In this document: piece by piece, positions 1-56,636 of the stretch
How positions within the stretch are numbered: the first letter of the stretch is position 1
How the letters are laid out: every line of letters starts with the position of its first letter
Origin: Pseudomonadota bacterium
GTDB lineage: Bacteria; Pseudomonadota; Gammaproteobacteria; Steroidobacterales; Woeseiaceae
Assembly: GCA_027618995.1 (NCBI GenBank)
Contig: JAQCGO010000014.1
Coordinates: 1 to 56,636, forward strand
Direction: 5' to 3'
Length of the DNA stretch: 56,636 nt
Program-made: the position numbers and the translations under genes
The notes under the pieces: model-generated
The model's input: only the letters and a program-made list of their open reading frames with translations
Database searches by the model: none
Told to the model about the DNA's origin: nothing

Positions 1-9
1 CTCCGCAGG

Positions 10-92
10 AGTCGGCGCACGGGATGTTCTTCGACCGAAGTAAAGCGCAGCGCAGCGAGCCATGAGGGAGAGGAATATCCCGTGTGCCGACT
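10..92. repeat. Long inverted repeat (BIME-like) near window edge
   Basis: A 16-nt arm at 10-25 (AGTCGGCGCACGGGAT) pairs with 77-92 (ATCCCGTGTGCCGACT) with one G/T wobble, enclosing about 51 nt. The GTGCCGACT core recurs at 12461-12469 beside a REP-like unit, so this is probably a paired REP element. It lies upstream of dacC and downstream of whatever precedes the window. No ORF is supported here. Confidence 0.6.
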
Positions 93-103
93 CAATGTGA
101 GCA

Positions 104-136
104 GTCGCCCGCATGGCGGCCTCCCACCAAGGTGGG
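104..136. repeat. REP-like palindromic unit, variant A, plus short perfect hairpin
   Basis: On the minus strand the unit starts with GTGGGAGG and continues into an imperfect palindrome around ATG (plus strand GCCCGC-ATG-GCGGCC at 107-119). Further copies occur at 12436-12460, 26984-27007 and 27016-27040. It runs directly into a perfect 6-bp hairpin, CCCACC-AA-GGTGGG, at 123-136, which abuts a TAGAAT hexamer at 137-142 that could act as the dacC -10. The -35 is not convincing. Confidence 0.6.
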
Positions 137-173
137 TAGAATACGCTCCTTCACTTACTGACCCAGAGCACTC

Positions 174-1310
174 ATGAATTTTCGATTTCTCACGCTCCTG
201 CTGTTCTTTGTAACGACGCATGTCAGCGCGCAAGAACCGCGTCCGGTTCCTGCCGCGCCGATCATCGGTGCTTCGAGCTACGTACTCATTGACGCAAAAA
301 CCGGACATGAACTTGCGTCATTGCAGCCGGATATCGCGGTTCCTCCTGCCAGCCTGACCAAGCTGATGACCGCGTACGCCGTTTTCAAGGCCCTCGCGGG
401 CGGGCAGGTCACGCTCGAAGACGAAGTAACAATCAGTGAAAATGCCTGGCGTACGGACGGCTCCCGCATGTTCATCGAAGTTGGCAAACGCGTTTCGGTG
501 CAGGACCTCTTGCTGGGCATGATCGTGCAATCGGGCAATGACGCCAGCGTGGCACTGGCCGAACACATTGGGGGTTCGGAGCCCGTGTTCGCCGAGCTCA
601 TGAATCAATATGCCTCTGCGCTTGGCATGCACTCGAGCCGATTCATCAATTCAACCGGCCTGCCGGACGACAATCATTATGCAACCGCTCGCGACCTCGC
701 GACTCTGGCCAGAGCGATCATCAGTGAGTTCCCGGAATACTACCGTTGGTATTCGGTCCGCGAATTTACTTATAACGGCATCACGCAACCGAATCGAAAC
801 AGCCTGTTGTGGCGCGACGACTCAGTCGATGGCATGAAGACCGGATTCACGGACGACGCCGGCTATTGCCTGGTGGCCTCGGCCAAACGCGACGATATGC
901 GCGTGATTTCAGTGGTGGTGGGAACCTCGAGCGCCAAAGCGCGAATTGATGGCAGCCAGGCGTTGATCAACTATGGGTTTCGGTTCTACGAGACTCGACT
1001 GGTTTACGGCGCCGGCACCGAAATCGCGAACGCGAGGATCTGGAAGTCCACCAACGAGTACACGTCTCTCGGCGTTCTGGAGGACATGTACGTTACTTTG
1101 CCGCGTGGCTCGTATGACTCACTTGAGTCCACGATGAATATTCCGGCAATTCTCGAAGCGCCGGTCGCACAAGGTCAGCCACTGGGCGAAATCAGCATTA
1201 ATTTGCACGGCAATGCCCTGTTGCGTGAACCACTGCGCGCGTTGCAGGACAACCCGTCCGGCTCATTCTGGCAACGCACCAGGGACGGTGTCAGTCTCTG
1301 GTTCGAATAG
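174..1310 (+). CDS. dacC: D-alanyl-D-alanine carboxypeptidase (PBP5/6 family, peptidase S11)
   Basis: Trims the terminal D-Ala from peptidoglycan pentapeptides in the periplasm. The 378-residue product starts with a Sec signal peptide of about 19 residues ending HVSA. All three penicillin-binding motifs are visible: SLTK with catalytic Ser60 and Lys63, SGN at 120-122, and KTG at 222-224. A C-terminal beta domain follows, and the end (FWQRTRDGVSLWFE) resembles the amphipathic membrane anchor of PBP5. Length is normal for the family. It sits 6 nt before the ybeD homologue, matching the conserved dacA-ybeD-lipB order. The paralogue (dacA or dacC) cannot be fixed from sequence. Confidence 0.93.
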   Translation: MNFRFLTLLLFFVTTHVSAQEPRPVPAAPIIGASSYVLIDAKTGHELASLQPDIAVPPASLTKLMTAYAVFKALAGGQVTLEDEVTISENAWRTDGSRMFIEVGKRVSVQDLLLGMIVQSGNDASVALAEHIGGSEPVFAELMNQYASALGMHSSRFINSTGLPDDNHYATARDLATLARAIISEFPEYYRWYSVREFTYNGITQPNRNSLLWRDDSVDGMKTGFTDDAGYCLVASAKRDDMRVISVVVGTSSAKARIDGSQALINYGFRFYETRLVYGAGTEIANARIWKSTNEYTSLGVLEDMYVTLPRGSYDSLESTMNIPAILEAPVAQGQPLGEISINLHGNALLREPLRALQDNPSGSFWQRTRDGVSLWFE

Positions 1311-1316
1311 TCGCCG

Positions 1317-1580
1317 ATGAGCGACGCGGCCCTGCTCGATTTCCCCTGTGATTTTCCTGTCAAGATTATGGGCCGGGAGTCGGCGGATTTTCGTACCCTG
1401 GCGCGCGGGCTGGTCGAAAAACACACGGGGCACGTGGACGATGACCGGGTAAAGAGTTCTCTGAGTCGTAACGGCGGCTTCGTGTCGATAACCGTCACTG
1501 TGCATGCGCAAAGCCAACAGCAACTTGACGAGATCTACCGCGAAATTTCTGCGCATGTCGAAGTATTGATGGCGCTATGA
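1317..1580 (+). CDS. ybeD: YbeD family protein (DUF493)
   Basis: An 87-residue protein of the YbeD/DUF493 family, a small ferredoxin-like fold related to ACT regulatory domains. The family is almost always found between a PBP5-type carboxypeptidase and lipB, as here, and a role in lipoate metabolism has been suggested but not proven. The recognisable start is FPCDFPVKIMG, and the core includes GGFVSITVTVHA. Its end overlaps the lipB start by 4 nt (ATGA), so translational coupling is likely. Ordinary length, no damage seen. Confidence 0.88.
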   Translation: MSDAALLDFPCDFPVKIMGRESADFRTLARGLVEKHTGHVDDDRVKSSLSRNGGFVSITVTVHAQSQQQLDEIYREISAHVEVLMAL

Positions 1581-2230
1581 GTGAAATCGTCGTCCGCAAA
1601 CTTGGATTGCAGGACTACGAACCGGTATGGCGTGCAATGCAGCGTTTCACCGACACTCGCGATGCGGCAACACGTGACGAGATCTGGTTTTGCGATCACC
1701 GACCCGTGTACACGCTTGGAGTGAACGCCGCACGCGAGCATCTGCTGGCACCGGGTAACATTCCCGTCGTGCAGATCGACCGCGGTGGGCAGGTCACTTA
1801 TCATGGCCCGGGCCAGCTCATGGTCTATCCGTTGCTCGACATTCGCCGCGCCGCTATCGGTGTGCGAGATCTCGTTACCGCCCTCGAGCAATGTGTTGTC
1901 GACCTCGCCTCGGAGTTCGGCATACAGGCGGCCAGTCGCTGTGACGCGCCGGGCGTCTACGTTGCCGGAGTCAAACTCGCGAGTGTTGGTTTACGCATTC
2001 GGCGCGGCGCCAGTTTTCATGGTATTGCGTTGAATGTCGACGTCGACCTCGAACCGTTTTCCCGCATCAATCCCTGCGGCTTCGAGAACCTGTCGGTTAC
2101 CGACCTGCGCCGGCTGGGTGTGACAAGTGACCTCGCAGCAATACGCGAGCGAAGTTTGCCGCATTTGCTGCGTCACCTCGGACTCTCCGGCGCGATACTT
2201 CTGGATGGTCCTGCAAGTCTAGACGATTAA
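1577..2230 (+). CDS. lipB: Octanoyl-ACP:protein N-octanoyltransferase
   Basis: Transfers octanoate from acyl carrier protein to lipoyl domains, the first step of endogenous lipoate synthesis; GcvH encoded in this window would be a substrate. The 217-residue protein carries RGGQVTYHGPGQL at 69-81, the catalytic Lys133 in GVKLASVGLR and catalytic Cys167 in INPCGFENL. The start overlaps ybeD. The TAA stop overlaps the TAA of the convergent murU gene, so the two genes share the bases TTAA at 2227-2230. No lipA lies nearby. Confidence 0.93.
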   Translation: MSEIVVRKLGLQDYEPVWRAMQRFTDTRDAATRDEIWFCDHRPVYTLGVNAAREHLLAPGNIPVVQIDRGGQVTYHGPGQLMVYPLLDIRRAAIGVRDLVTALEQCVVDLASEFGIQAASRCDAPGVYVAGVKLASVGLRIRRGASFHGIALNVDVDLEPFSRINPCGFENLSVTDLRRLGVTSDLAAIRERSLPHLLRHLGLSGAILLDGPASLDD

Positions 2231-2871
2231 ATCGCGGCGATGCGCTCCGGCGTGCCCGCATCCGCCCATCGTCCCGCATAGAACTCACCGGCGAGTTGAT
2301 TGGCGTCCGCCGCCCTACGCAACATCGGCACGATGGAGAATCGACCTGGCGAGCAGCCGACAAAAAACTCCGGCCGATAGATCGCGACGCCGCTGAAGGT
2401 CAGCGACGCCGTCGCCACATTACGTACCCGGCCGTCAATGAGGTCGAAATCACCCTGCTCCCTGTATTCCGGCGTCGCAACCAGGATCAACTTGCCCGAC
2501 GTACCAGGCTCAAGTTCAGTCGGCGGCATGGGCATGTCCGTGTAGATATCGGCGTTTACCACCAGGAACGGTCGCTGCCCCAACATCGGCAGTGCGCGCA
2601 CTATGCCGCCGCCGGTTTCCAGCACGTTGTCCCCTTCCGGGCTGTAGACGACATTCAGGCCATAGGCTGAGCCGGAGCCGACACGGTCCACGATTTTTTC
2701 ACCGAGCCAGCCAAGATTAATAACGACGGTCTCGAAACCCGCCGCCTGCAATGCCAGCAAATGGCGCTCGAGTAGACTTTGCCCGTGCACTTCGACCAAC
2801 GCCTTGGGCGTCGTGTCGGTCAATGGTCGCAAACGCTCACCACGACCGGCGGCCAGGAGCATCGCAATCAT
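2227..2871 (-). CDS. murU: Nucleotidyltransferase, MurU type (N-acetylmuramate-1-phosphate uridylyltransferase)
   Basis: A GT-A fold sugar nucleotidyltransferase of about 214 residues. In the peptidoglycan recycling bypass, MurU turns MurNAc-1-phosphate into UDP-MurNAc. The N-terminal loop LAAGRGERLRPLTD and the following TPKALVEV are the nucleotide-binding signature. VVNADIYTD supplies the metal-binding Asp and DAGTPERI is near the C terminus. I chose the ATG at 2871 because it overlaps the upstream kinase gene stop as ATGA and the protein then starts MIAMLLAAGRG. The amgK-murU pairing, as in Pseudomonas, supports MurU over other uridylyltransferases. Confidence 0.85.
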   Translation of the reverse strand: MIAMLLAAGRGERLRPLTDTTPKALVEVHGQSLLERHLLALQAAGFETVVINLGWLGEKIVDRVGSGSAYGLNVVYSPEGDNVLETGGGIVRALPMLGQRPFLVVNADIYTDMPMPPTELEPGTSGKLILVATPEYREQGDFDLIDGRVRNVATASLTFSGVAIYRPEFFVGCSPGRFSIVPMLRRAADANQLAGEFYAGRWADAGTPERIAAI

Positions 2872-3848
2872 GTGGGCGGCGCCAGCGCCGGCAGGCATTT
2901 GTCGTTGATCAGCCCCGCTATGAAATTCAATTCCGCATGGCGCGGGCCAAGCTCGACAATGTATTGCAGCGTTCTCGGTATGTCCGCCATATATCCGGGT
3001 TTGCCGTCGCGATGATTGAGGCGCGCGAAGATTCCGGCCGCCTTCAGGTGCCGTTGTACGCCCATGAACTCGAATTGCCGCAGGAATGTCGCCCTGTCAG
3101 CAATCGCGCCGTGCACGTTTTCCAGCATGGCATGGTAGTCCAGCGCCCAGCGCCGCACTTGTTCGGCTGGCCAGAGCACATAGCAGTCTTTCAACAGTGA
3201 AACGAGATCATAGGTATATGGACCTTCGACCGCATCCTGAAAATCAAGCAGGCCCGGGTTGTTGTCGGTCAGATGCATCAGATTTCGCGAATGATAGTCA
3301 CGATGCACGAACACCTGCGGCTGCTCGAGTGCATTGGCGACCAGGAGATCGCAGAGCGCCTGCCAGCGCGCCTCGTCGGCAGCGGAAAACTGCAGGCCGA
3401 TGTGCGTCTCACACAACCAGTCATGAAACAGCGACAGCTCAATTCGCAACAACTTCTCGTCGTACGGTGGCAGCAGTGCCTGGTAAGCGCTGCCGTTCAC
3501 TTGCATGGTCTCGATGGCTCGCATGGCATCCGCATACAGACCAGCCGCAGAGCTCGGGTCTTCAGTCACCGACATAAGGTATGCCTGCGAACCCAGATCG
3601 CTGAGCAAGAGAAATCCCCGTTCGATGTTTGCCGCAAGAATTCGTGGCGCGACAAGTTGCATCGCTTCCAGGTAACCCGCAATGCGTACGAACGGAAGGC
3701 AGTCCTCTTTGGGCGGCGGCGCGTCCATCACGATGAAACTCTGCTGCCCGGCCTGTAGTCGAAAGTATCGGCGAAAGCTTGCGTCGGCCGATGCTGCTAC
3801 GGGACCCAGACCGGCGACAGCATCGATCGTGGCCAGCCACAGCATCAT
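2868..3848 (-). CDS. amgK: Cell wall sugar kinase AmgK (aminoglycoside phosphotransferase family)
   Basis: Anomeric kinase for N-acetylmuramate (and N-acetylglucosamine) in the anabolic recycling route that bypasses de novo UDP-MurNAc synthesis. The aminoglycoside-phosphotransferase fold is shown by ASFRRYFRL near the N terminus, the catalytic loop VFVHRDYHSRNLM (His-x-Asp and Asn) and LLDFQDAVEGPYTYDL with the metal-binding Asp. The start is uncertain: an upstream GTG at 3908 keeps the frame, but family N termini fit the ATG pair at 3848/3845 better. Divergent from lptD, whose usual neighbour it is. Confidence 0.83.
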   Translation of the reverse strand: MMLWLATIDAVAGLGPVAASADASFRRYFRLQAGQQSFIVMDAPPPKEDCLPFVRIAGYLEAMQLVAPRILAANIERGFLLLSDLGSQAYLMSVTEDPSSAAGLYADAMRAIETMQVNGSAYQALLPPYDEKLLRIELSLFHDWLCETHIGLQFSAADEARWQALCDLLVANALEQPQVFVHRDYHSRNLMHLTDNNPGLLDFQDAVEGPYTYDLVSLLKDCYVLWPAEQVRRWALDYHAMLENVHGAIADRATFLRQFEFMGVQRHLKAAGIFARLNHRDGKPGYMADIPRTLQYIVELGPRHAELNFIAGLINDKCLPALAPPT

Positions 3849-4005
3849 CTCGGCTTTACGCGGATCGGAATTCACGCTCGACGGATTAATCGGTATTCTC
3901 CGTAACACATTGAAGGACTTGCAAAACTATGCGAAGGTATCACAGTTGTACTGGAAATTATCCCGCTGGCTTCGGTACTCAAGACAACCCATATCCAATT
4001 ACCTT

Positions 4006-6204
4006 GTGCATCCAAAATACCTGATAATTGCCGGCGCCTTGCTGGCCCTGTCGCACGTGCGGGCCGCCGAAACCGACGCCTGCAAGACATCGTTGGACCC
4101 ATTGTCCATGGATGCATTGCTGACCGCGACGCCAACGACCAACGACGGCACGATTGAGTTTCAAGTCGGCGAACTCGAAGCCCAGTTTGGCATCGACCCG
4201 TCGGCAAAAATGACCGGCGGCGTCCTGTTGCGGAGTGGCACGAGGATGGCCGGAGCCGATGAGGCGCGCTACGTCCCCAGCAATCGTTCCTTGTTGCTGG
4301 AGGGAAATGTGCGCTATGAGGACCAGGGAACGCAGATTGAGTCCGATCTGGCCGAATTTGCCTACGATATGGGCAGCGTGCGATTCGAGGGTGCTGATTT
4401 TTCGTTAAGCGGCGACGGACGCGGTACAGCGTCAGTATTCGAAATCAATCAACAGGGTCTGCTGCAGCTTGACGGCGTCAGCTACACGACTTGTCCGCCG
4501 GGTTCCAATGACTGGCTAATCGAGGCCAAGGACATTGACGTTGACACGAACGCCGGCGTTGCCACTGCTCGCGGTATGAAGCTGCGCTTTCAGGGCGTTC
4601 CAATCCTGTACGCGCCGTACCTGTCGTTTCCCATCGGCGACGCGCGCAAGTCCGGTGTCCTTACCCCGGACCTCGGCTCGACCAGCCGTAGCGGCGAAGA
4701 AATAAGCCTGCCGTTCTACCTGAATCTTGCGCCCAATTATGACGCAACCATTACGCCACATTTCATGTCCGACCGCGGCTTGCAGTTGCAGACAGAGTTT
4801 CGATATCTGACCGAATCGTCGCATGGAGAAGCCGTCGCCGATTATCTCGACAATGACGACACGTTTCATGACTCACGTTACCTCTTAGGCCTGCAACATA
4901 TGACGCAGTTCGGAGGCGGCTGGCGCAATCAGCTCGACTTCCGGCAGGTGTCGGACAGCCAGTATTTTGAAGACATGGGCGGCAGTCTCAGTTCGGCGAG
5001 TATTACGCACCTGGATCGAACGCTGAATTTCGAGATGTACACAGATAACCTGGCATTCTTTGGTCAACTACAGGACTTCCAGACCATTGACGATGCAATC
5101 ACCCCGGAAGACGAGCCTTATCGCCGACTTCCACAGTTGCTGGCACGCGGTCTTTGGCCCGATCAATGGCTTGGACTGGAGCTGGGGTTCCTGGGCGAAA
5201 TCGTCAACTTCGACCGCGACGTTGGTGTAACAGGCTGGCGAATGAACCTCGCACCCGAAGTCGCGTTGCCGATTACGGGTCCGGGATGGTTCGTAACACC
5301 CGGTGTAAGACTGGATTACACGAGTTACAAACTGAGCGACACGGAACCAGGTGCGAGTGACGACCCGAGTCGAACACTGCCGATTGCGACCTTCGACGTT
5401 GGCATGATCCTGGAGCGCGCTTTGAAGAACAGCGCGCTCGTGCAGACCATCGAGCCACGCATTCTGTTCGCACACGTACCCTTTCGCGAGCAGTCTGACT
5501 TGCCCGTTTTCGATACCATTACGCCGGACCTGCACCTCGTTCAGTTGTATCGCGCCAATCGATACCTGGGCGTCGACCGCATTGCCGATACGGATCAGGT
5601 CAGTATTGGCGTAACGTCGCGCGTATTCGATGTTTCGACCGGACGCGATCTGGTGGCCGCGACAATTGGTCAGATTCGCTATCTCAGCTCGAGTGGCGTG
5701 ACACTGCCGGGCGGGGTTGCGAGTGAATCCGAGTCGAGCGACTATATTGCGAAACTCAGTTTTCTTCTCAACAAGAACATCAATTTCGACGTGGGCCACC
5801 AATGGGGTGCGTCGAGCGACGGTACAACGCAGTCTGAGGCGCGCATTCAGTATGCGCCATCCATGAACAAGGTTTTGAATCTCGCCTACCGTTTTCGCCG
5901 CGACTCCCTCGAACAGGGCGACCTGTCCCTGTCCTGGCCGCTTGGCAGTCGGTGGAATTTTGTTGGCCGCTACAATTACTCGTTGCGCGATGATGAGGCC
6001 CTGGAGCGGTTCTTCGGCCTGGAATACGAAAGTTGCTGCTGGGGCCTGCGACTGGTATCGCGCCGCCACATTTCATCCCGCGACGGAACTCAGGAATCGT
6101 CCATTAGTCTGCAATTGATTCTGAAGGGCATGGCCAGCGTGGGTACCTCGGCTGACAAAATTCTGGAACGTGGTATTCTTGGCTATTCCGCAGATATTCG
6201 GTAG
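4006..6204 (+). CDS. lptD: LPS-assembly protein LptD
   Basis: Outer-membrane beta-barrel that inserts lipopolysaccharide into the outer leaflet with LptE. I chose the GTG at 4006 because it gives a signal peptide (MHPKYLIIAGALLAL..VRA) followed by mature Cys26. Longer in-frame starts back to 3682 overlap the divergent amgK. The product is about 732 residues, normal for the family. The four disulfide cysteines are recognisable: Cys26, the Cys in SYTTCPPGSNDW, and the CC pair in YESCCWGLRL. An N-terminal OstA jellyroll precedes the barrel. It is followed after 6 nt by surA, the chaperone LptD needs. Confidence 0.93.
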   Translation: MHPKYLIIAGALLALSHVRAAETDACKTSLDPLSMDALLTATPTTNDGTIEFQVGELEAQFGIDPSAKMTGGVLLRSGTRMAGADEARYVPSNRSLLLEGNVRYEDQGTQIESDLAEFAYDMGSVRFEGADFSLSGDGRGTASVFEINQQGLLQLDGVSYTTCPPGSNDWLIEAKDIDVDTNAGVATARGMKLRFQGVPILYAPYLSFPIGDARKSGVLTPDLGSTSRSGEEISLPFYLNLAPNYDATITPHFMSDRGLQLQTEFRYLTESSHGEAVADYLDNDDTFHDSRYLLGLQHMTQFGGGWRNQLDFRQVSDSQYFEDMGGSLSSASITHLDRTLNFEMYTDNLAFFGQLQDFQTIDDAITPEDEPYRRLPQLLARGLWPDQWLGLELGFLGEIVNFDRDVGVTGWRMNLAPEVALPITGPGWFVTPGVRLDYTSYKLSDTEPGASDDPSRTLPIATFDVGMILERALKNSALVQTIEPRILFAHVPFREQSDLPVFDTITPDLHLVQLYRANRYLGVDRIADTDQVSIGVTSRVFDVSTGRDLVAATIGQIRYLSSSGVTLPGGVASESESSDYIAKLSFLLNKNINFDVGHQWGASSDGTTQSEARIQYAPSMNKVLNLAYRFRRDSLEQGDLSLSWPLGSRWNFVGRYNYSLRDDEALERFFGLEYESCCWGLRLVSRRHISSRDGTQESSISLQLILKGMASVGTSADKILERGILGYSADIR

Positions 6205-6210
6205 TCAATA

Positions 6211-7521
6211 GTGTTCAAAATCAGTACTTTATATGTCGCTGGCGTACTGGCGATCGCGCCGGTCGCTTTTGCCGAGGAGCTCTCCGAGGAGCTCTCCTCC
6301 ACGGGCGAGTTTCTCGATGGCATTGTTGCAGTTGTCGACGACGGCGTCGTTCTCAAGAGCCAGTTGGAGGAGCAAACGGCGATAATCCTGGAGCGCGCGA
6401 GCGAACAGAATCTCGCATTGCCGCCGGCGTCGGAATTGCGCGAGCAAGTACTGGAAAGATTGATCGTCACGGAGATTCAGTTACAGCGTGCCGAGCGGCT
6501 CGGCGTGCAAATTTCGGATCAAATGGTCAACGAGGCTATTGGCCGAATCGCGCAACAGCAAAATATCGCGTTCGAGGATATGCCGGCGGCGCTCGAAGCG
6601 GACGGCATCGATTACGCCCAATTTCGACGTGATTTACGCGACGAGATGACACTTGATCAACTGCGTCGCGCCGATGTCGGCCGACGCATTGCAGTATCAC
6701 CTCGCGAGATCGAATTGTGCATCGCGGATCTTAAAGATAACGTCGTTGTAAACTCTGATTACGACCTGTCTAACATCACGATTTCAATTTCGGATTCTAC
6801 GTCCGGTGCCAGCATCGATGAGGCGCTTGCCGAGGCGAACGCCATCATCGCACGCGTTAATGACGGCGCGGAGTTTGCCGCACTGGCAATTCGCTATTCA
6901 GATGCACAAAACGCACTTGATGGCGGCGCGCTTGGCTGGCGCAAAGGCGAGCAACTTCCGACCTTGTACACGGAATCTGTTGCTGAAATGCAATCCGGCC
7001 AGGTATCTCAGCCGCTACGCACGCCGGGCAGTTTCCACATTATTAAAGTCAACGATATGCGCAGTGCAGTTCAGCACAGCGAGATCGATCAGGTTTTGGT
7101 CCGACATATTCTGATAACGCCGAACGAGATCATTGATGATGAAACGGCGCAGCAACGTCTTGAAGATACGTTGGAGAAAATCAATGCTGGCGAGGACTTT
7201 GGTGAACTCGCAAAACTGACTTCAGACGACCCTGGTTCCGCCAATAGTGGCGGTGAGATGGATTGGAGTGGCCCCGGCACGTTTGTCGAGGAGTTCGAAC
7301 AGGTGGTGCACGCGACCGAAATCGGCAGTATCAGTGAACCCTTCAAGAGTCGCTTCGGCTGGCACATTGTTGAGGTCATGGACCGACGTGTTTACGACAA
7401 CACGGAAGATCTCAAAGAGAGCAATTGCATCGTCAAGATTCGTAACGGCAAGATGGAAGAAGAGACGCAGTTATGGATCCAGCGACTTCGCGACGAAGCC
7501 TACGTCCACATATTGACCTGA
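6211..7521 (+). CDS. surA: Periplasmic peptidyl-prolyl isomerase chaperone SurA
   Basis: Chaperone escorting outer-membrane proteins, including LptD, across the periplasm. The GTG start gives a signal peptide ending PVAFA, then an N-terminal SurA domain (GIVAVVDDGVVLKSQ), parvulin domain 1 (about residues 185-285), parvulin domain 2 (about 290-390, with RHILI and RFGWHIVEV) and a short C-terminal helix. 436 residues is typical. A 12-nt tandem duplication at 6274-6297 encodes EELSEELSS just after the signal peptide; its effect is probably neutral. The 3' end overlaps the pdxA start by 49 nt. Confidence 0.94.
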   Translation: MFKISTLYVAGVLAIAPVAFAEELSEELSSTGEFLDGIVAVVDDGVVLKSQLEEQTAIILERASEQNLALPPASELREQVLERLIVTEIQLQRAERLGVQISDQMVNEAIGRIAQQQNIAFEDMPAALEADGIDYAQFRRDLRDEMTLDQLRRADVGRRIAVSPREIELCIADLKDNVVVNSDYDLSNITISISDSTSGASIDEALAEANAIIARVNDGAEFAALAIRYSDAQNALDGGALGWRKGEQLPTLYTESVAEMQSGQVSQPLRTPGSFHIIKVNDMRSAVQHSEIDQVLVRHILITPNEIIDDETAQQRLEDTLEKINAGEDFGELAKLTSDDPGSANSGGEMDWSGPGTFVEEFEQVVHATEIGSISEPFKSRFGWHIVEVMDRRVYDNTEDLKESNCIVKIRNGKMEEETQLWIQRLRDEAYVHILT

Positions 7522-8447
7522 ATAAGCCCATTGTCGTTTCGGCCGGCGAACCGGCCGGCATTGGACCGGACTTGTGCCTGGCTCTTGCCGACGGGCCATT
7601 CGCCGATCGCCTCGTGGTGATTGCAGATCCAGCCGTGCTGCGGTCGCGTGCGACATTACTCGGCATCGAATTCCCTGCGAAGCTCCGAATTTTGCCATTG
7701 GCGTGTCCGGAGCCGGACGTATGCGGCACACCATCGCCCGCCAACGTGGAGGCACTGCTCGAGGGCCTGCGGCTCGCCGTCGATGGTTGCCTGCGCGGCG
7801 AGTTCGCGGCGCTCGTAACAGGGCCACTGCAGAAAAGCGTCATCAATGATGCAGGCAGTGCATTTAGCGGCCACACCGAATTTCTCGCCGAGCTGACCGG
7901 CACACCAAGGCCGGTCATGCTGCTGGTTGCGGCTGACCTGCGCGTGGCACTCGCGACTACGCATCTGCCTTTGCGCGATGTGACGGACTCGCTGACCCAG
8001 GACAGTCTGCGCGATGTACTACGCATCCTGCACGATGACCTGCAGTCGCGATTCGGTATCGCCGACCCGGAGATCATCGTGTGTGGATTGAATCCACACG
8101 CGGGTGAAGGGGGGCATCTGGGTCACGAAGATGCGGCGATCATTGCACCTGTGATTCGCGAGTTTGCCGAACGTGGACTGAAAATCCGCGGGCCGTTGGC
8201 CGCCGACACCGCGTTTACGCCAGCCGCCGGGGCCAGGGACGCGGTCCTGGCGATGTATCACGATCAGGGCCTGCCCGTACTCAAGTACGCCGGCTTCGGC
8301 AACGCCGTCAATGTAACCCTGGGCCTGCCCATTATTCGAACCTCGGTCGACCACGGCACGGCGCTGGATATTGCCGGTACGGGTCGCGCAGACAGCGGTA
8401 GCATGACCGCAGCCATCGAACTCGCGATCCGAATGGCGCAGCGATGA
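7473..8447 (+). CDS. pdxA: 4-hydroxythreonine-4-phosphate dehydrogenase
   Basis: NAD-dependent step of pyridoxal 5'-phosphate synthesis (DXP-dependent route); PLP is needed by several enzymes in this window (GcvP, GabT, KamA). The 324-residue protein shows AGEPAGIGPDL at the N terminus. The metal-binding histidines lie in FSGHTEFL, GLNPHAGEGG and MYHDQGLPVLK, with the C-terminal signature IRTSVDHGTALDIAG. The ATG at 7473 lies inside the surA 3' end; no canonical start closer to the conserved N terminus was found. The stop overlaps the rsmA start as ATGA. Confidence 0.94.
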   Translation: MDPATSRRSLRPHIDLNKPIVVSAGEPAGIGPDLCLALADGPFADRLVVIADPAVLRSRATLLGIEFPAKLRILPLACPEPDVCGTPSPANVEALLEGLRLAVDGCLRGEFAALVTGPLQKSVINDAGSAFSGHTEFLAELTGTPRPVMLLVAADLRVALATTHLPLRDVTDSLTQDSLRDVLRILHDDLQSRFGIADPEIIVCGLNPHAGEGGHLGHEDAAIIAPVIREFAERGLKIRGPLAADTAFTPAAGARDAVLAMYHDQGLPVLKYAGFGNAVNVTLGLPIIRTSVDHGTALDIAGTGRADSGSMTAAIELAIRMAQR

Positions 8448-9214
8448 ACGCGCACCGGGCGCGCAAGCGTTTTGGCCAGCATTTCCTGATCGACGCCGCG
8501 GTTATTGACGCCATCGTGCACGCGATAGGGCCGACGAGCCGGGACAACGTCGTCGAAATCGGCCCGGGCCAGGGCGCGATAACGGCACCGCTCCTGGCGC
8601 GTGCCGGCAAGCTGCAAGTCATCGAACTGGATCGTGACCTCGCCCGTGTCCTGCGCGACCGCTATGCCGATCAGCCGGAACTGACGATTCACGAGGCGGA
8701 TGCGCTGCGCTTTGATTTTTCGGCGCTCGGTGCCGGGCTGCGCATCGTCGGCAACCTGCCGTACAACATTTCGACACCCTTATTGTTCCATTTGCTGAAA
8801 TATCGCGAGCACATCGCAGACATGCATTTCATGTTGCAGAAAGAGGTCGTCGATCGCATGGCGGCCGGTCCCGGCAGCCGGGCCTATGGTCGCCTGGGTA
8901 TCATGCTAGGCTGCTTTTTCCACATCGAGAGTTTGTTTGCGGTCGACCGACTCGCATTCGACCCACCACCCGAGGTCACCTCTGCGATAGTCCGCCTCGT
9001 GCCGCTGCCGGCAGGCACTTACAATATTCGCGATGCATCGCGACTGTCGCAGTTGGTCGCGACCGCATTCAGCCAGCGGCGCAAGACAGTGCGCAATGCG
9101 TTGCGACAAGTCGCGGATGAGGCGATGCTGGAGTCCGTAGGCATCGACCCGACTCTACGGCCCGAAGCTATCGCAATTGCTGAATATGTGCGGCTTGCGA
9201 ATAAGCTAGAATAG
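8444..9214 (+). CDS. rsmA: 16S rRNA (adenine1518/1519-N6)-dimethyltransferase RsmA/KsgA
   Basis: Dimethylates two adjacent adenosines in the 3' hairpin of 16S rRNA during late 30S assembly. The 256-residue protein starts [11 protein letters not shown], has the SAM-binding motif [12 protein letters not shown], acidic motif IELDRDLA and the catalytic NLPYNIS motif, then the C-terminal helical domain ([12 protein letters not shown]). The ATGA overlap with pdxA and the following apaG give the standard pdxA-rsmA-apaG-apaH order. Confidence 0.95.
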
Positions 9215-9218
9215 CGCC

Positions 9219-9599
9219 ATGCAGAGAAAAAACTTCGATATCTGTATCCAGGTCGTCACCAACTACATTGACGAACAGTCCGAGCCCGCCTCGGATAGAT
9301 ACGTGTTCGCATATACGATTACCATTTCGAATAATGGCGAAGTTCCGGCGCGCCTGATCAGTCGTCACTGGATCATCACCGATGCCAATGGCAAGGTGCA
9401 GGAAGTCACCGGCGATGGGGTTGTCGGCGAACAACCGCACCTGAATCCGGGCGAAGAGTTTCGCTATTCAAGTGGCGCCGTTCTGGAAACCCCGGTTGGC
9501 GCGATGCAGGGCCTGTATCGAATGGAAGCCGACAATGGGGTCAACTTCGACGCGCCAATCGCGCCGTTCACGCTCGCGGTTCCCGGCGTCCTGCACTGA
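9219..9599 (+). CDS. apaG: ApaG protein (DUF525)
   Basis: 126-residue fibronectin-type-III-like beta-sandwich protein of the ApaG family, whose biochemical role is still unclear. Recognisable segments are [21 protein letters not shown], the central [20 protein letters not shown] and [13 protein letters not shown] at the C terminus. It starts 4 nt after rsmA and is followed by apaH after 18 nt, the conserved order. Intact. Confidence 0.93.
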
Positions 9600-9617
9600 T
9601 CCCGTTCTGATCTGATC

Positions 9618-10442
9618 ATGGCTGTTTATGCAATCGGCGATATTCAGGGTTGCTACGACCCGTTGGCGAGACTGCTCGACGTTCTCGCGTTCGATCCCGC
9701 CGCGGATACGCTTTGGCTCACCGGCGACCTCGTCAACCGGGGTCCCAAATCGCTGCAAACCCTGCGCTTTGTGAAGTCGCTGGGCGACTCGGCCATCATC
9801 GTGCTGGGAAACCACGACCTGCACCTGCTGGCACTGGCAGCGGGCGCGATTTCCCCCGACGAACGCTTCGCCTCGCTGGACGACGTCCTGAATGCGCCAG
9901 ACTGCCAGGAACTCATCGACTGGCTAAGGCGGCGGCCGCTCGCACACTACGATAAGTCGCTGAATACCCTGCTCGTGCATGCCGGCACGCACCCTGATTG
10001 GAGCGTGCAGCAAACGCTCGCGCTCGCGGCCGAGGTCGAGCATGCATTGCAGAAGAAAAACAAATGGAAATCGCTGCTGCGCAAGATGTACGGCAACAAT
10101 CCACATCAATGGTCGGAAGACCTGACCGGCAAGAAGCGGCTTCGATTCATCATCAACTGCCTGACACGTATGCGCATGCTGACGCGAAAGCGGCGCTTGA
10201 ATTTCGCACACACGGAGCCGCCCTTTCGCGCCCGCCAGGATCTATTGCCATGGTTCCGGTTCACGCCGCGGGCCGCTGCAGAGGCGCGAATTGTCTTTGG
10301 CCACTGGTCTGCACTCGGGCTCATCGTCCTGCCTGATCTGGTCAGCCTGGACACCGGTTGCGTCTGGGGATCCCAGCTGACCGCCGTGCGGCTCGACACG
10401 GACCGGCCGCAAGTCATCCAGGTTCCGGGGCAGACCGCATGA
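9618..10442 (+). CDS. apaH: Symmetrical bis(5'-nucleosyl)-tetraphosphatase
   Basis: Hydrolyses Ap4A to two ADP and also removes Np4N-type RNA caps. This calcineurin-like metallophosphatase of 274 residues has the metal ligands in GDIQGCYDPL, LTGDLVNRGPKSL and LGNHDLHLLA, and the later histidine motifs LLVHAGTHPDW and FGHWSALG. The stop overlaps the next ORF (the damaged kmo) as ATGA, so that ORF would have been the last cistron of this operon. Confidence 0.94.
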   Translation: MAVYAIGDIQGCYDPLARLLDVLAFDPAADTLWLTGDLVNRGPKSLQTLRFVKSLGDSAIIVLGNHDLHLLALAAGAISPDERFASLDDVLNAPDCQELIDWLRRRPLAHYDKSLNTLLVHAGTHPDWSVQQTLALAAEVEHALQKKNKWKSLLRKMYGNNPHQWSEDLTGKKRLRFIINCLTRMRMLTRKRRLNFAHTEPPFRARQDLLPWFRFTPRAAAEARIVFGHWSALGLIVLPDLVSLDTGCVWGSQLTAVRLDTDRPQVIQVPGQTA

Positions 10443-11101
10443 ACATCCTCGGCGCGGGTCAATGCGGCACGCTGCTCGCAACGATGCTTGCACCTCAGCT
10501 GCGGCGTATCGACTTGTATGAGCGCGGCCGCGACCCGCGTGACGGTGCGGCGTCCGCAGGACGATCCATCAATCTGGCCCTGGCGGCACGTGGCATACGC
10601 GCGCTCGAAGCCGCCAAGGTCATGCCGCGCGTCAAGCCACTGCTGATCGGCGATGCGGCGCATGCCGTGGTGCCGTTTCACGGCCAGGGCATGAATCTCG
10701 CCTTCGAGGATTGTGTGCTGCTCGAGCAGATCCTGCGTGAGCTCGGCCCGCGTTGGGCACAGGTATTCGCGCGTTATGAATCCATCCAGATGACCAACGC
10801 GAATGCGATCGCGGATATGGCGTTGGAAAACCATGTCGAGATGCGTGACACGGTGCGCGACCCTAAGTTCGCCTTGCAGAAAGTGCTCGCGTTTGAGCTC
10901 GAACGCCGCCTGCCGGACCGTTTCATCCCGCGCTATTCAATGGTCATGTTTCACGCCGAAATCCCGTATCGGGTCGCGAAGGATCGCGGCGCGATTCAGC
11001 AATCGCTGCTCGAACAACTGACCCGCAATGTGGACCATTTAGAGCAAATTGATCTGGATGCCGCGACCGCCACCGTGTGTGCACAACTAGGTCCGCTCTA
11101 G
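10439..11101 (+). pseudogene. kmo: Kynurenine 3-monooxygenase remnant with large internal in-frame deletion
   Basis: An open frame of 220 codons against about 450 for the family. The N-terminal FAD motif (NILGAGQCGTLLATM, then YERGRDPR and GRSINLALAARGIRALEA) passes directly into the second FAD motif (LLIGDAAHAVVPFHGQGMN), normally some 200 or more residues later. The middle, containing most of the substrate-binding sheet, is missing; the junction is near 10612-10636. The C-terminal part (YESIQMTNANAIADMALENH) is preserved. A working hydroxylase is very unlikely. It starts in an ATGA overlap with apaH and its end overlaps the convergent tdo by 15 nt. Deletion by assembly error is possible. 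Confidence 0.85.
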
Positions 11102-11941
11102 TTCGGATCGAACACTCCAGAGCTCGGGGAAAAACTTCAGGCTCAGTGCTTTTTGCAGAAAGGCGACGCCGCTGGTGCCGCCCGTACCCTTGCCGTGACC
11201 GATGATACGTTCGACCGTTTTCATATGACTGAAACGCCACATCTGAAATTCGTATTCAAGGTCGACCAGCTTCTCGGCCAATTCATATAACTCCCAGTGA
11301 TCGTCCACCGCCGAGTAGACCTTGGCCCAGGCCGCCTCGATGCTGGCATTCGGGGTGTAGGGTTGTGACCAGTCGCGGTCGAGCACATCGGCGGGAATCG
11401 AGAAACCCTTACGCGCGAGGTGTTGCAGGCAAAGGTCGTAAAAACTCGGCGCGTGCAGCACTTTTTGCAGGCGCTCGTAGCGCTCAGGATGCTGCCGGTG
11501 GACTTCCACTAACGCCGCGTGCTTGTTGCCAAGCGCAAACTCGATTTCCCGGTACTGAAATGACTGCACGCCCGAACTTTGCCCCAGGCCGCCACAGAAT
11601 CCGCGGTAGTCGGCCGGCGTCATGGTCGACAATACCGACCAGCTTTGCCGTAACTGGCCCTGAATACGCGAGACGCGCGCCAGCATTTTGAAAACGGCCC
11701 CAAGCCGGCCCTTCGCCACCTCGCGCATGGCAGCGCTGATTTCATGGATACACAGCTTCATCCACAGCTCCGAGGCCTAGTGGATGATCATGAACATCAT
11801 TTCGTCGTGTGCACCGGTGCGCAATCTCTGGCATTCGAGCAACTTGTCCAGCGACAGATAGCTGCCATAGCTGATGTCCTGGTCCCAGTGAATGTCCTCC
11901 TGGCGGACGCCTCTGCTGTCGTGCAGATCTTCGGTACTCAT
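11087..11941 (-). pseudogene. kynA: Tryptophan 2,3-dioxygenase with in-frame amber codon
   Basis: Heme dioxygenase opening the indole ring of tryptophan, first step of the kynurenine pathway. Reading from the ATG at 11941 gives MSTEDLHDSR, then DISYGSYLSLDKLL, and MIIH followed by TAG (11777-11779) where the family has Gln in HQASELW. After the stop the frame continues ASELWMKLCIHEIS and runs normally to GHGKGTGGTSG and the end. Total length would be 284 codons, usual for the family. A 224-residue ORF can restart at the Met in ELWMKL but lacks the heme-pocket N terminus. The ATG overlaps the folA stop (ATGA). Confidence 0.88.
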
Positions 11942-12426
11942 CGGGGTTGCCTCTCCAGCGTAATAAATTCGAAACTGTACGGGTGCCGATCGTCATTATC
12001 CCTTATCACGCGTTCGCTGATACGCCATTCACTCTCACCCAGGGGCGGAAAATGCGCATCGCCCTCGAGCGCGACATGTACACGGGTCAGGTAGACGCGC
12101 TCTGCGAGCGGCAGGAATAGCCGATAGATCTGCCCGCCGCCGATGATCATGATCTCCGGAGCAGCCGCTGCGACTGCGATAGCCGCCGCCGTCGTAGCGA
12201 CCACAACGCAGCCGTCTGCCGCAAAGTCGGCCCGGGTCGATATCACGATGTTTTGCCGGCCAGGCAGTGCCCGCCCGATCGATTCATAAGTCTTGCGGCC
12301 CATGACGATGGGCTTGCCCATGGTGATGGCTTTGAAGCGCTTCAGGTCGTCCGACAGGTGCCACGGAAGCCCGCCGTTGACGCCGATGACATTGTTGTTT
12401 GCGGCCGCGACGATGAGGCTGATCAT
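11938..12426 (-). CDS. folA: Dihydrofolate reductase
   Basis: NADPH-dependent reduction of dihydrofolate, needed to recycle the cofactor consumed by ThyA encoded just upstream. 162 residues with VAAANNNVIGVNGGLPWHLSDDL (substrate loop and acidic residue), MGRKTYESIGRALPGR (NADPH site) and IIGGGQIYRLFLP. The stop overlaps the start of the broken tdo gene, and REP-like repeats separate it from thyA. Intact. Confidence 0.95.
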   Translation of the reverse strand: MISLIVAAANNNVIGVNGGLPWHLSDDLKRFKAITMGKPIVMGRKTYESIGRALPGRQNIVISTRADFAADGCVVVATTAAAIAVAAAAPEIMIIGGGQIYRLFLPLAERVYLTRVHVALEGDAHFPPLGESEWRISERVIRDNDDRHPYSFEFITLERQPR

Positions 12427-12435
12427 GATTGATTA

Positions 12436-12475
12436 GTCGCCGGCATGGCCGCCTCCCACAGTGCCGACTCCCACA
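12436..12475. repeat. REP-like palindromic unit, variant B, with adjoining half unit
   Basis: 12436-12460 is the variant-B unit (GCCGGC-ATG-GCCGCC core followed by TCCCACA). 12461-12475 repeats a related tail (GTGCCGACTCCCACA) that resembles the arms at 10-25 and 77-92. It lies between thyA and folA inside a minus-strand operon, a usual place for REP elements affecting mRNA stability. Confidence 0.7.
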
Positions 12476-12483
12476 GCGGATTT

Positions 12484-13278
12484 CTATACAGCAACGGCTG
12501 CTTTTATGTGCGCGTGCGGCTGGTAGTTGACGATCTCGAAGTCGTCAAACTCGTAATCGAAAATGCTCGCCGGTCGACGCTTGATCGCCAGGCGCGGCAG
12601 TTGCATCGGTTCGCGCTGCAGCTGCTCGTTCGCCTGCTCGAGGTGATTCAGGTAGAGGTGGCAATCGCCGCCGGTCCAGATGAAATCACCAACGGCGAGG
12701 TCCGACTGCTGCGCCAGCATGTGGGTGAGCAATGCATACGATGCAATATTGAATGGCACGCCCAGGAAAATATCGCAGCTTCGTTGATACAGCTGACACG
12801 ACAGCTTGCCGTCCGCCACATAGAGTTGGAACATCATGTGACACGGTGGCAGTGCCATGTCGTCGAGTTCGGCCGCGTTCCAGGCACTGACAATAATGCG
12901 GCGCGAGCCCGGCGATTCGCGCAGTTGCTGCATCACCTGGCTGATCTGGTCCACGGTGCCACCGCCGGGCTTTGGCCAGTTGCGCCATTGCACGCCATAG
13001 ACCGGCCCGAGCTCGCCATCCCCGTCGGCCCACTCGTCCCATATCGAAACGCCGTTATCCTTCAGATAACGGATGTTACTGTCGCCGCGCAGGAACCAGA
13101 GCAGCTCGTGAATGATCGAGCGCATATGCAATTTCTTGGTGGTGATGAGCGGAAAACCCTTGCTCAGGTCGAAGCGCATCTGGTGACCGAATACCGACAG
13201 CGTTCCGGTGCCGGTCCTGTCTTCGCGCCGGGTGCCGTGATCGCGAACATGTCGCATCAGGGACAAGTACTGTTGCAT
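12484..13278 (-). CDS. thyA: Thymidylate synthase
   Basis: Converts dUMP to dTMP using methylene-tetrahydrofolate. The 264-residue length and the motifs match the family: [16 protein letters not shown], the nucleophile Cys in [31 protein letters not shown] and [14 protein letters not shown]. The lgt-thyA-folA order on the minus strand is common in gammaproteobacteria; lgt ends 7 nt upstream of its ATG. Intact. Confidence 0.96.
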
Positions 13279-13284
13279 ATCAGT

Positions 13285-14070
13285 TCACCGCCTCCTTTTT
13301 GCGTGCATCGAGTATGCCATGGCGAGCATCACGGCTCCCGCAATTACCATCGGAGCACTCAGGATCTGTCCCATCGTGACCCAGTCGAACAACAGGTGGC
13401 CGAGGTGCGCATCAGGCACCCGGTAGAACTCAACGATGAAGCGGAAAATGCCATAGCAGATGAGGAACATCGCCGACACCGCCATGTACGGGCGCGGCTT
13501 CGCGGAGTACCACCAGAGAATGGCGAACAAGAGCAGCCCCTCAAGCGCCGCCTCGTAGAGTTGCGACGGGTGCCGCACCGCGCCGTCGTAGAGCACACCC
13601 CAGCGCACACCGGTTTCAGCGCCCCAGAGTTCGCCATTGATAAAATTGCCGATCCTCCCGGCGCCGAGGCCGATCGGCACCAGCGGTGCGGCGAAATCGA
13701 GAATGTGCCAGATCGTCTTGCCCAGCGTGCGCCCGTACCACCACATCGCAATCATGACGCCGACAAGACCACCGTGAAATGACATGCCGCCATCCGTGAT
13801 CTTGATCAGGTACAACGGATCGCTGATCAGCTGATCCCAGCCGTAGACCAGGCAGTAACCGACCCGCCCGCCGATGATGACGCCGAGCATCGCGTAAAAA
13901 ATCAGGTCGTCGACCTGCTTCAAGCTGACCGGCGAGTCGGCCCGCTGGCAACGCCGCCTGGCCAGCCACCAGGCCGCCAGGAAACCGATGACGTACATCA
14001 GCCCATACCAGCGAATCTTGATAAATCCAATCTGCAACAGAATCGGGTCGATCTCGGGGAATACGAACAT
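13285..14070 (-). CDS. lgt: Prolipoprotein diacylglyceryl transferase
   Basis: Inner-membrane enzyme adding diacylglycerol to the lipobox cysteine of prolipoproteins. The start at 14070 (MFVFPEIDPILLQIG) matches family N termini better than the in-frame extension to 14121. Seven hydrophobic segments, the HGG motif (SFHGGLVGVMIA) and the Lgt signature GRIGNFINGELWG are present. It is divergent from the YyaL-like gene with 43 nt between starts; a TGTGGGAGGC remnant at 14087-14096 in that gap looks like a truncated REP head. Confidence 0.94.
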   Translation of the reverse strand: MFVFPEIDPILLQIGFIKIRWYGLMYVIGFLAAWWLARRRCQRADSPVSLKQVDDLIFYAMLGVIIGGRVGYCLVYGWDQLISDPLYLIKITDGGMSFHGGLVGVMIAMWWYGRTLGKTIWHILDFAAPLVPIGLGAGRIGNFINGELWGAETGVRWGVLYDGAVRHPSQLYEAALEGLLLFAILWWYSAKPRPYMAVSAMFLICYGIFRFIVEFYRVPDAHLGHLLFDWVTMGQILSAPMVIAGAVMLAMAYSMHAKRRR

Positions 14071-14113
14071 CAATATCTTCGGTGTCTGTGGGAGGCAGGT
14101 ATCATAGCAAACC

Positions 14114-16165
14114 GTGAGCAATCACCTCGTCAAAGAAACCAGCCCCTATCTGTTGCAACACGCCGACAATCCCGTGGCTTGGTATGCGTGGGGTGAGGAT
14201 GCGTTTGCCGCTGCTCGGGCCGGCAACAAGCCGGTGCTGCTGTCGATCGGCTATTCAGCCTGTCACTGGTGCCATGTCATGGCGCACGAGTCATTCGAAG
14301 ACGACGCGACGGCCGAACTGATGAACCGCCTGTTCGTCAACATCAAGGTCGACCGCGAGGAACGGCCCGACATCGACCGCATCTACCAGACCGCACACCA
14401 GTTACTGACGCAGCGCGGTGGTGGCTGGCCGCTGACGATGTTCCTGAATCCGGCCGACCAGCGGCCATTCTTCGGCGGCACGTATTTTCCGAAGGAACGG
14501 CGTTACGGCATGCCGGCGTTTGGCGAATTGCTGACGCACATTGCAAGCTATTACGAAAACAACGCCGCCGACGTTCGCAGCCAGGGCGACAGACTCAGCG
14601 AGGTATTTGCGCGCCTCGAACCACAGCCTGCCGATGCCGCGCTGTCCATCTCCGTTGACCCGATCAACAAGGTTCGCGAGCAACTTGCCAAGAGTTTCGA
14701 CGGCGATTTCGGTGGCTTCGGCGGCGCGCCGAAGTTTCCGCATCCGGGCACGATCGAGCGCTTGCTCAGGCACTGGCGTACTACCGCAAAGGACGACGAG
14801 CCCGACATCGATGCGTTGTTCATGGCCTCACTGACGCTGACACGCATGGCCGAAGGCGGCATCTACGATCATGTCGGCGGCGGATTCTGCCGTTACTCGG
14901 TGGATCGTTCCTGGCAGATACCGCATTTCGAAAAAATGCTTTACGACAACGGCCCGTTGCTCGCGATTTACTCGCAGGCGTTCCTCACCACCGGTGAAGC
15001 ATCGTTCGGGAAAACAGCGGCCGAAACAGCGGACTGGATGCTCGCGGACATGCGCGCAGCGGACGGCGGTTTTTATTCCTCACGCGATGCGGACTCGGAG
15101 GGTGAAGAGGGTCGCTTTTTCGTCTGGACGCCAGAGAGCGTTGCGGCTCTGGTCGCGCCTGATGACTACCCGATCGTTGCCAGCCGCTTCGGCCTCGACA
15201 AGGACGCCAATTTCGAGGGCGAATGGCATCTGACCGTCCGAGAGTCGCTGCCGAACATCGCCAGCACATCGAAACGCTCAGTGAATGAAGTGGAAGCAGC
15301 GCTCGCAACCGCCCGCTCTGCCCTGTTCGTCGAACGCGAAACCCGCGTGCACCCGGGTCGTGACGACAAGCAGCTGACATCGTGGAACGCACTCGCTATA
15401 CGCGGCCTCGCGATCGCCGGGCGCGTGCTGCAACGCGACGATCTCATCGAGGCAGCTGCCGGCGCTGTCGATTTTTTGCGCGCACAGCTGCTCGTCGACG
15501 GCCGGCTCTATGCCAGTTACAAGGACGGCCGCGCACGTTTCCCGGCGTATCTCGATGATCACGCCTTTCTTGTCGATGCCATTCTCGAATTGCTGCAGTC
15601 ACGCTGGAATACCGCGCAGCTCCGTTTTGCCATACAGGTCGCCGACCTGATGCTGAATCATTTCGAAGACAGCGAACAGGGCGGGTTCTACTTCACGGCG
15701 GACGATCACGAAGCCCTGATGCACCGGCCGAAGCCGCTCGCCGATGAGGCAATGCCATCGGGCAATGGCGTGGCTGTGTACGCGTTGCAACGTCTCGGTC
15801 ATCTACTGGGCGAACAGCGCTACATCGTCGCCGCGGAGCGCGGACTGCGCAATGCGTGGCAGGCGATCGACCAGCACCCGCACGGGCATGTCACTTTGCT
15901 TGCTGCGCTCGAGGAGTACCTGGCACCGCCGGAAATTATCGTACTACGCGGTGCGGCGAAGGAAGTTGACGCCTGGCGTGACTCAGCCGGCCGGCTCTAT
16001 GCACCCTCACGACTCGTGTTTTCGATCGACGAAAACGAAAACGACTTGCCCGGGTTACTGGCCGAGCGCAAACCCGTTGCCGGTCAGTCGGTCGCATACC
16101 GCTGCGTCGGCACGCATTGCGAGTTGCCGGTGAGCAGCTGGGAAGCGCTGGCCGCGAAACTGTAA
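14114..16165 (+). CDS. YyaL-type thioredoxin-domain protein (DUF255, spermatogenesis-associated protein 20 family)
   Basis: A 683-residue cytosolic protein with an N-terminal thioredoxin-like domain (about residues 1-160) followed by an (alpha/alpha)6-barrel related to glycosidases and epimerases. The family starts [19 protein letters not shown] and has the redox motif [14 protein letters not shown], then [12 protein letters not shown] and GGTYFP, all seen here. The C-terminal region includes [12 protein letters not shown] and two Cys near [10 protein letters not shown]. The biological substrate is unknown. The GTG start gives the canonical N terminus. Full length, intact. Confidence 0.9.
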
Positions 16166-16231
16166 CCTGGGCTGAGATCATTTCTTCGGCATGCGAATGT
16201 CCGTACAGTAGCGCATTCATCAGGGGGACGC

Positions 16232-17596
16232 ATAGCCACAGTAGCTGCCGTAACGGCACCGATCGACAATCGCACATTCTTTGGCCATCCCAGGGGGCTT
16301 TTTTTCCTCGCCTTCACCGAGGTGTGGGAGCGATTCTCTTTTTATGGCATGACCGCCCTGCTCGTGCTGTACATGGTCAACCAGCTGCTGTTGCCGGGCC
16401 ACGTAGAGCATATCGTCGGTTTCGCCGGTTTCCGCAGCGCGATCGAGTCCGTGACAGGTCCACTGTCAACGCTCGGCCTCGCATCACTGATTTTCGGGCT
16501 GTACGCCGGCTTCGTTTACTTCACACCAGTGTTTGGCGGGTTGATCGCGGACCGCTGGATTGGCCAGCGCAACGCGGTTGTCATCGGCGCCGTATCAATG
16601 AGTGCCGGCCATCTCGCCATGGCCTTCGACCAGACATTCTTGCTCGCGTTGCTATTGCTCATCATCGGCTCGGGTTTTCTCAAGGGCAACATCTCGGCGC
16701 AGGTCGGCGCCCTGTACCCCAAAGAGGACGAGGCGCGGCGCACTCGCGGCTTCGTCATTCTCAGCACGGCCATAAATATTGGCGCAGTTTTCGGGCCCCT
16801 GTTATGTGGTTTTCTCGCGCAGGTCTACGGCTGGCACTATGGCTTTGGCATCGCTGCGGTCTTCATGCTTGCCGGACTCGCAACCTACCTGTCCGGTTAC
16901 CGGTATTTACCGGCAAAGGTGGAGCGTCGCGCACGAAAGGATACGCGATTGTCAGCCGCGGACTGGCGCGTCGTCGGCGCATTGATTGCCGTTCTCGCGA
17001 TTACGATTTTCCAGTCAGCCGCTTACTACCAGCTGTACAACGTATTCAAGATCTGGCTCCAGGAGCAGGTCAATCTCAGTATGGGCGGCTTTAGTATTCC
17101 GGTGCCGTGGTACCAGTCACTTGATGCGCTGGCGTCGATTCTGGCGGTGTCCGTGTTGTTCCTTCTATGGCGATGGCAGTCGGCGCGGCGCGGCGAACCC
17201 GGAGACATGGCGAAGCTTGCGATTGGCGCTTTCCTTGCGGCTGCCAGCTACCTGATTCTGACGGCTGGTATTTTCCTGTCGGCCGGCGACCTTGTGCATC
17301 CACTTTGGCCCGCGCTTTCTACAATCGTTATGGGGTTCGCTTTTATCTATCAATGGCCAACCGTGCTGGCGCTCGTCTCACGCACAGCACCGGCGCCGAT
17401 CAATGCAACCATGATGGGCATAGCCTTCATTTCGCTGTTCGTCGCCAACAACCTGGTCGGTTATATTGGCGGCTGGTACAAAAAAATGAGCCCAGCGGAA
17501 TTTTGGCTGATGCACGCCGCCATCGCCGCCACGGGCGGCGTCCTGACAGTGTTTTTCGGTTGCAAACTGAATCGCATGCTGGTGGTCGCACGATAA
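16232..17596 (+). CDS. POT/PTR2 family proton-dependent oligopeptide transporter, no canonical start codon
   Basis: Twelve-helix proton-coupled di/tripeptide symporter. Family motifs are FTEVWERFSFYGMTALLVLYM in helix 1 and the PTR2 signature GGLIADRWIGQRNAVVIGA. The first canonical start, GTG at 16322, would cut off the conserved RTFFGHPRGLFFLAFTE. Codons upstream stay open and conserved back to about 16232, where an ATA sits 3 nt after a strong Shine-Dalgarno-like AGGGGGA. Either ATG has mutated to ATA or translation uses ATA or the truncated GTG start. About 30 N-terminal residues are at stake. The rest looks full length. Confidence 0.85.
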   Translation: MATVAAVTAPIDNRTFFGHPRGLFFLAFTEVWERFSFYGMTALLVLYMVNQLLLPGHVEHIVGFAGFRSAIESVTGPLSTLGLASLIFGLYAGFVYFTPVFGGLIADRWIGQRNAVVIGAVSMSAGHLAMAFDQTFLLALLLLIIGSGFLKGNISAQVGALYPKEDEARRTRGFVILSTAINIGAVFGPLLCGFLAQVYGWHYGFGIAAVFMLAGLATYLSGYRYLPAKVERRARKDTRLSAADWRVVGALIAVLAITIFQSAAYYQLYNVFKIWLQEQVNLSMGGFSIPVPWYQSLDALASILAVSVLFLLWRWQSARRGEPGDMAKLAIGAFLAAASYLILTAGIFLSAGDLVHPLWPALSTIVMGFAFIYQWPTVLALVSRTAPAPINATMMGIAFISLFVANNLVGYIGGWYKKMSPAEFWLMHAAIAATGGVLTVFFGCKLNRMLVVAR

Positions 17597-17651
17597 CCAG
17601 CCGCTGGCGGCGCAGCTGGCCGGCACCAACACAACTGACATTGGACGCCCT

Positions 17652-17975
17652 TCAGCTGCGTGGCATGAACCAGGATGCGATCATCGCGGCGGAATAACAG
17701 GCCAACGAAAAAGTAATGCCGCGATAGGGGACGCTGAACCAGTAGCGCCTGCCGAACAGAATGGCACCCAGGCTGTGACTCGCATTGAAGCCTACCCAGG
17801 CTTTCCACATTGTTGTTTCAGTCGTTATTACGGGCGACACCGCTTGCATTGCTGACTGCAATTCCGCATCACGCGGCCGAAGCTTCGGACCGAAGAACGT
17901 ATAAACTAGATGAAGAATGCCCAGCACCAGAATTACTCCTGCGCTCAAGCCCATCAGAATTCTCGGCAGCATCAT
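17652..17975 (-). CDS. Small conserved membrane protein with apparent internal deletion
   Basis: A 107-residue inner-membrane protein of a conserved family without known function. The N-terminal half (ILHLVYTFFGPKLRPRD, then TTMWKAWVGFNASHSLG) and the C-terminal helix (RRYWFSVPYRGI) are typical. As I recall the family, about 30 residues, roughly one transmembrane helix with its loop, normally separate SLGAILFG from the YWF motif; here they are fused in frame near 17745-17756. The remaining ORF is open, so a shortened protein could be made, but its topology would change. Convergent with the POT gene. Confidence 0.6.
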   Translation of the reverse strand: MMLPRILMGLSAGVILVLGILHLVYTFFGPKLRPRDAELQSAMQAVSPVITTETTMWKAWVGFNASHSLGAILFGRRYWFSVPYRGITFSLACYSAAMIASWFMPRS

Positions 17976-17985
17976 TTCCTCTGTT

Positions 17986-18372
17986 CTACCAGATCCGGAC
18001 TCTGCTTTCGGGCGCTACATAAAGCTGGTCCCCCGGCTGCACGTCGAACGCCTCGTACCAGGCGTCGATATTGCGCACTGTCAGGGCCCGATATTGCCCG
18101 GGCGCGTGGGCACCCGTCAGGACGCGTTGACGCAATGCCTCGTCACGCGTTTTCGTCGCCCAGGTCTAGGTATACGCAATGAAAAACCGCTGCTCGCCGC
18201 TCAGCCCCCCGATCACCGGAGCCGCTTTGCCTTTGAGTGACGCGCGATAGCCGTCATAGGCTGCCGCCAGTCCCGCAACATCGGCGATATTTTCGCCGAA
18301 TGTCAGCCTGCCATTGACATGCAGGTCCGGAAACGGGGCATAGCCATCGAATTGCTCCGCCAGCGCATCCCC
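17986..18372 (-). pseudogene. C-terminal fragment of an M13-family metallopeptidase (PepO/neprilysin-like), amber-interrupted
   Basis: Translating the minus strand in one frame from about 18372 gives FDGYAPFPDLHVNGRLTF, GENIADVAGL (the motif holding the third zinc-ligand Glu), QRFFIAYT, then TAG at 18166-18168 where the family usually has Gln, then TWATKTRDEALRQRVL, PGQYRAL, AWYEAFDVQPGD and a normal VRIW terminus with stop at 17986-17988. The N-terminal catalytic part, including HExxH, is absent. The frame is closed by TAA immediately upstream of the homology. Product non-functional. It is fused to the DUF4124 gene start. Confidence 0.85.
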
Positions 18373-18575
18373 TTAACGGTGCGCTGGTCTGCTGGCGGCC
18401 GATCGGAGTAGATCCATTCGCCGTTTTCGCCGCGGTATTTATAAAGCTCCTGCGCGTGTGCAACGCCATCAACCGACCAATGCCAGCACAGCGCCACGAG
18501 CAACGCTGCGACGGGCGCTCGCTCAGAAACCAATCGGCAGACGCTGCCAACCATCCTCGGTCCGTCGAATTTCAT
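18303..18575 (-). pseudogene. DUF4124-domain protein, truncated by fusion to M13 peptidase DNA
   Basis: The N-terminal portion is a DUF4124 protein: a signal peptide (APVAALLVALCWHWSV..HA) followed by ELYKYRGENGEWIYSDRPP, the usual DUF4124 core with YSD. After QRTVK, near 18369-18376, the sequence changes to out-of-frame M13 peptidase DNA, so the rest of the DUF4124 protein is missing. ATG 18575 and TTG 18533 are both possible starts; the TTG gives the better signal peptide. The start overlaps the end of the upstream protease gene, so the pair was probably one transcript. Confidence 0.75.
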
Positions 18576-21318
18576 AAGCAGGCCAATATTGATTGTCCAA
18601 TTTCAAAGTGATGACCTCCACCGCATCGTTCCAGGTCACCGTTTTCAAACGCACCGAGGTCCGGTCGCGTTTGCCGGCAACCGCAGCCACGAAAGCCTGC
18701 AGATCCGGTGTCGGCGTTTCATCCACTGCGACGATACGACGCCCGGCCCATAGACCGTAGCGGGTCGCAGGGGAACCATAACTGAAAAACGCGACATAGA
18801 CGCCATCCGGATCAATGCCGCGCTGCGCCGCCATCGCCCGATGCGGATCCTGCAACAAGGCACCGGCCCATGAGACCGCCCGATCGATACCGCGGCCGTC
18901 GAGTTCAGCCGTCTGAATGCGGATTTCCCTGGCGCCACCATTGCGCCATACCGTCACCGTAACTTCCGGTTTTTGCACAGCTTTTTCCAGATCGCGGAAT
19001 GTCGTTACGACATTGCCATCCACAGCCAGTACGAAATCACCGTTTTTCAGTAGCTTCGATGCAGCCGTTCCCGCCACCAGCCGGATGATGCTTAAGGCTC
19101 GACGATAAACCGGATTATTGGCCTCCAGTTTCGCAATCCATTCTTCGTCTACGCCGCGGTTACGGGCAGCGAACAAGGGTGAATAGACGAATTCCGCTTC
19201 GAGCGAATAGTACGATCGTCCATTGCGAACGATGTCCACGAACTCGGCGACCAGGTCGGCACCCACACCACGATTGAGTTGCGTCGACTCACCGCCCGAG
19301 TCAATTGCGAAACTCGACCACAACGCACTCACCCGACCGCGCTTGTCGACCAACACTCCGTCAACATCCATCGAATTGACCAGATCGATCCCTTCAATAT
19401 TCGAATCGCGAAAACGCAGCGTCCTGGATAACGGCAATACCAGCGGCTCGACCGCTGATACCGTACTTTCCTGATGCACCAGCTGGTGATCACCCTTGAT
19501 TCCAACCAACCAGACTTTGTCACCGGCCCGCAGTGGCACGGTGTTGAACGTTGCTTCCCGAATCGGCGTATCACCGACCGATTTCGGGTCATAGGACACG
19601 ATCGCCATGTTGTGGATCGGGTGTAGTTGTTCGATTTTCGCGTCGACCTCAAGTGAACCTGCGAACGTCACGGTTACGTCGCCAATTGCGACGGGCACCG
19701 TGTTGCGATCAACGAGAACCAACCCGCGCTCCTTGTCCACTACAACGCCAGTGCCATAGTAGTGACGATCGGCAACGCCCGATACCGTGTACGGCAGATC
19801 GAAGGTAACCACGACCAGTGACGGCGCGATCGCCGCCACACGTGGATCGTCATAACGGGTCAATGCGGTACTGCCTGCTCGCATTGCTACCGGCGGCGGC
19901 CCTGCACCCAGCTCGGTACATGGCCATAGGCCGGTCGCATCGTCACGCTTGCAACGGCGCACCGGAAACCAGACACGATCCATCTCAAACGATCGCACTG
20001 CCGAGCTTTGTGGATTATCCATCGCGACGAAGCGGAGCAGCGTGCGGGAGCCATCGGCCAGGCTGTCCAAAGCCTTCGCGAAATCATCAATACTGTGTAT
20101 CGGCTTGCCACCGAATTCAGTAATGACGGCGCCACGCGGAATGGCTGATTTCGACAACAGGTAGCCAGGATTGGCGACATAGACTCCCTTCGTCGGAAGA
20201 TTGTAGTGCCACGCCTGCTGGTACGAGAGTTTGTTCACGGTGCCATCGCCGAACTCAAGATACTCGTCGGGCGTAATCGCATGCAGATCGGTAACCGCAA
20301 TCATTTCTTTGACAGGCGCGCCGCCGCGTTCGAGCTCAACCTCAACCTCACGACCGACATTCGTGTCGAGCGCTGCGGCCAGCGGGATGAACTCGGTAAT
20401 CAGTTCGCCGTTAACGCGCAACAGGATGTCGCCGGGTTGCAATCTAGCCGCGGCCGGTGACTCCGGGATGACCTGCTCCACAATCAACATGCCGGTTTGA
20501 TCCGGGTGTGTCAGCCGCGCGATGCGCTCTGACTCCTCGCTCAAACCGAGGCGCCTCAGTTCATCATAGGCCTTGCGCACGAACTTGGTTTGCAGTGTGC
20601 CACGCGTTACGGGCTGGTCTTGCTGGATCAGTTCCAGGGCGCGCAGCACGCGATCCAGCGGCAGGAAAAAGCTGCTGGCGGCGGAGCTGTTCGCGCCGGC
20701 ATTGAGCGCGACGACCTGGCCCTCAACATTGATGACGGGCGAACCGGACGAACCACCGGAGGTCCCGGAAGCTGCCTGGTAATAAAACGTATTGAAGTCG
20801 TTGTACTCGCCACGTCCGTAGTCGGGAGCCTGGCGGTCCAGTCGCGCAATCGTGCCGGCCAGGATCGACAACTGCTCACCCGCATCGTTGCCGACGACAC
20901 GAATCTCCCGGCCAATGCTTGCTCCGTCCGGCACGAGCGGCAATTCGGTCGGCGTGATATAGCGCAGGTCGGCTGGATCGTAGCGATAAAAACCGAAGTC
21001 ATGCACCGGATCGCGGTAGACAGGTGTCAGCCGAACTTCCTCATTATTCAAAAATATCGCTTCGGCCACGACCGGACCCGGCGTCACGACATGTCGATTG
21101 GTCAGGATCAGCCCGCGTTTCGCATCGACAACGAATCCCGTTGCCTGACTGGATGAATTCCATTCGGTGTCGAAGGCGCGCGTACTGTCGACGCGGATGG
21201 AAACGACGCCCGAGGAAATACGCTCGAGTGTCGTGTTCCAGGCTGTTTCCTCGGCCGCCGCGTTGGTAACCGCCAGCGCCATCCCTGCCAACGCGGCAAA
21301 CAATAATCCGTTTCTCAT
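18523..21318 (-). CDS. Large twin-domain trypsin-like protease with PDZ repeats (Nma111/HtrA-like)
   Basis: A 931-residue exported protein (signal peptide ending NAAA). The first trypsin-like domain has His76 in TNRHVVTPG, Asp107 in PVHDFGFYRY and Ser191 in GGSSGSPV, an apparently complete triad. PDZ-like segments follow (PGDILLRVNGELITEF; GAVITEFGGKPIHS). A second protease-like domain has the triad replaced (DRNTVPV for His, HNMAIV for Asp) and no GxSGGP, then more PDZ-like segments (NGDFVLAVDGNVVTT). This two-protease, multi-PDZ plan resembles fungal Nma111 more than DegP. Likely role: periplasmic protein quality control. It may be transcribed after gcvPB (49-nt gap). Confidence 0.85.
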   Translation of the reverse strand: MRNGLLFAALAGMALAVTNAAAEETAWNTTLERISSGVVSIRVDSTRAFDTEWNSSSQATGFVVDAKRGLILTNRHVVTPGPVVAEAIFLNNEEVRLTPVYRDPVHDFGFYRYDPADLRYITPTELPLVPDGASIGREIRVVGNDAGEQLSILAGTIARLDRQAPDYGRGEYNDFNTFYYQAASGTSGGSSGSPVINVEGQVVALNAGANSSAASSFFLPLDRVLRALELIQQDQPVTRGTLQTKFVRKAYDELRRLGLSEESERIARLTHPDQTGMLIVEQVIPESPAAARLQPGDILLRVNGELITEFIPLAAALDTNVGREVEVELERGGAPVKEMIAVTDLHAITPDEYLEFGDGTVNKLSYQQAWHYNLPTKGVYVANPGYLLSKSAIPRGAVITEFGGKPIHSIDDFAKALDSLADGSRTLLRFVAMDNPQSSAVRSFEMDRVWFPVRRCKRDDATGLWPCTELGAGPPPVAMRAGSTALTRYDDPRVAAIAPSLVVVTFDLPYTVSGVADRHYYGTGVVVDKERGLVLVDRNTVPVAIGDVTVTFAGSLEVDAKIEQLHPIHNMAIVSYDPKSVGDTPIREATFNTVPLRAGDKVWLVGIKGDHQLVHQESTVSAVEPLVLPLSRTLRFRDSNIEGIDLVNSMDVDGVLVDKRGRVSALWSSFAIDSGGESTQLNRGVGADLVAEFVDIVRNGRSYYSLEAEFVYSPLFAARNRGVDEEWIAKLEANNPVYRRALSIIRLVAGTAASKLLKNGDFVLAVDGNVVTTFRDLEKAVQKPEVTVTVWRNGGAREIRIQTAELDGRGIDRAVSWAGALLQDPHRAMAAQRGIDPDGVYVAFFSYGSPATRYGLWAGRRIVAVDETPTPDLQAFVAAVAGKRDRTSVRLKTVTWNDAVEVITLKLDNQYWPAYEIRRTEDGWQRLPIGF

Positions 21319-21367
21319 AGCTACCTAAAGACTGGGTCCGGGCCGATCGGTTCCCTATTTCAACAGA

Positions 21368-22831
21368 TTAACCCGGCGGACGAAATGCGAGGTCGAGCTG
21401 GCGCGCCGCTTTAACATCATCGAGGCGGCGTACCGGCATCGTATAAGGCGCTTCCTTGAATGACTTGCCGCCTTTCGCCTCAGTGACAATCGCTGTCATT
21501 GCTGCAACGAAATTGTCCAGCGTTTCCTTGCTCTCGGTCTCGGTCGGCTCGATCAACAGGCACTCCGGTACCAGCAACGGGAAATACGTTGTCGGCGCAT
21601 GGTAGTTGTGATCCAGTAATGCTTTGGCAACGTCCATTGCGGTCAGGTTGATTTCCCTGGCTTCGTGCTTGAGCGTAACTATGAATTCGTGACTGGCACG
21701 CCGTTTGGGAAACGCGAGTTGAAAACCAACGTCGCGCAATCTGGCCTGCAGGTAATTGGCATTCAGCGTCGCGTACTCGGCGAGGCGGCGCATGCCGTCA
21801 CGGCCCACCATGCGCATGTAAACATACGCACGCAGCAGCACGCCGGCATTACCCATGAAACCCGACAGACGACCGATGCTTTGCGGCAGTTCATCTTCTG
21901 CGATCCAGTCGTACCAGGTCGCACCATCCCGCTCGGTTGCTCTGACGATCGGGATTGGCATGAACGGCAGCAGCCGCGAACCAACACCAACCGCGCCCGA
22001 GCCCGGACCGCCGCCACCGTGCGGTGTGGAGAAGGTCTTGTGCAGATTCATATGTATAACATCAAAACCCATATCGCCCGGCCGCACTTTGCCGCAGATG
22101 GCATTCAGATTGGCACCGTCGTAGTACAACAGCCCGCCCGCGTCGTGCACGATCTTTGCGACCTCGACAATGCCGCGATCGAAGACGCCGAGCGTGGACG
22201 GATTGGTTAGCATAATGCCGGCCGTCTTCGGTCCCACGGCCGCCTTGAGTGCTGCTATATCGATATCGCCGTCGCTGCCGGTCGGTAATTCCCTGACGAC
22301 GCAACCGCACATCGTTGCCGTCGCCGGATTGGTGCCGTGGGCCGCGTCCGGCACTATAATTTCGTTGCGTTCAAGGTCGCCGCGCGCCTTGTGATAGGCC
22401 TGAATCATCAACACACCGGCAAGTTCGCCCTGCGCTCCGGCCATCGGTGTCAGCGAGACACCCTGCATGCCAGTCACCGCCTTCAGCATTTCCTGCAGCT
22501 CGTACATGCAGGCGAGGAATCCCTGGCCGTGACTCACCGGACCCAGTGGATGGCGGCCCGCGAATCCCGGCAACAGGGCCAGTGAGTTGCAGGCGCGCGG
22601 ATTGTATTTCATCGTGCAGGAGCCCAGCGGGTAGAACTGCGTATCGATGGAAAAATTCTGCCGCGACAAGCGTGTGTAGTGCCGCACGACCTGCAATTCA
22701 GACACCTCCGGCAATCGTGGCGTGTCCTTACGTCGCAAGGCTTCGGGAATCGCGGCATCGTCGACGGAACTGGGGGCTTGCGCAAAAGCGCGCCGACCGT
22801 TACGGGATTTTTCGAATATCAAGGTTTTCAT
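21368..22831 (-). CDS. gcvPB: Glycine dehydrogenase (decarboxylating) subunit 2
   Basis: PLP-carrying half of the split P protein of the glycine cleavage system; with GcvPA it decarboxylates glycine and passes aminomethyl to the lipoyl arm of GcvH. 487 residues. The PLP lysine lies in [17 protein letters not shown], with CTMKYNPR and [12 protein letters not shown] also typical. It starts 15 nt after gcvPA as the fourth gene of gcvT-H-PA-PB on the minus strand. Intact. Confidence 0.95.
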
Positions 22832-22846
22832 AAGTCTCTCTTTTAC

Positions 22847-24196
22847 TCAGGCTCTCCGCAGGTCTCGCGTCGCAAGAATGTCACGCAACGTGTCGACATA
22901 GAGGTCGATATCGACCTCCGTTTTGGTCTCTGTGGCGCACACCAACAAAGCATCGCCGAGATCGTAACCACCGAGGATGTCACGCCTGGCCAGCGCATCC
23001 AGGACGGCCGCAATGGGTCGGTCGAGGCGAATCGAAACTTCGTGGAAATGCGGACCTTCGTACAAGCGCCGCACGCCGGGCAGTTCCGTCAGCTTCGAGA
23101 TCAACAGTGCCGTGTTTTGTTGCGCGCGCAACGCGACCTGCCGTAATCCTTCGAAGCCAAGCAGTGCCATGTAGATTGTCGCAGCAGTGACCATGAGTCC
23201 CTGGTTGGTGCAAATATTTGAAGTCGCCTTGGAACGCCGGATGTGTTGTTCGCGCGCCTGCAACGTGAGCGTAAAGCCAGGATTGTCCTCAAGGTCTGTC
23301 GTCCGACCCACGATGCGACCCGGCATTTGCCGCACGTGCTCCTGCCTGCAGGTCATGAAGCCGAAATACGGGCCACCCGACGAGAGTGGAATTCCAAGTG
23401 GCTGGCCCTCACCCACTGCAATATCGGCACCCTTTGTTCCCCAGCTACCAGGTGCCTTTAGCAAGGCCAGCGAGAGCGGGTTAACTACAGCAATCACCAG
23501 CGCACCGTTCTCGTGCGCCCAATCGGTCAGGCGATCGACGTCTTCGAGCGTGCCCGGAAACGATGGCTGCTGAATCACCAGCGCGACCGGACTCGTGCCG
23601 GCGTCCAGCTGGTCGGCCGCGTTACCGGTCACGGCATTCATTGGCAAGCGTTCGAACGTGATGTTCTGGCTGCCGGCGATGGCAACGGCAACTTTTTCGT
23701 AATTGGGATTGACGCCGGGCGCGAGCAGGATGCGACCGGATTTCGCCTTGCGATTACTACGCACGGCCATGAGCGATGCTTCCGCCAGCCCGGACGCACC
23801 GTCGTAGAGCGATGCGTTGCTGACGTCGAGCCCGGTCAGTTCCGTGATCATCGTCTGGTACTCGTAGATCGTCTGCAGCGTGCCCTGGCTTGCCTCCGCC
23901 TGGTACGGCGTATACGCGCTGTAGTACTCGCCGCGCGTCGCAATATCCCAAACTGCCTGCGGAATGTGATGCTCGTAGGCTCCTGCACCGATGAAGCACA
24001 ATGGCGCGCCATCCTGCGCAGCGCGCTCGCGCATGAGTCGCGAAATCTCCATCTCGCTGAGCGCGGGCGGAACGCCATCAAGCGACCTAATCAGCAGTTG
24101 CTGCGGGATCTCATCGAACAGATCGTCGATGCTGCTGGCGCCGATGGCCGCGAGCATCTCGCGGGTGTCGTCTTCTGTGTGCGGAATAAATGGCAT
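22847..24196 (-). CDS. gcvPA: Glycine dehydrogenase (decarboxylating) subunit 1
   Basis: N-terminal half of the split P protein (449 residues), partner of GcvPB in the glycine cleavage complex. Diagnostic segments: [15 protein letters not shown] at the start, [29 protein letters not shown], the MAVRSNRK region and [14 protein letters not shown]. The split arrangement separates this organism from Escherichia-type bacteria with a single long gcvP. It lies 8 nt after gcvH. Intact. Confidence 0.95.
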
Positions 24197-24204
24197 CTGG
24201 TCTC

Positions 24205-24600
24205 TCAGGCGTCTTCTGCGTCGAGCAAATCCTGGTATGCATTAGGCGACAACAGTGCGTCCTCATCAATCTTCTCGCTGGGTCGCAGACGTACAATCCA
24301 ACCGTTGCCGTATGGGTCACCGTTAATGATTTCCGGGTCATCGGCGAGGTCCTCGTTAACCGCCTCGACAATGCCCGCGATCGGCGAAAACACGTCAGAT
24401 GCAGCTTTCACCGACTCCACGACCGCCATGTCGCCACCGCTATCCAGTTCCAGCCCGACCTCGGGCAATTCCACGTACACGAGATCGCCCAGCGCCGCCT
24501 GCGCGTGATCTGTGATGCCGATCGTCACACTGCCGTCATCTTCGCGACGCAGCCACTCATGGTCTTCGGTGTACAGCAGATCCCCAGGTAATTCAGTCAT
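24205..24600 (-). CDS. gcvH: Glycine cleavage system H protein
   Basis: Lipoyl carrier shuttling the aminomethyl group between P, T and L proteins. The start at 24600 ([19 protein letters not shown]) is supported by GGAGAAAT-type purine-rich sequence just upstream; longer in-frame starts overlap gcvT. 131 residues. The lipoylation site is the Lys in [10 protein letters not shown], a likely substrate for LipB in this window. The C-terminal segment ([12 protein letters not shown]) is typical. Intact. Confidence 0.95.
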
Positions 24601-24625
24601 CACTATTTCTCCGTTTCCTGTTTGT

Positions 24626-25717
24626 TCATAGTTCGATTCGAATTTTTCCATTGCGCACGAAGGGAGTCGGCACAATTCTTACCTTCAACATCTTGCCGCG
24701 CACGTCGACCTCGGCCGTCTCGTCGTTCCCGGCTGGCAACCGCGCCAGCGCGATAGAGCGCTCGATCGTGGGCGAATAACCACCACTCGTAATTTCACCC
24801 TCACCGACACCGGGTACCACCACGCGCTGATGGTTACGCAGCACGCCTTTGTCTTCAAGCAGCAACCCAACGAAGCGCTGCAGATTCGGGTCGGCGTTCT
24901 TCGCCTCAAGTTTGGCGCGACCAATAAAACTGCGCCCCTGTGGCTCCCATGCAATGGTCCAGCCCATGCCGGCTTCGAGCGGAGAGACCGCTTCATCCAT
25001 GTCGGTGCCGTACAGGTTCATCGCAGCCTCAAGGCGCAGCGTATCGCGAGCGCCGAGTCCGCAGGGGGTGACGCCACTGGCCAGCAGCGCGTCCCAGACT
25101 AGGTCCGCGTTTGAGGCCGGCATGACGATTTCCCAGCCGTCCTCGCCCGTATAACCCGTGCGCGCGATGAATAGCTCGCCGGCCTGCATGCCTGTGAACG
25201 GCGGTAGCGCGAGTGCATCCTCGCGCCACTTGGCATCAACACGGGCCGAGGCAAGTTGCCGCGCCTGCGGCCCCTGCACCGCAACCATCGCGGTATTGCC
25301 AACTTCGGTGACGGTTACCGCAAAAGCGCTCGCCTGTTGCTCGATCCAGGCCAGGTCCTTTTCACGCGTCGCCGCATTAACGATAAGCCGGAACCACGAC
25401 TCGTTCATGAAATAGACGATCAGGTCATCGATGACCCCGCCAAGGTCGTTCAGCATGGCAGAGTACAGCGCTTTGCCTGGGGATTGCAGCTTGACCACAT
25501 CGTTCGCTAGGAGGTAGCGCAGAAATTCGCGGACGCGATCACCGGTGAGGTCGACGATGGTCATGTGCGAGACATCGAAAACACCCGCGTTGTTGCGCAC
25601 CGCGTGGTGCTCTTCCTTTTGCGAGCCATAATGCAGCGGCATGTCCCAACCGCCGAAATCGACGATCTTCGCGCCGGCGGCCACATGGCTTGCAAACAAA
25701 GGTGTCTTCAGTCCCAT
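24626..25717 (-). CDS. gcvT: Glycine cleavage system T protein (aminomethyltransferase)
   Basis: Transfers the methylene group from GcvH to tetrahydrofolate and releases ammonia, linking glycine breakdown to one-carbon metabolism (folA and thyA are also in the window). The ATG at 25717 (MGLKTPLFASH) matches family N termini; a TTG 18 nt upstream is less likely. Motifs include FGGWDMPLHYGS, VFDVSHM, RTGYTGEDGWEIV and DTLRLEAAMNLYGTDM. First gene of the operon, directly behind the riboswitch and terminator. Confidence 0.95.
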   Translation of the reverse strand: MGLKTPLFASHVAAGAKIVDFGGWDMPLHYGSQKEEHHAVRNNAGVFDVSHMTIVDLTGDRVREFLRYLLANDVVKLQSPGKALYSAMLNDLGGVIDDLIVYFMNESWFRLIVNAATREKDLAWIEQQASAFAVTVTEVGNTAMVAVQGPQARQLASARVDAKWREDALALPPFTGMQAGELFIARTGYTGEDGWEIVMPASNADLVWDALLASGVTPCGLGARDTLRLEAAMNLYGTDMDEAVSPLEAGMGWTIAWEPQGRSFIGRAKLEAKNADPNLQRFVGLLLEDKGVLRNHQRVVVPGVGEGEITSGGYSPTIERSIALARLPAGNDETAEVDVRGKMLKVRIVPTPFVRNGKIRIEL

Positions 25718-25740
25718 CTCTATAGCGTTTCCCAAGGCAA

Positions 25741-25773
25741 ATAAAAAGGCGACAGACCTCGCGATCTGTCGCC
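25741..25773 (-). terminator. Intrinsic terminator between glycine riboswitch and gcvT
   Basis: On the minus strand GGCGACAGA, an 8-nt loop and TCTGTCGCC form a perfect 9-bp stem followed by TTTTTAT. It lies directly after the second glycine aptamer, whose P1 strand (AGGACAGAGGGG) adjoins the stem, so it is well placed as the expression platform: glycine binding would prevent termination. Confidence 0.88.
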
Positions 25774-25952
25774 CCTCTGTCCTTGGAAACCTGAGAGATT
25801 AACGGCCAACGGCCATACTCCCCTTCGGTGGGCCGTTTTTCGACCTCTCTCCAGAGCCAATCAGCGCGCACAGTCCTTTTGCCTGAGCGTTTCCGAGCGA
25901 GTTGCGCCTTCGGCGCCCCGCGTTGCCATGAGCAATACGGGGTCTCTTCTGA
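25774..25952 (-). promoter_or_regulatory. Tandem glycine riboswitch upstream of gcvT-H-PA-PB
   Basis: Reading the minus strand, aptamer 1 (about 25857-25952) has GCCGAAGGCGCAA and CTCAGGCAAAAGGAC. Aptamer 2 (about 25774-25856) has CTCTGGAGAGA, CACCGAAGGGG, CTCTCAGG and AGGACAGAGG. These are the conserved glycine-aptamer core strings, present twice with a short linker. The glycine cleavage genes immediately downstream fix the ligand. The upstream promoter probably lies around 25955-25990; TTGGCT and TAGATA 16 nt apart are weak candidates. Confidence 0.93.
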
Positions 25953-26033
25953 GCACGCTATCTATTGGTGCGCGCATGATAGCCAAAGGTTTGCCCGGTT
26001 GCCAGCAATGCGTGCAGCAGTGACAATGCGCAC

Positions 26034-26525
26034 ATGCGCATACTTCTAAAGACAATACTCGTGGCCGCATTTTGCGGCTCAGCTACCGCGTGGGCGACCG
26101 CGCCCGATGACTTCAACGTACTGATGCACCAGGCCTGGGAGGCGCAGCTTGCGAATGACCCCGTATTCGCATCGCAGCTCGGCGACCGGCGTTATAACGA
26201 TCGCTGGGCGGATCAGAGCATTGAGGCGATAAACGCTGCACAGGCACAACAACGCGACTTCCTGCGCCGCGTCTACGCCATCGATCGCAGCGCCCTGGCG
26301 GCCAATGACCAGCTGAATTACGAATTATTCCGCCGCGAGCTGCAATACACGGTGGACGAATTCCAGTTCAACGGTTACCTGCTGCCGTTCAGCCATCGCG
26401 GTGGCGTACAAAATCTCGAGAGCAATACGACCGGACTTTCATTCGAGTCAGTGCAAGACTATGACGACTGGCTCACGCGCATGAGCGGGATTGGCAACGT
26501 TATCGACCAGACAAGCGCAATCTGC
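26034..26525 (+). pseudogene. N-terminal fragment of a DUF885 secreted protein
   Basis: Starts with a signal peptide (MRILLKTILVAAFCGSATAWA) and continues as a DUF885-family N terminus (FNVLMHQAWEAQLANDPVF, SQLGDRRYNDRW, NDQLNYELFRREL). DUF885 proteins are usually about 580-600 residues and carry HExxH zinc motifs in the C-terminal half, which is absent. Homology ends after RMSGIGNVIDQT near 26515-26525, and the frame runs on to a stop at 26591 in unrelated sequence. Divergent from the glycine riboswitch. Probably non-functional. Confidence 0.8.
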
Positions 26526-26977
26526 CGTTGCTCTCTGACGCAGACCGGCTCAGGGAGCTCGGCATCGACGAGGACGCGGTCGCAACGCTAAGCCACTCGC
26601 TGCCGGAAACGCTTGCGGTCACGCCCGACAATGCGGCCAAGCTCTGGTCGCATCGAAAGCACTACTTTTTCAAACCCGCGACCGGCTACGGCAGCCGCGG
26701 TGCCTACCGCGGCGCCAAGCTCACCAGGCGGGTTTGGGATGAGATCATTCACGCCGATTACATTGCCCAGACCTTGGTCCCGCCGAGTGAGCGGCAATTG
26801 ATGATTGCTGGCAAGAAGCAGTCGCTCAAACTGGACATTCGCTGCATCACCTACGGGGGCCGCATCCAGCAGCTATCGGCAAGGCTCTACCAGGGGCAGA
26901 CCACCAATCTCCGCACTGAGGGCGGCGGGCTGGCGACGGTATTTCCGACACCCGGTGGTGAGTGCTTCTACCAGTAA
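26523..26977 (+). pseudogene. C-terminal fragment of a circularly permuted ATP-grasp-like protein
   Basis: In a different frame from the DUF885 fragment, the sequence reads PLLSDADRLRELGID, then KLWSHRKHYFFKPATGYGSR, GAKLTRRVWDEI, YIAQTLVPPSER and ARLYQGQTTNLRTEGGG. This resembles the C-terminal half of uncharacterised ATP-grasp proteins in which FKPA-GYGSR forms the nucleotide-binding loop. The N-terminal half is missing. It appears to be the other side of a deletion that removed the 3' end of the DUF885 gene. An ORF could start from an internal CTG or TTG, but no convincing ribosome site was seen. Confidence 0.65.
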
Positions 26978-26983
26978 CCGGGT

Positions 26984-27040
26984 TCGCCCGCATGGCGGCC
27001 TCCTACAAACCGCCAGTCGCCGGCATGGCCGCCTCCCACA
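26984..27040. repeat. Two REP-like palindromic units in tandem, variants A and B
   Basis: 26984-27007 is variant A (GCCCGC-ATG-GCGGCC core, TCCTACA tail) and 27016-27040 is variant B (GCCGGC-ATG-GCCGCC core, TCCCACA tail), in the same orientation with 8 nt between. The variants differ at two positions that pair with each other in the stem. They lie between the ATP-grasp fragment and the 3' end of gabT. Confidence 0.72.
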
Positions 27041-27053
27041 GCAATCACGGCTC

Positions 27054-28376
27054 CTACTTAATAAGCGACTTCAGGCAGTCGGCCAGTATCGCCAGGCCTT
27101 CGTCGAGCACTTCGTCCGTGATGGTCAGCGGCGGCAGCAGGCGAATCACATTGCTGTTAACTCCGCAGGACAGCAGGATCAGGCCTTTTTGCGGTGCGAG
27201 ACCCACCAATGCCTTGGTCAGGTCCGCATCCGGTTGTGCTACATCGCCGTTTTTCACGAGCTCGATCGCAATCATCGCGCCCCGATCCGCACGAATGTCG
27301 CCGATCACGTTCGGATAGAGTTTTTGCAGCGCCTGCAGTTTCGTCTTCGCGCGCTGTCCAATCGCTGCAGCACGCTTGACCAGCCCTTCCTGCTCGATGA
27401 CGTCAATCACCGCGAGCGCTGCAGCGCAGCCTACCGGCGAGCCGGCATAAGTACCGCCGAGCCCGCCCGGTAACGGCGCATCCATGATTTCGGCCTTGCC
27501 GACGACCGCGGCGAGCGGGTAGCCGCCCGCGATGCCTTTCGCCGTTGTGATCAGGTCCGGCTCGACGCCGGCGTGTTCGGATGCAAAGAATTTCCCGGTG
27601 CGCCCGAACCCGGTCTGGATTTCGTCGCCGATCAGCACGATGCCATGCGCATCGCATAGCTCGCGCAACGCGAGCATGAATTCATTGGGCGCCGGGTAGA
27701 AACCACCCTCGCCCTGCACCGGCTCAACAATGATCGCAGCTACATCGTCGGGTGCAATATCAACCTTGAAAAGGCTGTCCAGCGCCTTCAGCGAGTCCTT
27801 GATCGACACTCCGTGGTACGGAATCGGGAACGGCGCGTGATAGACGCTGCCCGGGAACGGCCCGAACAGTGCCTTGTACGGCGCGACTTTGCCCGTCAGG
27901 CCCATCGTGAGCAGGGTACGGCCGTGGAAGCCACCGTTGAACGCGATAACGCCGGGACGGCCGGTATGAGCGCGCGCGATTTTTACCGCATTCTCCACCG
28001 CCTCGGCACCTGTAGTTACGAATATTGTTTTCTTCGGCGAGTCACCGGGCGCCAACTCATTCAGTGCTTCCGCGAGACGCACCGCGCTGTCGTAGGGCGC
28101 CACCATGACGCAGGTGTGACTGAAGCGCTCGACCTGTTCTTTAACTGCCGCGACCACAGCCGGGTGACTGTGGCCGGTATTGCACACGGCAATGCCCATC
28201 GCAAAATCCACATAGCGATTCCCCTCGATATCCCAGAGCTCCGCATTGCGCGCCCGGTCGACAAATATCGACGCAACCTGGCCTTGCCCGCGAGGGAATG
28301 CGGCCGCTTTGCGCGCCGCCCAGTCCGCATTGCTCATCGGTGACTTACCGGATTTGTCCGCTGGCACAGCACTCAT
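27054..28376 (-). CDS. gabT: 4-aminobutyrate aminotransferase (class III)
   Basis: PLP-dependent transfer of the amino group from GABA (or a related omega-amino acid) to 2-oxoglutarate. 440 residues with SNADWAARKAAAFPRGQ, DFAMGIAVCNTGHSHP, TGAEAVENAVKIAR, GDEIQTGFGRTGKFFA and the PLP lysine in TTAKGIAGGYPLAA, closely matching bacterial GabT. No succinate-semialdehyde dehydrogenase lies beside it. Other omega-amino substrates such as 5-aminovalerate cannot be excluded. Intact. Confidence 0.9.
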   Translation of the reverse strand: MSAVPADKSGKSPMSNADWAARKAAAFPRGQGQVASIFVDRARNAELWDIEGNRYVDFAMGIAVCNTGHSHPAVVAAVKEQVERFSHTCVMVAPYDSAVRLAEALNELAPGDSPKKTIFVTTGAEAVENAVKIARAHTGRPGVIAFNGGFHGRTLLTMGLTGKVAPYKALFGPFPGSVYHAPFPIPYHGVSIKDSLKALDSLFKVDIAPDDVAAIIVEPVQGEGGFYPAPNEFMLALRELCDAHGIVLIGDEIQTGFGRTGKFFASEHAGVEPDLITTAKGIAGGYPLAAVVGKAEIMDAPLPGGLGGTYAGSPVGCAAALAVIDVIEQEGLVKRAAAIGQRAKTKLQALQKLYPNVIGDIRADRGAMIAIELVKNGDVAQPDADLTKALVGLAPQKGLILLSCGVNSNVIRLLPPLTITDEVLDEGLAILADCLKSLIK

Positions 28377-28434
28377 TCAAAAACCCTCAAGGCACGAGAT
28401 CACTGCCGCAAAGTCTACTCGCTCCAGGCACAAA

Positions 28435-29409
28435 TCAAAATTCGATCGAGGCTTGCCTGTTTGCCGGGAACTCACGTTTTGCGATATGGGCGCGTTCTTC
28501 CGGGCCGGCATTGGCATCATAAATCTCGTCGATTCGCGCAAGCCTTGTGCGTAGCCCTGTTCGATTGGCAATTTGGATATTGAGCCCGGGGCGCGCATTC
28601 ATTTCGAGCATCAGGGGCCCGAGCTGGCTATCGATAACCATATCAACACCGAGATAGCCCAGACCGGTCACCTCATAGCCGCGCGCCGATGACTGCAGGA
28701 TGAAATCCCAGTGCGGAATGCGCAGTCCTGCGACCAGTGCGCCGGTATCCGGATGGTCTTCCACACGACCGTTGGACAGTACGCCGGACATGGTTTCGCC
28801 GAGACTCATGTCCACGCCCGCGCCGACTGCGCCCTGGTGCAGATTGGCCTTGCCATCGGATGCGCGCGTCGGCAACCGCACCATCGACATGGCCGGATAA
28901 CCGCGGTAGACAATGACGCGGACATCCGGCACACCCTGGTAACTGACGGCGGCGAACACCGGATCGAATTGCACGCAGTACTCGATCAGCGCCTTGTCCG
29001 GGTTGCCGCTCAAACTGTATTGGCCGCTGACGATATTGGAGATGTGATGCGCGATCTCCCATTCCGTGATCAACACACCGCTCGACAACCAGTAGGCATC
29101 ACGTCGCCGTTTGCTGCGCCCGGTAATAACCAGGATGCCATCGCCACCACTGCCCTGGGCCGGCTTGACGACGAAACTATTGCGCTCTGCGACCAGGTCG
29201 GCGAAAGTCCCGGCTTCGTGCTGGCTCTCAATGACGCCATAGAGTTCCGGCACCGCCATGCCAGCCTTAATCGCAATCTCCTTGGTCAGCACCTTGTCAT
29301 CGACGAGCGGATACAGGTGACGCGGATTAAGCCGCGAGATGAAATCGGCATTGCGCTCATTCAGGCCGAGCACGCCGGCCTGACGGAGTTTCTTCGCCAG
29401 CGCGAACAT
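28435..29409 (-). CDS. RimK-like ATP-grasp protein (alpha-L-glutamate ligase-like)
   Basis: 324-residue ATP-grasp ligase of the alpha-L-glutamate ligase-like family. It starts KKLRQAGVLGLNERNADF, with ATP-grasp features SFVVKPAQGSGGDGILVI, LIEYCVQFDP and the metal-binding Glu-x-Asn in LMLEMNARPGLNIQIAN. The start codon overlaps by one base the stop of the gene for a 7TM protein with an inactive transglutaminase domain. These two families normally travel with a RimK-associated zinc protease, which I do not see here. The substrate is unknown; peptide or protein amino-acid ligation is inferred from the fold. Confidence 0.85.
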   Translation of the reverse strand: MFALAKKLRQAGVLGLNERNADFISRLNPRHLYPLVDDKVLTKEIAIKAGMAVPELYGVIESQHEAGTFADLVAERNSFVVKPAQGSGGDGILVITGRSKRRRDAYWLSSGVLITEWEIAHHISNIVSGQYSLSGNPDKALIEYCVQFDPVFAAVSYQGVPDVRVIVYRGYPAMSMVRLPTRASDGKANLHQGAVGAGVDMSLGETMSGVLSNGRVEDHPDTGALVAGLRIPHWDFILQSSARGYEVTGLGYLGVDMVIDSQLGPLMLEMNARPGLNIQIANRTGLRTRLARIDEIYDANAGPEERAHIAKREFPANRQASIEF

Positions 29410-30929
29410 CAGTTTCCGGCCAGTGCCCGGAAGCGACGCAACTCGAGCAAGCGGTAGCCCGTATACCGTCCGGAGATCAAGGCCAACGCCAGGGTCACCA
29501 GCAGCAATTCGGGGAATGTGAATATCAGGTGCTCAAGCCACGACAAACCCATGAATATGTAGGCAATTATGGCCACGAGCAGGCTACCGAACCCGGCCCG
29601 CATCGCGTCGACAGCGCCACGTTCCTCCCACACAACCGACATGCGCTCAATCGTCATGGCAACAATGACCATCGGGAACAGTGCGACCGAGAGGCCGGTT
29701 TCCGTGCCAAGACGATGCGACACGAGGCTGATCAACAGCATAAGGATAACGACGACGATCAATACCGCGGTGAGTCGCGGCACCAGCAACAGGCGCAGTC
29801 GTTCCAGCAGGAATCGAATACTCAAGCCCAGTGCAACCAGCAGCGCAAATAGAACCACTCCCCAGAAAAGTTTGGTCTCGCGAAACGCAAGCGCGATGAG
29901 CACGGGCATGAATGTGCCGAAGGCATCGATGCCAATGAAGTTGCGCAGAAAAACCATGACCAGCGCACCGATCGGAATCATCAACAATACGCTGTACACG
30001 GCCTGCGTCTGAATCGGCAGGCTGTAGAGAGAGAGGTCGCTCATGCTGGTGCCGCGCTGCTCAGCCTGGGTATTGGCGATCGCAACCGTCTCGAGATAGT
30101 TGTCCTGTACCGCGAAGCTGACTTTTACATTGCTGCCACCTTCGACACTGACCAGTGATTCATTGCCACGCCACCAGACCAGGAAGTTGGCCGGCAGATC
30201 CTCAGCGCCGGTCGACGGATTGAAATTGCGCCAGTCGTTGCCATCATGCACCTCGAGCCAGGTAAGGATCTGCGCATCGCTCTGCCGGCCTTCGAGTTTC
30301 AGGCCGTGCACCATGCGCGCAGGAAAGCGCGCGTACGCCAGTATCGTGGTGACGGTCTGCACGAAATCCACGCTCGTTTTGGCCTCCGAACGCAGCAATT
30401 CCACGTTGGGATCCGGCGACGGGTCATTCATCCGGCGCAGCAGTTCCGAAGTAAACGAGGCGGTATCGGCGGAGTGCTCTTTGACATCAGCAACCAGCAC
30501 GTCGACCGCGGTTCTGAATGGCTCGTTGATCGACGGCATCGGTGGGAATGGAGGTGTTGTATCCGACTGCTTGTTGCTCGCATCGCCATACACCGAGATG
30601 CGGTAGTAGATTGTTTGCGGCCCGTCAGCGCGACGAATCGCCCATTGCGCTTCGCGGCCACCGGTGCCGTAGTTCAGGCTGAACCCGTAACCGCGCGACA
30701 CGGGATTTTCATTCAGGGTACGAAAGCCGGGTGTCAGCGTAGGAATGTGCAGATTGACCTTGATCGAACCGGGTCCGCTATCGAAGCTGATGGCCGATTC
30801 GATCGTCCAGACCGGCGTCTCCTGATTGCGTTGCACCGGAAAACCCAGCACCAGCCATTTATAGGCGAACACAGACATGCCGATTGCGATCAGCCCGGCC
30901 GCCAATGCATAGGTATATTGGCGCTTCAT
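29409..30929 (-). CDS. Inactive transglutaminase fused to seven transmembrane helices
   Basis: 506-residue inner-membrane protein. One N-terminal helix (TYALAAGLIAIGMSVFAY) is followed by a periplasmic region with a transglutaminase-like core (TTILAYARFPARMVHGL, TWLEVHDGNDWRNFNP) in which the catalytic Cys and His positions are not retained. Seven hydrophobic segments follow (from about residue 300, starting VYSVLLMIPIGALVMVFL). The family is known from genome surveys as a partner of RimK-like ATP-grasp enzymes; its role is unknown. Minus strand, 16 nt after visC. Confidence 0.85.
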   Translation of the reverse strand: MKRQYTYALAAGLIAIGMSVFAYKWLVLGFPVQRNQETPVWTIESAISFDSGPGSIKVNLHIPTLTPGFRTLNENPVSRGYGFSLNYGTGGREAQWAIRRADGPQTIYYRISVYGDASNKQSDTTPPFPPMPSINEPFRTAVDVLVADVKEHSADTASFTSELLRRMNDPSPDPNVELLRSEAKTSVDFVQTVTTILAYARFPARMVHGLKLEGRQSDAQILTWLEVHDGNDWRNFNPSTGAEDLPANFLVWWRGNESLVSVEGGSNVKVSFAVQDNYLETVAIANTQAEQRGTSMSDLSLYSLPIQTQAVYSVLLMIPIGALVMVFLRNFIGIDAFGTFMPVLIALAFRETKLFWGVVLFALLVALGLSIRFLLERLRLLLVPRLTAVLIVVVILMLLISLVSHRLGTETGLSVALFPMVIVAMTIERMSVVWEERGAVDAMRAGFGSLLVAIIAYIFMGLSWLEHLIFTFPELLLVTLALALISGRYTGYRLLELRRFRALAGN

Positions 30930-30945
30930 CGTGGCCTCCCCTGTG

Positions 30946-32151
30946 TCAGCGCCTGGTTCCCAGTGCGACTTTCACCACGTGCTCACGAATCGGTCCGCTG
31001 TGGTTGAACAGCCACATGCCGGTCGTGCGCAGTTCTTTTAGTAGTGCGGAGTCTGTCGCAAACAATCGATTTAGACCAGTCATAAAGTGCAACATCGTTG
31101 CGTTCGCACCTTTACGGGCACGCTCATAGCGACGTAAAACCGGCCGGTCTCCCGGATACTCTCCGTGCTGCAACGCGGTGTTGATGACGTCTGCAAGGCT
31201 TACGGCATCCTGCAGGCCCAGATTGGCGCCCTGCCCGGCGAGTGGATGCACTGCGTGTGCCGCGTCACCGACCAGGGCGATGCCTGCTTTGACGTAATCC
31301 TTCACATGCCTCGAGCGCAACGGGAATGCACCGCGCGGACCGGCGGCGCTGAGCCGGCCGAGGACATGGTCAGACGCATTGCCGAGCGCGCTTCCGAGCT
31401 CCTCGTCGGTCGCCGACATTGCCCACTGCGCCTGCTCTGCAGTGGTAGACCAGACGACGGAAATTCGGCCGTCGACAAGCGGCAACATGCCCAGCGGCCC
31501 GGTTGCCAGAAAACGCTGCCTGGCGATATTGGCATGCGACTTTTCCGGTCGCAGATGGCTGACGAAGGCGACCTGCTCATATTCCCATTCGCGGCTCTCG
31601 ATACCGGCGCATTCGCGCACGAGTGAGTGCGCGCCATCTGCGCCTATGATCAGGTCCGCTTCTATCTTGCGGCCATCCTGCAGCACGACCTGGTGAGTAT
31701 TCCTGGCCGTTTCCAGCGACACGATCGGCGCCGAAAATAACAGGTCAACATCTTGCCGCTCGACCACGCCGAGAATGGCGTCGACGAGCAGGTCGTTTTC
31801 GACGATGAAACCGAGTTGCGACACAGCGAAGTCGGCCGCATCAAACCGCAGGGCATCGCCGCTATCGTCCGTGGATGATTCGTCCCAGACGCGCATGCTG
31901 TCGTAAGCGCAGGCGCGTGTCGCGATCACAGCGAGCCAGGCGCCGATATCCTGCAGCAATTCGGCCGACCCCGTTGCGATGGCGGATACGCGTAACGCCA
32001 CGTCGTCACTCGCACGCCGCACGACTCGTGCGTCGGCATCAATCACCGTCAGCTTGAGCTGCTCGCGCTGTTTGCATTGCGCCAGCAGTGCCGCCACCGC
32101 CAATCCAGCGACACCGGCGCCGACAATGACCACGTGATAGCGCTTGTTCAC
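30946..32151 (-). CDS. visC: FAD-dependent ubiquinone hydroxylase (VisC/UbiI/UbiF-like)
   Basis: Class A flavoprotein monooxygenase of 401 residues with VVIVGAGVAGLAVAALLA (FAD), the DG motif ADLIIGADGAHSLVR and the second FAD motif ALVGDAAHAVHPLAGQGANLGLQD. It probably hydroxylates a ring position in ubiquinone synthesis, where Coq7, also encoded here, does another hydroxylation. The GTG start overlaps the ubiH stop (GTGA). Which ring carbon it acts on (UbiI or UbiF-like) cannot be read from sequence. Confidence 0.88.
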   Translation of the reverse strand: MNKRYHVVIVGAGVAGLAVAALLAQCKQREQLKLTVIDADARVVRRASDDVALRVSAIATGSAELLQDIGAWLAVIATRACAYDSMRVWDESSTDDSGDALRFDAADFAVSQLGFIVENDLLVDAILGVVERQDVDLLFSAPIVSLETARNTHQVVLQDGRKIEADLIIGADGAHSLVRECAGIESREWEYEQVAFVSHLRPEKSHANIARQRFLATGPLGMLPLVDGRISVVWSTTAEQAQWAMSATDEELGSALGNASDHVLGRLSAAGPRGAFPLRSRHVKDYVKAGIALVGDAAHAVHPLAGQGANLGLQDAVSLADVINTALQHGEYPGDRPVLRRYERARKGANATMLHFMTGLNRLFATDSALLKELRTTGMWLFNHSGPIREHVVKVALGTRR

Positions 32152-33353
32152 GCCAGCGGTACTCCGCGCGACAGCCGCGGCAGCCGGCCCGCAAGTCCCA
32201 TCGTATGCCTCGCAAACAGTGAACGAACGCCCGGCACAAGATCAAACGCCAGCATGCCGAGGTCTCTCGTCGCACGGACGGGCCGACTGTTGCTCGCGAA
32301 CAAGCGCACGAGGCCATCGGTGAAACCGACCAGCCTGGATTGATCACTCTTTCGCCAGGCTGCGTAGCGACTCAACATCTCGGAGTCGTCAAGACCGTAA
32401 TCGGCGATACAGTCGCACAGTGTCGCAACGTCGCGCAGCCCCAGGTTGAATCCTTGCGCCGCGACCGGGTGCAAGCCGTGCGCCGCGTTGCCAACCAGAA
32501 CAGTTCGCGTCGCGGTCAGCCGCATGGCCTTGCTCAGTAACAGTGGATAGCCCGCTCGTGTGCCGACTCGCGAGAATTCGCCGAGGCGATAGCCGAATGC
32601 GGCCTGTAACTCGGCAAGAAATGCGTTGTCGTCGAGGGCCAGGATCCGCTCAGCGTCAGTAGCCGCTACATTCCAGACAAATCCGGCACGGCCGTCAGTG
32701 ACCGGCAGCAGCACCAATGGTCCCTGCGACGTGAAGCGTTCGTAGGCGCAATTCTCGAGCGCTTTCTCCGGCAACAAATTACCCACGATCGCCAGCTGCC
32801 CATAGTCCGTATGTTTGACGCCGATGCCCGCCATGGCGCGCAGTGACGAGCGTGCGCCGTCTGCCGCAACCAGCAGTCGCGTTGTAAGCGCGCGTTGCGC
32901 GCCATCGGCTTCCTGCAGATTGACAGTGACGTCGTGCGGCCCGAAACGCGCGCTGCTGATGCGGGCGGGACAAATGACGTCCAGTCCGGGCACTGTGTCG
33001 AGCGCCTCCTGCAGCGTCACGCCCAGAACGCGATTGGTGACGATGTAACCGAGCGCCTCGACGCCCTGTTCCGCCGCGTCGATATGTGAAAAACCGAAGC
33101 GCCCCTGGTCCGAGACGTGAATGCGACGCACCGGCGTCGCCGCCGCAACAATGTCGTCCCAAACGTGCATGGCTTCGTACATGCGTTGCGTGCTGCGCGA
33201 CAATGCGGTCGAACGATCGTCGAAGCTCGGCTGCAGCGGAGCCGCTCGTGGCACGGACTCGACCATCGCCACTCGCAACGACAATGGTGCCAGCGCCAGC
33301 GCCAGGCTTGAGCCGATCATGCCGCCACCCGCAATTACGACGTCGTAGTTCAT
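32148..33353 (-). CDS. ubiH: 2-octaprenyl-6-methoxyphenol hydroxylase UbiH
   Basis: Flavin monooxygenase of ubiquinone synthesis, homologous to the neighbouring visC product. I place the start at 33353 (MNYDVVIAGGGMIGSSLALAL): it forms an ATGA overlap with pepP, and the 67 residues of open frame upstream are low-complexity readthrough. It has RSTALSRSTQRMYEAM, the DG motif LLVAADGARSSLRAMAG and LVGNAAHGLHPVAAQGFNLGLRD. In the second FAD motif GNAAH replaces the usual GDAAH, common in UbiH. The order pepP-ubiH-visC is conserved. Confidence 0.92.
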   Translation of the reverse strand: MNYDVVIAGGGMIGSSLALALAPLSLRVAMVESVPRAAPLQPSFDDRSTALSRSTQRMYEAMHVWDDIVAAATPVRRIHVSDQGRFGFSHIDAAEQGVEALGYIVTNRVLGVTLQEALDTVPGLDVICPARISSARFGPHDVTVNLQEADGAQRALTTRLLVAADGARSSLRAMAGIGVKHTDYGQLAIVGNLLPEKALENCAYERFTSQGPLVLLPVTDGRAGFVWNVAATDAERILALDDNAFLAELQAAFGYRLGEFSRVGTRAGYPLLLSKAMRLTATRTVLVGNAAHGLHPVAAQGFNLGLRDVATLCDCIADYGLDDSEMLSRYAAWRKSDQSRLVGFTDGLVRLFASNSRPVRATRDLGMLAFDLVPGVRSLFARHTMGLAGRLPRLSRGVPLA

Positions 33354-34654
33354 GCGCGCTGCATCAGGGACTCGATTTCGTCCGGATCCTTGACCAACCC
33401 CTTGCTGAGTACGTCCGGACCATTGCTGGTGACGACGACATCGTCCTCGATGCGTATACCGATGCCGCGCCAGCGCGCCGGGACCTTGCGGCTGTCGGGA
33501 ATGTAGATGCCAGGCTCGACGGTCGTGATCATGCCGGGCTCTAGCATGCGCCATTCATCGCCTACCTTGTAATCGCCGACATCGTGCACGTCCATGCCGA
33601 TCCAGTGACCGGTGCGATGCATGAAGTATTCGCGATACGCTTCATCCTTTATGAGGCGTGCGAGGGTACCGTCCAGCAGGCCGATTTTCTTCAAACCGCG
33701 TGTGATGACCCTGACCGCTGCGTCATGCGGTTCATTCCAGTGATTGCCCTTGCGCGTCATTTCGATCGCAGCAAGCTGCGCCTCGAGCACGATTTCGTAG
33801 ACCGCTCGTTGTTCCGGGCTGAACCTGCCGTTCACCGGGATCGTTCGAGTGATATCCGAGGCGTAATAGTCGAGCTCGCAGCCAGCGTCGATGAGCACCA
33901 GGTCGCCATCTTTGAGCTCCTGGTTGTTCTCGACGTAGTGCAACGTGCAGGCGTTGACCCCGCCGCCCACTATCGGGCTGTAGGACATCCACGCCGCATT
34001 GCGCCGAAACTCGCGCATGAACTCGGCTTCGATCTCGTACTCATACAATCCTGGGCGCATAAGGCGCATCACTTCGATATGGGCCTGGACCGCGATCCTG
34101 GCCGATCGGCGCATGGCCGAAATCTCGTCACGACTCTTATATAGGCGCATATCGTGCAGCAGGTGATCGAGCGCAACGAACTCGCGTGGCGTATGCACGC
34201 CACGCGCCTCCCGACCGCGCAGGGAATTCAGCCAGTCTGCGATACGCGCATCAAAATCCGCGTACAGCCCCATGGTGTAGTACACGCGGCTGCAGGACTC
34301 CATGATGCCGGGCAGGATGTCGTCGATATCGTCGATGGGAAAAGCGTCATCCGCAGCGTAGTCCTGAATCGCCCCATCCGGGCCGGCGCGCTTGCCATCC
34401 CACAGCTCCTTCTCAGGATCTCGGTCACGACAAAACAGCAGGTACTCACCATTGTCCCGGCCAGGAGCCAGCACGATGACCGCATCCGGCTCGGCAAACC
34501 CGGTCAGATAGTAAAAATCACTGTCCTGTCGAAACCGGTACGCAACATCCCTGCTGCGAGTCCGAACAGGCGCCGCGGGCAGGATCGCGATTCCACCGGT
34601 GCCGACCATGCGCATCAGCTGGTCACGACGACGCGAAAATTCCTTGCTGTTCAT
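33350..34654 (-). CDS. pepP: Xaa-Pro aminopeptidase (aminopeptidase P)
   Basis: Dimetal pita-bread peptidase removing N-terminal residues before proline. The start at 34654 (MNSKEFSRRRDQLMRMV) matches the family; the open frame upstream overlaps ygfB and is not coding. 434 residues. Metal ligands lie in VLIDAGCELDYYASDITRT (two Asp), HRTGHWIGMDVHD (His), TVEPGIYIPD (Glu) and RIEDDVVVT (Glu). Member of ygfB-pepP-ubiH-visC on the minus strand. Confidence 0.93.
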   Translation of the reverse strand: MNSKEFSRRRDQLMRMVGTGGIAILPAAPVRTRSRDVAYRFRQDSDFYYLTGFAEPDAVIVLAPGRDNGEYLLFCRDRDPEKELWDGKRAGPDGAIQDYAADDAFPIDDIDDILPGIMESCSRVYYTMGLYADFDARIADWLNSLRGREARGVHTPREFVALDHLLHDMRLYKSRDEISAMRRSARIAVQAHIEVMRLMRPGLYEYEIEAEFMREFRRNAAWMSYSPIVGGGVNACTLHYVENNQELKDGDLVLIDAGCELDYYASDITRTIPVNGRFSPEQRAVYEIVLEAQLAAIEMTRKGNHWNEPHDAAVRVITRGLKKIGLLDGTLARLIKDEAYREYFMHRTGHWIGMDVHDVGDYKVGDEWRMLEPGMITTVEPGIYIPDSRKVPARWRGIGIRIEDDVVVTSNGPDVLSKGLVKDPDEIESLMQRA

Positions 34655-34673
34655 TGCGTCTTGCCCACCCGGC

Positions 34674-35258
34674 CTAGTGCACTGCGTCGGCGGCCGGATC
34701 GTCACCCGGCTGGCGCAGATCCGCCAATTCCTCGAAGGCCAGTTGCACGGCAACGCGTACGTATTCAACCAGTTCGAAATAGGCCTCCTCGTCGGACTCA
34801 ACATCAGTGTCCTCGTCGGTCGCCGCGCGAGTAATTTGCAACATGTCACGGATGATATCGGCGAGCGGTTCAGCCTGAAGCCGGGCACGCAGGTCGGCGC
34901 CATGTTCGCCACTGACCAGGCCGTGCAGGAACCCCTCACACCAGTGCGCCAGCGCCGTCGCACGCGAGGCCGGGCTGTCATGGTCGTCCGGCAGGAGTGG
35001 CGTGAAAGCAGACAGGCGTTCCGCGAGCTGCTGATACGTGGTCGCAAACAACGCGCCGAGCAACCCTTCACACTCAACCCGCAGCGCGTCCGCCTGATCA
35101 GTACCTTCCAGTACCCGGGTCAGCCAGTCGAAGCCGCTGTCCGCGCCGGCAATCGCGAGCCGGCCTGATAACAGGCCGTGTGTTTGCGACGCGTCCCACG
35201 TGGACCCGCAGCGGCGCAGCGCCTGGTCCAACGTGCTGTGGTCGATTCCCTGTTCCAT
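34674..35258 (-). CDS. ygfB: UPF0149 family protein YgfB
   Basis: 194-residue acidic helical protein of the UPF0149/YgfB family. I start at 35258 (MEQGIDHSTLDQALRRCG), where an AGGAAATC site lies about 9 nt upstream; the longer frame to 35330 lacks support. Typical segments are THGLLSGRLA, WCEGFLHGL and EEAYFELVEYVRVAVQL. In Pseudomonas a YgfB homologue affects ampDh3 expression; whether that holds here is unknown. Divergent from the TIGR02449-like and zapA genes. Confidence 0.9.
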   Translation of the reverse strand: MEQGIDHSTLDQALRRCGSTWDASQTHGLLSGRLAIAGADSGFDWLTRVLEGTDQADALRVECEGLLGALFATTYQQLAERLSAFTPLLPDDHDSPASRATALAHWCEGFLHGLVSGEHGADLRARLQAEPLADIIRDMLQITRAATDEDTDVESDEEAYFELVEYVRVAVQLAFEELADLRQPGDDPAADAVH

Positions 35259-35382
35259 CACTTTGATTTCCTGAACATTCGTGCTGCCCGAATGATCCCA
35301 CGTATTGTCCATGCTAGCCACGCTGGTCATAACGCTCGAAAAGGCGATTGATTATGCCGGGACGCGTGTCTATATTGCTGCC

Positions 35383-35613
35383 ATGGCCAAGGATATGAAT
35401 ACAACATTTGAGCACGAGCTGAAACGCCTTGAAAAGCGTGTCGATGCGCTGGTTCGGGTGTGTGACCAGCTTCAGGATGAGAATAAATCCCTGAAGCAAC
35501 GGCAAGACGTCCTGACTTCCGAGCGTGCCAACCTTTTGCAGAAGAACGAACAGGTGCGTGCACGCGTCGAAGCAATGATCGGCAGACTGAAAGCAATGGA
35601 GCAAGGATCCTGA
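35383..35613 (+). CDS. TIGR02449-like short coiled-coil protein (ZapB-like)
   Basis: 76-residue, almost entirely helical protein with heptads (LKRLEKRVDALVRVCDQLQDE, RANLLQKNEQVRARVEAMI). It matches the short gammaproteobacterial family found between ygfB and zapA. A role beside ZapA in cell division is inferred from position and coiled-coil character only. Start choice lies between ATG 35383 and ATG 35395; longer frames run into the promoter region. Four nt separate it from zapA. Confidence 0.78.
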   Translation: MAKDMNTTFEHELKRLEKRVDALVRVCDQLQDENKSLKQRQDVLTSERANLLQKNEQVRARVEAMIGRLKAMEQGS

Positions 35614-35617
35614 CATC

Positions 35618-35932
35618 ATGAGTAACCCAACTGCGCAGGTTAGCGTCCGGATTCTGGACAAGGAATACCAGGTCGCATGCCCCGCGAGTGAACGTATGGA
35701 CTTGCTGGATTCAGCCGAAGTACTGAATGCCAAGATGCGCGAAATTCGAGACAGCGGACGCATCGTCGGGCTGGACCGAATCGCCGTGATGGCGGCGCTC
35801 AACATGGCCAACGATTTGTTACATGCGCAGGTTCGCGATCGTGCGATTGAAGGCGACGTCAGCATGCGCTTGAAGAGTATTTCGGATCGCGTCGACTCAG
35901 TACTGGGTGGTTCTCAGCAACTGGATTTTTGA
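35618..35932 (+). CDS. zapA: Cell division protein ZapA
   Basis: FtsZ-ring-associated protein, 104 residues. The N-terminal globular head (VSVRILDKEYQVACP, then ERMDLLDSAEVLNAKM) and the C-terminal coiled coil (VMAALNMANDLLHAQ onward) are typical. The ygfB // zapA - ssrS - ygfA arrangement is a well-known gammaproteobacterial landmark. Intact. Confidence 0.93.
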   Translation: MSNPTAQVSVRILDKEYQVACPASERMDLLDSAEVLNAKMREIRDSGRIVGLDRIAVMAALNMANDLLHAQVRDRAIEGDVSMRLKSISDRVDSVLGGSQQLDF

Positions 35933-35957
35933 CGCATCAGAATGTACAAAGGAAATG

Positions 35958-36144
35958 GCGCCTCCTGCGGTGTTCGATACTGACCTGGAAACCTTTCGAC
36001 CCTAACTTTTCTTTACGGGGTCGTGCACTGTCGACAACATATGAGCAAGGCTGCGCAAGCGGCAAGCCTGTTGTTGTCACGACTAGCCCCACCTGTTGCT
36101 CCGGTTCGAGAGCGACGGTCAGTAACGGCACAGGCGGGAGGCGC
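35958..36144 (+). ncRNA. ssrS: 6S RNA
   Basis: Between zapA and ygfA, the standard place for 6S RNA. The predicted 187-nt transcript closes with a perfect 8-bp stem, GCGCCTCC at 35958-35965 with GGAGGCGC at 36137-36144, preceded internally by the characteristic TGCGGTGTTCG and followed by a T-run. Length and layout fit the long open hairpin that binds sigma70-RNA polymerase and represses promoters in stationary phase. Ends are estimated from the stem. Confidence 0.88.
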
Positions 36145-36149
36145 TTTTT

Positions 36150-36707
36150 TTGAAAGCACAAATTCGTCAGAGCGCGCTTAAAGCGCGACGCGCCATGAGT
36201 GCTGAAAGCCGCAACTTCGCCAGTGCGAAAATCTGTTCCAAGCTGGTTCGATCGCACGAATTTTTCGCCGCGAAATCCATCGCGTGCTATTTGCCGATGC
36301 CGGATGAAGTTGACCCCTGCCGGATCATCGAGCGCGCATGGCGCGCAAAAAAGCGCATTTTCTGCCCGGTGACCGAAAATGACGGAAAAATGTTTTACCG
36401 TCGGCTGGAGCGCGACTCGACACTCAAGCGCAACCAATTCGGATTGTGGGAGCCAGTCGACGGAGAGATCATCGCGGCCAGACAGCTCGATCTCGTCATC
36501 ACGCCGCTGGTCGCTTTTGACGCTGACAACAATCGTATCGGCATGGGCGGAGGCTATTTCGATCGCTACTTCGCGTTTCAAAAACGCGCGCCACGCTGGC
36601 TGCGGCCGAAACTCATCGGCCTCGCCTTCGATTGTCAGAAATTCGAGAAAATCGCCTCAAACCCTTGGGATATACGGCTTTACGCCGTTGTCAGCGCCAG
36701 CGACTAG
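36150..36707 (+). CDS. ygfA: 5-formyltetrahydrofolate cyclo-ligase
   Basis: ATP-dependent conversion of 5-formyl-THF to methenyl-THF. 185 residues with the basic N terminus MKAQIRQSALKARRAMS, IACYLPMPDEVD, and the signature GMGGGYFDRYF near VITPLVAFD. The TTG start lies within the T-run of the 6S gene, and the only Shine-Dalgarno-like sequence is GGGAGG at 36136-36141, which belongs to the 3' strand of the 6S closing stem. Cotranscription with 6S RNA is known in relatives. Confidence 0.9.
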   Translation: MKAQIRQSALKARRAMSAESRNFASAKICSKLVRSHEFFAAKSIACYLPMPDEVDPCRIIERAWRAKKRIFCPVTENDGKMFYRRLERDSTLKRNQFGLWEPVDGEIIAARQLDLVITPLVAFDADNNRIGMGGGYFDRYFAFQKRAPRWLRPKLIGLAFDCQKFEKIASNPWDIRLYAVVSASD

Positions 36708-37033
36708 CCGATTTTCCAGCGCCTTCCAGCTGCGTCTCATCGCCTTTCACCGCCGCTGAGTGGCAAACGAAATGTTTCCAGCAGCGCGACGCAACGCAGC
36801 GGATTTTTTCGCGTGATCGCTCCATGGACGCCTCACGATCGGCAAAGCCCCGTTGCGAATTTCCCGAGCGAGCGACCTTTTCATCAAACGAATTTCGTCG
36901 CCCGATGATTTTTGCCGGCAAAATTGCCTCGAATCCGGCGGTTTCAAAGTGTTAATTGCGTCACCTAACTTGCTGGATTTTTTGCTTTTGTTGTATATAC
37001 TCAACTCCGGGTACCCGACACGGAGAAACAAAG
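36708..37033. other. Intergenic region with candidate promoter for the histone-like gene
   Basis: 326 nt without a supportable gene. Short ORFs here have no homology signal I recognise. At its 3' end TTGCTG (36970-36975) and TATATA (36994-36999) are separated by 18 nt and sit about 35 nt before the ATG at 37034, a plausible sigma70 promoter. The last stretch is much richer in A and T than its surroundings. Confidence 0.5.
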
Positions 37034-37273
37034 ATGGCTACCAAGAAGAAGTCCAGTAAGAAAGCAAGTGCGAAAAAAGCTGCGCCGAAAAAACGCGCAG
37101 CAAAGAAGAAAGTAGCAAAGAAGAAAGTAGCAAAGAAGAAAGTAGCAAAGAAGAAAGTTGCGAAAAAGAAAACCGCCAAGAAAAAGGCTAAAAAGAAAGC
37201 TAAGAAGAAAGCTAAGAAGAAAGCTAAGAAGAAGACCGCCAAGCGCAAAACGAAACGGAAAGCCAAGAAGTAG
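37034..37273 (+). CDS. Lysine-rich histone H1-like protein (AlgP-like repeats)
   Basis: 79-residue, extremely basic protein composed almost only of Lys and Ala with some Arg, Val and Thr. It resembles the C-terminal tails of histone H1 and bacterial AlgP/HctB-like DNA-binding proteins. CGGAGA 8 nt before the ATG is a good ribosome site. The coding sequence contains four 15-nt repeats (VAKKK units, 37100-37159) and four 12-nt repeats (AKKK units, 37187-37234). Likely a nucleoid-associated DNA-compacting protein; regulatory effects cannot be inferred. Two hairpins follow. Confidence 0.85.
   Translation: MATKKKSSKKASAKKAAPKKRAAKKKVAKKKVAKKKVAKKKVAKKKTAKKKAKKKAKKKAKKKAKKKTAKRKTKRKAKK
37100..37234 (+). 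repeat. Coding tandem repeats in the histone-like gene
   Basis: Four copies of GCAAAGAAGAAAGTA (15 nt; the last ends GTT) at 37100-37159 and four copies of GCTAAGAAGAAA (12 nt, small variations) at 37187-37234. Units are multiples of three, so copy-number change would lengthen or shorten the Lys-rich tail without frameshift. Confidence 0.9.
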
Positions 37274-37308
37274 GCTACCCGCTTAAGAAGCGTTAGGTTT
37301 TGGGCTTT

Positions 37309-37328
37309 GAAGAAGATTGGTCTTCTTC
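37309..37328. other. Perfect 8-bp hairpin downstream of histone-like gene
   Basis: GAAGAAGA-TTGG-TCTTCTTC forms a perfect stem 35 nt after the stop codon, just before the stronger terminator at 37339. It has no T-run, so it may stabilise the 3' end or have no function. Confidence 0.55.
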
Positions 37329-37338
37329 TAGCGCAACG

Positions 37339-37365
37339 AAAGTGCCCGCAAATGCGGGCACTTTT
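37339..37365 (+). terminator. Intrinsic terminator between histone-like gene and rpiA
   Basis: AAAGTGCCCGC, loop AAAT, GCGGGCACTTT: a perfect 11-bp stem ending in a short T-run. It separates the histone-like gene from rpiA, whose ATG lies 22 nt later; the rpiA promoter would then have to overlap it, or some readthrough must occur. Confidence 0.88.
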
Positions 37366-37387
37366 GTATATAGAATAAGAGTTGCCC

Positions 37388-38047
37388 ATGGATGCAACAG
37401 ATAAAAAACGCAACGCGGCAAAAGCGTCGCTCGAATTCATCCTGCCATGTACCGTGCTTGGCGTAGGGACCGGCTCGACAGTAAATCACCTTATCGAATT
37501 GTTGCCCGGCATCCGCGAGCGTATCGAGTCAGTGGTGTCGAGCTCGCAAGCATCCACGGAGTTACTCGAGGCGCAGGGATTCGAAGTCTCGACGTTGAAC
37601 GAGATTGGCGATATTGATCTCTATATCGATGGCGCGGACGAAGCGAACAAGCACCTGCAGCTGATCAAAGGTGGCGGTGGCGCCCTGACTCGTGAAAAAG
37701 TTTTGGCCGGCGCGGCACGCCGTTTCGTTTGCATCGTCGATGATTCGAAGCTCGTGGGCATGCTCGGCGGCTTTCCGCTACCCATCGAAGTCATACCAAT
37801 GGCGCAGGCGTTTGTGGCTCGCAAGCTCGTGAAGATGCGCGCCCAGCCCATCTGGCGCGAGGGTTTCGTAACCGACAACGGCAATCACATACTCGATGTA
37901 CATGATCTGGCCATCAATAACCCGCTGGAAATGGAATCGCGCCTCAACCAGATTCCCGGAGTTCTGACCGTTGGCCTGTTCGCACAGCGCGCGGCCGACG
38001 TTCTGCTTATCAGCGGCGATGCCGGCGTCAGGGAAATACGCGCCTGA
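37388..38047 (+). CDS. rpiA: Ribose-5-phosphate isomerase A
   Basis: Interconverts ribose 5-phosphate and ribulose 5-phosphate in the pentose phosphate pathway; rpe for the next epimerisation is also in the window. 219 residues with VLGVGTGSTVNHLIELL, SSSQASTELL, DIDLYIDGADEAN and KGGGGALTREKVLAG carrying the catalytic acid and base residues. The ATG at 37388 is preferred over the TTG two codons upstream. Intact. Confidence 0.95.
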   Translation: MDATDKKRNAAKASLEFILPCTVLGVGTGSTVNHLIELLPGIRERIESVVSSSQASTELLEAQGFEVSTLNEIGDIDLYIDGADEANKHLQLIKGGGGALTREKVLAGAARRFVCIVDDSKLVGMLGGFPLPIEVIPMAQAFVARKLVKMRAQPIWREGFVTDNGNHILDVHDLAINNPLEMESRLNQIPGVLTVGLFAQRAADVLLISGDAGVREIRA

Positions 38048-38060
38048 ATTTATCTGCGCG

Positions 38061-38246
38061 ATGCAAGCCGTCTATTTCACACTCGTCGCCGCGACCCTCT
38101 ACCTGGTCTCAAACTGGGCTGTCGATCGCCTGGAAGTCTCCGCACGACGCCGCTTCAAATACCGGTCTCTGCTGTTTTTCGGCATCCTGCTGACACTCGC
38201 CCTGATCAGCTTCTACCTGATCCGTTTATATACGGGTAAGCCCTGA
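38061..38246 (+). CDS. Small two-helix membrane protein
   Basis: 61 residues with two hydrophobic segments (VYFTLVAATLYLVSNWAV and LLFFGILLTLALISFYLI) separated by a basic loop (SARRRFKYR), so probably an inner-membrane hairpin. It lies between rpiA and the oxidase-type operon. Similar tiny proteins are often seen next to heme-copper enzyme genes, but I do not recognise a named family. It may belong to the downstream operon. Confidence 0.65.
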   Translation: MQAVYFTLVAATLYLVSNWAVDRLEVSARRRFKYRSLLFFGILLTLALISFYLIRLYTGKP

Positions 38247-38308
38247 TTTACCGCTGATTTACTGTTGGCTAGCGCGGCCTGATCCAACTACCACGGTAGG
38301 GACAGCCA

Positions 38309-38494
38309 ATGACAGACAACAACAACCTCGGCGACGCAAAGCCGACAGCTAACGACGATCAGGAACTGTTGCCCCTGATGCAACGGATTCTGGACAACCC
38401 TTTTCTGCTCCTGGTTCTCGGCGTTTCCATACCCGCGGTCTTCTACATCATCTGGGGAATCATCGAGATTACCCAGATTCCGATAGCCGACTAA
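38309..38494 (+). CDS. Small single-helix protein at the head of the NO-reductase-like operon
   Basis: 61 residues: a polar N terminus (MTDNNNLGDAKPTANDDQE), one transmembrane helix (PFLLLVLGVSIPAVFYIIW) and a short end. It lies 14 nt before the CuA subunit gene with a purine-rich site (GGTAGGGAC) before its ATG. It is reminiscent of the small accessory subunits of B-type heme-copper enzymes. Role inferred from position only. Confidence 0.7.
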   Translation: MTDNNNLGDAKPTANDDQELLPLMQRILDNPFLLLVLGVSIPAVFYIIWGIIEITQIPIAD

Positions 38495-38508
38495 AGGGAG
38501 GGCCCGCC

Positions 38509-39042
38509 ATGGCTATTACACCGCCGACTGAGCGGATCTGGTGGCGACAACCGATCGCCAAGGTCGAACTCGTCTGGATCATCATTGCTTTCACCTGGGG
38601 CCTGATCATGTTCTTCATGATGATCTACTGGCACGGGGCCGGCAAACAGAACCTTTCCAACGAGGCCTACCAGATCAAGCCTGAGCGCTATGCTGCGCAC
38701 GCGCAAAAAATGATCGACGAACACCAGGTGCGTACCGAAGGGGGTTTTCCGGTGGTGCAGCCACCGCCCGGGAGCGACGTCTACCTGATCGCCCGTCTGT
38801 GGCAATGGTGGCCGATCCTGGAACTGGAGAAAGACCGGAGCTATCGACTGCACTTGTCGTCCATGGACTGGCAGCACGGCTTCTCGTTGCAGCCGGTCAA
38901 CATCAACCTGCAAGTCCACCCGGGGTACGACATGGTCGTAACCGTGCAGCCCGATCAGGCCGGCGAGTTTGGCATTGTGTGTAACGAGTTTTGCGGGATC
39001 GACCACCACATGATGGTGGGCAAGATCTACGTCGTTGAGTAG
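38509..39042 (+). CDS. CuA-domain subunit II of heme-copper enzyme (NorY-like)
   Basis: 177-residue membrane-anchored cupredoxin. One transmembrane helix (VELVWIIIAFTWGLIMFFMM) is followed by a periplasmic domain with SMDWQHGFSLQP (His ligand) and CNEFCGIDHHMM, giving the complete CuA set C-x3-C-x3-H-x2-M. It would receive electrons from a soluble c-type cytochrome and pass them to the catalytic subunit encoded 12 nt downstream. In a ba3-type oxidase this is CoxB; because the partner lacks the oxidase tyrosine I prefer a NorY-like assignment (sNOR). Confidence 0.82.
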   Translation: MAITPPTERIWWRQPIAKVELVWIIIAFTWGLIMFFMMIYWHGAGKQNLSNEAYQIKPERYAAHAQKMIDEHQVRTEGGFPVVQPPPGSDVYLIARLWQWWPILELEKDRSYRLHLSSMDWQHGFSLQPVNINLQVHPGYDMVVTVQPDQAGEFGIVCNEFCGIDHHMMVGKIYVVE

Positions 39043-39054
39043 GGAGCTGCCAAG

Positions 39055-40749
39055 ATGAGCAAATTGTTCGATTACCGTACCTGCCCGACCACGGGCCTTC
39101 GCGTCGACCGCAGCGCTGAAAAACTGATCAAGGCAAATGCCGTCGCCGCAGTCATCTTCCTGGCTATCGGCGGCCTGTTCGGCCTGCTGGTCGCGCTCAC
39201 CCGCTGGCCCGCCGTGCATTTTCTCCCGGCCGACTGGTTTTACCTGGCACTGACCGCGCACGGTCTCGACGTGCTGCTGGTCTGGATCATCTTTTTCGAG
39301 ATGGCCATTCTGTATTTTGCCTCGGCAATTCTGCTCAATTGCAGGCTCGCCGGACCACGCTGGGCATGGACCGGTTTCGGCCTGATGCTGGGCGGCGCCC
39401 TGATCACCAACGTTGCCGTGCTGCGCGGACAATCCAGCGTCATGTTCACGTCCTACGTTCCGATGCAGGCCGAACCGGCGTTTTACCTCGGCATCATATT
39501 GTTCGCCGTCGGCGCCCTGATCGGCTGTTTCGTGTTCTTCGGTACCCTGGTCGTTGCCAAGCGGGAGAAGACCTATGAGGGGTCGATTCCGCTCGTGACA
39601 TTCGGTGCGCTGACGGCGGCAATTATTGCTGTGTTTACGATCGCCTCCGGCGCAATCATCCTGATACCAACCCTGCTCTGGTCTGTGGGACTCGTCGCTC
39701 ATATCGACCCACTGGTCTACAAGACGATCTGGTGGGCAATGGGTCACTCGTCGCAGCAGATCAATGTGGCGGCGCACGTCTCCGTCTGGTATGCGATCGC
39801 CGCGATGGTCCTCGGCGCGAAGCCGCTGTCTGAAAAAGTCAGCCGCACGGCGTTCTTCTTGTACATCCTGTTCCTGCAGCTGGCGAGCGCACATCACCTG
39901 CTGGCCGAACCGGGCCTCAGTTCCGAGTGGAAGATCTTCAACACAAGCTACGCCATGTATCTGGCCGTTCTCGGCAGCATGATTCATGGCATGACCGTAC
40001 CGGGCTCCATCGAAGCCGCACAGCGCGCACGCGGGCTGACCAAGGGCATGTTCGAGTGGCTGCGCAAGGCACCGTGGGGTAATCCTGCGTTCGCCGGCAT
40101 GTTCATGTCGCTCGTGTTCTTTGGCTTTATCGGCGGCATATCGGGCGTGGTCATGGGCACCGAGCAGATCAATTTGATCATGCACAACACGCTCTACGTT
40201 CCAAGCCACTTTCACGGCACCGTGGTCGCCGGTACCACGCTCGCATTCATGGCGATTACTTATCTCTTGATCCCGCTGATCTTTCGCCGCGAACTGGCGA
40301 TGCGCAAAATTGCGACCTGGCAACCTTATGTCTTCGGTATCGGCGTGGCCGGCATCTCGATATTCATGATGGGCGCCGGCACACTCGGTGTTGCCCGTCG
40401 CCACTGGGACATGACCTTCGCCGATGCTTTGCTGCCATTCGACTATCCGTCGGTCGCCTACCTGATGATGGGACTCAACGGCATCTTCGCCATCATGGCC
40501 GCCATCGGCGGACTCATGTTCGTCGTGGTCGTCGTCAAGTCGGTATTCTTCGGCCGCAAGCTCGCAGAGGACGAAAAACCCTCCTACCCGGAAGTACCGC
40601 CGCAAGCGGCGAACGTTGCGCATTACGGCAGCGCCGAGTCGCTACATATCCCCGGCACTGTATTTCTGGTCGGCATTTTCTTCGTGGCCTTCGTGCTGTA
40701 CTACTTCGTCAACTGGAAATACCTGTCCGAAGTCTGGCCACTAAGCTAG
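39055..40749 (+). CDS. Heme-copper catalytic subunit lacking the cross-linked Tyr; probable CuA-type NO reductase (NorS-like)
   Basis: 564-residue polytopic protein of the heme-copper superfamily. Heme and CuB ligands are all present: His69 (TAHGLDVLL), His231 (WWAMGHSSQQ), His280-His281 (ASAHHLLAEP), His385 and His387 (VPSHFHGTVV). At the position four after His231, where oxygen-reducing members have the Tyr cross-linked to a CuB His (GHPxVY), there is Gln235. Loss of that Tyr is typical of nitric oxide reductases. With the CuA subunit upstream and a SenC/SCO gene downstream, this matches the norSY-senC (sNOR) arrangement known from ammonia oxidisers and other proteobacteria. It is annotated by default as cytochrome c oxidase subunit I. 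Confidence 0.82.
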   Translation: MSKLFDYRTCPTTGLRVDRSAEKLIKANAVAAVIFLAIGGLFGLLVALTRWPAVHFLPADWFYLALTAHGLDVLLVWIIFFEMAILYFASAILLNCRLAGPRWAWTGFGLMLGGALITNVAVLRGQSSVMFTSYVPMQAEPAFYLGIILFAVGALIGCFVFFGTLVVAKREKTYEGSIPLVTFGALTAAIIAVFTIASGAIILIPTLLWSVGLVAHIDPLVYKTIWWAMGHSSQQINVAAHVSVWYAIAAMVLGAKPLSEKVSRTAFFLYILFLQLASAHHLLAEPGLSSEWKIFNTSYAMYLAVLGSMIHGMTVPGSIEAAQRARGLTKGMFEWLRKAPWGNPAFAGMFMSLVFFGFIGGISGVVMGTEQINLIMHNTLYVPSHFHGTVVAGTTLAFMAITYLLIPLIFRRELAMRKIATWQPYVFGIGVAGISIFMMGAGTLGVARRHWDMTFADALLPFDYPSVAYLMMGLNGIFAIMAAIGGLMFVVVVVKSVFFGRKLAEDEKPSYPEVPPQAANVAHYGSAESLHIPGTVFLVGIFFVAFVLYYFVNWKYLSEVWPLS

Positions 40750-40760
40750 GCCATCACGCG

Positions 40761-41566
40761 GTGAATGCGCGCCTTGCAGCCATTCTTGGCGCTGCCGTCC
40801 TGAGTCTGACGGCAGCGCAAGCGGGCCCCACAGAGGGGCAGTCCGAAGAGCAGCCGTTCACTCACGAAGCAGCGCTCGCGGCGAGCCAGGGCGCGATCGG
40901 CCGGATGCTTGGCGATACTACGTTTCGCGACACGCAGGGCCAGCCGTTCACGCTACAGCAACTCGCCGGTAAGCCAATCGTCGTCAGCCTGATCTACACC
41001 AATTGTCACCATATCTGCCCGCTCATAACGAAGAACCTCGAGAAAACCGTGGCCATCGCTCGCGACGCGTTTGGCGAGGACGCGTTTTCCGTGGTCAGTA
41101 TTGGTTTCGACTGGCCGATCGACACGCCGGAACAGATGCGTGTGTACGCCAGCAGTCGCGGCATCGACCAGGGCAACTGGCACTTTCTGAGTGGCGACGA
41201 AACATCGATCGCGGCGATTACTGACGACCTTGGATTTCATTATGCCGCCAGCGCCAAGGGCTATGACCACCTCTCACAGACAACCATCGTTGATCACAAC
41301 GGACGAGTGTATCGCCAGGTGTATGGTCAGGACTTTGGCGCCCCGCCCTGGTTGAGCCCCTGAAAGAGCTGGTCTTCGACACCCCCGTCGAGGCCGGCCT
41401 CATCGAGCACTGGGTCGATACGTTTCGATTCTTTTGCACGGTTTATGACCCGAACAGCGGCCGCTATCTGTTCGACTATTCGATTTTTATGACTATCATT
41501 GTCGGCATCCTGTGCCTGGGCGCGATCCTGGCCTTCATTGTGTACGAGTGGCGACGAGCGGTTTGA
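40761..41566 (+). CDS. senC: SCO1/SenC-type copper chaperone with C-terminal helix, frameshifted
   Basis: Thioredoxin-fold copper chaperone for CuA assembly: signal-like N terminus, then YTNCHHICPLITKNLEK with the C-x3-C copper motif, and YDHLSQTTIVDHNG. The first reading frame stops at 41363 (GAPPWLSP). One extra base near 41343-41347 (GCCCCGCCCTGG) would restore LVEPLKELVFDTPVEAGLIE and a C-terminal membrane helix (FMTIIVGILCLGAILAFIVY) ending at 41566. That end overlaps the next gene start as TTGA, which argues the long form is ancestral. It is either a real one-base deletion or a sequencing error in a C/G run. Confidence 0.8.
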
Positions 41567-43093
41567 AACGCGGCATCCGAATACTATTTGCACGTGCTGA
41601 AGCCATCCTCGAGTGGAGCTTTGGGCAACGGCTGAATCCGTTGAGCTGGCTCGGCGCTTTCGGCTGGTATTTTTTCTGGGTCGTCGCCGGGTCCGGCATT
41701 TACCTGTACCTGTTTTTCGACACCGGCATCACCAATGCCTACGCGTCCATCGAGTACATGACCCACGATCAGTGGTATGCGGCCGGCGTCATGCGCAGCC
41801 TGCACCGCTACGCCTCTGATGCCCTCGTTGTGGTCGTCGTTCTGCACCTGCTACGCGAGTTCTCGCTGGACCGCCTGCGCGGCAAACGCTTTTTTGCCTG
41901 GCTGACCGGCGTGCCGCTGCTCTGGTTCATCTATGTTTGCGGTATCACCGGCTATTGGCTGGTCTGGGACAGGCTCGCGCAGATGATTGCGGTCGCGACC
42001 ACCGAATGGCTCGACGCACTGCCATTGTTCGGCCAACCGATCGCCAACAATTTTCTCAACAGCAGCGCCCTCAGTGACCGCTTTTTCACGTTGCTGGTGT
42101 TCATGCACATCTTCGCGCCGTTGATCATGCTGTTCCTGATGTGGTTGCACATACAGCGCCACGCGCAAGCCAGGGTCAACCCGCCGCGGGAACTCGCCAT
42201 CGGCACGGCCGTGATGTTGCTGCTCCTGTCACTCGTGTACCCGGCCGTCAGCCAGGCGCCGGCCGATCTCGATATTGTGACAGCGAATGTGGCGCTGGAC
42301 TGGTATTACCTCGCCGTCTATCCAGTGCTCGACGTCATCCAGGGTGGTCAGGTTACTCCTGGCAGGCGTTTCTGTCCTGCTCGCCGTGCTGCCCTGGGTG
42401 CCGCCTGCCAAGGCTGCGTCACCTGCGGTAGTCAGCCTCGAGAACTGTAACGGTTGTGCCCGATGTTTCCAGGACTGCCCGTTCAGTGCGATTACGATGG
42501 CGCCGCGCAGTGACGGCCAGGCCTATGCGGTCGAGGCCGTCGTCAATATTGATAATTGCGTCAGTTGTGGCATTTGTGTCGGAGCCTGTCCTACCGCGAC
42601 GCCATTTCGTCGCAACTCGGCTATCGTACCCGGTATCGAGTTACCCGATTTCTCCATTGCCGACCTGCGTAAGCGCACGATGGCAGCAACCGCTGACAAG
42701 CAGGGCAATACGCGCATTCTCGTCTATGCCTGCGAGCACTCGGGCGCTGAGTCTTTGCAGGGGCCCGACGCGACCGTCATTACGATGCCCTGTGTGGGCA
42801 TGCTGCCTCCGTCCTTCATTGATTTTGCACTCTCGCGCAGTTACGCCGACGGCGTCATGCTGGCAGGCTGTGCAGAGGGTGACTGCTACTATCGTCTCGG
42901 CAATGAATGGACCCAACAGCGCGTCGACGGCACTCGCGATCCCTACCTCCGGCGACGCGTAGCACGAGAGCGCCTTGCGGTCAGCTGGTTGCCGGGCAAG
43001 TCAGGCCGGCAGAAGCAAGTGCTCGCCGAGTTCATCGCACGATTGCGTGCCTTGCCGGCACCGTCGAAAGAGCGACGATCCGACCGTGCGTAA
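41563..43093 (+). CDS. Cytochrome b - 2[4Fe-4S] ferredoxin - MvhD-like fusion protein, frameshifted
   Basis: The N-terminal half is a bc1-type cytochrome b core: conserved His in SLHRYASDALV, VVLHLLREFS, VFMHIFAPL and MWLHIQRHAQ, in several membrane helices. The frame breaks near 42345-42352; the next frame continues LLLAGVSVLLAVLPW, then CNGCARCFQDCPF and CVSCGICVGACP (two [4Fe-4S] motifs), then an MvhD/hydrogenase-delta-like region (VYACEHSG, MPCVGMLPPSF, LAGCAEGDCYYRLGNEW) to 43093. It was probably one membrane electron-transfer protein linking quinol to iron-sulfur centres. The start is likely TTG 41563, with GTG 41548 as an alternative. Confidence 0.78.
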
Positions 43094-43589
43094 AGTATTT
43101 CGCCATATCGTGCAGCTGCTCGCATACGCGGCGTTCGCCGTCGGCATCGGATACTTTTCGGTCGCACCGAGATATGAATATGTAGCGGCCAAGTCCGCTG
43201 TCGTTACGCTGTCATTAAGCCACGCAACAAATCGTATCGAACCCTGCGTGCGACTGACGCCGGAGGAGGTGGCGGCGCTTGCCCCCAATATGCGCCGTGC
43301 CGAGAAATGCGAGCGCGCCCGACTGCCGCTGCGCGTTGAAATTGAGCTCGACGAGACATTGCTTCTGGCCACCGAGGCGTTGCCGTCCGGGGTATGGGGT
43401 GACGGGCCTGCATCCATCTACCAGAAATTCGACTTGCCACCGGGTGAGTATCGCCTTGGCGTGCGGCTCAGGGATTCCGACCGCACTGACGGCTGGGACT
43501 ACACTTATACTGAGGACGTCAGCCTCGCCGCCGGGCGTTACCTGACGATTACTTTCAGAGCAGAAAACGAGGGGTTCGAATTCCGATGA
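43086..43589 (+). CDS. Hypothetical membrane-anchored protein in the NO-reductase-like operon
   Basis: 167 residues from a GTG start that overlaps the previous gene by 8 nt. One N-terminal membrane helix (IVQLLAYAAFAVGIGYFSVA) is followed by a periplasmic beta-rich domain (SAVVTLSLSHA, CVRLTPEEVAAL, KFDLPPGEYRLGVRLRD, LAAGRYLTITF). Two Cys (EPCVRL and EKCERA) could pair. I do not recognise a named family. Tight overlaps at both ends make it part of the operon. Confidence 0.75.
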   Translation: MRKVFRHIVQLLAYAAFAVGIGYFSVAPRYEYVAAKSAVVTLSLSHATNRIEPCVRLTPEEVAALAPNMRRAEKCERARLPLRVEIELDETLLLATEALPSGVWGDGPASIYQKFDLPPGEYRLGVRLRDSDRTDGWDYTYTEDVSLAAGRYLTITFRAENEGFEFR

Positions 43590-43981
43590 GCCTTATCAAA
43601 TGGAGAGATGAGTTCAGCGTCGGCGTCCCGGAAGTCGACTACGAACACCAGGAGCTGATCGAGCTGATCAACGACCTGCACCGCTCTGTACAAGAGGGCG
43701 TTACGCGTGACCAGGTGGTCGCCAGGCTAGGCGAAATTTTTGCGCAGATTGCAGCGCACTTTGCCCTCGAGGAAAAAGTGATGCAGGAAACGCGTTACCG
43801 GGCGTTTCCCGAACACAAGACCGATCACGAAGCGCTGCTCGATGACCTGCGCGACATCATGGACGAAGTGGAGGATGACGGCGAATTCAACGAGGCCCAG
43901 TTGACGTCGGATCTGGACCGCTGGTTCAGTGAACACTTCCGCACGCATGATGCGAAGCTGCATCAAGCGTTTCCGCACTAG
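43586..43981 (+). CDS. Bacteriohemerythrin
   Basis: 131-residue four-helix di-iron protein with the complete ligand set: His21 (YEHQE), His58 and Glu62 (HFALEE), His77 and His81 (HKTDH), His117 and Asp122 (HFRTHD). Bacteriohemerythrins bind O2 reversibly and several react with NO. The ATGA overlap with the previous gene makes it the last cistron of the NO-reductase-like operon, so delivery or buffering of O2/NO is a reasonable inference. A terminator follows. Confidence 0.92.
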   Translation: MSLIKWRDEFSVGVPEVDYEHQELIELINDLHRSVQEGVTRDQVVARLGEIFAQIAAHFALEEKVMQETRYRAFPEHKTDHEALLDDLRDIMDEVEDDGEFNEAQLTSDLDRWFSEHFRTHDAKLHQAFPH

Positions 43982-44000
43982 CCATTGCTCAAACCAAAAA

Positions 44001-44023
44001 AAAGGCCCCTTAGAGGGGCCTTT
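44001..44023. terminator. Bidirectional intrinsic terminator
   Basis: AAAGGCCCC, loop TTAGA, GGGGCCTTT, a perfect 9-bp stem followed by TCTTGTTTT on the plus strand and by T-rich sequence on the minus strand. It serves the hemerythrin operon and the converging tRNA-Gln/rpsI transcription unit. Confidence 0.9.
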
Positions 44024-44030
44024 CTTGTTT

Positions 44031-44104
44031 TGGCTGGGGGACAAGGATTCGAACCTTGGTTGGCGGAGTCAGAGTCCGCAGTCCTACCGCTAGACGATCC
44101 CCCA
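44031..44104 (-). tRNA. tRNA-Gln(CUG)
   Basis: On the minus strand a 74-nt cloverleaf starts TGGGGGATC and ends TCCCCCAGCCA with encoded CCA. The anticodon arm is GCGGA-CTCTGAC-TCCGC, giving anticodon CTG and therefore glutamine. The T-loop GGTTCGAATCC is standard. It lies 26 nt after rpsI on the same strand and directly before the terminator. Confidence 0.95.
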
Positions 44105-44130
44105 AATCCCGGTAGAGGCAGAGCTCGATC

Positions 44131-44523
44131 TTAGCGTTTCGAGTACTGCGTCGCGCGACGTGCTTTGCGCAATCCAACCTTCTTACGTTCAACTTCACGA
44201 GCATCGCGGGTTACGAAACCGGCGTTGCGCAGCTGCGGACGCATTGCTTCGTCGTACTGCATCAGTGCGCGCGTCAGACCATGGCGAATCGCTCCGGCCT
44301 GTCCTGTCGTGCCGCCACCCTTGACCGTAACATTGATGTCAAAGCGCTCTGCAACATTCATCAGCTCCAGCGGCTGACGAACAATCATGCGTGCCGTTTT
44401 GCGGCCGAAGAACTTATCAAGCGGGCGATGGTTCACGGTGATAGCGCCGTTGCCTGCCGTCAGAAATACCCGTGCCGTTGAAGTCTTGCGGCGGCCGGTC
44501 CCATAAAATTGTGTATCACTCAT
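44131..44523 (-). CDS. rpsI: 30S ribosomal protein S9
   Basis: 130-residue ribosomal protein with the family start [34 protein letters not shown] and the conserved basic tail [14 protein letters not shown] that reaches the P-site tRNA. It follows rplM on the minus strand (30 nt), the standard operon. Intact. Confidence 0.97.
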
Positions 44524-44553
44524 CTCTTTGCCTCTGCTCCAGAACCGTCGGTC

Positions 44554-44988
44554 CTAGACATTGATTTCCAGTGTGATCGGCTGCTGTGCAGCGTGATCAT
44601 GTTGCGGGCCCTTATATACGCGCAGCTTCATAAACATCTGGCGACCCAGCGGGCCCTTCGGCAGCATGCCGTTGACAGCACTCTCGATGACGCGCTCGGG
44701 TGCTTTTTTGAGCTGCTTTTCGAGCGAGATCGACTTCAAGTTGCCGACGAAACCAGTGTGATGATAGTAAAGCTTGTCTTTAAGCTTGTTGCCCGTTACC
44801 CGAACCTTCTCGGCATTGACCACGACGATGTAATCGCCGGTATCAATATGCGGTGTATATTCGGGCTTGTGCTTGCCGCGCAAGCGACGTGCAATCTCAG
44901 TCGCCAGGCGACCCAGCGTTTGGCCAGTCGCATCGACCACGAACCAGTCGCGCCGAACCTCTGCTGGCTTTGCAGAAAACGTATTCAT
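44554..44988 (-). CDS. rplM: 50S ribosomal protein L13
   Basis: 144-residue large-subunit protein that binds early in assembly. Typical segments are [44 protein letters not shown] and [14 protein letters not shown]. First gene of the rplM-rpsI operon, with a strong promoter 67-95 nt upstream. Intact. Confidence 0.97.
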
Positions 44989-45054
44989 TATCTCTTCCGT
45001 AGGGAAATTAGTTCTAATCTGGCCACAACCTGCTGGAGGGCCGAAAGGCGCGAA

Positions 45055-45083
45055 ATTCTACTGTAGGGGCCGCCCATATGCAA
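45055..45083 (-). promoter_or_regulatory. Sigma70-type promoter for rplM-rpsI
   Basis: On the minus strand TTGCAT (45083-45078) and TAGAAT (45060-45055) are separated by 17 nt. The position leaves a leader of about 60 nt before the rplM ATG. Confidence 0.68.
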
Positions 45084-45104
45084 ACAATCGGTACGATTTG
45101 GCAA

Positions 45105-45138
45105 AATAATCAGCGCCCCGAGTTTGGCGCTGATTATT
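45105..45138. terminator. Intrinsic terminator upstream of rplM, 13-bp stem
   Basis: AATAATCAGCGCC, 8-nt loop, GGCGCTGATTATT, a perfect stem flanked by T-rich sequence in both directions. It ends the DUF481 transcript on the minus strand and insulates the rplM promoter. Confidence 0.9.
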
Positions 45139-45174
45139 CTTTTATTTCAATAAGTTATAAATGACCCCGGAGTT

Positions 45175-45890
45175 CTAGAACGCATATTCCAGTACCAGCG
45201 CCGTAAAGGTATCGGTTTTCTCGGTGCCAAGCGGTACATCCGAGTTGCTCTTTATAGTGTAGGAAGCTACGAGGGCCAGGGTACCGACAAGCCTGGCGGA
45301 CAGCGCGGTTTTTGACTCCAGGTAGGTGTTTTCGGAGCCAGACTCGAGCAACAGGTCCTGTGTAAACGTCGCCGTATCGCTCAGCGCCCACTTGTAATAC
45401 AGGCCGCCGGTCGCAATGGCCTCATTCTCATTCGTGCCATCGGCGAGGTCCGATTGCCGCGCACCGAAACCAACTTCGCCATTCAGCGTGTGCCGTTCTT
45501 TTTCAATCAGCCGACGGCCGTAGCCGACCGTTTGTGCGAACTGCTGGTCATAACCGCTAAAGCGGTCCTTTCGCCAGTTGAGGCGACCATACAGGAAGTT
45601 AACTTCGGACAACTTGCGTTCGCTTTTCCAGCCAGCTGCGTAGGTCTCAGCCGTCGTATCGCTGTCCTCCGTCGCAAAAATCGCAGACGCATGAAACAGG
45701 TGTACCCAGCTGCCCGCCGTATAGCCAACTTCAAATGCAGTCTTCAAATTCGAATTATCAGTATTGCCGGCGGTCGCAAGGTAGCCAAGGCTCGCCTTGC
45801 CGGCCCACGGGCCTGCTGGGGCTTCTTCCTCGGCGGCCATTACTGGCGCGAAATTAACAGGGCAATAAGGACAGTGACTTTCAGTTGCAT
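45175..45890 (-). CDS. DUF481 outer-membrane-type beta-barrel protein, frameshift in signal peptide
   Basis: DUF481 proteins are predicted outer-membrane barrels (YdiY-like). The mature part is AEEEAPAGPWAGKASLGYL, then alternating strands (YAAGWKSERKLSEVNFLYGRLN, RHTLNGEVGFG) and the terminal aromatic LVLEYAF. Its proper start appears to be ATG 45890, with GGAGG 6 nt upstream, reading MQLKVTVLIALL. One base is missing near 45851-45860, so the frame shifts and stops. In the other frame FAPVMAAEEE completes an ideal signal peptide. An ORF from ATG 45840 lacks any export signal. Real lesion or sequencing error. Confidence 0.82.
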
Positions 45891-45968
45891 TGAATGCCTC
45901 CCGGAAAGCGGCTGCGGAGTATACGTCGATGTTTTTTTGCAGGCGAGTTTTTGCCGATTGGTCTGGGA

Positions 45969-45974
45969 TATAAT
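45969..45974 (+). promoter_or_regulatory. TATAAT -10 element abutting the coq7 start
   Basis: A perfect TATAAT lies 6 nt before the coq7 ATG, which would put the transcription start on or next to the first codon. No good -35 is seen at the right distance (T-rich GTTTTT is nearest) and no Shine-Dalgarno precedes the ATG, so leaderless expression is possible. Confidence 0.45.
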
Positions 45975-45980
45975 CCTGCG

Positions 45981-46625
45981 ATGCAGGATCGTCATCTCAA
46001 CCCACTGGATCGCTTTCTGGCCGGCGTCGGTGATGCCCTGCGTACGATCGCGTCGCCCGCCGCGCGGCCGACGCGCCAAAACCCGGCCGACGGCATCGCT
46101 GAATTCGATCTGAGCGAAAGAGCGAGAACGCATGCCGCCGGGCTCATGCGCGTCAATCACGCGGGGGAAGTCGCCGCACAGGGCCTGTACCAGGGACACG
46201 CGGCTGTGGCACGCGATGCGACCACCGCGAAACAAATGCAGCAAGCCGCCGACGAGGAACTCGACCACCTCGCATGGTGCGAGCAGCGGCTGACCGAGCT
46301 TGATGCGGGGCCAAGTCGACTCAGCCCGCTTTGGTATACCGGCTCCTTTGTCATTGGCGCGGCAAGCGGAGTACTCGGCGACCAATGGAGCCTGGGTTTC
46401 ATCGCCGAAACCGAACGTCAGGTTTGCGACCACCTCAGCAGTCATCTCAAACGACTTCCGGAAGAAGATGCCCGCAGCCGCGCCATCGTCGAGCAAATGC
46501 GCGTCGAGGAACAACAACATGGCGAGAATGCGATTGAGGCAGGTGCAGCCGCGCTCCCGGCACCTGTACGTGTGCTTATGCGGCTCACATCCAAAGTCAT
46601 GACTGAAACCGCCTACCGTTTTTAA
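45981..46625 (+). CDS. coq7: 2-polyprenyl-3-methyl-6-methoxy-1,4-benzoquinone monooxygenase
   Basis: Di-iron hydroxylase for the penultimate ubiquinone step, alternative to UbiF. 214 residues. I start at ATG 45981 ([13 protein letters not shown]). Iron-ligand motifs are [45 protein letters not shown] and [12 protein letters not shown]. Works in the same pathway as UbiH and VisC encoded earlier. Intact. Confidence 0.94.
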
Positions 46626-46732
46626 TACACGCCGGATAGATGCAACGATCGCAGACAAATCAGGGACTTAGCTTGCCCTTCAACGCCATCTGTATTAAAA
46701 GAGGTGGGCAGCCGCGTAGAGGAATACCCTGA

Positions 46733-47382
46733 ATGCAAACCACAGCAAAGACCCTGAGCGACGTCCCGGCGATTAACCGATTCTTGAGCTACTGCCGCGT
46801 ACGAACGGTGCCATCAAAGACCGTCATGATTCACGCCGGCGACTTGCCCGATGTCCTGTACTACATTGTCGACGGCTCTGTCGAAGTCATGATTGAAGAC
46901 GAAGATGGCAATGAAATGGTGCTGGCATACCTGAACAAGGGGCAATTCTTCGGCGAGATGGGACTTTTCTACGAACAACCGACCCGAAGTGCCTGGGTAC
47001 GCACGCGCTGCGAGTGCGAGATTGCCGAGATGACTTACCCACGCTTCCGCCAGATCGCGAGCGAAAGCCCCGGGCTCGTATTCGAGCTGGCGACACAACT
47101 TGCAACCCGACTCGACCGAACCAATCGGAAGCTGGGCGACCTGGCTTTCGTCGACGTCACGGGCCGTGTTGCGCACGCCATCATGGATTTGTGCAACGAG
47201 CCGGATGCAATGACCCACCCCGACGGCATGCAGATCAAGGTCAGCCGCCAGGAATTAAGTCGCCTCGTCGGCTGCTCAAGAGAAATGGCCGGTCGCGTCC
47301 TCAAGGTTCTCGAAGACCAGGGCCATCGGCAAGCGGCAAGACCATCGTCGTGTTTGGCGCGCGGCCGCTGCGCAAGCACTAG
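46733..47382 (+). CDS. crp: CRP/Vfr-like cAMP receptor regulator with C-terminal frameshift
   Basis: The cyclic-nucleotide-binding domain includes GQFFGEMGLFYEQPTRSAWVR with the phosphate-binding Arg85-Ser86 of CRP, and the recognition helix region reads KVSRQELSRLVGCSREMAGRV. After LKVLEDQG near 47320-47325 the frame shifts: the next frame reads SASGKTIVVFGARPLRKH to TAG at 47382, the normal end of the family. About 4 nt (or 1 modulo 3) are missing; the current frame instead runs on to 47458 with an unrelated tail. The helix-turn-helix is intact but the final strands are lost. AGAGGA before the ATG is a good ribosome site. Confidence 0.87.
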
Positions 47383-47406
47383 AAATGAAAACGGGGTGGC
47401 GGCCCC

Positions 47407-48075
47407 CTATGCAGCTTTCTTGATTTCTGCCCGCATCGCCGCGATCGTCGTCGCGTAATCCTTGCTGCCAAAGATGGCTGAACCAGCGACAAACGTATCG
47501 GCGCCGGCGGCCGCGATTGCGCCGATGTTGTCGATTTTAACACCACCATCAATTTCCAGTCGTATCTGACGACCGCTGCGATCGATGATCGCGCGTGCTT
47601 CGCGCAATTTGTCCAGTGCCGCCGGAATGAACTTCTGACCACCGAATCCCGGGTTGACAGACATGATTAACACCATGTCGACCTTGTCGATGACGTGTTC
47701 AAGACAGGCCAGTGGCGTCGCGGGATTGAAAACCAGGCCTGCTTTGCAGCCTTCATCGCGAATCAGTGCCAGCGAGCGGTCAATGTGCCGACTCGCCTCC
47801 GGATGGAACGTAATGTAGTTGGCGCCGGCCCTGGCAAAATCGGGAATGATTCTGTCGACGGGCTCGATCATCAGGTGGACGTCGATCGGCGCCGCAATGC
47901 CGTAATTGCGCAATGCCTCGCAAAGCAAGGGGCCGATGGTCAGATTCGGCACGAAGTGATTGTCCATGACGTCGAAATGCACGATATCGGCGCCGGCCTT
48001 GAGTACGGCGGCAACGTCGTCGCCAAGGCGCGCGAAGTCGGCCGAAAGTATTGAAGGTGCGATAAGTGGCGTCAC
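47407..48075 (-). CDS. rpe: Ribulose-phosphate 3-epimerase
   Basis: TIM-barrel enzyme interconverting ribulose 5-phosphate and xylulose 5-phosphate. 222 residues with [35 protein letters not shown] (metal His and Asp), [24 protein letters not shown] and [11 protein letters not shown]. Convergent with the crp-like gene. With rpiA in the window it covers the non-oxidative entry of the pentose phosphate pathway. Intact. Confidence 0.96.
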
Positions 48076-48120
48076 GGTCCGTCCCCTGAATTTTTGCCAA
48101 TGTACCTGAGCGAGGCGCCG

Positions 48121-48915
48121 CTAGCGAATGGAACGCCGCGCCTTGAGCATCTCGTACGCGCTACGGACTTCGCGGGTGCGGCGCTCGGCCTCGCTGACGA
48201 CCTCCTGCGCCGGATTACTGCCGGCGATCTTGTCAGGATGATTGCGGCTCATCAGGCGCCGGTAGGCCTTTTTAATATCCGCGTTGCTCGCGTTTTCCTC
48301 AACACCGAGCGTCCGGTAGGCATTGCCGACTCGTGTGGCGTCGGCATCACCGGCCGGCGAGTGTCGAAAACTCTTTTGGGCGCGGAGCATAGCCTCGAGT
48401 TGCGCCAGCTCTACGCGGCCGATCTCGAACTCCGTGCACACGATCCAGATTGCGGCTCGCTCCTGCTGACCCATGCGATCTTTGGCGAGCACGACTTCCA
48501 GCAACAAGCGCACGAATAACAGCCGCAGTTCCGGGTTACGCGCCGCCACTCGCCGCGTCTGCCGCATCGTCTGCCGCAACGGGAAATCAGCACGCTTGCC
48601 TTCCTCGAACCAGTTCATGGCATTGCGCACACTGGCAGGACCCAGGCCTATTCGATGCATGATCGAGCGTGTCGCCCGAATTTCTTCCTCGCTGACCCGG
48701 CCATCGGTCTTGGCGAGATGGCCCATCGCCTGAAACAAGGGCCGGATATATTCTTCGGGCAAACGCCCGGCCGCCTTGCCCTGAAATTCGAAATCACTAT
48801 AGCGGGCCGCGAAACCACGATCGAACTGATGACCAAGCAGCAAGCCAAGTAGTACGAACCAGGGCCGCATGGTCGCGAGCCCGGCCAGGGTGCCAATGAT
48901 TTTGCCCCAGTACAA
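48121..48915 (-). CDS. djlA: Co-chaperone DjlA (membrane-anchored J-domain protein)
   Basis: An N-terminal membrane segment, a central TerB-like helical domain ([31 protein letters not shown]) and a C-terminal J domain with [20 protein letters not shown] and the HPD motif in [11 protein letters not shown] place the start at TTG 48915 because it yields [12 protein letters not shown], like DjlA N termini, and about 264 residues. An ATG further upstream would overlap the purC start. Stimulates DnaK ATPase at the membrane. Confidence 0.86.
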
Positions 48916-48973
48916 TCGAGAACCCCGGCAGAAAGCGTTGCGTAATCCTAACGCAACGGTAATCATCCACACC

Positions 48974-49864
48974 ATGATTTCCAGTGCCGCGATGTTCGAG
49001 TCTGAGATTCCGGACCTGCCGCTCATCGGGCGCGGCAAGGTTCGCGACATTTACAGTGTCGATGACCAGCACCTGTTGATCGTTACCACCGACCGATTGT
49101 CTGCCTATGACGTCGTACTGCCAGACCCGGTACCGATGAAAGGCAAAGTGCTCACGGACATATCGCTGCGCTGGTTTGCCATGATGAGCGACCTGGTCGA
49201 GAACCAGCTGACCGATCAAACCGTGAGCGACGTCATCGATGATCCGGATTTGCAGCGCCAGTTGCGCGATCGATCCCTGGTCGTCAAGCACCTCAAACCG
49301 TTGCCGATTGAAGCCGTCGTCCGCGGTTATCTGATTGGCTCGGGATGGCGCGATTATCAGTCGACCGGCGGCACGTCGGGCATCAAACTGGCGGCTGGAA
49401 TGCAGCAGGCCGAGAAACTGCCCAACGCGATGTTCACGCCTGCCAACAAGGCCGCGGCCGGTGCACACGATGAAAACATCAGCTTTGATGATGTCGTCGA
49501 CCTCATCGGCGAGAAGCTGGCCTGCCGCGTCCGCGACCTGGCCATCACGATCTATGAACGGGCCGCGCGTTATGCGCTGGGCCGCGGCATCATCATCGCA
49601 GACACAAAATTCGAATTTGGCCTCGATGAGCACGGCACATTGCACCTCATTGACGAAGTCATCACGCCCGACTCGTCGCGATTATGGCCGGTCGACCAGT
49701 ATCGGCCGGGCATCAGCCCACCCAGCTTCGATAAACAGTTCGTGCGCGACTATCTCGACACGCTGGACTGGGATCGGACACCGCCGGGCCCGACGCTACC
49801 GGCCGACGTATTACAAAAGACCGGCGAAAAGTACCAGGAAGCGTTTGCCAGGCTGTTCGGATGA
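48974..49864 (+). CDS. purC: Phosphoribosylaminoimidazole-succinocarboxamide synthase
   Basis: SAICAR synthetase of de novo purine synthesis. About 296 residues, the longer class (as in yeast Ade1). It carries [61 protein letters not shown] and [16 protein letters not shown]. Starts ATG 48974 and ATG 48992 are both possible. Divergent from djlA with a short intergenic gap. Intact. Confidence 0.94.
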
Positions 49865-49905
49865 ATACCGCGGTGCGGCTGGCACATCGCATATACTAGG
49901 CCCCC

Positions 49906-51228
49906 ATGACCGGCAGGATTCGCGCACGATTTGATCGGCTTATCTGGAGCAACATGCTGTACGACTACGGCATGCCGGGGCGAATTCTGGCGTACGTACT
50001 TCGCTACATAGTCGCCCTGGTACGCGACATGTTCGCGGGCGGCCTCATGATGCGCTCGATGAGCCTGGTCTATACGACCCTGTTGTCGGTGGTGCCGCTA
50101 CTGGCATTCAGTTTCTCGGTACTCAAGGGATTCGGTGTACACAAACAGCTGGAACCTTTGTTATTTACGATGCTGGAGCCACTCGGCGAACAAGGCGCGG
50201 CGATCACACAGCAGATCATCAACCTCGTCGACAACGTCAAGGGCAGTGTGCTCGGTAGCATCAGTCTCGCGTTCTTCATCTACACCGCCGTGTCGATGGT
50301 ACAAAAGGTCGAGGAAAGCTTTAATTACGTCTGGCACGTCGCCAAGCGCCAGAACTTTGCGCGGCGGCTGATCGAGTACCTGGTCGTGCTGCTCATCGGT
50401 CCGGTGGTCATCGTCATCGCATTGGGAATGATCGCGTCCCTGAAGAGCAATGCCGTAGTGCAGTGGCTGCTGGAATTCCAGCTGCTGGGCCCGGTCATCG
50501 TCGCGACCAGCAAGCTGACACCCTACCTGCTCATTACCGGCGTGTTTACGTTTCTGTACATATGTATGCCGAACACACCGGTCCGTTTTCGTTCTGCACT
50601 GGTCGGCGGCGTCGCTGCCGGATTCGCCTGGGCCAGCGTGGGTGTGATTTTCGCGACCTTCATCGTGTTTTCGACACGCACCCAGCTCATTTACTCCGGC
50701 TTCGCGGTCGCCATTACGACGCTGATCTGGCTCTACGTGAACTGGCTGATCCTCCTGCTGGGCGCACAGCTCGCGTTCTATCACCAAAACCCGGCCTATT
50801 TGCGTATCGGGCGTCGTGAACCGCGACTGTCAAACTCGATGCGCGAGCGACTCGCGCTGAATGTCATGTACCTCATCGGCCTCGCGTTTCGCGACGGCAA
50901 GTCGAGTGAAACAGTGCGCTCGCTGGCGCAACGTATGAAGATGCCGTCGGTAACGCTTACACCGATCATTGAGGGACTGGAAGCCGAACACCTGCTGATG
51001 ACGACCGAGTCAGAGAACCTGATCCCCGGGCGAGAATTGTCACGAATCAGGCTCCGCGACATTCTCGCCGTGGTGCGTGAACACGGTGAGACCGGTTCCT
51101 ATCGCGACCCCGAATGGGAACCGACGGTGCTTGGATTGTGCACGCGGCTGGACGAATCTATCGGCAAGTCGATTGATGATCAGACCCTGGCGGACCTGCT
51201 GGACGAGGCGGAATCGCGGGCAGAGTGA
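49906..51228 (+). CDS. yihY: YihY/BrkB family inner-membrane protein
   Basis: 440-residue protein with six hydrophobic helices in the first 300 residues (MRSMSLVYTTLLSVVPLLAF, VQKVEESFNYVWHV, LLITGVFTFLYICMPNTPVR, YVNWLILLLGAQLAFYHQ) and a cytoplasmic C-terminal extension with a winged-helix-like region (LAQRMKMPSVTLTPIIEGLE). The family was once called ribonuclease BN in error; the transported substrate is not established. Intact. Confidence 0.9.
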   Translation: MTGRIRARFDRLIWSNMLYDYGMPGRILAYVLRYIVALVRDMFAGGLMMRSMSLVYTTLLSVVPLLAFSFSVLKGFGVHKQLEPLLFTMLEPLGEQGAAITQQIINLVDNVKGSVLGSISLAFFIYTAVSMVQKVEESFNYVWHVAKRQNFARRLIEYLVVLLIGPVVIVIALGMIASLKSNAVVQWLLEFQLLGPVIVATSKLTPYLLITGVFTFLYICMPNTPVRFRSALVGGVAAGFAWASVGVIFATFIVFSTRTQLIYSGFAVAITTLIWLYVNWLILLLGAQLAFYHQNPAYLRIGRREPRLSNSMRERLALNVMYLIGLAFRDGKSSETVRSLAQRMKMPSVTLTPIIEGLEAEHLLMTTESENLIPGRELSRIRLRDILAVVREHGETGSYRDPEWEPTVLGLCTRLDESIGKSIDDQTLADLLDEAESRAE

Positions 51229-51258
51229 ACGACGATCTCCTGACCACTGCACGATTCC

Positions 51259-52455
51259 ATGCAAAACATCCCGGAAATTAGGCTGAAGGCCGGACGCGAG
51301 AAGTCGATCCGGCGGCGCCACCCGTGGATCTTCTCCGGTGCAATCGAACGCGTCCACGGTGATCCTGAAGCCGGATCGACGGTGCGCGTGTTGTCGCAAT
51401 CCGGTGAATTTCTCGCCCACGCGGCCTGGTCGCCTGCATCGCAGATTCGAGCGCGGGCCTGGTCTTTCGACGAGGCAACCTCAATCGACGCCGCATTCAT
51501 CCGACAACGTGTGGCCCGGGCGATCGAATGGCGCCGGCAGCTGCAGCGGCTGGACGATGCCAGCGCGTGCCGCCTGGTCTTCAGCGAATCCGATGGTTTG
51601 CCCGGCCTGATTGTCGACCGCTATGGCGCCTACCTCGTTTGTCAGTTCTTATCGACCGGCGCGGAATTCTGGCGCGAAGCGATCGTCTCCGCCTTGGCCG
51701 AACTTCTGTCGCCGCGCGCAATTTACGAACGCTCGGAAGCCAGCGTCCGACGCAAGGAGGGTTTGGGCTTGCGCAGCGAGTTGTTGCGTGGCGAGCTGCC
51801 GGCCGAGCCGATCGAATTCAACAGCAACGGCATGCGCCAGCTGGTTCGCATCGAGCTGGGACAGAAAACCGGCAGCTATCTGGATCAGAGCGTAAATCAC
51901 GGCCGGGTTGCCGCTTATGCAGCGGGGGCCAGCGTCCTGGATGCCTACTCGTACTCCGGCGGTTTTGCGATTTCTGCCCTGCGCGGTGGCGCGGCCGACG
52001 CCACCCTGATTGACAGTTCCGCCGACGCGCTGCTGCTCGCCGAGCGCCAGGCTGCTCTGAATGGCGTTGCGGATCAATGTCAGTATACAAATGCCAACGT
52101 ACCGGAAGAACTGCGCCGGCTGCGCGATTCAGAGCGACGGTTCGACCTCGTCATCCTGGATCCGCCGAAGTTCGTAAGCTCAGCGCAACAATTGAAATCC
52201 GGCTGCCGGGGTTACAAGGACATCAATATGCTGGGTCTGCAGTTGCTGAAACCGGGTGGCGTGCTGGCAACGTTCTCCTGTTCCGGGCACGTCAGCGCTG
52301 ACCTCTTCCAGAAAATCGTGGCTGGCGCCGCCGTAGACGTGAAGCGCGACGCACAGATCATCGAGCGACTGTCGCAGGCTCCCGATCACCCGGTCGCGCT
52401 GCAATTTCCGGAGGCCGATTACCTCTGTGGACTCGTCGTTCGCCTGCTTGCCTGA
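51259..52455 (+). CDS. rlmI: 23S rRNA (cytosine1962-C5)-methyltransferase RlmI
   Basis: SAM-dependent methyltransferase of the RlmI/YccW family, 398 residues. The N-terminal PUA domain is RRRHPWIFSGAIERVHGD; the central domain includes ESDGLPGLIVDRYG; the Rossmann domain has LGQKTGSYLDQS, VLDAYSYSGGFAISA and the catalytic-loop LVILDPPKF. It starts 30 nt after yihY and may be cotranscribed. Intact. Confidence 0.93.
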   Translation: MQNIPEIRLKAGREKSIRRRHPWIFSGAIERVHGDPEAGSTVRVLSQSGEFLAHAAWSPASQIRARAWSFDEATSIDAAFIRQRVARAIEWRRQLQRLDDASACRLVFSESDGLPGLIVDRYGAYLVCQFLSTGAEFWREAIVSALAELLSPRAIYERSEASVRRKEGLGLRSELLRGELPAEPIEFNSNGMRQLVRIELGQKTGSYLDQSVNHGRVAAYAAGASVLDAYSYSGGFAISALRGGAADATLIDSSADALLLAERQAALNGVADQCQYTNANVPEELRRLRDSERRFDLVILDPPKFVSSAQQLKSGCRGYKDINMLGLQLLKPGGVLATFSCSGHVSADLFQKIVAGAAVDVKRDAQIIERLSQAPDHPVALQFPEADYLCGLVVRLLA

Positions 52456-52504
52456 GGCTGATTTCGGGATTTTTTTCGCCGTGCAAAATCTGTGAAAAGA
52501 ATGA

Positions 52505-52561
52505 TTGACAATCTAATGCTCAAGATTATAGTACCGCGAATAAGCGGCGGGCATACCCGCC
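52505..52561 (+). promoter_or_regulatory. Strong sigma70-type promoter and leader hairpin for the kamA cassette
   Basis: Consensus TTGACA (52505-52510) and TATAGT (52527-52532) are 16 nt apart. Transcription from about 52540 would give a leader of roughly 85 nt that begins with a perfect hairpin, GGCGGG-CATA-CCCGCC (52546-52561). The gap between rlmI and kamA (169 nt) holds nothing else recognised. Confidence 0.72.
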
Positions 52562-52624
52562 ACGACCCGAAGGGCCGAGCCGGTTTTCACTCGCAGGTCA
52601 CCCAACTGCACAGTAGGATGCTCG

Positions 52625-53872
52625 ATGAAAACCGCCCAAGTCGCCGCGGAAGAACCTCCCGGACCGCTGGTCCAACACGCCTCAAATTCATCACGATCAA
52701 TTGGTCCGTCACGGTTTCGCATCTCTAAGCGATCCGTAGAATTCCTGCACCGCTTCTACCCGGACGCGACGCTCGAAAACTGGAACGACTGGCGCTGGCA
52801 GAATCGCAACCGCGTTCGCACGCTTGCGGATCTGGCACGCATGATCGAACTCTCGGACGAAGAGTCCGATGCCATCAAGCGCCATACCGGCGCATTACCC
52901 GTGGGCATAACGCCCTACTACGTGAGCCTGCTTGATCCGCAGAATGCCGGCCAGGGACTGCGACGCACGGTTGTGCCAGTACTCGGGGAATGCGAGTCCT
53001 CACGTGCCGAAAGCGAAGACCCGCTCGGTGAGGATTCGCACAGCCCGGTACCGGGCCTCGTGCACCGCTATCCGAACCGGGTATTGCTGCTGGTCACCAA
53101 CTACTGCTCGGTTTATTGCCGCTATTGCACACGCGCGCGCATGGTCGGTGCGACCGGCGAACGCAGCGTAAAAAAGGGTGATATCGAACTGGCCCTCGAC
53201 TATATCGAGCAGACCAAAGCGGTTCGGGACGTGTTGATTTCCGGTGGCGACCCGCTGAGTCTCGACGACGATCGGCTCGAATACATCCTGAAACGACTGC
53301 AAAAGATCAAGCATGTCGAATTCGTCCGCATTGGCAGCAAACAACCGGTCGTTCAACCCATGCGCATCACGCCACAGCTGACGCGCATGCTCAAACGCTG
53401 CCATCCGCTTTGGATGAGTCTGCACTTTACGCACCCGGATGAACTGACACCGGAAGTTGCCGAAGCCTGCAGCCGACTCGCTGATGCCGGCATTCCTCTC
53501 GGCAGCCAGACGGTTTTGCTGAAAGTTGTCAATGACGACCTCGACACGATGAAGACTTTGATGCACGGGTTGCTGAAGAACCGCGTCAAGCCTTATTACC
53601 TGTACCAGTGTGACCCGATTTCCGGATCCGCGCACTTTCGTACGCCGGTGGCAAAAGGCGTCGAACTGATTCGCCGCCTGCGTGGCCATACGACCGGCTA
53701 CGCGGTACCAACCTTCGTTGTCGACGCACCCAATGGCGGCGGCAAAATTCCGATTTCACCCGATTACGTGACCGGCTATGACGGCGACGACCTGCTGTTG
53801 CAGAGCTATGACGGTGATACCTATCGCTATCCGGATTCCGGGCAGCGACTGACGCGCGGGCCGGGAGCCTGA
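52625..53872 (+). CDS. kamA: Lysine 2,3-aminomutase (KamA, radical SAM, PLP)
   Basis: Radical SAM enzyme converting L-lysine to beta-lysine. 415 residues, full KamA length rather than the shorter EpmB. The [4Fe-4S] motif C161-x3-C165-x2-C168 is in YCSVYCRYCTRARM, and the PLP lysine is Lys374 in APNGGGKIP. Asp330 (YQCDPISG) and Asp367 (FVVDAP) correspond to the two Asp residues that bind the substrate epsilon-amino group in clostridial KAM, so lysine rather than glutamate is the likely substrate. First gene of a cassette with two ATP-grasp ligase genes and an acetyltransferase; no epmA/genX is adjacent. Confidence 0.92.
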   Translation: MKTAQVAAEEPPGPLVQHASNSSRSIGPSRFRISKRSVEFLHRFYPDATLENWNDWRWQNRNRVRTLADLARMIELSDEESDAIKRHTGALPVGITPYYVSLLDPQNAGQGLRRTVVPVLGECESSRAESEDPLGEDSHSPVPGLVHRYPNRVLLLVTNYCSVYCRYCTRARMVGATGERSVKKGDIELALDYIEQTKAVRDVLISGGDPLSLDDDRLEYILKRLQKIKHVEFVRIGSKQPVVQPMRITPQLTRMLKRCHPLWMSLHFTHPDELTPEVAEACSRLADAGIPLGSQTVLLKVVNDDLDTMKTLMHGLLKNRVKPYYLYQCDPISGSAHFRTPVAKGVELIRRLRGHTTGYAVPTFVVDAPNGGGKIPISPDYVTGYDGDDLLLQSYDGDTYRYPDSGQRLTRGPGA

Positions 53873-53874
53873 AC

Positions 53875-54900
53875 ATGAAGAATAACGGGATTAGGATTGG
53901 CCTGACTTACGACCTGCGTGATGCCTACCTCGCCGAAGGTTACAGTGAAATCGACACCGCCGAGTTTGATCGCGCCGCCACCATCGATAGCATCGAGACG
54001 ACGCTCACCATGCAGGGCTACGCTGTTGATCAGATCGGCAATGTGAAACAACTCGCGGCACGTCTGACCAAGGGTGACACCTGGGACATGGTGTTCAATA
54101 TCTGCGAAGGGATGCATGGCATCGCTCGCGAGGCACAGGTTCCGGCTTTGCTCGACGCGTACGAGATTCCTTATGTGTTCTCGGACGCTCTCGTCTGCGC
54201 CCTGACCCTGCACAAAGGTATGACGAAGGACGTTGTACGAGCCGCCGGAGTTGCAACACCCGACTACGCCATCGTGCACGAATTAGCGGATGTGAAGAAC
54301 GTCACTTTGCCGCTGCCGTTGTTTGCAAAACCCACCGCTGAGGGAACCGGCAAGGGTATCAACGCAAATTCGAAGATCAATAGCATGGCGGAGCTTCGCA
54401 GCGTCTGCCGACAGCTGTTGAACGAGCACAAGGGGCAACCGGTGCTCGTTGAGCGGTTCCTCCCCGGCCGCGAATTCACGGTTGGCATCATCGGTACAGG
54501 TCGCAAAGCCAAGGCACTCGCAACGATGGAAATCGTGTTGTTGGATAACGCGGATGCCGAAGTCTATTCGTATCGCAACAAAGAGGAATGCGAGGAACTG
54601 GTGCAATACAGCTTGCTCTCGGCCGGACAACTGCGACAGGAAGTAGAGGCGCTGGCACTGCGTAGCTGGCGTGCGCTTGGCTGTCGCGATGCAGGTCGTA
54701 TCGACGTGCGCCTGGATGACAACGGACAGGTACATTTCATTGAGGTGAACCCGCTCGCCGGCATACATCCGGAGCACTCTGACCTGCCAATCATGGCAAT
54801 CATGATCGGCGTCAAGTACGACGTCCTGATCGGCCGAATCATGGCATCTGCGATGCTGCGCCTCAAACGGACAATACGAGCAGAATCGGTTGCCGCCTGA
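53875..54900 (+). CDS. D-Ala-D-Ala-ligase-like ATP-grasp protein 1 of the kamA cassette
   Basis: 341-residue ATP-grasp ligase related to Ddl but more divergent than cell-wall Ddl. The N-terminal domain has RIGLTYDLRDAYLAEGYSE and FNICEGMHGIAREAQVPALL. The ATP-binding loop is FAKPTAEGTGKGI, followed by VLVERFLPGREFTVGII and the metal site in GRIDVRLDDNGQ with FIEVNPLAGIHPEHSDLP. It starts 2 nt after kamA. Likely forms an amide between two amino acids; beta-lysine from KamA is the obvious candidate substrate, but this is inference. No mur or fts genes are nearby, so a cell-wall Ddl role is unlikely. Confidence 0.82.
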   Translation: MKNNGIRIGLTYDLRDAYLAEGYSEIDTAEFDRAATIDSIETTLTMQGYAVDQIGNVKQLAARLTKGDTWDMVFNICEGMHGIAREAQVPALLDAYEIPYVFSDALVCALTLHKGMTKDVVRAAGVATPDYAIVHELADVKNVTLPLPLFAKPTAEGTGKGINANSKINSMAELRSVCRQLLNEHKGQPVLVERFLPGREFTVGIIGTGRKAKALATMEIVLLDNADAEVYSYRNKEECEELVQYSLLSAGQLRQEVEALALRSWRALGCRDAGRIDVRLDDNGQVHFIEVNPLAGIHPEHSDLPIMAIMIGVKYDVLIGRIMASAMLRLKRTIRAESVAA

Positions 54901-55870
54901 TTTCCCTAGATCGGTCCTGGTATTACATGAAACAATAAGTGCCGACGCGCGTGCCGACGAGGTAGACACGCTCGTCCAGGCCAACTACGTCGCCGACGTA
55001 ATGCGGGATCTTGGCTGGAGCGTTACAACCCTGGCCACGGACCTTTAACTGTCGAGCACGCTTGCAGCGATTTCGGCTGCGGGTCCGGAGTGCGTATTCA
55101 ACCTGGTCGAGTCGCTACAAGGTGACGGCCGCCTGGTGCACGTCCTGCCCGCCCTGCTGGCGGCCTCCGGCAAGCGATTCACCGGCTGCGACAGCGACGC
55201 GATGTACCTGAGCTCACAAAAACTGCTCGCGAAGCGCTGGATGAAGCTGCATGGCATTCCGACGCCGAAGAGCTTTCTGCCCGGAGATGAAAAGCCGGTG
55301 GGCAACACGACCTGGATCGTAAAGTCGCTCTGGGAACACGCATCGCTTGGTCTTGACGACGATTGCGTCGTCAATAGTCTGACAGCGGCGCGGGCGCGCA
55401 TTGATCATTGCCATGCGCAACACGGTGGCGTCTGGTTTGCCGAGGAGTTTGTCGACGGCCGGGAATTCAATGTATCGGTGCTCGAAGTGGGCCGCAAACC
55501 GCAAATCCTGCCGATTGCAGAGATGACTTTCGTTGACTATCCGCCCGGCAAGCCAAAAATCGTCGGCTATGCGGCGAAATGGGACGACGCTGCGCCTGAG
55601 TTTCACGCCACACAACGCTCGTTCGCCAAACTGCCGAGCGCCGAGCACGACGCCATTATTGATGTCGTGCAGAAATGCTGGAGCGCCTTTCATCTTCGTG
55701 GCTATGCACGAATTGATCTGCGAATGGACGCGGCTGGGGTACCCTGGGTGCTCGAGATCAATGCCAACCCGTGTTTGTCCCCGGACGCAGGCTTCGCCGC
55801 CGCTGTCATCGAGGCCGGCATGACGCCGACCAGGGCCATTGAGCACATCGTTAGCGCTGCAATGCATTGA
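54890..55870 (+). pseudogene. D-Ala-D-Ala-ligase-like ATP-grasp protein 2 of the kamA cassette, in-frame TAA
   Basis: A second ATP-grasp ligase, homologous in plan to the previous gene. From a TTG overlapping the upstream stop it reads SVLVLHETISADARADEVDT and VADVMRDLGWSVTTLATDL, then TAA (55046-55048), then LSSTLAAISAAGPECVFNLV and a normal body: FTGCDSDAMYLSSQKLLAKR, VKSLWEHASLGLDD, FAEEFVDGREFNVSVLE and YARIDLRMDAAGVPWVLEIN. A GAA-to-TAA change would explain the stop. An ORF of 244 residues can restart at 55136 but lacks the N-terminal strands. It could be a pseudogene, a restart product, or a sequencing error. Confidence 0.78.
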
Positions 55871-55884
55871 GACAAGAAACAATA

Positions 55885-56364
55885 ATGCGCTGGCGTTGCA
55901 CGTTGCAGGCGTCGGATGCCGCAGCCGTTGGCACACTCGTGGCCGACACCGGTTTTTTCTCGCCGGACGAAACACTCATCGCGATTGAGCTCGTCGAAGA
56001 AACCCTTACACGCGGCAAGGAAAGCGGCTACGAATTCCTGTTCGCCGATGATCCGGAGGGCCAGTTGCTGGGCTACACCTGCTACGGGCCGATTCCGGCC
56101 ACCCAATCCAGCTTTGACCTGTACTGGATCGCGGTATCGCCGCAGGCACAACGCCAGGGCATGGGTGCCAAACTCGTGCGGGAAACCGAAAGCCTCGCGA
56201 AACAGCAAGGAGCAACCCGCATGTTCGTCGACACCGCCGGTCGCGCGGAATACGTGCCGACGCGGGCGTTCTACGAACGCATGGGCTACCACGTCGAAGC
56301 CAGCATTACCGATTTCTACGCACCCGGCGACGCCAAGGTTATCTACGCCAAAAGCCTGGCCTGA
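55885..56364 (+). CDS. GNAT family N-acetyltransferase of the kamA cassette
   Basis: About 159 residues from ATG 55885; a TTG at 55867 overlapping the previous stop is an alternative start. The GNAT core is seen in LLGYTCYGPIP, FDLYWIAVSPQAQRQGMGAKL (acetyl-CoA pyrophosphate loop Q-R-Q-G-M-G) and TRAFYERMGYHVEA. In methanogens and some bacteria KamA (AblA) works with an acetyltransferase (AblB) to make N-epsilon-acetyl-beta-lysine, an osmolyte; here a similar final acetylation is possible but the two ligases suggest a larger product. Confidence 0.85.
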   Translation: MRWRCTLQASDAAAVGTLVADTGFFSPDETLIAIELVEETLTRGKESGYEFLFADDPEGQLLGYTCYGPIPATQSSFDLYWIAVSPQAQRQGMGAKLVRETESLAKQQGATRMFVDTAGRAEYVPTRAFYERMGYHVEASITDFYAPGDAKVIYAKSLA

Positions 56365-56466
56365 CAAAGCTTACTCGGCACGATCATCGGATCTGGCGGT
56401 CAGCACGCGGAGGCAGTATACTTCGCGCAAATAATTTCTCTAATAATCAATGTATTGCGGTTAATA
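56365..56466. other. Intergenic leader with candidate -10
   Basis: About 100 nt between the acetyltransferase and the last small ORF. TATACT lies within GGCAGTATACTTCGC, but no convincing -35 accompanies it. The 3' half is unusually A+T-rich compared with its surroundings. Confidence 0.3.
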
Positions 56467-56601
56467 ATGTCAGGATTTTTCGACCTCATCACAGGCCTTT
56501 TCTACCGCTTCGCAGCCAGCGGTTTCCTGCCGGCGGCCTGGTTTCACAAGCGTAATCCGGCCAAAGTCAAAAAAGCGCAGCGCACCGGCAAGGTATTATA
56601 A
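56467..56601 (+). CDS. Small ORF, 44 residues, amphipathic and basic
   Basis: Reads MSGFFDLITGLFYRFAASGF, then LPAAWFHKRNPAKVKKAQRT and GKVL. A hydrophobic aromatic N-terminal half is followed by a Lys/Arg-rich tail with His-Lys-Arg, ending in TAA. No clear ribosome site beyond an A/T-rich leader. It lies 102 nt after the acetyltransferase on the same strand, so it may belong to the kamA cassette or start a new unit. No family recognised; function unknown. Coding status rests on composition and position only. Confidence 0.5.
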   Translation: MSGFFDLITGLFYRFAASGFLPAAWFHKRNPAKVKKAQRTGKVL

Positions 56602-56636
56602 AACAGGGTTAGGAAATACTGGCAATACGGCCACTT

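Follow-up and report, generated by a model that had tools for sequence, protein, structure and literature searches.

The window (the whole stretch of 56,636 bases that was analysed) carries four genes on the plus strand in the order kamA, AG1, AG2 and GNAT, as the first-pass annotation had stated, behind a promoter and a conserved leader. The features are listed here with their coordinates:

52505..52532, plus strand: sigma-70 type promoter, TTGACA-16-TATAGT, 11/12 consensus matches
52535..52624, plus strand: conserved 5' leader of kamA, ~90 nt
52546-52561, plus strand: predicted hairpin P1 of the leader
52563-52569/52576-52582, plus strand: predicted leader helix P2, loop 52570-52575
52593-52596/52606-52609, plus strand: predicted leader helix P3
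52572-52575 with 52600-52603, plus strand: candidate kissing contact between the P2 and P3 loops of the leader
52581-52589, plus strand: putative anti-start strand of the leader
52625..53872, plus strand: kamA, radical SAM enzyme of the lysine 2,3-aminomutase family, 415 aa
53875..54900, plus strand: AG1, intact gene of the first Ddl-like ATP-grasp ligase, 341 aa
54890..55870, plus strand: AG2, Ddl-like ATP-grasp ligase 2, broken by an in-frame TAA at 55046-55048
55136..55870, plus strand: remaining ORF of AG2, 244 aa, GTG start
55871..55884, no strand: 14-nt AG2/GNAT junction, place of a GNAT-HDAC fusion gene in relatives
55885..56364, plus strand: GNAT acetyltransferase, 159 aa from ATG, family of solved structure 2r7h

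The strong promoter claimed ahead of kamA was recovered as the near-consensus site given above, with TTGACA and TATAnT invariant across 13 aligned family loci; positions 52300-56636 hold 5 promoter-like sites, compared with 2.1 (sd 1.3) in shuffled sequence. The close junctions described up to the GNAT were likewise found, with 2 nt between kamA and AG1 and an overlap of AG1 with AG2 if the latter starts at the TTG at 54890. The same start is seen in a relative, L020.

Window KamA was aligned to lysine 2,3-aminomutase (LAM) of C. subterminale (2a5h) and carries equivalents of C125/C129/C132, R134, D293, D330 and K337, which we take to be the functional positions of lysine 2,3-aminomutase (CxxxCxxC, carboxylate Arg, PLP lysine and the two Asp binding the epsilon-amino group). 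Both substrate-recognising Asp reported earlier, D293 and D330 by equivalence, are thus in place, and the catalytic and both lysine-recognising positions are invariant in 92/92 KamA sequences (91 loci and the window). The description of the enzyme as full-length has to be qualified: the match to 2a5h stops at residue 366 of 416. AblA (TIGR03820) is the top-scoring equivalog model, at 468.5 bits and below its cut-off of 525.4, as are KamA from two other cassettes (490.3 and 485.8 bits); the EpmB model (TIGR03821) gives 242.3 bits, below its cut-off of 369.3.

Both ligases contain the ATP-grasp domain PF07478 over its cut-off, and the Ddl alignment covers their C-terminal two thirds. Against NCBIfam Ddl models, AG1 reaches at best 151.9 bits and the AG2 remainder 73.8 bits, each compared with a cut-off of 243. 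At positions presumed to be the acceptor and catalytic sites of E. coli DdlB (Ser-Leu and Lys-Tyr), AG1 has Ser-Asp in 29/29 sequences, and AG2 has Lys-Trp in 27/27 and Asp in 25/27. Asp303 of AG1 is invariant. A second AG2-like group, ~30% identical, accompanies a different partner gene and was left uncounted.

The claim of two different ATP-grasp genes stands for AG1 and fails for AG2, which is interrupted by the TAA where all 11 aligned relatives encode Asp or Asn (GAC 5, GAT 5, AAC 1). The remainder is devoid of the N-terminal part bearing the conserved DE.D...Q and FNLVE motifs. Since an identical 244-aa protein is encoded on 3 contigs, the longest of 76,586 bases, the stop is seemingly not limited to the 56,636-base contig. 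Judged from these sequence features, the window copy of AG2 is probably non-functional. Downstream of the stop, dN/dS is 0.105 against L020 (0.147 for the pair L020-L021), without relaxed selection, and the stop is therefore recent, or an AG2 product may still be made.

The GNAT gene that had been placed at the cassette end is present. Its closest solved structure, 2r7h, is titled a putative D-alanine N-acetyltransferase, a name that together with the Ddl family membership of both ligases would fit a D-amino-acid or cell-wall pathway, with D-Ala-D-Ala-type ligases and a GNAT acetylating D-alanine. We consider this reading very unlikely: the 2r7h name probably rests on a gene-context guess, every Ddl model shown scores under its cut-off, the Ddl signature residues are replaced in AG1 and AG2, a better Ddl-domain match lies elsewhere in the genome (contig C74, 1.7e-50), and KamA is left unexplained.

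Linkage of the four families across genomes, proposed earlier as a check on the cassette, was found to recur. For this analysis, 102 loci were chosen by AG1 similarity, which over-represents the cassette, and 63 had enough flank to be evaluable; L058-L060 (on contigs equal in length to contigs of G009, G080 and G029) and L033/G049 (a 30% ATP-grasp match, no cassette) were left out before counting. AG1 is adjoined by kamA, AG2 and GNAT in 54/63 evaluable loci, on a single strand in 54/54, with the GNAT scored as a separate ORF in 45/63 and by domain scoring of fused ORFs in the remainder of the 54. The 9/63 loci lacking the GNAT comprise KamA-AG1 only (4), KamA-AG1-AG2 (2), AG1 alone (2) and AG1-AG2 (1). 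Components are fused in 10/102 loci (HDAC-GNAT 7, AG2-GNAT 2, AG1-AG2 1). Intact cassettes are exemplified by kamA, AG1, AG2 and an HDAC-GNAT fusion in Desulfatitalea alkaliphila M08but (L113, 1628-7029) and by all five genes in the G081 relative (L020, 4570-10064). Divergence is correlated over 70 loci, with r=0.72 for AG2/GNAT, 0.68 for AG1/AG2, 0.47 for KamA/AG1, 0.45 for AG2/KamA, 0.44 for AG1/GNAT and 0.33 for GNAT/KamA, against shuffle maxima of 0.13-0.17, the r values still including shared species history.

In a 369-genome sample of the class, AG1 (E<=1e-60) and kamA (E<=1e-158, 58-100% identity) occur in the same 13 genomes, and AG2 (E<=1e-48) in 12 of these 13 and in G270. The G270 AG2 sits at a contig end. 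Relatives of AG1 are encoded in at least 554 stretches of species-level genomes (tblastn, E<=1e-3), a count that does not imply orthology.

The scattered distribution (13/369), and the use of beta-lysine in streptothricin-type antibiotics, would suit a secreted specialised metabolite built on beta-lysine, be it a metallophore, antibiotic or signal. Scanning of 125 of 238 neighbouring proteins revealed no Pfam family matched by more than 6 and no recurring dedicated exporter, NRPS or resistance gene, and we regard such a product as unlikely. A link to magnesium or phosphate, considered for CorA (4), PHO4 (4), DUF47 (4) and MgtE (2) among the 125 neighbours, was rejected, the first three clustering in two lineage groups.

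Relatives commonly have a fifth gene. A GNAT-HDAC fusion (~1.75 kb) lies ahead of the GNAT in 10/11 evaluable relatives of the family, and an HDAC is also present in 23/63 evaluable loci, at three different positions; the window cassette is without it, with only 14 nt between AG2 and GNAT. The HDAC domain of the relatives' gene matches PF00850 with 246.6 bits, and its closest solved relatives are the acetylpolyamine amidohydrolases 6phr, 9gkz, 3men and 3q9b. The zinc and catalytic motifs are invariant in 12/12 sequences, 9 of them cassette-borne; we take the His-His dyad, DxDxH, Asp and Tyr to be the HDAC zinc site. The fusion is not dedicated to the cassette pathway: of the 18 class genomes that carry it, 13 have it away from the cassette. 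Around 14 such non-cassette loci, no family other than the fusion itself was found in more than 2. One of these loci has an AG2-like ORF.

The absence of epmA, from which EF-P beta-lysylation had been dismissed, holds for the window only. The own genome, in which alone epmA was sought, encodes EpmA over the TIGR00462 cut-off (321 bits vs 286.9) in one 3.9-kb stretch with EF-P (TIGR00038, 248.9 bits vs 185.8), which has the KPGKGQA lysine; EpmB over its cut-off was not found there, nor in any of 107 family genomes (TIGR03821), and the cassette KamA is the sole KamA match of the own genome. KamA might then chiefly feed beta-lysine to EpmA for EF-P lysylation, with the remaining genes as unrelated passengers. 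Against this, the beta-lysine made by LAM is the (S)-isomer and that made by EpmB the (R)-isomer, and kamA is tied to AG1, AG2 and GNAT across phyla. The cassette is moreover confined to 14/107 family genomes, with KamA-like matches (E<=1e-30) missing in 87/107, so that EF-P modification in the family can hardly depend on the cassette KamA. EF-P modification as the purpose of the cassette is weakened by how seldom family genomes contain a KamA and by the cassette enzyme not being an EpmB, and was set aside as highly improbable.

The kamA leader is a candidate structured RNA. The first bases of kamA (52626-52634) are complementary to the leader. Rfam 15 models gave no match to it at E<=1, and at E<=10 two minus-strand matches only, far under the gathering score. 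Over 15 leaders, 5 cells have both sides changed, compared with 1.1 in shuffles (0/500 as good), while by further pair types 332/500 shuffles did as well; in the 13 leaders without L081 covariation is weak, with shuffles as good in 83/500 (pairs) and 12/500 (cells). Alone, the window leader folds unremarkably (z -1.30; 25/200 shuffles equal). A leader model, R1, finds a single copy in each of the 14 family genomes that have the cassette, 13 of these matches by construction, as it was built from 13 of those leaders. Matches in G032, G066 and G056 (E 1e-3 to 6e-3) were discarded on visual inspection, since each overlaps an extended reading frame belonging to another gene. The L081 leader match (E 1.1e-6) precedes what appears by eye to be a remnant of the kamA start, with an HDAC next, so independent reuse of the leader is weakly supported.

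A leader ahead of an aminomutase gene recalls an ablA gene of Dehalobacter, which is reported to lie under Na+ and c-di-AMP riboswitches (PMC9337991). This control, AblA being the best equivalog model for KamA, and some hosts being marine by record title speak for an osmolyte pathway, in which N-acetyl-beta-lysine or an acetylated beta-lysine dipeptide would act as compatible solute in the manner of AblA/AblB. That role had been suggested from the window and received no direct support. No AblB match (TIGR03827) was found in the own genome at E<=10, and the model touches only 2/21 cassette GNATs (best E 4.8e-6). For such a solute, neither the two amide ligases nor the deacetylase would be required. 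A search of 32 of the 102 cassette loci gave no known riboswitch at gathering score, its matches being rRNA, tRNA and tmRNA only, and record titles also place hosts in fen, groundwater and UASB reactors, not only in saline habitats. An osmolyte role is thus rather unlikely.

The best explanation, which we hold with moderate confidence, is a self-contained candidate cassette for an acetylatable beta-lysine amide, as read from gene content and conservation. The earlier beta-lysine amide interpretation was upheld in its recurrent linkage, and qualified by the broken AG2, the fifth gene of relatives, epmA in the genome and the osmolyte role. From its conserved residues, KamA would convert L-lysine to beta-lysine; the paralogous AG1 and AG2 would convert carboxylates to acyl phosphates and make two amide bonds in succession, yielding a di- or tripeptide containing beta-lysine. 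The GNAT would acetylate a free amine, and the GNAT-HDAC fusion, in about one third of evaluable loci, could remove the acetyl group and render the product charge switchable. In the family, one promoter and the conserved leader would set expression, the leader, with partial support from covariation, possibly alternating between three hairpins with a kissing contact and a masked kamA start codon. With its AG2 stop codon and missing deacetylase gene, the genome from which the window comes probably has a defective or declining version of the pathway.

More tentatively, and with some doubt, the cassette may represent an as yet undescribed class of cationic beta-lysine peptides whose charge an acetyltransferase would switch and an HDAC-type eraser would switch back, with a new type of kissing-loop leader RNA masking the kamA start in one gammaproteobacterial family. 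The class envisaged would be widespread, made by a Ddl-derived ligase pair, and a small-molecule counterpart of polyamine acetylation. A conserved pathway of such logic predicts a concrete new metabolite; the cassette supplies a context for Ddl-like ligases, and the kamA leader is a candidate regulatory RNA with a directly testable trigger.

In the literature searched, no comparable cassette was found. The AblA/AblB pathway to N-epsilon-acetyl-beta-lysine likewise pairs a lysine 2,3-aminomutase family enzyme with a GNAT, but the cassette KamA lies under the AblA cut-off, the GNAT belongs to another subfamily, and two extra ATP-grasp ligases and often a GNAT-HDAC fusion are present. The Na+/c-di-AMP riboswitch leader of an ablA gene (PMC9337991) is also a conserved leader ahead of a lysine aminomutase gene, whereas the cassette leader matches no Rfam family. 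EF-P beta-lysylation by EpmA/EpmB shares the radical SAM KamA family and beta-lysine as a likely intermediate; the cassette KamA differs in its score (242 vs the EpmB cut-off of 369 bits) and in having small-molecule ligases as neighbours. With the family of D-Ala-D-Ala ligases, such as Ddl and VanA, AG1 and AG2 have in common PF07478 and the alignable C-terminal two thirds, but differ in acceptor-site residues and fall under all model cut-offs shown. The fifth gene of relatives resembles acetylpolyamine amidohydrolases in its HDAC domain with intact zinc motifs, and is distinguished from them by fusion to an N-terminal GNAT-like domain and, in 7 loci, also to a C-terminal GNAT.

The cassette in the window, which is the entire contig C7 of a 2.54-Mb genome with a completeness of 97%, comprises a promoter, a leader and the genes for a lysine 2,3-aminomutase (kamA), two Ddl-like ATP-grasp ligases (AG1, AG2) and a GNAT:

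52505-52532, promoter
52535-52624, leader
52625-53872, kamA
53875-54900, AG1
54890-55870, AG2, with an in-frame TAA at 55046-55048
55885-56364, GNAT

At the position of this TAA, 11 relatives have GAC (five), GAT (five) or AAC (one). The truncated AG2 product (244 aa) is found with the same sequence on three contigs, the longest of 76,586 bases. The part of AG2 downstream of the TAA has a dN/dS of 0.105 against the nearest relative, compared with 0.147 for AG2 between two intact copies, so that either the loss is recent or the protein is somehow still produced. The gene after GNAT (56467-56636; compare L020, 1228-2109, minus strand) likewise has a TAA within its reading frame, at 56599-56601, near the contig end.

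The nearest relative, G081, whose kamA is 94% identical, has one more gene between AG2 and GNAT. Its 586-aa product joins a GNAT-like domain to a histone-deacetylase (HDAC) domain (PF00850, 246.6 bits), for which the closest solved relatives are acetylpolyamine amidohydrolases. This fusion gene occupies the same position in 10 of 13 Woeseiaceae loci, one of the 10 being cut by a contig end; L026 has none, and L031 and L032 stop too early to be scored. The AG2-GNAT gap in the window is only 14 nt, and a search of its genome at E<=1e-100 did not find the fusion protein; three other HDAC-family genes are present there. From the patchy presence among family loci we infer that the gene was lost or gained more than once. 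Across 369 genomes of the class, the fusion was found in 18, five with the cassette and 13 without, and is therefore a module shared beyond the cassette and not a cassette-only enzyme. The fusions outside the cassette in Gammaproteobacteria (L198-L211, 13/369 class genomes) have no constant neighbours.

AG1 was detected at E<=1e-30 in 15 of 107 family genomes, one of which (G049) has merely a 32% relative and no cassette, and at E<=1e-60 in 13 of the 369 class genomes; named relatives belong to Woeseiaceae and other Gammaproteobacteria. A contig scan with the AG1 alignment yielded at least 554 relatives (tblastn, E<=1e-3). Judged by record titles, the best 80 of these, almost all from MAGs, include Gammaproteobacteria, Deltaproteobacteria, Planctomycetes, Bacteroidetes, Acidobacteria, Aminicenantes, Fibrobacteres, Sumerlaeota, WOR-3 and Neomarinimicrobiota. 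The 102 loci counted (13 family, 12 class and, with three duplicates left out, 77 of the best 80) were picked by their similarity in AG1 and do not form a random sample. A locus was evaluable if it extended at least 2.5 kb upstream and 3.6 kb downstream of AG1, which left 63 (7 family, 10 class, 46 wider). In 54 of these kamA, AG2 and GNAT lie on the strand of AG1, in the order KamA-AG1-AG2-GNAT (31/63), KamA-AG1-AG2-HDAC-GNAT (19/63) or with HDAC at another position (4/63). The remaining nine are incomplete (L062, L067, L068, L070, L075, L078, L097, L116, L137). Component fusions were found in 10 ORFs among the 102 loci:

AG1-AG2 fusion: L071
AG2-GNAT fusion: L049, L135
HDAC-GNAT fusion: L050, L051, L099, L107, L113, L128, L132

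As a control, KamA was searched independently in the same 369-genome sample. It was found in 18 genomes at E<=1e-80, and the 13 retained at E<=1e-158 are precisely the 13 AG1 genomes; KamA of the other five is 41-46% identical, and none of them is in the AG1 set. AG2 at E<=1e-48 was likewise found in 13 genomes, the AG1 set minus G417, where the contig ends, plus G270, where AG2 is located at a contig end.

Immediately before AG1, nine loci, chiefly of Planctomycetes with some Deltaproteobacteria, encode a small cysteine-cluster protein, which among three loci checked was over the PF03692 cut-off in L078 and L099 and slightly under it in L132:

CxxCxxCC (YkgJ-type) gene before AG1: L070, L078, L080, L095, L099, L110, L132, L134, L137

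Mg2+ and phosphate transport genes stand beside the cassette in two groups of lineages, with CorA after and a PhoU-like gene before it in L087, L089, L117 and L123 (Pfam checked for L117; PhoU by eye), and DUF47 and a phosphate permease after it in L062, L075, L106, L114 and L136 (Pfam checked for L106). L213, L214, L216 and L217 hold another family of Ddl-like ATP-grasp proteins, which share about 30% identity with AG2 and are paired with a recurrent partner gene (fam3).

The promoter elements TTGACA and TATAnT are without variation in 13 family loci. In nine relatives, identity to the window is 63-92% for the leader, 43-70% for kamA fourfold degenerate sites, 13-78% upstream of the promoter and 72-88% for kamA overall; the leader is therefore better kept than silent sites, and not better than coding sequence. 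A leader model gave 14 strong matches (E<=3e-14) in the 107 genomes, one in each of exactly the 14 cassette genomes and none elsewhere, 13 of them being in the model by construction and the fourteenth, in G089 at a contig end, being new. Of 90 sources searched, two matched, the window and L081, a SAR86-labelled MAG (E 1.1e-6); some of the remaining 88 do not contain the sequence upstream of kamA. With matches limited to family genomes and L081, the leader is a lineage feature.

For its anatomy we propose a hairpin P1, a 7-bp P2, a 4-bp P3, and a GGGC/GCCC contact of the P2 and P3 loops. P1 reaches at least five pairs in 12 of 15 sequences, as do 30% of shuffled segments. For P2, P3 and the loop contact jointly, 94.2% of cells are paired in the 15 sequences, compared with 22-47% in slid controls; two-sided changes affect four pairs and five cells, versus 1.0 and 1.1 in shuffles (1/500 and 0/500), the covariation score was reached in 2/500 shuffles, and further pair types in 332/500. 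Without L081 and L221, these values are two pairs (83/500), three cells (12/500) and 51/500 for cells paired, so much of the covariation support rests on one distant sequence; none of the shuffles corrects for relatedness. P3 is invariant, 8 of the 15 sequences cannot form one particular P2 pair, and the leader of the window lacks a single pair in P2 and another in the loop contact, both kept by the others; folded by itself, it is no more stable than expected by chance (z -1.30). RNAalifold favoured a different partition, omitting the 7-bp P2 and including an anti-start helix:

52581-52589, CGGUUUUCA, pairing with the kamA start at 52626-52634

This helix shows three two-sided pair changes (1/500), but a control slid by +3 also gives three, and one strand is coding. 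The leader at 52535-52624, conserved, partly covarying, and with a possible kissing-loop contact and anti-start helix, has no match in Rfam 15 and may be a new regulatory RNA of the family.

Could KamA serve EF-P? The first-pass annotation had set EF-P beta-lysylation aside for want of epmA, which holds for the window only, because an epmA is found elsewhere in the genome. It scores 321 bits against TIGR00462 (cut-off 286.9) and 263.5 against PRK09350, slightly below the cut-off of 264, and lies together with an EF-P that contains KPGKGQA in a single stretch of 3.9 kb:

L235 (contig C63), 1462-2430 and 2889-3572, epmA and nearby EF-P with modifiable lysine

EpmB was above cut-off in none of the 107 family genomes. 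The cassette KamA might have a side role in EF-P lysylation, but this would explain neither the ligases nor the distribution of the cassette. The kamA-ligase-ligase-(GNAT-HDAC)-GNAT cassette is widespread and probably constitutes a pathway, apparently an uncharacterised one; the original observation of a four-gene cassette was real and incomplete, and its reading as a beta-lysine amide pathway is borne out in part. The general pathway and the leader are of greater interest than the window's own damaged copy. A literature search of limited scope showed no such cassette; novelty is claimed with the reserve that a 2009 survey of ATP-grasp amidoligases may describe a comparable operon.

Compared with characterised enzymes, KamA retains the cluster cysteines, the PLP lysine, an Arg and two Asp in 92 of 92 sequences; the two Asp correspond to those by which LAM holds the epsilon-amino group. 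Its C-terminal region is short, and it falls below the AblA equivalog cut-off. AG1 and AG2 are paralogous ATP-grasp proteins of the Ddl type. Where Ddl has a Ser-Leu pair, AG1 has Ser-Asp (29/29), and where Ddl has Lys-Tyr, AG2 has Lys-Trp (27/27), with an Asp in 25 of 27; judged from these residues, the acceptor pockets may be altered to fit a charged substrate. For the GNAT family, the structure of one close relative has been solved, 2r7h (E 1.8e-55), annotated as a putative D-alanine N-acetyltransferase, a name which we take to be a guess made from gene context.
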